This document shows, in pieces, positions 1-26,214 of a stretch of DNA of 26,214 bases. Each line of letters starts with the position of its first letter. The first letter of the stretch is position 1. The DNA is from a virus, in IMG/VR virus record IMGVR_UViG_3300028025_000812, positions 1 to 26,214 of that record; one strand, written 5' to 3'. A program made the translations under genes and the position numbers. The notes beneath the pieces are model-generated. The model searched no databases. It saw nothing but the letters and a program-made list of their open reading frames with translations, and was not told the origin of the DNA.

Positions 1-263
1 TTTACAAAGTACCCAAACTTTTTCAAGTCTTTAAGTAATCTATTATAGCCCCAATTGTCTGGAATGTCAAGTTGCTTGTAAGGTGGTGTTCCCTCAGGCA
101 AATCGAATTGAATGTCTCTATTGTATACAAATGTGAGAACAGTTTTCAATTCAGGTTTCAAATTGGCAATCTCACGCAAATGTGTCACGCGATCTTTCGC
201 TGGTACATCATTCACAATTTTAAGCAACTCTGGTATGGTTGCTCTACTAATGTCAGTCGGCAT
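1..263 (-). CDS. Conserved T4-like phage protein, 3' end cut by window edge
   Basis: An open frame starts at the ATG at 263 and runs off the left edge, giving about 87 residues (begins MPTDISRATIPEL). It is acidic and helical at first, then has the segment FDLPEGTPPYK followed by DIPDNWGYNRLL. That 'LPEG-PP-K' segment recurs in a family of short T4-like phage proteins of unknown function, which I recall as the DUF6433 type; the family name is from memory. The start lies one base after the RNase H stop, so the two are probably co-transcribed. An exact-consensus sigma70 promoter (42-70) lies inside this reading frame and points out of the window. No enzymatic motif is visible. Confidence 0.75.
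   Translation of the reverse strand, partial: MPTDISRATIPELLKIVNDVPAKDRVTHLREIANLKPELKTVLTFVYNRDIQFDLPEGTPPYKQLDIPDNWGYNRLLKDLKKFGYFV
42..70 (-). promoter_or_regulatory. Sigma70 promoter, exact consensus, inside a coding region
   Basis: On the minus strand, TTGACA (65-70), a spacer of 17 bases and TATAAT (42-47) match both consensus hexamers exactly. It lies within the coding sequence of the partial gene at the left edge and would drive the next gene outside the window. Confidence 0.7.
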
Positions 264-264
264 A

Positions 265-1131
265 TTAAAATTCCTGTATGTGTTCCATCAATTGTTTCAT
301 ACGATTTTTGATGAAATAGTTTAGTACTTTATCTTTACCCTTCACTTCTTTGGGGGTGCGATAAGCGGTTAAAATTTTATCTGCATATTCACTAGGTACT
401 TTTGACAAATCAATTAGACTTTCATTTCGCTGGTAATTACGCAACATTGATGCATCGCAAAAATCTTCCGGTTTCTGCGCTACCCATGTATTTAGTTTTT
501 TTTCAGTTACAGGCTTCTGACGGGCTTCGGTAATGAAAGTATCATCGCTAGACAGAATGTTAGGGATGCCGTCACCTCTATCACCTTTGATGATATGCTC
601 TTTAAGGAATTTAACTGGCTCTGATGTTTTCAGAAACTTCTTTGCCATAGGGCTGTACTGATCTACATTGGCAAACTTTTGCAATTGCATAAAGTCTTTG
701 TCGCTAGAAAGAATCAGAATCTTTTCACTTTGAGAATTTTTCAATTCTACGCCATAGTTTGTACAGATTGTACCGATCACATCATCGGCTTCAGTCTTGT
801 CAATTTGTATAACCTTGTACGGAAAGTTCTCGCGAATCTCATCACGCACTCTGTTAAGAGTTTCGAAAATTAGATTCCAATCGTATGGAGATTCTTCACG
901 CGATTTTTTACGCGCCGCTTTGTAGTACGGGAACAAATCTTTGCGCCAGTACTTCTTATCATCTGCACAGATTACAAGATCGCCATACTCTCCTTTAAAC
1001 TTCACATTGTACATGCGAATGCTATTGAGTACCATATGGCGAATCAAATTCTCATCGATGCCACCATTAGCAATTCCTGGTTGCATCATGAGGTTGGAAA
1101 TCATGACTTGATTCAAGTCGAGTAAAATCAT
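265..1131 (-). CDS. rnh: RNase H, 5'-3' exonuclease of the FEN/T4 Rnh family
   Basis: 288 residues (T4 RNase H is about 305). The enzyme removes RNA primers and flaps from lagging-strand fragments. The metal-binding acids sit where expected: D5 in the opening MILLDLNQ, DD at 57-58, ADDVIG (D116, D117), SSDKDF (D144, D146), and GDRGDGIPN near 183-191, which is the helix-3-turn DNA-binding region of the family. The ATG at 1131 has AGGA about seven bases upstream. The upstream gene ends only nine bases before the start, and a good sigma70 promoter (1163-1191) lies in the tail of that gene. The family is near certain; function follows from T4. Confidence 0.93.
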   Translation of the reverse strand: MILLDLNQVMISNLMMQPGIANGGIDENLIRHMVLNSIRMYNVKFKGEYGDLVICADDKKYWRKDLFPYYKAARKKSREESPYDWNLIFETLNRVRDEIRENFPYKVIQIDKTEADDVIGTICTNYGVELKNSQSEKILILSSDKDFMQLQKFANVDQYSPMAKKFLKTSEPVKFLKEHIIKGDRGDGIPNILSSDDTFITEARQKPVTEKKLNTWVAQKPEDFCDASMLRNYQRNESLIDLSKVPSEYADKILTAYRTPKEVKGKDKVLNYFIKNRMKQLMEHIQEF

Positions 1132-1140
1132 TTCAATGTC

Positions 1141-2235
1141 CTAATTAACTATTCTGAGGATAATTGTATCAGAATTCATGCGACCTGTCAAGTTTGATTC
1201 TTTGGTAGACAAGTCTGGTAGAATCTTCTTGATTTTAACTTTGCCAGCCTCCATCACTTCTTTGATAGTTGCCTCTGGCTTGCGTAGACGTTTGCCAATG
1301 GATGTTTGTTCATTGTAGTTTTGCAATGTGCTACCTTTTACAGACAAGCCTTTCGCATTATCTGCATGGTAAACACCAAGCAACTTTGTCTTTGTGTTAT
1401 ATGTCCACAACTGCAATGCGCCAACCACTTTCTCTGGCGCAATACTCACCAAACCAAGTTCTGCAAAGTCTTTCATGTAGTTCAGTTTAGAAACTAGAAC
1501 ACTTGCAGGCTTCTCTTTTACCTTACGCTTTTTGCGCGTTGGCTTAATGCTTGCACGATTGTTTGCGGAAACGACAATCGAATCCAAAAACTCTTTGAAT
1601 CTACGCAACTCTGGTTTGCTAAAGTTAGAGTAACCTTCTTTCAATTGCGGATCGGTCGTATCAATTACTTCTTCAATCTCTTTCGCTCTTTCAATGAAGA
1701 CGTTACAAATCTTTGTCATCACCACGGATGATAGATTGCGCGAACGAAAATAAGAATCCATATCAATAGGATTTTTGCAACCAGTAGTTACAAAATCATC
1801 AATGAGACCTTCAATCTCTCCAGCCTCTTCGCTTGCTTTCTCGCGAATACGATCTTGAATGTTGACCTTTGGCGCATCTTCAACCACCACAGCAACAACT
1901 TTCAATTCTTTATTTGCTTCGACCAAAAGTTCTTTATACTTGCCCGCAAAGTATTGCTTAGTCTTGTCACTAGGAACAAAACCAAGACAAAGCATTCGCG
2001 CAAGCCAGCCAAATTGTAAATTGATTTTAGATTCTGATACAGAACGAACTGCAAGAATTTCGTTCTTACTTCGCCCGACAAATTTCAGATAGTCGAGTAC
2101 AAATTCTTTTGCTTCTTTTTTACTGCAATTGTAATTGTACCAATTGAATGCGTCAATCAAAACGCTTTGTTCACTCTTACCTTCTACGTTTGTGTAGATA
2201 GGTTCAGCACCAATTTCGGAATTAATCTTTCTCAT
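1141..2235 (-). CDS. Conserved phage protein of unknown function, 364 aa
   Basis: 364 residues, no catalytic motif I can identify. The N-terminal third contains YNCSKKEAKEFVLDYLK and a conserved tryptophan segment (FGWLARML). Around residues 227-245 there is a very basic linker (KPTRKKRKVKEKP), and the C-terminal third is beta-rich (GALQLWTYNTKTKLLGVYHA, then GLSVKGSTLQNY). I have seen this architecture in marine T4-like phages as an unnamed protein; nucleic-acid binding is only a guess from the basic linker. The ATG overlaps the stop of a possible 63-residue gene as ATGA and has no clear ribosome-binding site, which suggests translational coupling. Its last 50 bases hold the promoter that probably serves rnh. 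Confidence 0.85.
   Translation of the reverse strand: MRKINSEIGAEPIYTNVEGKSEQSVLIDAFNWYNYNCSKKEAKEFVLDYLKFVGRSKNEILAVRSVSESKINLQFGWLARMLCLGFVPSDKTKQYFAGKYKELLVEANKELKVVAVVVEDAPKVNIQDRIREKASEEAGEIEGLIDDFVTTGCKNPIDMDSYFRSRNLSSVVMTKICNVFIERAKEIEEVIDTTDPQLKEGYSNFSKPELRRFKEFLDSIVVSANNRASIKPTRKKRKVKEKPASVLVSKLNYMKDFAELGLVSIAPEKVVGALQLWTYNTKTKLLGVYHADNAKGLSVKGSTLQNYNEQTSIGKRLRKPEATIKEVMEAGKVKIKKILPDLSTKESNLTGRMNSDTIILRIVN
1163..1191 (-). promoter_or_regulatory. Sigma70 promoter in front of rnh
   Basis: TTGACA (1186-1191), 17-base spacer, TACAAT (1163-1168) on the minus strand: 11 of 12 consensus positions. It lies in the last codons of the upstream gene, about 32 bases before the rnh start. Confidence 0.6.
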
Positions 2236-2423
2236 GATGTAGGTCTATATGTCCAAGTGTTAGTCTCAAGATTCCAAATACTCTCTACTTTACTGTTCTT
2301 TCCTTGTAGAATCGTTACTATTATTCTGTTCGTTTTCAGCAATGAAATTAAGAATGCCTTTAGTTTCTCCAGATCCGGAGATTCTTCCTCCGTCACTATC
2401 TTGACTGCCGTATAGGTATTCAT
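2232..2423 (-). CDS. Possible small protein overlapping the glutaredoxin-like gene, 63 aa
   Basis: A 63-residue frame starts at the ATG at 2423 and ends in a TGA that overlaps the next start as ATGA. It reads as ordinary protein: an acidic start (VTEEESPDLEKLKAFL), a hydrophobic strand (RIIVTILQ), then a tryptophan-containing end (WNLETNTWTYRP). It overlaps the last 134 bases of the glutaredoxin-like frame. That stretch of the other frame is low-complexity (Gly, Ser, Asn, Glu, Asp) and lies beyond the normal glutaredoxin fold, so this frame may be the selected one there. Ribosome binding is weak (GAAAGAA). No family recognised. Against it: short length and the overlap. Confidence 0.5.
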   Translation of the reverse strand: MNTYTAVKIVTEEESPDLEKLKAFLISLLKTNRIIVTILQGKNSKVESIWNLETNTWTYRPTS

Positions 2424-2625
2424 AAAGTTCTTTCACACCGCCTATGTATTTTGTGCCATGATAAATGTGCGGCACAGTTTGTGTTCCTGGTCGCAACCTT
2501 TGAAGTTGATTGAGTGTATAGTGTATTCCGTACAAATACATACGATACTCATAATTCATTGTATATAGCAAAAATTCTGCTTTCTCACATGCTCTGCTGT
2601 TAGGTGCGCCGTATATGAAAAACAT
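2290..2625 (-). CDS. Glutaredoxin-like protein with SxxC in place of CxxC
   Basis: 111 residues; a thioredoxin-fold glutaredoxin by pattern. The first strand (MFFIYGAPNS) leads into the active-site turn, the cis-proline appears as TVPHIY, and the family ending is present (GTKYIGGVKELYEYL, to about residue 69). Phage glutaredoxins (T4 NrdC) reduce the phage ribonucleotide reductase, and this genome carries nrdA/nrdB. The active site reads N-S-R-A-C, so the N-terminal nucleophilic cysteine is serine (codon AGC) and only the second cysteine remains. That is the reverse of ordinary monothiol glutaredoxins. Residues 70-111 are a low-complexity tail overlapping another frame. The start overlaps the previous stop as TAATG. 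Redox activity is therefore doubtful, so I give no nrdC symbol. Confidence 0.8.
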   Translation of the reverse strand: MFFIYGAPNSRACEKAEFLLYTMNYEYRMYLYGIHYTLNQLQRLRPGTQTVPHIYHGTKYIGGVKELYEYLYGSQDSDGGRISGSGETKGILNFIAENEQNNSNDSTRKEQ

Positions 2626-3245
2626 TACATCTCGGTTCTTGTAGTAGTCACAAGCCTCACATGCGTACCTGGATGAACGGTAGTCGATATAGTTTTCTTT
2701 TCGCCATTGTCTTCGTAAGTTACAAGGTAACCCACAATGACATTACGGCTATAAGGTTCTTCAAGAATTTGACAAGTGTTTTGTTGTTGATAGCCGACCG
2801 TTTGTGTGGAGTAACCAACTACTCTCTGATTAGAATTGGTTGCAACACCCGCACCAATCGCTCCACCAATCACGGTCGCGCCTACATTACCATTTGAAAC
2901 TCCGGCACCGACAATCGCACCAACAACCGCACCAAGTGCGGCATCTGCTGGATGCACATATCGACCTTCTACAATGGGAACATTTTTTTGAATAGGTACT
3001 GTAGTTACGCCACAGACTTGTCTCTGAGTAACACCAGTTTCCAGTTTTGACATTGTTTCGATATTGACAATAGGTGCATATCGAACCAATTGGTTCGGAA
3101 CATTATAAAGAGGGCTAGGCTTGTAAGAATGACTTTGACCATCTAGTGTTCGCGGTTCATTCTGCCTTGGGTCTTTCGAAAACCTAACCTCTGCATGTGC
3201 GGTAGTTGCAACTAAAAGAGCGGCAACTAAGGCTGTGAGTTTCAT
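2625..3245 (-). CDS. Exported glycine-zipper protein, 206 aa
   Basis: The start is the ATG at 3245, chosen because AAAGGAAAA lies just upstream and the first residues then form a signal peptide (MKLTALVAALLVATTAHA, cut near residue 18). A longer frame starting further upstream would destroy the promoter spacing. Residues about 100-136 are a glycine zipper (ALGAVVGAIVGAGV, then GATVIGGAIGAGVA), as in the 17-kDa surface-antigen/YMGG group of outer-membrane proteins. It is followed by a beta-rich end (VGYLVTYEDNGEKKTI, HPGTHVRL). The protein should be exported and associate with the cell envelope. It has its own strong sigma70 promoter (3271-3299), so production early in infection is likely; a role in envelope remodelling or superinfection exclusion is inference. 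Confidence 0.82.
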   Translation of the reverse strand: MKLTALVAALLVATTAHAEVRFSKDPRQNEPRTLDGQSHSYKPSPLYNVPNQLVRYAPIVNIETMSKLETGVTQRQVCGVTTVPIQKNVPIVEGRYVHPADAALGAVVGAIVGAGVSNGNVGATVIGGAIGAGVATNSNQRVVGYSTQTVGYQQQNTCQILEEPYSRNVIVGYLVTYEDNGEKKTISTTVHPGTHVRLVTTTRTEM

Positions 3246-3270
3246 GGAAGTTTTCCTTTCATTTGTATAT

Positions 3271-3299
3271 ATCATACCGCATTTCCTGGCTGTTGTCAA
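3271..3299 (-). promoter_or_regulatory. Strong sigma70 promoter for the glycine-zipper gene
   Basis: TTGACA (3294-3299), 17-base spacer, TATGAT (3271-3276), 11 of 12 consensus bases, in the 82-base gap before the ATG at 3245. The likely transcript start is near 3264, leaving a short leader that contains the ribosome-binding site. Confidence 0.75.
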
Positions 3300-3327
3300 G
3301 TATGGGTAAGTACACAAATGTTAGTGA

Positions 3328-3645
3328 TTACTTACTTGCAGGTTTAGCAGGCACTCTCTTCTTTGCTTGCTTGACAACATTTGCCGTCACATTACCGGCA
3401 ACTTTCTTAGCAGGTGCTTTTCTTGCTTTTGGTGCTGGCGCAGGTGTTGGTTCTACGGCTTTCACGGCAATGCCTTGAACGTGCTGAACCTTCACAGGTT
3501 CATAAACTTCTGCTGGTTGCTTTTCTTCTACTGGCTTTGTAACAGAGTCAAGCGGATGTGTTCCGTCTGCTTTTTCTTTGTTCAAATGATTATAGGCAAT
3601 ATAGACAATACCGCCAAGAATAAGAATGCCAATGATAATTTCCAT
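3328..3645 (-). CDS. Single-pass membrane protein with Ala/Pro/Lys-rich tail, 105 aa
   Basis: The first 18 residues are a hydrophobic helix (MEIIIGILILGGIVYIAY). A polar stretch follows, then a basic tail from about residue 65 rich in alanine, proline and lysine (PAPAPKARKAPAKK, KKRVPAKPASK), like histone H1 tails. The likely topology is an N-terminal anchor with the basic tail in the cytoplasm, where it could touch nucleic acid or membrane phospholipid; that is inference. The ATG at 3645 has AGGAGA at good spacing and an exact T4-type late promoter (3677-3684) about 32 bases upstream, so late expression is likely. No family recognised. Confidence 0.78.
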   Translation of the reverse strand: MEIIIGILILGGIVYIAYNHLNKEKADGTHPLDSVTKPVEEKQPAEVYEPVKVQHVQGIAVKAVEPTPAPAPKARKAPAKKVAGNVTANVVKQAKKRVPAKPASK

Positions 3646-3770
3646 AACTGTCTCCTAATTGTTGGAATAAACAAACTATTTATATTAAGTGTGGGTTTGT
3701 GATGAGGACACCTGCCTTGATTAAAATCACAAGAAGGTGTGTATTCTTTGCGGCAAGTTTGACAAGTCAT
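3582..3770 (-). CDS. Small Cys/His zinc-binding-type protein, 62 aa
   Basis: The start is the ATG at 3770, which overlaps the previous stop as TAATG; a TTG three codons earlier is less likely. The N-terminus MTCQTCRKEYTPSCDFNQGR followed by CPHH has the spacing CxxC...C...CxHH expected of a small zinc-binding domain, and very similar short proteins occur in T4-like phages. After residue 30 the sequence changes to a hydrophobic helix (LSLAFLFLAVLSILPIII) and overlaps the next gene by 64 bases. Either the tail is a true membrane anchor or the real protein is meant to end near residue 31. The late promoter at 3677-3684 lies inside this gene. Confidence 0.65.
   Translation of the reverse strand: MTCQTCRKEYTPSCDFNQGRCPHHKPTLNINSLFIPTIRRQLWKLSLAFLFLAVLSILPIII
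3677..3684 (-). promoter_or_regulatory. T4-type late promoter
   Basis: The minus strand reads TATAAATA, the exact T4 late -10 octamer recognised by the gp55 late sigma factor with the sliding clamp. It lies about 32 bases before the ATG of the 105-residue membrane protein. Confidence 0.6.
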
Positions 3771-4531
3771 TAGTCCCAAAGTCCTCTATAATATTTGCCA
3801 AACAAACGCAAGCCGTTATCGATTCGTTTGCTATGTGCTTGATAACCTTCTGCATCAAACTTTGCGGTATGATTAGGACCATCAACCATTTGATATAATG
3901 TTGGTTTGCCATTCTCATCCCATTTACATGGCTTACTCATCCAGTCAGTTTTGCCTGTATGAAATTGATCTTCCCAATCTGTTGCAAGTTGTTCGAAAGA
4001 CCAAATCATTTCACTCATAATGTAATCCCAACGTAGATGTACAAGGTCATCTACTGCACTATCAGCGGCTTCTTTCTTTTCTGGAAAGAGTTCTTGTTGA
4101 TCCCAATTATGAGGATCATATGTAGTGTGAAATTTTTCAGGCACATCTTCATCATCAACAAGTTGAGAACCATGCTTGGTTTCTTTCAATTGTTTTAGCA
4201 TAGGCAGAATGATAGGATTCAAAGTTGAATCCATGTTCCAAGTATCGTACTTATCAATCTTCACATACACAATACGTTTTCTTTTAGATTCAATCCAAAG
4301 CAATAGTTTATATAGCCATGTGTTAGGACGGTCTCTGTCCCAACGTGTTGTCGCTTTTGGGTCTTCTTTTTCTACGCTACCGTGTGCAAGCCATTCGCCA
4401 AAGTTATGCACCCAATCTGGTTCGCGTTCGAAACCATATTCATCTTTTTCTTTCTTTGCCCAAAAGCAAAGTAACTCTGCTAGTTGGTAAGGACCAAACC
4501 AGTTTTTATATGGACCAATATAGACTTTCAT
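3770..4531 (-). CDS. Conserved T4-like phage protein of unknown function, 253 aa
   Basis: 253 residues beginning MKVYIGPYKNWFGPYQLAE, a start I know from a family in T4-like cyanophages and related phages with no assigned function. It is rich in tryptophan and aspartate. Conserved stretches include IDKYDTWNMDSTLNPIILPM, LKETKHGSQLVDDEDVPE and WDYIMSEMIWSFEQLATDWE. No signal peptide, membrane helix or known catalytic motif is visible, so it is probably soluble and cytoplasmic. The ATG overlaps the preceding stop as ATGA and has AAGGA just before it. Confidence 0.88.
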   Translation of the reverse strand: MKVYIGPYKNWFGPYQLAELLCFWAKKEKDEYGFEREPDWVHNFGEWLAHGSVEKEDPKATTRWDRDRPNTWLYKLLLWIESKRKRIVYVKIDKYDTWNMDSTLNPIILPMLKQLKETKHGSQLVDDEDVPEKFHTTYDPHNWDQQELFPEKKEAADSAVDDLVHLRWDYIMSEMIWSFEQLATDWEDQFHTGKTDWMSKPCKWDENGKPTLYQMVDGPNHTAKFDAEGYQAHSKRIDNGLRLFGKYYRGLWD

Positions 4532-4827
4532 TCCTTATAAACCTTTCGTTTGTATGGTGTTGGGTTTGGACGGGTTCGTATGCCCACGCCAGACATTACT
4601 TCTCCTTCTTCTGGAGTAAGTTTACCAAATTCTTTCATCATATAATAACGAACCATTTCGTCTGTGATCTGACTGATAAGATTATTCTTTTCATTCTCAA
4701 GCCAAAAACGAATAGGGGCGCGACCCCAAGTTTTGTATTTCATAACATCATGGAATATCTTACGATGCGTTTTACTTGTAGCATCAAATACTTCATGCTG
4801 TCTTCCATACTGTTCAATCTTACTCAT
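4528..4827 (-). CDS. Hypothetical protein, 99 aa
   Basis: 99 residues, polar, mostly helical by composition, with a basic proline-containing tail (RTRPNPTPYKRKVYKE). No motif recognised. It overlaps the previous gene by eight bases and the next by four (ATGA), which is the strongest argument that it is real. Confidence 0.75.
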   Translation of the reverse strand: MSKIEQYGRQHEVFDATSKTHRKIFHDVMKYKTWGRAPIRFWLENEKNNLISQITDEMVRYYMMKEFGKLTPEEGEVMSGVGIRTRPNPTPYKRKVYKE

Positions 4828-5059
4828 TTGATTTTCTTTCTTCCGTAAACTTTACCATAAAAGGTTTCTTATCAAACCACTCCGGTACTTTTTCTGCAAT
4901 TATATCAAAATGATAATCATCCGGATAGTGTCGCAATACCCAAAGGGCTTGTCTACGCACATCTTTAGGAACCTTAGGTGTTTTCTTAGGGTCCAGTAAA
5001 TCTTGTAAAAATTGTTTACCGCATTTGAGTGCGCGGTATCTTTCGTCAGGTAACGTCAT
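4820..5059 (-). CDS. BPSL0761-like small protein, 79 aa
   Basis: Residues 1-60 have the pattern MT-P-ERYRAL...FLQDL, a basic proline segment, VPKDVRRQALWVLRHYPDDY, matching from memory the small BPSL0761 family of proteobacterial proteins (named from a Burkholderia locus; function unknown). The C-terminus is a divergent lysine-rich extension. It overlaps the AbrB-like gene upstream by 14 bases and the next by eight. The family is otherwise bacterial, so this may be a gene taken from the host. Whether it acts on host or phage is unknown. Confidence 0.7.
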   Translation of the reverse strand: MTLPDERYRALKCGKQFLQDLLDPKKTPKVPKDVRRQALWVLRHYPDDYHFDIIAEKVPEWFDKKPFMVKFTEERKSNE

Positions 5060-5507
5060 CTTCTTCCCACTTTGTTACAAAAGTGTCCATTTTATAGTCA
5101 TCAGTCCAAGACGATGCATACGCATTATCTTTGTCGCAAAGTTTCAACACTTCTTCTGGTGTAACAACACGATGCGAAATAATTGTTTCACCAAGATGTT
5201 CTTGTGAAAATTCGGTGGCGTCATTCATTGTAACTGTATCAAGAGCCCAATTGGCTTTGTCGTTACCAAAGTCATCAACCCCGATAGGAACTTCAACAAC
5301 ATAGCGTTGACGAAATTGTGAGATACACTCAACAAGAACCAATTGTGTTTCACGCTTTTTCAAAGTCCAACTCCCGTCTTTGTTGTCAATCCATTCAATC
5401 CTATCGCCGGTGCGCCAGCCTGCGCCTTCAAGCACTTCATCAGGAAATTCAATGAAAAAATCTCCATCTTCATGTTGCTTAACGTCAAGTGTCCAAGTTT
5501 TATTCAC
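5046..5507 (-). CDS. AbrB/SpoVT-fold N-terminus with a phage-specific C-terminal domain, 153 aa
   Basis: Residues 1-50 (KTWTLDVKQHEDGDFFIEFP, then DEVLEGAGWRTGDRIEW and a closing strand GSWTLKKR) have the pattern of the swapped-hairpin AbrB/MazE fold, which binds DNA as a dimer in transition-state regulators and antitoxins. Residues 55-153 form an acidic second domain ending DDYKMDTFVTKWEEDD. There is no ATG at the N-terminus: the start is a GTG (5507) supported by AAGGA at normal spacing and by a GTGA overlap with the previous stop. A DNA-binding regulatory role is plausible, but the second domain resembles other unnamed phage proteins, so the function is open. Confidence 0.75.
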   Translation of the reverse strand: MNKTWTLDVKQHEDGDFFIEFPDEVLEGAGWRTGDRIEWIDNKDGSWTLKKRETQLVLVECISQFRQRYVVEVPIGVDDFGNDKANWALDTVTMNDATEFSQEHLGETIISHRVVTPEEVLKLCDKDNAYASSWTDDYKMDTFVTKWEEDDVT

Positions 5508-5791
5508 AATATCATCCTTATTAATCCAACGCTATCAATTGCTGTTAACAAAAGGTAGTTAGCCAGCATCCCAAAAGATTTCCTAGTAAAAGCAGCCCAA
5601 GCATAGAGACTACAACCGATGATCCAAATAGGGTAAAGAATAAGTAGGGGCGGATTGGGGACTGTGAGAGCCATGGTGATCGAACACCCAATGCTAATGC
5701 CCCAAGCAAGCAACTCAATGCAAAACCGAAAACGATTAGAATTCCAGTCATGTTTTATCCAATCAAATATTCCATATATTATATCACGCAT
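5504..5791 (-). CDS. Small conserved phage membrane protein, 95 aa
   Basis: After an amphipathic start (MRDIIYGIFDWIKHDWNSNR) come three likely membrane helices: IELLAWGISIGCSITMAL, LLILYPIWIIGCSLYAWAAF and MLANYLLLTAIDSVGLIRMI. The middle segment with VPNPPLL and TRKSFGML is strongly conserved in unnamed T4-like phage membrane proteins I recall. The start at 5791 overlaps the glycosyltransferase stop by eight bases; in-frame ATG (5815) and GTG (5845) codons upstream are alternatives. A consensus promoter (5874-5902) lies about 85 bases upstream. No transport residues are evident. Confidence 0.82.
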   Translation of the reverse strand: MRDIIYGIFDWIKHDWNSNRFRFCIELLAWGISIGCSITMALTVPNPPLLILYPIWIIGCSLYAWAAFTRKSFGMLANYLLLTAIDSVGLIRMIL

Positions 5792-6539
5792 CCTTAACTT
5801 TCGCAAGTATCTCATTCCAAAGTTTGCCATAGCCTTTGCTATCACAAATTGCTTTTAACATTTCTAGTTTATCATTATACCAATGTTCTCTTGGAATGTC
5901 AAGTAGGTATTTCATACATACCGCTTCGTCAAAAAACAACGGAAAGTTCCACGCACCATGGAAGCCAAATGTATTGCCAGTAGGGTTACACCACTCATGG
6001 GCAAACTGATTCGCCACTTCGATTGGTGCATACTTTATATCATACTTTCTCTTTAGAAACTGAGAATGCCCTTGGCAAATTACTGCATCTTCGTTTTTAA
6101 ATCTTGGACTGTTTTCAAACTTGATAAAAGGATCACGCAATGCTTCAATCAGTTTCATGCTACGCAAACTGAATCCACCATTGCCAACTTTCTCTTCTGG
6201 TCTAATCCATGTAAACCTATCAGGCCATGGCGCACCAATGTAATCGTAATTATAGTAATCGTCTGACCAATGCATCTTGTTAGCCGCCATGCCATCATAC
6301 TGAACCACTAGCACAAACTCAGTCTTGACATGCGCCCATAGATTTTTAATCATGTAATAACTGTAATCATCTACAGTAAAGTTTTCACGCAAAGGAATGT
6401 GATGCCCGTACCCAAGCGGTATGTTACCAACTTGCAATACTGTTTCAACATCTGGAGTATTTTCTAGAGTAGTATCAATTGCAAAACGCATAGCCTTGTG
6501 GTTTGTATTGCCCACAATTACAACGGTGATTTTTTTCAT
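5784..6539 (-). CDS. Glycosyltransferase-like protein, DUF5672 type, 251 aa
   Basis: 251 residues. A Rossmann-like start (MKKITVVIVGNTNHKAMRFA) is followed by FVLVVQYDGM (about 75-84), DYIGAPW (99-105) and VGNGGFSLRS (118-127). These match the pattern of the DUF5672 group, related to GT-A glycosyltransferases; the QYDG aspartate would take the place of the metal-binding DxD. It probably transfers a sugar, acceptor unknown: host surface glycan, a virion protein or modified DNA. Its start overlaps the stop of a second glycosyltransferase (ATGA), so the two form a pair. A consensus sigma70 promoter sits inside its last 120 bases. Confidence 0.8.
   Translation of the reverse strand: MKKITVVIVGNTNHKAMRFAIDTTLENTPDVETVLQVGNIPLGYGHHIPLRENFTVDDYSYYMIKNLWAHVKTEFVLVVQYDGMAANKMHWSDDYYNYDYIGAPWPDRFTWIRPEEKVGNGGFSLRSMKLIEALRDPFIKFENSPRFKNEDAVICQGHSQFLKRKYDIKYAPIEVANQFAHEWCNPTGNTFGFHGAWNFPLFFDEAVCMKYLLDIPREHWYNDKLEMLKAICDSKGYGKLWNEILAKVKDA
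5874..5902 (-). promoter_or_regulatory. Sigma70 promoter, exact consensus, inside a glycosyltransferase gene
   Basis: TTGACA (5897-5902), 17-base spacer, TATAAT (5874-5879): 12 of 12 consensus bases on the minus strand. It would drive the membrane protein, AbrB-fold protein and downstream small genes separately from the glycosyltransferases. Confidence 0.7.
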
Positions 6540-7363
6540 ATTTTTTTATGTGAGTAGGTATAGCCTACATCGTGTTCAAATTTGTTAAAGAATGTACATG
6601 TAGGATCAATCCAAGAGAACAGCCAATTGCGTACATCGCCTGGTCTGAATGATAATAATGTATTGATAGGAAACTCTTGTAGCACAATACGCTTCTCTAC
6701 TCTAGGGTAACAGTTTGCGATATGCATTGGTCCTGAGTTTACGCCTATAAATTTTGCGGAGCCGGCGATAAGTTTTGCAACTTCCCAATAGTCGAGTTTC
6801 CCACAGAGGTTTGTGCTATTGCCACCAAGAGGCTTATCGTTATCACCACCAACTTGAATAATTTCATAATTTGAATAATTTTTGTTGATTGATTCTAGAA
6901 CATCATCAGACATGACACGAACATCATCTTCGCCTGATGTGGTGCGAATTGCTATCTCGCCATCTCTGCGTCTGTCTGATCCTGTGGTATGAACAACAAT
7001 ACGATTTGGTTGAATTAATTCATCTTCATGAATATACAAGCGAGAGTGTCTGAGGTTAACATTATTGAAGCCAAGTTGAATGCACATATATTCAGATTGC
7101 CCGTTTGTTACAGGCACTCTCATCATATCAACATATTGCTTTACTTGTTCTTGAATGCGGCAGTCTGGAATAAGACTAATTGTGGGATATTTGTTTGCTT
7201 CGTCTTCTTTCATGAAGACAACATAAGGATTGTGTTTGAATGCCCAAATGCGTTCATCTGAAATGATGCACTTCTCGCCAGTTACATTGTGAATGTTTTC
7301 TGGCATAGCAGTTGTAGCGATTTGATCGCCTATGTGAAAAAAATTAAATTTCAAATGATACAT
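6536..7363 (-). CDS. GT9/heptosyltransferase-like glycosyltransferase, 275 aa
   Basis: The N-terminus (FNFFHIGDQIATTAMPENIH) resembles the 'GDxxxT' opening of family 9 (heptosyltransferase-type) GT-B enzymes. The C-terminal half carries the donor-binding pattern: IIQVGGDND (168-176), LCGKLDYWEVAKLIAGSAKF, then GVNSGPMHIAN (207-217), equivalent to the family's G-DSGPMH-A motif. It probably transfers a sugar from a nucleotide donor, acceptor unknown. The ATG has AGGAT at proper spacing and lies 14 bases after the ClpP-like gene, in which a good promoter is embedded. The order GT9-like then DUF5672 suggests consecutive sugar transfers. Confidence 0.82.
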   Translation of the reverse strand: MYHLKFNFFHIGDQIATTAMPENIHNVTGEKCIISDERIWAFKHNPYVVFMKEDEANKYPTISLIPDCRIQEQVKQYVDMMRVPVTNGQSEYMCIQLGFNNVNLRHSRLYIHEDELIQPNRIVVHTTGSDRRRDGEIAIRTTSGEDDVRVMSDDVLESINKNYSNYEIIQVGGDNDKPLGGNSTNLCGKLDYWEVAKLIAGSAKFIGVNSGPMHIANCYPRVEKRIVLQEFPINTLLSFRPGDVRNWLFSWIDPTCTFFNKFEHDVGYTYSHKKI

Positions 7364-7377
7364 AACAAATCCTATGT

Positions 7378-7989
7378 CTATTTTTTCTCGGGCGCCTTCT
7401 TTTTCTTCGCCGATGGTTTCTTAGGTCTTACCTTTGACTCAAGGCGCTTCATTACTTCTTTACCTTCCATCCAAATATCCTTGTTGTCTAGTATACTACG
7501 GATTTCTGTCTCTGTCAAGAAGCCTTCATAGACTTTGCGAATAATGTTTTCTGACCACTTACGTTCATTGACAAGTTGATCATACATCTCACCGCCTTTA
7601 CCAAATGTACCACCAGAATAATTGTGGAACATGAAAAGACAATGCTCTGAAATTTCAAATCTTTGTCCCGACAAGAATAGCATTGTTGCGGCAGACATAC
7701 ATGCACCTTCTGCTGAACAAACTACCATTGCGCTAGACTCTGCGATTGCACGGATGAATTGAATTGTAGTAAACAAATCACCGCCAGGTGAGTTGATATG
7801 AATACGAATTACATCTGTCTCGTTTGCGTTTCGAATTGCATCGATACACCCAATGTATTTTTCGGGAGGTTCTATGGTGCCTGAAATGTAGATTGTGATA
7901 AGATTACCAATTGGTTTACAATTTATAATTTTATCGTCAAACAAATTTGCAAAAGGGTTTTTGGTTTCTTCATCCATTGTTTTGTTCAT
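7378..7989 (-). CDS. clpP-like: ClpP-like serine protease, 203 aa
   Basis: ClpP/crotonase fold with all key parts. Numbering from the ATG at 7989: oxyanion-hole segment HINSPGG (64-70), nucleophile S99 in GACMSAATM, H122 in FMFHNYSGG, and D171 in NKDIWMEGKEV. The C-terminus is a short lysine-rich tail (KKPSAKKKKAPEKK). ClpP forms barrel peptidases that need an AAA+ unfoldase; none is seen here, so it may use the host ClpX/ClpA or act alone. Starts at 8001 and 7977 are also possible; 7989 has GGAT at fair spacing. It overlaps the resolvase gene by about 20 bases. Confidence 0.88.
   Translation of the reverse strand: MNKTMDEETKNPFANLFDDKIINCKPIGNLITIYISGTIEPPEKYIGCIDAIRNANETDVIRIHINSPGGDLFTTIQFIRAIAESSAMVVCSAEGACMSAATMLFLSGQRFEISEHCLFMFHNYSGGTFGKGGEMYDQLVNERKWSENIIRKVYEGFLTETEIRSILDNKDIWMEGKEVMKRLESKVRPKKPSAKKKKAPEKK
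7490..7518 (-). promoter_or_regulatory. Sigma70 promoter inside the ClpP-like gene
   Basis: TTGACA (7513-7518), 17-base spacer, TATACT (7490-7495): 11 of 12 consensus positions on the minus strand, about 125 bases before the GT9-like gene. Confidence 0.55.
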
Positions 7990-8530
7990 TTTGATATCCA
8001 TATTTGCAAATATAATAAGCGTCAATCAAATCCGATGAAGGATTCCATTGTTTTTCAGTCATGTTCAATTCATTCTTTAATCGAATGGAATTTTCTTGTT
8101 CGAAGACCAATTGCATTTGTTCTTTATTTGAGTTGCCTTTACCTGTGGCGAACTTCTTAATTACTGTGGGTGCTATTGTCTTGAATTCAATTTGAAAATT
8201 CCAAAACCTATATTTCAATACGCCTGTATTCTCTGCAATGTTAAACACACGACCTTTCGATCCCATTGAATAGTCTTCAATGAAGACTTTCGTTTCTTCA
8301 TCTAGTTCTAAAATCCTATCGATAAAAAAACTAGAAATTATATCGTATCGTTCCATCTCATTCTTGTATTCAAAGTATTGCCCATTCACATTCTTGAATG
8401 AAACATCATACTTCTTCAACTGAGTTAGATAATGTAACTTACAATTCTCAAACTTAAACTCTCCGACTACATCATTATATAGACACATCGCAGGGGAAGT
8501 CATTGAGTAATCAATGCCTGCGTAGATCAT
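7970..8530 (-). CDS. RuvC-like Holliday-junction resolvase, 186 aa
   Basis: RNase H-fold resolvase of the RuvC type. The acidic active site is visible as D7 in AGIDYSMTSPA, E85 in VFIEDYSMG, and the closing pair D167/D170 in SSDLIDAYYI. KGNSNKEQM before that matches the conserved 'GKGxAxKEQ' segment of the family. It should cut branched DNA, clearing recombination and replication forks before packaging, in place of T4 gp49. The ATG at 8530 overlaps the zinc-ribbon stop as ATGA, so I prefer it to the TTG two codons upstream. Confidence 0.88.
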   Translation of the reverse strand: MIYAGIDYSMTSPAMCLYNDVVGEFKFENCKLHYLTQLKKYDVSFKNVNGQYFEYKNEMERYDIISSFFIDRILELDEETKVFIEDYSMGSKGRVFNIAENTGVLKYRFWNFQIEFKTIAPTVIKKFATGKGNSNKEQMQLVFEQENSIRLKNELNMTEKQWNPSSDLIDAYYICKYGYQNEQNNG

Positions 8531-8727
8531 TTCCAATCATCTATATCTCGTAAAGAATCTTCGGAAATTCGATCCCATTCTTCATCTACGTTTTCCTGCC
8601 ACTCTTCTTCTGCTATGTTTGTATCGTCTACTTCCGTTCCACAAACAGGACAAAACTTTGGTGATTGTTTTGATTCAACATACGAATCGTTGTTACACGA
8701 TTCGCAGAATATTTCAAATACTGTCAT
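8527..8727 (-). CDS. Small zinc-ribbon protein with acidic tail, 66 aa
   Basis: Residues 8-31 hold CESC and CPVCG, two CxxC knuckles 20 residues apart, as in a rubredoxin-type zinc ribbon. The rest is strongly acidic (AEEEWQENVDEEWDRISEDS). The ATG has AAGGAG at good spacing and follows nrdB by nine bases. It might bind nucleic acid or an RNA polymerase surface; there is no direct evidence for either. Confidence 0.78.
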   Translation of the reverse strand: MTVFEIFCESCNNDSYVESKQSPKFCPVCGTEVDDTNIAEEEWQENVDEEWDRISEDSLRDIDDWK

Positions 8728-8736
8728 TCTTTCTCC

Positions 8737-9741
8737 TTATGCCGCTTTGCCCCACACTTCTTCCCATTTACCTGAGAGTGCGCCCTTTGCGTAATCGGTT
8801 GCACGATTCTCAAAGAAGTTGGTGTGTGTAGGTGCATTGATCATTTCCTCTACCCATGGCAGAGGATTTCTTTTAACTTTAAAGATGCCTTTTAGTCCCA
8901 ATGAAATTAATCGTCTATCAGCAATATAACGAATATACTTTTTAACCTCTTCTGAAGTTAATCCTTCCATTGAGTTGATGCCAAAAGCAAGGTCGATAAA
9001 TTTGTCCTCAAGTTCTACCATTTTTTCAGCGATGGTGTAAATTCTTGATTTTAAATCATCATTCCAAATTTCTTTGTTCTCTTCTATGTATGTGCGGAAT
9101 AACTTAATCATTGACTCAGCGTGTTGTGTTTCATCAACAATAGACCAAGTAACGATTTGTCCCATGCCTTTCATCTTACCCATACGGGGAAAGTTAAGCA
9201 ACATAATAAAAGAACTGAATAGTTGCATACCTTCAGTAAATGCACTAAACACAGCGATATGAGTTGCAGTATTTTCTTTAGTTGTATTTTGGGCAGATAA
9301 ATTTAGAACATAGTCGTGTTTATCGCGCATCTCTTGATACTCTAAGAATTGATTGTAAGTTGCTTCTGGCAAACCTAGTGTTTCAATCAAGTGTGAGTAT
9401 GCGGCAATATGCAATGCTTCTCTTGCGGCAAAGCCACAAAGCATCATGCGTACTTCAGGCTGAGGAAAGTAAGGCAAGTAATTATTAACATAACCACCTG
9501 CTACATCAATGTCGCCTTGTGTAAAGAAACGGAAGATATGTGTGAGAAATTTTTTCTCATCTTCACTTAATTTGTTTCTCCAATCTTTTACATCTTCAAG
9601 CATTGGCACTTCTGTGTGTAGCCAATGTGATTGTTCGTGTTTTAACCACGCTTCGTATGCCCAAGGATAATTGAATGGCTTGAACGCATTTCGTTCATCC
9701 GTTAGTTTAGATTCAATTCCTTTTTTGCTTCCTGTAACCAT
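8737..9741 (-). CDS. nrdB: Ribonucleotide reductase class Ia, beta subunit
   Basis: 334 residues. Ferritin-like radical subunit that holds the diiron centre and tyrosyl radical and passes it to NrdA for NDP reduction. Visible ligands: E108 and H111 with radical tyrosine Y115 (EALHIAAYSHLI, aligned with E115/H118/Y122 of E. coli), E170 in FTEGMQLF, and E204/H207 in IVDETQHAE. The first carboxylate is probably D77 or D79. The tyrosine is present, so this is a normal Tyr-radical type. The ATG has AAGGAA five bases upstream and lies 40 bases inside the end of the preceding gene, an unusually long overlap. It is separated from nrdA by three small genes. Confidence 0.95.
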   Translation of the reverse strand: MVTGSKKGIESKLTDERNAFKPFNYPWAYEAWLKHEQSHWLHTEVPMLEDVKDWRNKLSEDEKKFLTHIFRFFTQGDIDVAGGYVNNYLPYFPQPEVRMMLCGFAAREALHIAAYSHLIETLGLPEATYNQFLEYQEMRDKHDYVLNLSAQNTTKENTATHIAVFSAFTEGMQLFSSFIMLLNFPRMGKMKGMGQIVTWSIVDETQHAESMIKLFRTYIEENKEIWNDDLKSRIYTIAEKMVELEDKFIDLAFGINSMEGLTSEEVKKYIRYIADRRLISLGLKGIFKVKRNPLPWVEEMINAPTHTNFFENRATDYAKGALSGKWEEVWGKAA

Positions 9742-10004
9742 GTGAGTTCCTTATCTGATGAAATTTTTATAATGTTGTTTGGAAATTTGTTTTTGATATA
9801 TGCGACTAGTTCTTTTGTGTCTTTCGTTTGAAAGATAAAAGTTTTATCGTGCCAAGCATAATAAATTTCACCTATTTTTTCTATGTACACCTCAATAAGA
9901 TTTGATACTGTAGTTTGAGGGGTTTCGGCCGTTTTATTCTTTGTCAACATTACCATGAGTAAAATTCCAAAGATTAAACAGAGTATATCAACTAGTATAT
10001 TCAT
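9702..10004 (-). CDS. Membrane-anchored small protein, 100 aa
   Basis: One N-terminal membrane helix (ILVDILCLIFGILLMVML), then a soluble alpha/beta part (LIEVYIEKIGEIYYAWHDKT, FIFQTKDTKELVAYIK, IIKISSDKELTWLQ). No signal-peptidase site is evident, so it is likely a membrane protein with a cytoplasmic or periplasmic domain. It starts in an ATGA overlap with the previous gene and runs 40 bases into nrdB. No family recognised. Confidence 0.75.
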   Translation of the reverse strand: MNILVDILCLIFGILLMVMLTKNKTAETPQTTVSNLIEVYIEKIGEIYYAWHDKTFIFQTKDTKELVAYIKNKFPNNIIKISSDKELTWLQEAKKELNLN

Positions 10005-10633
10005 TCGTACATCACCGTGTCGGTGTCACCTATTGCCCATTTTGGGTTTTGTTCTACAATATATTTTTTAGTGCAAACTTTAAAGTCTGGAAACTTTAAT
10101 TCTTTTGGATTGCTTGCGGCATCAAGCCATATGCAACGATTGTTTGGTTGTGCCGCATACTGACCATTGTCAAGTTCTATGAAGTTATATGACTTATGAT
10201 CTTCTGGATTTTCTGCATCACCCATATCTAGATATTCATCTGATGCACAATTGTCAACAGTAAACATGTAATTACCTTGATACCATTGTTTATTCTTAGC
10301 GTAAAACTTACCGCTTAGATTCATCAGAAATGATTTTTGTATCACGGTAACATCATACGATAAACAATCCCAAATTTGCAAATGGTCTAAAGGCAAAAAC
10401 TCTGACGGAGTAATGTTATCTGTGCGAGACACATATGCACTCAATGGAAGTTTATCATACAATGCGCCATATTCAGGTAGATACGATTCAATGAAAAATG
10501 CTCTACGGCTCATTGATTTGATTGATACCCAAATGCAAGGTACATATTCGCCAAATCCTTTTTCAAAATTGTAGAGATATTCTTTTCTGATATAACATCT
10601 AACTCTTGGTGTGTTTGCTACTAAAAAACTCAT
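10001..10633 (-). CDS. Conserved phage protein of unknown function, 210 aa
   Basis: 210 residues, soluble, with many aromatic residues and scattered cysteines. Notable segments are VPCIWVSIKSMSRRAFFIES, LPLDHLQIWDCLSYDVTVIQ and NRCIWLDAASNP near the end. I recall similar unnamed proteins in marine T4-like phages. The ATG has AGGAGA eight bases upstream. It lies between the SET-domain gene and a small membrane protein inside the nrdA-nrdB interval; whether it relates to nucleotide metabolism cannot be told. Confidence 0.8.
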   Translation of the reverse strand: MSFLVANTPRVRCYIRKEYLYNFEKGFGEYVPCIWVSIKSMSRRAFFIESYLPEYGALYDKLPLSAYVSRTDNITPSEFLPLDHLQIWDCLSYDVTVIQKSFLMNLSGKFYAKNKQWYQGNYMFTVDNCASDEYLDMGDAENPEDHKSYNFIELDNGQYAAQPNNRCIWLDAASNPKELKFPDFKVCTKKYIVEQNPKWAIGDTDTVMYE

Positions 10634-10642
10634 CTATATCTC

Positions 10643-11035
10643 CTATTCTTTTACGTCATTTTTATCAAAGTCTAAACTAAAATCTTCATAATTTATGAAA
10701 AGTTCTTCTCCAACTTGAATGTCTTTTAATGCATATGAACAAAGTTCTTTTTTACTTCCATCAATGTTTGGTGTATAACTATGATTCATAAAATTGTTTA
10801 AATCGCAAGACATGTAGTAAAAATTTTCTTCAGTTTTTTCTATCCATGCATATTTGTAAAAATGTTCTTTTTGTGCATCATTTAACTGATTCAGTTTTTG
10901 TTTTGAAATTTTTATATCTACGCCTTCAATAAACTTCCAAAACATATTTCCTTTTGGTATAAATTCTTTTGTAAATAGTCCCAAACCCATCTTTGGGTTT
11001 GTTGCCGGTCTAACCTCAACTCTATAAAATAACAT
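10643..11035 (-). CDS. SET-domain protein (putative protein-lysine methyltransferase), 130 aa
   Basis: 130 residues, essentially a bare SET domain. The S-adenosylmethionine-binding start is GLGLFTKEFIPKGNMFWKF (17-35), the pseudoknot motif is MNHSYTP (83-89, the family N-H-S/C), and the catalytic tyrosine end is GEELFINYEDF (109-119). SET proteins methylate lysine side chains. No zinc-binding pre-SET or post-SET cysteines are seen, as in the short bacterial and viral forms. The target is unknown: a host protein, a phage protein, or a chromatin-like protein such as the Ala/Pro/Lys-rich one at 3328. It starts two bases after the nrdA stop. Confidence 0.85.
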   Translation of the reverse strand: MLFYRVEVRPATNPKMGLGLFTKEFIPKGNMFWKFIEGVDIKISKQKLNQLNDAQKEHFYKYAWIEKTEENFYYMSCDLNNFMNHSYTPNIDGSKKELCSYALKDIQVGEELFINYEDFSLDFDKNDVKE

Positions 11036-11037
11036 TA

Positions 11038-12825
11038 TTAGCCTTCACAAGCAAGACATGTATCGCCTTCAACAATTGCTTTCATATCTAGTTCTTTGAT
11101 TACATCACGTTCAATTCGTTTTGCAATCTTATCTGCTTTACCAATCTTTTCTGAACGGCAGTAGTAAAGAGTCTTCAAGCCCATCTTCCATGCCATGAAA
11201 TGAATTGCATGTAGATACTTGATGTTTGCATCTGGTCTAAAGAATAGATTGAGTGATTGTGCTTGATCAATATATTCTTGTCTATCTGCGGCATGTTGTA
11301 CAATCCAACGCTGATCGATTTCCATTGATGTTTTAAATACGTCTTTTGTCCAATCATCCATCCATGTTAGATGTTGAACTGAGCCATCGTTTGCAATAAT
11401 GCTTGACCAAATTTCGTTGTACTCATCTTGTGATACTGTTCCACTATCGCTAGACAAATGTTTTTCAATAACTTTATTCAACCATTTGTTTTTATTTAAA
11501 GATGAGCCCGATAAAGTGTCCTGACGGTATGCGTTAGCACGATAAGGCTCAATACTAGGGCTAGTGTTTCCCATGATGATAGACGAAGAAGCATTTGGAG
11601 CAATAGCCAACATATGACTAAAACGCTGACCAGTACCCGTAGCATCGGGTGCTTCACCACGTTCACTACCGAGTTGAAGATTTGCTTCATCTAGTTTACT
11701 CCTAATGTGTTTAAAGATTTGTTTGTTTCTACCTACTGCAAGGGCTGATTCAAACGGCACATTATTTTTCTGCAAATATGCGTGAAAGCCTAAGGCTCCA
11801 ATACCAATAGAACGCTCAGACCTAGCAGAATGAATGGCTCTGGGTATGGTAGTTGGCGCGTTATCAATAAAATATTGTAAAACATTATCGAGCATCTCAG
11901 CAACATCACGGAGGAACTGTTTATTATTTTTCCACTCATCGAAGTACTCCAAATTAACTGAAGACAAACAACAAACTGCGGTTCGATCTTTGCCTGTTGG
12001 TAAAATAATTTCAGAACACAAGTTGCTCTGACGAATTGACATACCAAGTTTCTTTTGAAACTCAGGCATTGCTTTGTTACTTGTATCTATGAAATGCAAG
12101 TATGGTTCACCAGTCATCATGCGATTCTCAAGAATGCGTTGCCACAATTCTCTTGCTGATACTGTTTCTCTTATGTCACCATTGTGTGGATCTCTGAGAT
12201 GCCAAGAGTCATCTGCTTTTGAATCGATCATACACTTTTCAATGATCTGCATAAAGTCATCTGTGATATTGATGCCATGATGCAAGTTCATTGCTCTCAT
12301 GTTTGGATCGCCCGTAGGCTTTCTCATGTCAAGAAAAAGAAGAATATCTGGATGGCTAATATCAAGGTAAGCGGCGTAAGAACCACGGCGAGTACGACCC
12401 TGGCGATATGCGAGACTTGACGCATCATAAGTGCGTAAGTGAGGCATAACACCAACAGACTTATCATCAGCGGAACGTATTCCAACACCGATTCCAACTC
12501 CACCCCCCAACATTGAAAGCCAATTTACTTCAGCCAAACAATCAACTAAACCTTCTGCGCTATCATCTAGATAAGGTAAGAAACAAGAGATAGGAAGACC
12601 GCGCTTGCTACGACCAAAACTAAGAATTGGAGTAGAGTATGAAAGCCAGTGTTTACTGGAATAATCATAAAGGCGTTGTGCGTGTGCATCATTGCTTCCA
12701 AATGCTTTTGATACATATGCAAATCTTTCCTGAGGGCTTTCTTCATCCTCGCGCATGTAACTTTCTTTTAAACGCTTTAAACCTAATTCGTCAAATAGCG
12801 CATCCCTAGAAAAATCAATTTTCAT
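11038..12825 (-). CDS. nrdA: Ribonucleotide reductase class Ia, alpha (catalytic) subunit
   Basis: 595 residues from the ATG at 12825, chosen for AAAGGAAGAAA upstream; a TTG nine codons earlier is not needed. Reduces NDPs to dNDPs with NrdB. Active-site residues: C81 (LPISCFLP), N268/C270/E272 (SNLCSEIILP), C285 or C286 (AVCCLSS), radical-relay tyrosines Y554-Y555 (TLYYCRSE), and C-terminal shuttle cysteines C590/C593 (DTCLACEG). E. coli and T4 enzymes are about 750-760 residues. Here the N-terminal ATP-cone (about 90 residues) is missing and the enzyme begins almost at the catalytic core, so dATP shut-off is probably lost. Confidence 0.95.
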   Translation of the reverse strand: MKIDFSRDALFDELGLKRLKESYMREDEESPQERFAYVSKAFGSNDAHAQRLYDYSSKHWLSYSTPILSFGRSKRGLPISCFLPYLDDSAEGLVDCLAEVNWLSMLGGGVGIGVGIRSADDKSVGVMPHLRTYDASSLAYRQGRTRRGSYAAYLDISHPDILLFLDMRKPTGDPNMRAMNLHHGINITDDFMQIIEKCMIDSKADDSWHLRDPHNGDIRETVSARELWQRILENRMMTGEPYLHFIDTSNKAMPEFQKKLGMSIRQSNLCSEIILPTGKDRTAVCCLSSVNLEYFDEWKNNKQFLRDVAEMLDNVLQYFIDNAPTTIPRAIHSARSERSIGIGALGFHAYLQKNNVPFESALAVGRNKQIFKHIRSKLDEANLQLGSERGEAPDATGTGQRFSHMLAIAPNASSSIIMGNTSPSIEPYRANAYRQDTLSGSSLNKNKWLNKVIEKHLSSDSGTVSQDEYNEIWSSIIANDGSVQHLTWMDDWTKDVFKTSMEIDQRWIVQHAADRQEYIDQAQSLNLFFRPDANIKYLHAIHFMAWKMGLKTLYYCRSEKIGKADKIAKRIERDVIKELDMKAIVEGDTCLACEG

Positions 12826-12838
12826 TTTCTTCCTTTTA

Positions 12839-13513
12839 TTATTCTTGTACAAATTCTTTAACCATTGGGAATACTTTTGATATTACTTCAGCGCAAGCCT
12901 TTGCAATTTCAATGTGTTCCTTCTGAGTTCCGTTTCCGCTTCTCAGTTCAATGTAATGTAACCATGATCTGAGTGTTCCGTTTACATACAATCTTGATAC
13001 AGTCAGTCCTTCTGGCAGTACTGCTCTTGCTTGTTCTTTTGCAATGCCGTTAGCGATAGCCCATTCGTATTCTCTTTGTGCGGCATAGATAACTCTTTGT
13101 TGTGCGCGATACCAATCGTTTTGTAACAGTTGATCATCTACTTCTATACTATTTTGTCGATTAACGGTGTCCTGAAGGCGTGCCTCTCGACATACGAAAT
13201 CCAAATCTTTCGTTGGATCGGCGTATCGTTGGCTAAATTCCTGAAAGGAAAAACTTCTGTGTCTGAGGAACTGTCTTGCAATGTCTCTTGTTGTTTCAAC
13301 TTCGAGGCAGACTGAGACCATTTCGAATGGTGACCAGTGCTTGTGTCTTGCGAGGTATTTGATAAGTCGTTCTGAATTTTCATTACTGGACTGACTGGCT
13401 GGATTCGATACTCTTGCACAATACGCAACAAGTTCTTGTACATCGATTGGATATCCAACATCATTTTCAAACTCCTCTGACATTTGAGAATACGATACTA
13501 ATTTTACTTTCAT
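12839..13513 (-). CDS. thyX: Flavin-dependent thymidylate synthase ThyX
   Basis: 224 residues from the ATG at 13513. The signature RHRxxSxxxxSxR is complete (R84 to R96: RHRSFSFQEFSQR), and the C-terminal half has ARAVLPEGL and WLHYIELR as in the family. Makes dTMP from dUMP with FAD, NADPH and methylene-tetrahydrofolate; T4 uses the unrelated Td enzyme instead. The start is supported by GGAAG upstream and an ATGA overlap with the primase stop, so I reject the ATG four codons earlier. It is followed 13 bases later by nrdA, forming a nucleotide-supply operon. Confidence 0.95.
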   Translation of the reverse strand: MKVKLVSYSQMSEEFENDVGYPIDVQELVAYCARVSNPASQSSNENSERLIKYLARHKHWSPFEMVSVCLEVETTRDIARQFLRHRSFSFQEFSQRYADPTKDLDFVCREARLQDTVNRQNSIEVDDQLLQNDWYRAQQRVIYAAQREYEWAIANGIAKEQARAVLPEGLTVSRLYVNGTLRSWLHYIELRSGNGTQKEHIEIAKACAEVISKVFPMVKEFVQE

Positions 13514-14538
13514 AATTTCTTCCATACATTAAATTGTAACAACGCTTCAGGCCCCGCAAAAGTATTTTTATCTATAATAGATTGAATTTCATCTACGCTT
13601 AATTTCTGCTTTACTACCATATCATTTATATCTTTTTCGATTATTGCCTTAGGCCAAATGCAGACGCTAAAGCCGTCATCAATTGCTGACTTTATTTCTC
13701 TAACAATTTCTTTGTTTCTAGGTTCATTGTCGTAGATTAATACCAAATTACTTTTCGCGAATACATCTCCGACTGATTTAAGATTCGCATTACCTGACGC
13801 GATTGCATTAGGTAAAAATAAACTATCGATAGGACCTTCAGTAACGTAGATTGTTTTAGATTTATCTACATTGTTCAGACCAAATATCATAGGTGCATCG
13901 TCTTTAATTCTAATCGTTACATATCGTAACTTTTCGCCACGAACAGCACGACCAGACAAACCAACTAGATCATTATTCAAATCAAAGAAAGGCAAAACTA
14001 AACGCGGTTCGCTACCAACAATTTTATCGTCATAGCCATCCGCGAATTGTTTAAACTTTTGAATATCGTCTACGAAATATAGGTCATCATATCTATGTTC
14101 GGGAATCTTTCGATTCCGCAGATATTCGCATACTTCATGCTTTTCTGCCAATCTTTTTATTGGCGAAAGTAAGCCTTTGAATGCATTATTTTCTTTCGTA
14201 GTTTGAAATGTTACAGGCTTGAAAATAAAGCCATGTTCTTTATGTGCTTTGCGACCTGTCTCACCTTCTTTGTATCGGTCAAGACAATACTGTTTATAGA
14301 GTGATTGGTCTAACTCTTTGATAAGAGTACCAAGAGACATACTTGCGGAACAGTTGTGGCATTTATAGAACATGCCACCTTTCTGCGCGAAAAGATAACC
14401 CCTCGCCTTATTGCGATTGGTTTGACTGTCGCCACAAATAGGGCAACGGAAGTTATAGAGATAGTCGCCTTTTCTCTTAAACTTATCTAATCTTACGGAA
14501 ATTGTACCGATGTACTGTTGATCAACCCACAAACTCAT
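13510..14538 (-). CDS. 61: DNA primase, T4 gp61/DnaG type
   Basis: 342 residues, about the same as T4 gp61. The N-terminal zinc ribbon is C32-C35...C60-C63 (RCPICGDSQ and YKCHNCSAS). The Toprim domain carries E234 in YVTEGPIDS and D270/E272 in LVLIYDNEP, the metal-binding acids for RNA primer synthesis. It would work with a gp41-type helicase not in this window. The gene follows a 63-base gap holding a strong sigma70 promoter and an inverted repeat, so it appears to head an operon with thyX and nrdA. The ribosome-binding site is weak. Confidence 0.93.
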   Translation of the reverse strand: MSLWVDQQYIGTISVRLDKFKRKGDYLYNFRCPICGDSQTNRNKARGYLFAQKGGMFYKCHNCSASMSLGTLIKELDQSLYKQYCLDRYKEGETGRKAHKEHGFIFKPVTFQTTKENNAFKGLLSPIKRLAEKHEVCEYLRNRKIPEHRYDDLYFVDDIQKFKQFADGYDDKIVGSEPRLVLPFFDLNNDLVGLSGRAVRGEKLRYVTIRIKDDAPMIFGLNNVDKSKTIYVTEGPIDSLFLPNAIASGNANLKSVGDVFAKSNLVLIYDNEPRNKEIVREIKSAIDDGFSVCIWPKAIIEKDINDMVVKQKLSVDEIQSIIDKNTFAGPEALLQFNVWKKL

Positions 14539-14551
14539 AATGTACCCATTA

Positions 14552-14577
14552 TAGACAAAATTATAGCATTCTGTCTA
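14552..14577 (-). repeat. Imperfect inverted repeat beside the primase promoter (possible operator)
   Basis: Ten-base arms with one mismatch (TAGACAGAAT and ATTTTGTCTA on the minus strand) around a six-base centre, abutting the -10 box and covering the likely transcript start. It would suit a repressor site or a short leader hairpin. Three TATAAT hexamers occur in the same 35 bases (14548-14553, 14560-14565, 14577-14582). Confidence 0.45.
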
Positions 14578-14605
14578 TTATACTAAACATTGCAGGGAAA
14601 GTCAA
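14577..14605 (-). promoter_or_regulatory. Strong sigma70 promoter of the primase-thyX-nrdA genes
   Basis: TTGACT (14600-14605), 17-base spacer, TATAAT (14577-14582): 11 of 12 consensus bases, in the gap before the primase ATG at 14538. Two further TATAAT boxes downstream may be used as alternatives. Confidence 0.75.
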
Positions 14606-15036
14606 CCCCCGAATAACTTTGCCAAAACTGTCATATTTACGTTTGAAATTAGCCATGCTAAAACTACAACACCACCTGCAACCATCCATTTCCATTGGAA
14701 GATTTTTTTCAAATCGTCATCTTCTTTTTTATTGTGTTCATCAATCGTATGGCGCAGAGACTTAATCTCATCCATGATCCTACGCTCAGTTAATTCTATC
14801 TTATCTGATAGGTTTCTGTCAACTGTAGTAATTCGCGAATGTAGTTCTTTTACGTCTTCCACGGTATCTCTTTTTCTCTGTTCCATATCGTTGTAAATTT
14901 GCGTGACAATGCGGTCGTGATTATCGACTAGTTTTTCTATAACCTGATCCATCTTTGAGCAAAGATGGGCGATGTTGTCTACCTTTTCTTTCAGTACTTC
15001 AACATCAATCTTTAATTCAACCGCATTATCAGGCAT
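14602..15036 (-). CDS. Coiled-coil protein with C-terminal membrane anchor, 144 aa
   Basis: Residues 5-110 are a long charged coiled coil (LKIDVEVLKEKVDNIAHL through RITTVDRNLSDKIELTERR), ending in a lysine/aspartate stretch. A membrane helix follows near 117-137 (MVAGGVVVLAWLISNVNMTV). This C-tail-anchored layout resembles small phage proteins near lysis genes that may regulate holin or spanin function, but no family is recognised. It starts two bases after the previous stop. Its final codons carry the -35 box of the primase promoter, so the lysis-side and replication-side transcripts meet here. Confidence 0.8.
   Translation of the reverse strand: MPDNAVELKIDVEVLKEKVDNIAHLCSKMDQVIEKLVDNHDRIVTQIYNDMEQRKRDTVEDVKELHSRITTVDRNLSDKIELTERRIMDEIKSLRHTIDEHNKKEDDDLKKIFQWKWMVAGGVVVLAWLISNVNMTVLAKLFGG
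14793..14822 (-). promoter_or_regulatory. Possible weaker sigma70 promoter
   Basis: TTGACA (14817-14822), 18-base spacer, TAGAAT (14793-14798) inside the coiled-coil gene: 11 of 12 bases but a less favourable spacing. It could add transcription toward primase. Confidence 0.35.
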
Positions 15037-15038
15037 GA

Positions 15039-15254
15039 TTATTTCTTCGCTGGTGGTACTTCAGTACCTTCGAGTTTCTTGTGGATTTTCATTTCCTTGC
15101 ACTCTTGTACTGGTTTACCTGCTTTGTCTAGAACCGGCTTACCGTCTTTGGTAATCTTGTCTATACATACCTTCTTTGTTTCAGCGGCAACACCCATATT
15201 ATAACTGAATAATGCAAGGGATGCAAGCAAAACTGATGCAAAAATTTTCTTCAT
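15039..15254 (-). CDS. Small exported protein, 71 aa
   Basis: A signal peptide (MKKIFASVLLASLALFSYNM GVAA, cut near residue 23-24) is followed by a 47-residue lysine-rich secreted part with two cysteines (KKVCIDK, QECKEM) that could form a disulfide, and the repeat-like GKPVLDKAGKPVQE. It should act in the periplasm. The ATG has AAGGAG at good spacing and a late-promoter-like octamer 25 bases upstream. Its position beside lysis genes suggests an envelope role; no family recognised. Confidence 0.78.
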   Translation of the reverse strand: MKKIFASVLLASLALFSYNMGVAAETKKVCIDKITKDGKPVLDKAGKPVQECKEMKIHKKLEGTEVPPAKK

Positions 15255-15277
15255 TTTCGTTCTCCTTCGTTGAATTA

Positions 15278-15511
15278 CTATTTATTGGATGGTGGTATTC
15301 TAGGTGCGAAATTTTCTGATGCTGTCACACCTAGACCAATCATTATTAGATATATCATGCTTTCAAACATGAATGGCTCAACTTTATAGCCCCAAAACAA
15401 ATTAGCCATAAAAGCAATGCCGCAGAGTATAAACGCAATAAAGGTGATGACTCTCTTGCTACTCCAAGAGCCATCGATACCATCCTGCAACATGCTTTTT
15501 AAAAATGACAT
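15278..15511 (-). CDS. Two-helix membrane protein, holin candidate, 77 aa
   Basis: Two membrane helices (VITFIAFILCGIAFMANLF and FMFESMIYLIMIGLGVTA) with short charged ends, a size and topology of class II holins. The motif SSKRVITFIAF and the ending GLGVTASENFAPR occur in small phage membrane proteins I recall near endolysins. A holin would form pores that release the GH19 endolysin, encoded about 740 bases upstream in the same run. T4's own holin (T) is different, so the assignment rests on topology and context. Confidence 0.7.
   Translation of the reverse strand: MSFLKSMLQDGIDGSWSSKRVITFIAFILCGIAFMANLFWGYKVEPFMFESMIYLIMIGLGVTASENFAPRIPPSNK
15279..15286 (-). promoter_or_regulatory. Late-promoter-like octamer
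   Basis: AATAAATA, one base from the T4 late consensus TATAAATA. It overlaps the holin-candidate stop codon and lies 25 bases before the ATG of the small exported protein. Confidence 0.3.
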
Positions 15512-15512
15512 A

Positions 15513-15980
15513 TTAAATCTCAGGCTGTGGTGCTGGCGCAGGTGCTAACTTGCCACCAAACCCAGTAATCACTTGTGGTGGTTGACCAGGCTGTGATACT
15601 GTTACATTGAATGTAGGCTCTGATCTTTCTGTTCTTGGAGGCGCAGTCATTGCTTTCTTTGTCTCTGCGAAGTTTTCATTAGCCAATTTTTGTGCGGCTA
15701 ACATTGCTTCTTGATCTTCTTTCTTACCGCCTGCTAACATGATACCAGATAGAGTACCTGTCAAGAATGTGGCGATAGGAACAATCAATTCAAAAAACTT
15801 CTGATCGATTGGAGAGATAGCATTGAGCGGTTGTGTCACAAAAATTAGTGAGTATAGCACAACAAACACGATGCCTGTTAGTGTGAGTGATAAGCAGACG
15901 CCGATAAAAAATTTCAGACGCGCCATTAATTGGTCTTCAGTATACACGAATGATTCACCTTTCAGATTATTATTTTCCAC
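15513..15980 (-). CDS. Two-helix membrane protein with proline-rich tail, 155 aa
   Basis: Helices at about 24-50 (FFIGVCLSLTLTGIVFVVLY) and 62-85 (FFELIVPIATFLTGTLSGIM), then a charged linker and an Ala/Pro-rich end (KLAPAPAPQPE). The start is a GTG at 15980, supported by AAGGAG six bases upstream; it overlaps the previous gene by 11 bases. An ATG at residue 19 would delete the cytoplasmic start but keep both helices. It may be part of the holin/antiholin set or a membrane scaffold; the family is not known to me. Confidence 0.75.
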   Translation of the reverse strand: MENNNLKGESFVYTEDQLMARLKFFIGVCLSLTLTGIVFVVLYSLIFVTQPLNAISPIDQKFFELIVPIATFLTGTLSGIMLAGGKKEDQEAMLAAQKLANENFAETKKAMTAPPRTERSEPTFNVTVSQPGQPPQVITGFGGKLAPAPAPQPEI

Positions 15981-16251
15981 ATTGTACTCCTTGTGTTGGT
16001 TGCGGCTGTGTGCCTTGCGGTAGTTGATCCGCAGGCATCCCTAATCTTGGGTCACGCTGACCCTTAAATACATGCTCAGGGCATGTTCTAGTCACATCAC
16101 ACAAAGGTTTCTGACAAAAATCCTTGTCCCAATTTTTTGGGTCTTGACAAGGGTATCTAAATCTATCTCCCCCGAAAATCGCTATAAACAAAGGTAAAAT
16201 TAATAGTACAGTTAAGTACTTGAACATCTTTCTGTCGTTTGGTGCAGACAT
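15970..16251 (-). CDS. Cysteine-rich membrane-anchored protein, 93 aa
   Basis: One N-terminal helix (YLTVLLILPLFIAIF), then a cysteine-rich part (YPCQDPKNWDKDFCQKPLC, then RTCPEH) and a proline/glutamine tail. A small protein with the same 'FR-PCQDP-NW-K--C--P-C' pattern is common in T4-like cyanophages and their relatives, with unknown function. Five cysteines suggest periplasmic disulfides. It begins immediately after the endolysin stop and has a GGGGGT purine run as a ribosome-binding site. Confidence 0.82.
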   Translation of the reverse strand: MSAPNDRKMFKYLTVLLILPLFIAIFGGDRFRYPCQDPKNWDKDFCQKPLCDVTRTCPEHVFKGQRDPRLGMPADQLPQGTQPQPTQGVQCGK

Positions 16252-16875
16252 TTATACCCCCAATACATGTAGGGCGTGTTCATAGTGTTTAATTCGATCT
16301 TCAAGACCAATTGTACCGCCGTTAATTCTTTTAGTCAATGTGACAATATCTCCTGCATCTGCCCATTGATTTAACTTGTTTGTTTCCCAGAACCAACATG
16401 CAGACTGAGCCGCACCTTCAAATGTTCCGAGATATTCTGTTGCTTCTTCAGGCGTAATTTCTAAAGAAGCCGCGAACCATGTATAGTTCTGGCGACCAGT
16501 CAACTGAATCAGGCCACGACCACAATATCTGTAGCCATCGCCAGACTCTTCAGGTCCGTTACCCATACGATTTGCGTAAACTCTATTTGCAATCGCTTCT
16601 TGCTTATTAGGCATTGAAGCATAGCGTTGTGCTATTGCATCGTCTGGAAAGTACTTAGGAAAAATCTTTCTAAGACTTGCGGCACGATAGTTTAGATTCT
16701 CTTTGAGAACCATGAAGCCTCCAGATTCGTGGGCGCATTGTGCAACAAATGCCGCGATTCTTTGTGGCGTGTTAATTTCGTAGTCTGGTAGTAATTGAGA
16801 CAATGCTTTGTGCCAATGTTCCACATATGGGTTCTTTGGCAACAACTGTTTCAATTGTGCTAGTGTTAATTCCAT
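16252..16875 (-). CDS. Endolysin, glycoside hydrolase family 19 (chitinase-like)
   Basis: 207 residues. A GH19-fold muramidase/endolysin that cleaves the peptidoglycan sugar backbone. Family signatures: AAFVAQCAHESGGF with catalytic E50, ENLNY with second acid E59, RYCGRGLIQLTGRQNY (116-131), and TKRINGG near the end. No signal peptide or membrane anchor, so release should depend on a holin. The ATG has AGGAGA at good spacing. It follows the spanin pair by eight bases and contains a sigma70-like promoter (16310-16338) near its 3' end. Confidence 0.92.
   Translation of the reverse strand: MELTLAQLKQLLPKNPYVEHWHKALSQLLPDYEINTPQRIAAFVAQCAHESGGFMVLKENLNYRAASLRKIFPKYFPDDAIAQRYASMPNKQEAIANRVYANRMGNGPEESGDGYRYCGRGLIQLTGRQNYTWFAASLEITPEEATEYLGTFEGAAQSACWFWETNKLNQWADAGDIVTLTKRINGGTIGLEDRIKHYEHALHVLGV
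16310..16338 (-). promoter_or_regulatory. Sigma70-type promoter inside the endolysin gene
   Basis: TTGACT (16333-16338), 17-base spacer, TACAAT (16310-16315): 10 of 12 consensus bases. It would drive the small membrane-protein genes that follow. Confidence 0.45.
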
Positions 16876-16883
16876 TTGCTCTC

Positions 16884-17147
16884 CTATTTAATGTCGAATG
16901 TTTTTTTCTGCTGATTATACCAATCAATCCATGCTTCATTTTTCAATGAGCATTCATGATAGAGAGTATAATTCTGAGTTACAGACTTTATCACTTCGCT
17001 AAGAAGTGGATCGTCTTTCTCAATTCTTTTCAACTCAGGACATGGTTTTAGAAGAGTTTCTGGTGCGTCAGGAAACTTACGCTTCACTGGCACAACAGTA
17101 CTGCAACCTGATAACATAATTATCATCGCAACTAGAAGGTATTTCAT
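16884..17147 (-). CDS. Outer-membrane spanin lipoprotein (Rz1-like), 87 aa
   Basis: A lipoprotein signal ends in the lipobox L-S-G-C (MKYLLVAMIIMLSGCSTVVP, lipidated C15). The mature part has a proline segment (KFPDAPETLLKPCPEL) and an aromatic end (WIDWYNQQKKTF). O-spanins anchor to the outer membrane and bind the inner-membrane spanin to fuse the membranes at the last step of lysis. The start overlaps the stop of the i-spanin candidate by four bases (ATGA), the usual order for a two-component spanin with separated genes. Confidence 0.82.
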   Translation of the reverse strand: MKYLLVAMIIMLSGCSTVVPVKRKFPDAPETLLKPCPELKRIEKDDPLLSEVIKSVTQNYTLYHECSLKNEAWIDWYNQQKKTFDIK

Positions 17148-17581
17148 TTCTTTACTCCCTCTGCCGCTTTATTTACTGCCGATACTGCTTCCTTAGGAAT
17201 TTCACATTTAGAATCGTACTTCACTACTTCCCTGTCAACGTAACGAACAATATCATCGCCTCGTTCACGAACAACTTGCGTTTTCGTTACAACTTTCTCT
17301 ACAACTTGAACATTGACTTGCTGTGATTTTGCCTCTGCTTGTGCAACTTTCACCTCTAGTTCTTTTACTTTTGCAAGCCATGCTTCTTCATTGGCTATGG
17401 ACCCTGCCATGTAAACGCCAATGACAATAAAAACGATTGACACCAACTGTATTGGTGTCTTGTACATATAAACGGCAGGTATAGGTATGAATCTAAGTAA
17501 GTATGTAGTTGCAAATCCAATGATCCCTACAAACAAAATTGCATAGAATATCCAGAATGGTAGCCATTGCAATATCCACAT
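17144..17581 (-). CDS. Inner-membrane spanin candidate (Rz-like), 145 aa
   Basis: Two membrane helices (WLPFWIFYAILFVGIIGFAT and PIQLVSIVFIVIGVYMAGSI) followed by a long coiled coil (WLAKVKELEVKVAQAEAKSQ onward) and a C-terminal segment KCEIPKEAVSAVNKAAEG. A periplasmic coiled coil anchored in the inner membrane and followed directly by a lipoprotein gene fits the i-spanin/o-spanin pair. Classical Rz has one helix, so the second helix is unusual and the topology needs both ends on the periplasmic side. The ATG has AAGGTG upstream. Confidence 0.78.
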   Translation of the reverse strand: MWILQWLPFWIFYAILFVGIIGFATTYLLRFIPIPAVYMYKTPIQLVSIVFIVIGVYMAGSIANEEAWLAKVKELEVKVAQAEAKSQQVNVQVVEKVVTKTQVVRERGDDIVRYVDREVVKYDSKCEIPKEAVSAVNKAAEGVKK

Positions 17582-17589
17582 ATAACACC

Positions 17590-18249
17590 TTACTCTTTAA
17601 ACATTCCGCCTCTACCGTATCTCAAAAAAATCATTGCACCAGTCTTATCATCTTGAAGGATGATAGGCTTCTTTGGGTACTTGCGGCCGTATTCACGAAT
17701 CGCATTTCCCAGATCATCATTTCCCACATACTTTTCATACTTGAGATATTTTCTTTTACCTAGTCTTGCTTTTAGATAACGCTCTGTATCAACTACAAAT
17801 ACGTCACTATTTGCAAAACGGCGCATCATGTACTTGGGTGGGCGTGGAGGATCACCTGTGATACCTGCAACACCACCTGCACTTACTGAGTTAGCGGCTA
17901 CATCTTCAGTAAGATATTCACCGCTATTGATAAACGCTTCCCACTTCTCATCAAGATTTTCTTCAGTTAAATCTTTGCCTTCTTTGATCAAGAACAATGC
18001 CGCGGCATATGATGCAAATTTAGTCTTGCCTCCTGGCACTAGTGCAAGTAACTTTTTCAATTTGATCATTAATACGTCAAACGTAGTCAATGATTCTTGC
18101 TCTGCCATTGTGCGTCTATCTGAACCTTTTTTTAAAATGTTTCCTTCAGCATCAATCACACCGAGTTTGTATGCTTCCCAATCGGTAAATGGTTGCGTCA
18201 ATCTACGCAAGATTCGATACACAACATATAAATCTACTAAGTTTGCCAT
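17590..18249 (-). CDS. Conserved T4-like phage protein of unknown function, 219 aa
   Basis: 219 residues. The N-terminal half (YRILRRLTQPFTDWEAYKLG, then GVIDAEGN, DVLMIKLKKLLALVPGGKTK, FASYAAALFLIKEG) is a strongly conserved block in marine T4-like phages, where it sits among virion and lysis genes. A flexible Gly/Ala/Pro hinge (SAGGVAGITGDPPRPP) follows, then a basic C-terminal half (ERYLKARLGKRKYLKYEKY). No enzyme motif seen; it could be a virion-associated protein. The start overlaps the previous gene by 13 bases. Confidence 0.85.
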   Translation of the reverse strand: MANLVDLYVVYRILRRLTQPFTDWEAYKLGVIDAEGNILKKGSDRRTMAEQESLTTFDVLMIKLKKLLALVPGGKTKFASYAAALFLIKEGKDLTEENLDEKWEAFINSGEYLTEDVAANSVSAGGVAGITGDPPRPPKYMMRRFANSDVFVVDTERYLKARLGKRKYLKYEKYVGNDDLGNAIREYGRKYPKKPIILQDDKTGAMIFLRYGRGGMFKE

Positions 18250-18596
18250 ACTCTTTTTTGTATCTCTTTTAATAAGTGATCATCATACAAAACTTCTTTG
18301 TTTGCAATATAGCCTAAGAAAATCAAAAAACTATCCAAAATGTATTTGTTCTTATCGCCTATCTTAAACCTCAGCATATTAACAGTTGCTTCTACACCAA
18401 AAACATTTGAGAGAAAGATAATATGATTTAAAATCAATCTTTCTCTCAACTCGTCTTTTTCTGCGTACTTGTTAATGAGTCTCTTAATGTACTTGATTTT
18501 ATTCAAGTCTTCAAGATACTCTAGTACGGATATGCAATTAGGATTTCTGTAATTGTTAATTGCATACTCATCAAATTCATCTTCATTCCGAATCAT
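18237..18596 (-). CDS. Conserved T4-like phage protein of unknown function, 119 aa
   Basis: 119 residues, all-helical by composition, with the pattern DEYAINNYRNPNCISVLEYL, then RLILNHIIFLSNVFGVEATV. This small family recurs in T4-like cyanophages just beside the preceding conserved gene, so the two probably act together; the role is unknown. The ATG follows the previous stop within two bases. Confidence 0.85.
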   Translation of the reverse strand: MIRNEDEFDEYAINNYRNPNCISVLEYLEDLNKIKYIKRLINKYAEKDELRERLILNHIIFLSNVFGVEATVNMLRFKIGDKNKYILDSFLIFLGYIANKEVLYDDHLLKEIQKRVWQT

Positions 18597-18597
18597 T

Positions 18598-19158
18598 TTA
18601 GAAGCCGGTTAATGTAGCCCTCAGGATCGAATTTGCGCCAGTAGAACCAACCGCAACATAAATGTAGTTGGAATCCCAACCAATCTCACCTGTGTTCCAA
18701 CCCTCTGCGGCTGCATTTGATGTAGCAACAGAACTAATACCACGAATACGAATCTTGCTATCGTTTACGTCAAATGCAACGGTAGGCGTATTAGTTTTAA
18801 CACCGATTCGATTGTTCATTGCATCAACAAAGAACATATTGGTTTGTGTATCAGATTCGATGCGAGTGTTACTTGCAGTACCGTCTTCGTTAATTACAAC
18901 GCCTGCGGTAAATGTAGAACCTGATGGTGCTGTAACAATAACTGTGTTACCACCAATCTTTGTCGTGCCGGTTGCTGATGAAGTATTTGCAGTAATATCA
19001 ATATTGCTGAATACTGTCTGTGCTGATTCGCCAAACAAGTCACCGAGTTCAATCTTCTTCGAGACTGGTGTGCCTGATGGATCATCAACGATCAACAACA
19101 AATCTGTATTTGCTGGCGCTGTTAATGCTGTTAGTTGCGTGACTTTTTTATCTGCCAT
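18598..19158 (-). CDS. Virion structural (fibre-type) protein, 186 aa
   Basis: Starts ADKKVTQLTALTAPANTDLL followed by LIVDDPSGTPVSKKI, the standard opening of fibre and appendage proteins in marine T4-like phages. The middle is Thr/Ser/Gly/Ala-rich beta sequence. NMFFVDAMNNRIGVKTNTPT followed by VAFDV is the 'RVGIGTxxPxxxLDV'-type repeat seen before fibre tips. The end (GEIGWDSNYIYVAVG) is a common fibre ending. It is probably a trimeric beta-structured virion component. The ATG has AGGAGAAAAAG. Membership in the virion is inferred from sequence type. Confidence 0.82.
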   Translation of the reverse strand: MADKKVTQLTALTAPANTDLLLIVDDPSGTPVSKKIELGDLFGESAQTVFSNIDITANTSSATGTTKIGGNTVIVTAPSGSTFTAGVVINEDGTASNTRIESDTQTNMFFVDAMNNRIGVKTNTPTVAFDVNDSKIRIRGISSVATSNAAAEGWNTGEIGWDSNYIYVAVGSTGANSILRATLTGF

Positions 19159-19229
19159 CTTTTTCTCCTATATCTTATAAACCCCATTGAAGGGGAATGC
19201 TACTCCTGGGACTCAGGCCAATGTGTCGA

Positions 19230-19715
19230 TTAACTATCTGCGGCGATAGTGTCATCTGGTGCATCGGATGTAACTGCTGAAGACATTACAACTAGTGGTT
19301 CTGTCTTGTAGCGTGTTGTTCCGTGCATGTCTGTATAAGTGACGAATTTAGTCCAACCTGGTGTGTTGATACCGCGAGCCTTGTTTGCGGCAAGTGACGC
19401 TTCAGTATCGTCAACACCGATGATGTTATTTGAAGCAATTTCAGCCGCAGTAACATACTTAGGTACGTCTTGACCAGTAATCGTTGCGCCGGTCTGGTTT
19501 GCACCATCCCATGCAGTAGCAATAGTCAATGAGTTAGCCGCAGAAATTGCAGTAACCTGTCTACGCTTACCAGCGATAACTAGCGCATCGCCAATATCTA
19601 TTTCGGTTATAAATGTTGCTGTATTGCTTCCCGTAACTGTAGTTGTTGCTACAGAGTTGCTTACGTTAGCAGTACCCGTGATTGAATATGAATCTCTTGT
19701 TCCCCATAGTGCCAT
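19230..19715 (-). CDS. Virion structural protein of T4-like marine phages, 161 aa
   Basis: Begins MALWGTRDSYSITGTANVSN and ends with PGWTKFVTYTDMHGTTRYKT, then EPLVVM and DDTIAADS. This start and end are characteristic of a small structural protein found by many T4-like cyanophages beside neck and tail genes. The N-terminal half is a beta-rich module (TGTATFxTEI-type) like head-fibre beta-barrels. The ATG has AAGGAG upstream and an exact TATAAATA late promoter about 55 bases before it. Confidence 0.85.
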   Translation of the reverse strand: MALWGTRDSYSITGTANVSNSVATTTVTGSNTATFITEIDIGDALVIAGKRRQVTAISAANSLTIATAWDGANQTGATITGQDVPKYVTAAEIASNNIIGVDDTEASLAANKARGINTPGWTKFVTYTDMHGTTRYKTEPLVVMSSAVTSDAPDDTIAADS

Positions 19716-19728
19716 GGTTTTTCTCCTT

Positions 19729-20214
19729 TTAGTATCCTAATTTTCTAAGTTCGGAAATCGTTCTCATTGTATTTATATGTCGAATTCCAATGCCGCCCTT
19801 TGCGACCCATTCATCGATGTTTTTTACATGATCATCGATTAATAGATTTGGTTTACCATCAACTGTAAGAGCATAATTCTGCTTTTGTTCTCTAGGAACT
19901 AGATGAATTTCCTTTACAGTACCTAAATGCTTGCGTATCCATTCAATCTTTTCTGGTCTGCAAGTGTTCATCCTCTTGGATGGTGTAGAAAGAATTGCTG
20001 GATTGTAGGGTTTGATGAATCTCCACAACGCAAGCCCATCAGGCATTGGTTGTAGGTTTGCCCAAAACTTAGGCACTTTTTTCATCGCCTCCCACTTCTC
20101 TTCTTTTCCTGCATGAACAAAGTCAGGCAGCCCTTGCTGTCTGAGTGCTTCGTTCGCACCACCCATGAAGTTGACAAGGACTTGGTCCATGTCGCAGTAA
20201 ATTTCTGGTAGCAT
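19729..20214 (-). CDS. HAD-family 5'(3')-deoxyribonucleotidase-like protein, 161 aa
   Basis: NT5C-type HAD phosphatase. Motif I is YCDMDQVLVNF (nucleophile D8, acid D10), motif II is ILSTPS (S76), the lysine region is REQKQNYA, and motif IV is NLLIDDHVKNIDEW (D127/D128). Such enzymes remove phosphate from deoxynucleoside monophosphates and could trim dNMP pools from degraded host DNA; substrate specificity is inference. The ATG at 20214 is chosen because a homologous start at the first strand is expected; a TTG ten codons upstream lies inside the previous gene. No clear ribosome-binding site. A late promoter for the next gene lies inside it. Confidence 0.87.
   Translation of the reverse strand: MLPEIYCDMDQVLVNFMGGANEALRQQGLPDFVHAGKEEKWEAMKKVPKFWANLQPMPDGLALWRFIKPYNPAILSTPSKRMNTCRPEKIEWIRKHLGTVKEIHLVPREQKQNYALTVDGKPNLLIDDHVKNIDEWVAKGGIGIRHINTMRTISELRKLGY
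19770..19777 (-). promoter_or_regulatory. T4-type late promoter before a virion gene
   Basis: Exact TATAAATA on the minus strand, within the end of the nucleotidase gene and about 55 bases before the ATG at 19715 of the small virion protein. Confidence 0.65.
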
Positions 20215-20215
20215 T

Positions 20216-21523
20216 TTATTTGTTGTCGCTAATCTCAGGGTCAATCTTAATTGGCTCTTGCTTACCGCTTAGTGTCTCGCCCTTTTTAACTGCTTTCTGC
20301 TTTGCGGATGCTTCTTTGCCGTTGTCTTCTTTTTTGTCTTCTTTTTCGTTGATGGATACATTACCAACTGTTTTCATTTTGATGTTGGTTTTGATTCCCA
20401 TCTTTGCAAAAGCCTTTTCGAATTTCTTTGCAAGCGGCTTGCCTCCAGACTTAAACTCTGGATATTCTTTCTTCTCGTCTTCTTCTTTTCGCAATGATTG
20501 CTGTTGCTTTGACATTGCTTCGCGTTCTTTTTCATGCTTCAAACGCAATTGAGTAGACTTGAGCCTTGCTTGCGCTCTTTTGACTGCATCGGTTGCATCG
20601 CCAGTTCCGCGAATAGAGGTGCCACCACCCTCTGCTTCTTTAATATCTTTTTTAAACTTTGTAGCAAGCCACTTCTTTGTGCCTTCTGGTTCTAATTTAT
20701 TTGCTGGAGTTTTTACATCTTCTGGATGTTTCTCTTCAGCCTTCATCTTTTTTCTAGCGGCTATTGCGGCCAGTTTTGCACGTTTTGCGGCGGCTTCTTT
20801 ATCGTGTGGTTTGTCGCTTGACCTAACATCTTTGTCGTATGCGTCTTCTTCTTTCATATCTTTTGGCTTCTTACCAGCCTTCTTCATAGCGATTGCAATA
20901 GCGGCTTGCTGTGCTGGTGATGCGGCTTCATTTTTAGGTACACAATTTGGTACCATCTTGTCGCCCTTCTTTTTCATACCCTCTTGTTTGTGAGTATCCC
21001 AACATGCTTCTTCTATAGATTCAATGTACATGTTCAATTCATACTTTTGATTGTCCATATTGTACACTTGAAGGTGCAATGCTTTCTTAGATTCTTTACC
21101 ATCTTTTTTTAACTTAATAGAGAATGAATTTGTTTTACCAGATGATGGCTTCTTAGGACCAGTAGCAACTTTGTCGTGCCAGTCATCCATGTCTACTTCA
21201 AAGCCACGCTTCTCTGCTTGTTTGATAGCCGTCTGTACTGCTGAAGAATAATCTTTGTGATAAATTTCATATCCACTTGCAGACTTTGCTTCTTCAAGGT
21301 CCACTTCTTCTTTTTTCATAGCGGCGCGATTCACACGATTCTGTGCAAGTCCAGAAACGAATTTAATCTTTGCACCCGCAAGTGATTTAAGATTGTCAAT
21401 ATGCATTTTGTCAAGCATAGCAATTAATTGCTTATACTCTGGACCTGACGGATCGATTGTGCTAATCTTTCCGTATTCATCTCGCATCTTAGCGAGTTGT
21501 TGTGATGTGAATGCGTTTTTCAT
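20216..21523 (-). CDS. Charged mosaic protein, possibly head-internal, 435 aa
   Basis: 435 residues, about a third Lys/Glu/Ala. An N-terminal helical domain (AFTSQQLAKMRDEYGKI) is followed by a folded alpha/beta module at about 80-170 (SASGYEIYHKDYSSAVQTAI through LHLQVYNMDNQKYELNMYIE). Next comes a short motif (CWDTHKQEGMKKKGDKMVPN, then C), and from 200 on long Lys/Ala/Glu-rich coiled or disordered sequence. Similar mosaics occur in uncultured marine myoviruses near head genes, without function. Three L/I-x-E-A sites (76-79, 170-173, 294-297) match the T4 head-protease rule, so it may be a scaffold or internal protein processed during maturation; this is inference. Confidence 0.8.
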   Translation of the reverse strand: MKNAFTSQQLAKMRDEYGKISTIDPSGPEYKQLIAMLDKMHIDNLKSLAGAKIKFVSGLAQNRVNRAAMKKEEVDLEEAKSASGYEIYHKDYSSAVQTAIKQAEKRGFEVDMDDWHDKVATGPKKPSSGKTNSFSIKLKKDGKESKKALHLQVYNMDNQKYELNMYIESIEEACWDTHKQEGMKKKGDKMVPNCVPKNEAASPAQQAAIAIAMKKAGKKPKDMKEEDAYDKDVRSSDKPHDKEAAAKRAKLAAIAARKKMKAEEKHPEDVKTPANKLEPEGTKKWLATKFKKDIKEAEGGGTSIRGTGDATDAVKRAQARLKSTQLRLKHEKEREAMSKQQQSLRKEEDEKKEYPEFKSGGKPLAKKFEKAFAKMGIKTNIKMKTVGNVSINEKEDKKEDNGKEASAKQKAVKKGETLSGKQEPIKIDPEISDNK

Positions 21524-21991
21524 TTATTTCTTCTCGTTAAGTGAATTGATGAAATCCAAATCCTCTTGAGTTAGTTCGTAGTCTTCCTTCTGAGGTGCGC
21601 TTTGTGCTTTACCTTTTACAAGTTTGCCTTTGGCTTGAACAGCCGCAAGACGGGCAGCCTTGTCGCTGTGACCTGGCAATAGACTTGTCATTGGCACTTT
21701 ACCTTCTGGACCTTTACGCTCATTATCTGGATTGTCGTAGCCTTTGCCTTTTACAACTGCTTCGTCAGTCTGTTCTACTTCTTCGTTTTTTGCTTTGTGT
21801 GCGGCATCTAGATCGTTGAAGAATTTCTTCTTTTCGTCAGGAGTCAAATCGCCCAAAGACTTAATACCTTTCTTAGCCATGTGTGCTTTGACTTTGGCTT
21901 GATACTCAGTCTCTTCTTCAATTGATTTTGTAACGTAATCCACAAGAGATTGTGGTACGCCAAATTTTTGTGCTAATGTTGTTGGTTTCAT
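21524..21991 (-). CDS. Charged small protein of the same mosaic group, 155 aa
   Basis: 155 residues. A short helical start (TLAQKFGVPQSLVDYVTKSI) leads to a recognisable module, YQAKVKAHMAKKGIKSLGDL through KKKFFNDLDAAHKAKNEEVE, that recurs in other phage proteins of this type. A disordered, lysine-rich tail ends in an acidic helix (YELTQEDLDFINSLNEKK). It abuts the 435-residue gene (TAAATG) and shares its composition, so the two probably have related roles in the head. The ATG has AGAGGAA upstream. No catalytic motif. Confidence 0.78.
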   Translation of the reverse strand: MKPTTLAQKFGVPQSLVDYVTKSIEEETEYQAKVKAHMAKKGIKSLGDLTPDEKKKFFNDLDAAHKAKNEEVEQTDEAVVKGKGYDNPDNERKGPEGKVPMTSLLPGHSDKAARLAAVQAKGKLVKGKAQSAPQKEDYELTQEDLDFINSLNEKK

Positions 21992-21993
21992 TT

Positions 21994-22278
21994 TTATTCC
22001 TCTACTATTTTTAAGGTTAAATTTCCGGTGCCTTTTATAATTCTGTGATAGGTTTCTGCTTTTATGAAATACACTTTGTTCTTTTCCAAGATAATCGGTA
22101 GTGCATCATCATATTGCAATAACCATCCGCTTCCTTCTAATACATGTACGCTTCGATCCTTTTTGTCGCGATGCCATATAAGTTCCATTGGGTCAACAGA
22201 TTCATCGAACACTCGAACGAATCCATCATTGCTCTGATTATCAGAGTATGGGTTACCAATAGAAGTTTCCACCGCCAC
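21994..22278 (-). CDS. Cupin-like small conserved phage protein, 94 aa
   Basis: 94 residues: DPMELIWHRDKKDRSVHVLE, GSGWLLQYDDALPIILEKN, VYFIKAETYHRIIKGTGNL. The alternating strands, the 'P--TYHRI-KG-G-L-L-I' end and the lone histidines resemble a single cupin barrel; T4-like phages carry this small protein widely, function unknown. No ATG is suitable: the start is a GTG (22278, or GTG at 22272) with AGGA upstream, and it lies 26 bases inside the end of the 974-residue gene. Confidence 0.8.
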   Translation of the reverse strand: MAVETSIGNPYSDNQSNDGFVRVFDESVDPMELIWHRDKKDRSVHVLEGSGWLLQYDDALPIILEKNKVYFIKAETYHRIIKGTGNLTLKIVEE

Positions 22279-25177
22279 TCAATCCTAGTTGTTTTGCATA
22301 ACGTGGTGTGTTGCAAGCCCAATACGCGGCACTCGTTCTATCTTTTTGCATACTGCATTGATGACGCGCCGCGAATGATTTTCTTGCTTCAGGATCATTC
22401 AATTTAACTGATAGACCTGTAGTATCGCCCCATGTGACTTTCTTCACACCACCATCTGGTTTACGAACATACACATAAAATTTCTTTGGACCGCCACGCT
22501 TTGGCTTACCAATCTCAATATCTTTTTCTTCCTCTTCTGCAATCATTGGGCAGTCAAGAGGAACAGGTTGACCTTCTTCGGTGAATGCAAATGTACCAAT
22601 GTCTGTATCTTCAATCAAAGATTTATCCATACCTTGTAGTTCTAGTTTGCCTTCTTTGTAGAGTTTTCTTGCTTCACGATACAATTCAAAATACATTTTT
22701 GAACCAACACGGAATACATTCTCTGTCAATGGAATTTTATTGTCAGTATGCCAATCAATAGCAGAATGCACATCTGTGTCTTCTTTTACTTCGTGTGCGC
22801 GTTTGATCTTCTCTAAATTTTGTTGAAACAAATCATTCAGATCGCCTTTTAGATGATCAGCAAGAGTTACGCTTGTAGGTTGACCTGGCGTATCTTCTGC
22901 ATACTTCTTACGCAACTCATCTGTGCCCCATTCAAGAGTTTCTGCAAACTCTGAAAATGCTTCGTTCTTGTCGCCTGCTTTAGATGCTAAGTCTTTATCT
23001 GCACCACCCCATGTGCCTTTGCCTTTGGTGATGAATGAGTTCACTCGCGCAAACGCCCATTGCTGTGGCGTTGTTCCTGGACGATGACCACCTTGCCATG
23101 CCGCCATACCACGATCATAAACTTTCTTGAGAATGCTGTATGCAATGCCAGACTTTTCTGCTTTCTTTTTCAAGCCTTCAATCTCTTCATGTAATGCGGC
23201 GTAAACTTCGTATAAGTCTTCGCCCATCTCTTCTTTTGACATATCAGACAATGCTTCGTACATGTCTGTATCGCTCATTTCAAACTCTGCATCTTCATCG
23301 TCATAAACATCATCACCTTCTTCGTCATCGTAATCATAATCGTCTTCGAATTCTAGGTAATCTGTAACGGCTTCAATGTAATCAACTGCTTTGGTGATCT
23401 TTGAAAGTACCCATGCTTCTGGCTCTTCATCCATTTCAGATAGAATGTCTGCAAGCATTTCTGCGTCTTGAATAAGATTGGCTACTTCAATCTGCGCCAT
23501 CTCTAATCCATCTAATTCTTCGTAATCGTCATACTCGCCCTTTTCAACAATGGCTTGTACTTCTTCGCTGAATTCTTTACCAACAAGTTTTGTGCCTGTT
23601 ACACCTTGAACTAATGCCCATGCGCGTTTGTAGTCTTTCATGTTCAATAATTTCTTGAACATATCAACTTGGCGTGGGTCTGCTTTCTGATAAAACTTAG
23701 CAAGTTCCATGATGCCAATGTTACCAACATATGCGGCTTCATTCAGTTCATCAAACTCTTCTTTTCTCAAAGACATTTTTGCAAGATTGAACAACTGATC
23801 TTGGCTTGTCACCATGTCGAGCAAAGTAGATAATAGATTTTGTGTTGCTTGTCTTTCAGATGTGGATAGTGTATCGCCAGCATCAATCTTAGACATTGCT
23901 TTCTTAATTGTTGAAAGTAGAGTCTTGTCTGCAAGTCCCAAGCGAACTAATTGATCCAAGCGAGAAATTTCTTTCTTACCAATTTCTTCTCCAAACATTT
24001 GCTTGAATTTTAGAGTGTGCTTAGACTGAGGCATACCTTTTTCTCTTGCCTCTTTATCACCTGGTGCATCTGCGTATGCAGACTTATCAGAATCAGACTT
24101 TGGACCCATGCGCTTGAAATGTGCATCGCGTCTTTCTTTTGTGTCTTTGTCTAATCCTTTGTAGTACTTGCTTGGTTGTGTACCTTCTTTACCACCAACG
24201 TGTTTATCTTGTGGCAGTTCTGGCTTCTCAAACAATGCAACGAATGATTCGTTCGTTCTCGCTTGATTTTGTTTTCTTTGAATTTCTGCTCTGCGTACTT
24301 GAGGTAATAGACGAGAGCCAATCTTACCAACTACGCTCTTCATCTTATCGATCTTTTTGTCGATTGAAATTTTCTGTGAAGGTGATAGGTTTGCATATGC
24401 TCTACCACCACCAATTCTACGCTTTAAGAATGTGACTGCTTGGCGTCTTGCTCTCTTGGTAAGGGTTGGTTGATTTGCGAAACGGCGCATTGCACGTTCT
24501 CTTGCGCGTAACATTTTTGCTTTTAAACGTCTTACCTGCATGGCGCGTTTTCTACGCCCTTGCAATGAGAGTGCTTCATCCATTTCTAACTCCTCTTTTA
24601 ATCCGCCGATATACTTATCTAACAATTTTTTTACCTTTTTTGGATTGGTTGCTTTAGGGTACAAGTCGCCTACAATCTTTTCTCTATTCGTGTCATCCGC
24701 TTCAGAATACATCTTGCGAACTTGACTGCCTGAGTAAACTACTTCACCAGCAACGGAAAAATCTTTCTTCTTTGTAACGAAAATGTAACCATGACCTGTC
24801 TTAGGATCAAATGGTTTGCAATCTTTTAAATTCTTGAACGGCTGATAATACGCTGGCGAACCATCCTTCTTAGTGTAATTAACAGGATCGCGTTCACTTC
24901 GCACAAGAATCAAAATGTCTTTTTCAGGATCATACTTGCGTAAAATCTCTTCTGGATTTACGGGTTGTTTGACCTGCACAAAGTCATCCTTAACGCCGGC
25001 TTGTTGCGCTAAGAATTTTTTATCTGTAAAGGGAATTGGTCTTACTTTAGTGTCGTTGCTTGATGCAACATAAAAGTCGGCAGACGGAAAGGCGCGTTTG
25101 GCTTCCTCATAACTGCTCATATGACCTTGATGAAACGGCTGAAATCCACCGCCGTAAACTACAATAACTTTTCTCAT
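22253..25177 (-). CDS. 974-aa mosaic protein: nucleotidyltransferase domain fused to Arg-rich and phage-specific modules
   Basis: Residues 1-190 form an HxGH nucleotidyltransferase (NMN/pantetheine-phosphate adenylyltransferase type): VYGGGFQPFHQGHM with H16/H19, and the nucleotide-binding VYSGSQVRKM (148-156). Residues 205-310 are an Arg/Lys-rich helical block (RRKRAMQVRRLKAKMLRARE). Phage-specific modules follow: 335-400, a helical unit at 400-472, and a very acidic stretch at 608-632. The unit near 668-735 (SGIAYSILKKVYDRGMAAWQ, GHRPGTTPQQWAFARVNSF) is what I recall as DUF5824. The C-terminal module (892-974) ends GLSGGGNFYW. An exact late promoter and AAGGAAAA precede the ATG, so it is a late, possibly head-packaged protein. 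The substrate of the N-terminal domain cannot be told. Confidence 0.85.
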   Translation of the reverse strand: MRKVIVVYGGGFQPFHQGHMSSYEEAKRAFPSADFYVASSNDTKVRPIPFTDKKFLAQQAGVKDDFVQVKQPVNPEEILRKYDPEKDILILVRSERDPVNYTKKDGSPAYYQPFKNLKDCKPFDPKTGHGYIFVTKKKDFSVAGEVVYSGSQVRKMYSEADDTNREKIVGDLYPKATNPKKVKKLLDKYIGGLKEELEMDEALSLQGRRKRAMQVRRLKAKMLRARERAMRRFANQPTLTKRARRQAVTFLKRRIGGGRAYANLSPSQKISIDKKIDKMKSVVGKIGSRLLPQVRRAEIQRKQNQARTNESFVALFEKPELPQDKHVGGKEGTQPSKYYKGLDKDTKERRDAHFKRMGPKSDSDKSAYADAPGDKEAREKGMPQSKHTLKFKQMFGEEIGKKEISRLDQLVRLGLADKTLLSTIKKAMSKIDAGDTLSTSERQATQNLLSTLLDMVTSQDQLFNLAKMSLRKEEFDELNEAAYVGNIGIMELAKFYQKADPRQVDMFKKLLNMKDYKRAWALVQGVTGTKLVGKEFSEEVQAIVEKGEYDDYEELDGLEMAQIEVANLIQDAEMLADILSEMDEEPEAWVLSKITKAVDYIEAVTDYLEFEDDYDYDDEEGDDVYDDEDAEFEMSDTDMYEALSDMSKEEMGEDLYEVYAALHEEIEGLKKKAEKSGIAYSILKKVYDRGMAAWQGGHRPGTTPQQWAFARVNSFITKGKGTWGGADKDLASKAGDKNEAFSEFAETLEWGTDELRKKYAEDTPGQPTSVTLADHLKGDLNDLFQQNLEKIKRAHEVKEDTDVHSAIDWHTDNKIPLTENVFRVGSKMYFELYREARKLYKEGKLELQGMDKSLIEDTDIGTFAFTEEGQPVPLDCPMIAEEEEKDIEIGKPKRGGPKKFYVYVRKPDGGVKKVTWGDTTGLSVKLNDPEARKSFAARHQCSMQKDRTSAAYWACNTPRYAKQLGLSGGGNFYW

Positions 25178-25235
25178 GGAGTTTTCCTTAGACTTATCCC
25201 TTACAGGTTTGCCGTAGCCTAACTGCGTTACATCT

Positions 25236-25243
25236 TATTTATA
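25236..25243 (-). promoter_or_regulatory. T4-type late promoter of the 974-aa gene
   Basis: Exact TATAAATA in the 72-base gap, about 59 bases before the ATG at 25177. It is embedded in a short inverted repeat (ATCTTA-TAAA-TAAGAT). Confidence 0.7.
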
Positions 25244-25249
25244 AGATTT

Positions 25250-26214
25250 TTACTTTGAATAGATGCCTTTACCAACTTCTAGGTAAAATTTTGCTTCATT
25301 CGCTGGTGGGGGACGCAATTTAGTGCGTATCTGAAAGATTGCAACGCCAGTTTTTTTGTCTGCAAAGACTAAATTATTGCCGTTTGATTGTGCTATTAGC
25401 GTGACGTTTTTGCGTAGTTGATTATAGTAGTCAACTGTAATCTCTTTGACTGTGCCCGATTGTACATCAATAACATCAGCCAAGTCTGAACCGAAAATGC
25501 TTTTTGCTAAAAAGTCTAATGCTCTATCTGTGAATGTAGTTTTAACAGATTCTTTTATCATTCTACTTTTTAAATCACTATACATCTCTTCAATCAAGGC
25601 AAACTTTGCGGCTTGTTCAACTGGTCCGACAAAAGGCTTTGATAATCGAACATACTTGTCTTCAGCATCCCATTGAATGCCGATTGCTTTTGCAATATCA
25701 AGCATACCGCGATATGGCGATAAGTTTGCAACTGTGACCGATTCTGATTTGAGTGAGAACGGCAGGCTGCCGCTAATGATTCTTTGATTGCCACCCTTCT
25801 TTGTGGCGTACACTTCTAGCGTAACGTCACCTTTAACTTCACCGCCAGAAGATTCACCTGCGATACCATCTGCAATGACTGTGAATGTAACTACTTCGCC
25901 AGTATTGTTATTTAAGAAATGATCAACTGCGGCACCTGCTCTGCGACTAAAACTTGCGCCTTCAATTGCCTTAATCAACTGATCAATTTTCTTATCAATG
26001 TTACCAACGTCTTTTGATGATTTGTAAAGTACTTCATATTCTTTATCAAATGCGCCTTGCACCGACTCAGGCTTTAGTCTCATCTCAAAATTTACATTGA
26101 AAAAGTCTGGAGGATTCTTTGCTCTCTGGCGCATATGCCCTTCAACAACTTTATACTTGAATCTTCCAGTACCGAACATCTTTGTATCAACTTTGGTACG
26201 AATCTCATTCAGTT
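25250..26214 (-). CDS. Unknown protein, 5' end outside the window (at least 320 aa)
   Basis: The frame has an ATG at 26179, but it stays open to the window edge (residues LNEIRTKVDTK before that Met) and the ATG has no ribosome-binding site, so the true start is probably upstream. Polar start, then an alpha/beta core: VVTFTVIADGIAGESSGGEV, KGDVTLEVYATKKGG, then SLPFSLKSESVTVANLSPYR. The 'GDV...SLK' arrangement is reminiscent of the PD-(D/E)xK nuclease core, but this is weak. Residues near the C-terminus form a beta-rich end (VAIFQIRTKLRPPPANEAKF). It lies upstream of the late promoter at 25236. No family recognised. Confidence 0.75.
   Translation of the reverse strand, partial: LNEIRTKVDTKMFGTGRFKYKVVEGHMRQRAKNPPDFFNVNFEMRLKPESVQGAFDKEYEVLYKSSKDVGNIDKKIDQLIKAIEGASFSRRAGAAVDHFLNNNTGEVVTFTVIADGIAGESSGGEVKGDVTLEVYATKKGGNQRIISGSLPFSLKSESVTVANLSPYRGMLDIAKAIGIQWDAEDKYVRLSKPFVGPVEQAAKFALIEEMYSDLKSRMIKESVKTTFTDRALDFLAKSIFGSDLADVIDVQSGTVKEITVDYYNQLRKNVTLIAQSNGNNLVFADKKTGVAIFQIRTKLRPPPANEAKFYLEVGKGIYSK

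Follow-up and report, generated by a model that had tools for sequence, protein, structure and literature searches.

In bacteriophage T4, internal proteins enter the prohead by way of an N-terminal capsid-targeting sequence of about 10 residues and are cut by gp21 after L/I-x-E (PMC9026906); the leaders compared here are those of IPIII, MKTYQEFIAE/A, and IPI, MKTFKEF...ITE/A, with the slash marking a cut or proposed joint. Alt and the internal proteins IPI-III are late, head-targeted, cut at L/I-x-E, and injected. In cyanophages, S-SCSM1 gp281, S-CREM2 gp154, and S-SZBM1_140 have been detected in purified virions by mass spectrometry (PMC9602691, PMC10665884, PMC9146016). A role as nicotinamide mononucleotide (NMN) adenylyltransferase (NMNAT) was proposed together with a caution about possible carry-over in CsCl preparations (PMC9602691, PMC10665884), and the function of S-SZBM1_140 was left open (PMC9146016). 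A packaged NMNAT-like enzyme of cyanophages is already known, so a packaged enzyme of this kind is not new in itself. The name polyvalent proteins has been given to large phage proteins of several domains that are believed to enter the host together with the DNA (Iyer et al. 2017, PMC5512222), and phage NadM, according to a published report, is invariably accompanied by NadV (PMC9503650).

The gene considered here lies in the window, the whole 26,214-base stretch of DNA analysed, which is an IMG/VR virus record and a fragment. It is best explained as a late gene of a T4-superfamily phage, probably encoding a head-targeted polyprotein with an active, NadM-like first domain that is cut by a gp21-type protease and injected with the DNA. 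The family resembles T4 Alt and the internal proteins in that leaders of its members match the IPIII capsid-targeting sequence; however, T4 combines one leader with one payload, while the window protein apparently carries several payloads per chain, and it has a nucleotidyltransferase (NTase) rather than an ADP-ribosyltransferase. With the cyanophage NMNAT-like cytidylyltransferases (PHROG 395/3041) it shares the HIGH domain, DUF6267 next door in many members, and a T4-type leader in the family, but its domain is a distant one of another subfamily, with about 20% identity by profile; eight more modules follow it in the chain, and there is no N-terminal leader. The cyanophage branch is homologous to the window NTase (hhalign probability 94.8%, E 5.5e-8), and the window domain alone matches phrog_395 with E 0.0098 and phrog_3041 with E 0.026. 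As in polyvalent proteins, several disparate domains occur in one polypeptide, and further relatives have the same NTase fused to zeta-toxin/AAA kinases, to an HD_4 domain, or, with weak scores, to GNAT, M91 peptidase-like, and ParB-like domains; changing partners of this sort are what one would expect if the protein carries variable effectors. Unlike polyvalent proteins, the window protein has no zincin-like peptidase and few canonical polyvalent domains, and its processing would be by a T4-type prohead protease at L-x-E joints.

The gene and its nucleotidyltransferase domain

The open reading frame (22253-25177, minus strand) runs for 974 codons without an internal stop and has the order NTase-ARG-M3-M4-M5-M6-DUF5824-M9-CT, an architecture shared with L012, L013, and L014, relatives on independent contigs. 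Other window genes encode an RNase H-like exonuclease, a RuvC-like resolvase, NrdA/NrdB, ThyX, a primase, a ClpP-like protease, and a 5'-deoxyribonucleotidase, a content consistent with a T4-superfamily phage, and the gene order downstream of the 974-codon frame is similar to that of Methylophilales phage Melnitz and Pelagibacter phage HTVC008M. A serine peptidase, ClpP-like or head-maturation-protease-like, is encoded at 7378-8025 (minus strand). The exact late promoter that the sequence-only reading placed ahead of the gene is there: the T4-type element TATAAATA lies at 25236-25243 (minus strand), 58 nt before the ATG, and recurs at a similar distance (58-70 nt) ahead of this gene in L011, L013, L032, and L034-L038. 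The number of exact copies in the window (three, with 1.7 expected) is not above chance. An AAGGA ribosome-binding site precedes the ATG (25185-25189, minus strand). An in-frame stop just upstream of the ATG rules out an upstream start, and with it a hidden N-terminal leader.

Residues 1-196 (24590-25177, minus strand) score above the cut-offs of both PF01467, CTP_transf_like (31.5 bits, cut-off 21), and TIGR00125 (31.2 bits, cut-off 27.7). The HxGH signature, YGGGFQPFHQGH, occupies residues 8-19 (25121-25156, minus strand), and the second nucleotide-binding motif, SGSQVR, residues 149-154 (24716-24733, minus strand). Among 66 relatives, G10, F12, Q13, P14, F15, H19, D97, and R154 are invariant, and H16, G18, and S149 are conserved in at least 90%. 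The AlphaFold2 model, with the 66 relatives as alignment, has pLDDT 94.2 and pTM 0.89, and in Foldseek its best matches among solved structures are NadD, phosphopantetheine adenylyltransferase (PPAT), and NadM, with E 5e-6 and weaker and TM about 0.5. The HxGH motif, the Rossmann-like fold, and the distal SxxxR motif that define the PF01467 superfamily are all present, and dN/dS of the domain against L013 is 0.06, indicating strong purifying selection. By signature and predicted fold, then, the first domain is an intact HIGH-superfamily nucleotidyltransferase. The complete-looking HxGH signature and the SGSxxR-type loop that had been read from the first 190 residues are thus confirmed.

Two observations on the evolution of the domain may be added. 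In a comparison with L012, dS is 0.008 for the window NTase but 0.21-0.28 for the modules from ARG to M6, a step that points to recent recombination with a junction close to the edge of the domain. In the homologue from Microcystis phage Mel-JY01 (L009:5926-7845) the HxGH motif is lost (GRFQPMGIHH), possibly giving a natural inactive form.

Modules and their joints

Searches against phages and virus contigs divided the roughly 780 residues behind the NTase into eight modules, the limits of which were partly drawn by eye. ARG (residues 197-310; 24248-24589, minus strand; phrog_23027) is a basic helical module with 33 K+R and 8 D+E, and occurs as stand-alone genes of 123-133 amino acids in HTVC008M, C48C1, and Melnitz. 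M3 (residues 318-400; 23978-24226, minus strand) is common to the cytidyltransferase genes of Melnitz, HTVC008M, and C48C1; it is followed by M4 and by M5 (residues 481-546; 23540-23737, minus strand), which forms stand-alone genes of 112-117 amino acids in L027 and L019. M6 (residues 547-664; 23186-23539, minus strand) is very acidic, with 46 D+E and 3 K+R, and ends in LHE. The DUF5824 module (residues 665-740; 22958-23185, minus strand; PF19141, E 2e-18) is a stand-alone gene of 90 amino acids in C48C1, M9 (residues 813-880; 22538-22741, minus strand) is common to Melnitz gp18 and immuto gp171, and CT (residues 881-974; 22256-22537, minus strand; phrog_7595) has stand-alone genes in HTVC008M and C48C1. 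The full order is found in four contigs, the window included, and others have subsets; in L034, DUF6267 is fused ahead of the NTase in a protein of 1,379 amino acids. The sequence-only reading had described an arginine-rich helical block directly behind the enzyme and a fusion to a phage mosaic protein; ARG corresponds to the former, and the separate small genes for ARG, M5, DUF5824, and CT in other phages bear out the latter. A second mosaic protein is encoded at 20216-21523 (minus strand); its joint EVDLEE/AKSASG matches PEMDE/AKSSTG of Melnitz gp20, and it is probably a further head-packaged chain.

The module starts share a local sequence feature. In all 23 distinct aligned cases, fused and stand-alone (M5 4/4, CT 8/8, DUF5824 6/6, M3 5/5), [LIVM]xE stands directly before the module, as against 1.7% at random positions of the same proteins, the joint sequences being phylogenetically related. 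The predicted joint before M5, FDELNE/AAY (residues 475-480; 23738-23755, minus strand), has LQE/AAY (L027) and LKE/ASY (L019) at the same point of the stand-alone proteins, so that EEFDELNE/AAYVGN of the window can be set beside the N-terminus of L027, MDFRDFKELQE/AAYAGN. At the M3 joint, L038 has MFEEFIVE/KP, L036 has IFAEFIIE/KP, and the window has SFVALFE/KP, segments that look like leaders retained in the chain after gene fusion. Across all linkers the density of L-x-E is not raised (4, with 3.3 in shuffles), so the signal rests on the exact joints in related sequences. A gp21-type protease (PF03420) is found in 5 of 12 larger relatives, the window being a 26-kb fragment; one of the five, G003, has an NTase gene (L037) of nearly the window architecture. 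The major capsid protein gp23 is found in 11 of 14 larger relatives (10 over the cut-off), and its propeptides appear by eye to end in LSE/T, LNE/A, and LYE/S, suggesting that the protease specificity is probably conserved. On this comparison, the module joints look like prohead-protease cutting sites.

Several other partners of the NTase have been noted in relatives. In L009, L010, L063, L074, L075, and L078 the NTase is joined, on either side, to a region bearing RNA-ligase-like motifs (KxDGxN ... EGxV ... YKLTG), in which a Pfam search recognised no ligase. A zeta-toxin/AAA_33 P-loop kinase is fused to the NTase in L015, L088, and L095, and an apparent counterpart adjoins it in HTVC008M (L004:7217-7879, by eye); kinase and ligase-like partner could form a packaged RNA/DNA end-repair set. 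In L055:5971-8433 the NTase is fused to an HD_4 domain, a type known from (p)ppGpp hydrolases.

Capsid-targeting leaders

N-terminal leaders of T4 type occur on NTases close to that of the window, including MKFSRFIQEAKG, MKFRDFIQEAT, MRFKEFLSEKA, and MKSFKQAFSTSITEAK. With a strict pattern fixed from T4 (IPIII-like N-termini), a leader was found on 17 of 56 distinct window-type NTases, about two-thirds of these enzymes being without one; the controls gave 26 of 569 other long reading frames (4.6%) and 0.27% of shuffled N-termini, and about half of the 26 are DUF6267 proteins encoded next to the NTase, or their counterparts at that position. In the cyanophage branch, 58 of 66 NTases have a leader, typically MKSFFQFLSEA, a proportion biased upward because the loci were ranked by similarity to a leader-containing query. 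All three virion-detected homologues carry one (S-SCSM1 MKSFLQFLKEA, S-CREM2 MKNFSSFLTEA, S-SZBM1 MRFRQFIIEA), and four neighbours of the S-SCSM1 gene are likewise annotated as virion proteins. The earlier analogy to packaged T4 Alt gains from these virion-detected homologues and from the T4-type leaders on family members. No mention of such a leader on cyanophage NTases was found in the accessible parts of PMC9602691, PMC10665884, and PMC9146016 or by literature search, which also gave no usable virion proteomics for the phiM12 and CBB homologues.

At the N-terminus, neither the window copy nor its nearest kin (L011-L014) carry a leader; they begin MRKVIVV or MKKVIVV. The window protein does have an internal leader-like segment with an L-x-E site, FVALFE/K (residues 312-317; 24227-24244, minus strand), to be compared with FEEFIVE/K and FAEFIIE/K in kin and YQEFIAE/A in T4 IPIII. 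Internal leader-like motifs in leaderless NTases are not clearly enriched (15, with 9.0 +/- 3.2 expected), and other large reading frames are enriched too. Packaging of the window protein is thus inferred from its relatives, its modules, their joints, and this one internal segment.

DUF6267 (410 amino acids) adjoins the NTase or is fused to it in many relatives (L011:3909-5138, L013:5422-6651, and, fused, L034:4732-8871), often with a capsid-targeting-like leader of its own (MLGFKDYLIEQ). Its K-W-D-G, E-G-x-V, and V-K-L motifs resemble those of covalent nucleotidyltransferases (ligases); its AlphaFold2 model has pLDDT 87, and Foldseek gave no significant match for the fold, the weak ones including NAD+-dependent DNA ligase adenylation domains.

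Competing explanations and significance

The head-loading signal of the relatives and the protease-like joints suggest that the window protein is, in all probability, a polyprotein of the virus head that goes into the host along with the DNA. From sequence comparison we infer its packaging, cleavage, injection, and substrate as follows. The polyprotein would be expressed late from the T4-type promoter and enter the prohead core, where a gp21-type protease would cut at [L/I]-x-E sites between modules; the products, an enzyme, a basic DNA-binding-like protein, DUF5824, CT, and others, would be injected together with the DNA, each as a separate small protein, with the first domain acting as a nicotinamide/nicotinate-mononucleotide-adenylyltransferase-like (NadM-like) enzyme. 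That the gene instead encodes a late cytoplasmic metabolic enzyme, an auxiliary metabolic gene product with long disordered and adaptor tails, is unlikely. The absence of an N-terminal leader from the window copy would suit such an enzyme, and the fusion would then be accidental and the homologues in virions contamination, in line with the possible carry-over named in PMC9602691 and PMC10665884; however, T4-type leaders occur in the family and none of the virion-detected homologues examined is without one, protease motifs stand at the module joints, virion proteins neighbour the S-SCSM1 gene, and detection was in several independent phages (PMC9602691, PMC10665884, PMC9146016).

What the enzyme acts on is a separate matter. 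In a profile search the top matches are Francisella NMN adenylyltransferase (2qjt) and M. jannaschii NMNAT (1f9a), and 36-40 of the 66 relatives match NMNAT models, compared with 21 for CoaD, yet the window copy falls below the curated cut-offs of the specific NMNAT models (best equivalog TIGR00482, 19.6 bits against 112), so adenylyl transfer to NMN or nicotinate mononucleotide (NaMN) is a best guess with roughly even chances. The family resembles NadM/NadR in fold, in the GRFQPFHKGH-type motif of relatives, and in the SGT/SGSxxR motif, but differs in lacking a Nudix domain, in those cut-offs, and in that its relatives are without NadV; a P-loop kinase-like domain (zeta-toxin/AAA) is present in some of these relatives. 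A nucleotidyl transfer of another kind (phosphopantetheine adenylyl-, FAD-, or CTP-dependent glycerol-phosphate or choline-phosphate), which would concern the substrate and not the packaging, is a less probable choice: PPAT and NadD appear in the fold and profile searches and the best single-sequence match, a weak one, is a choline-phosphate cytidylyltransferase, but NMN adenylyltransferases come first by profile and NMNAT models are matched by more relatives. The suggestion that the enzyme counters NAD-depleting defences, being delivered early and rebuilding NAD as in phage NAD salvage by NadM with NadV, draws on the nearest families being NadM/NMNAT; it is improbable and was not borne out, since NadV (PF04095), the reported constant partner of phage NadM, was found in 0 of 14 large relatives (the window itself being a fragment), and the host would have to supply NMN. 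Least probable of all is a catalytically idle domain kept as part of the prohead core or scaffold; the association of these NTases with head-targeting signals would fit it, but the catalytic motifs are invariant and under strong purifying selection, and HxGH is lost in just one distant homologue, that of Mel-JY01.

With the head-targeted polyprotein as the preferred reading, what is new, as far as could be found, is that the enzyme family is linked to T4-type targeting leaders and that it has a form that is likely a gp21-processed polyprotein. A wider proposal, put forward tentatively and somewhat short of even odds, is that T4-superfamily phages use a polyprotein strategy for injected effectors, in which one late mRNA would supply head-targeted modules that are cut inside the capsid into several mature proteins, with an NAD-synthesis-type enzyme first; the genes would fuse and split freely between phages and the cutting sites persist. 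A further question is why a virus should inject an enzyme that makes NAD. The annotated 'cytidyltransferase' of hundreds of T4-like phages (556 phage records) becomes a testable injected effector, and the suggested sequence rule, MK-x-F-x-x-F-[LI]-x-E leaders together with [LI]xE joints, could reveal packaged proteins of abundant marine and freshwater phages.
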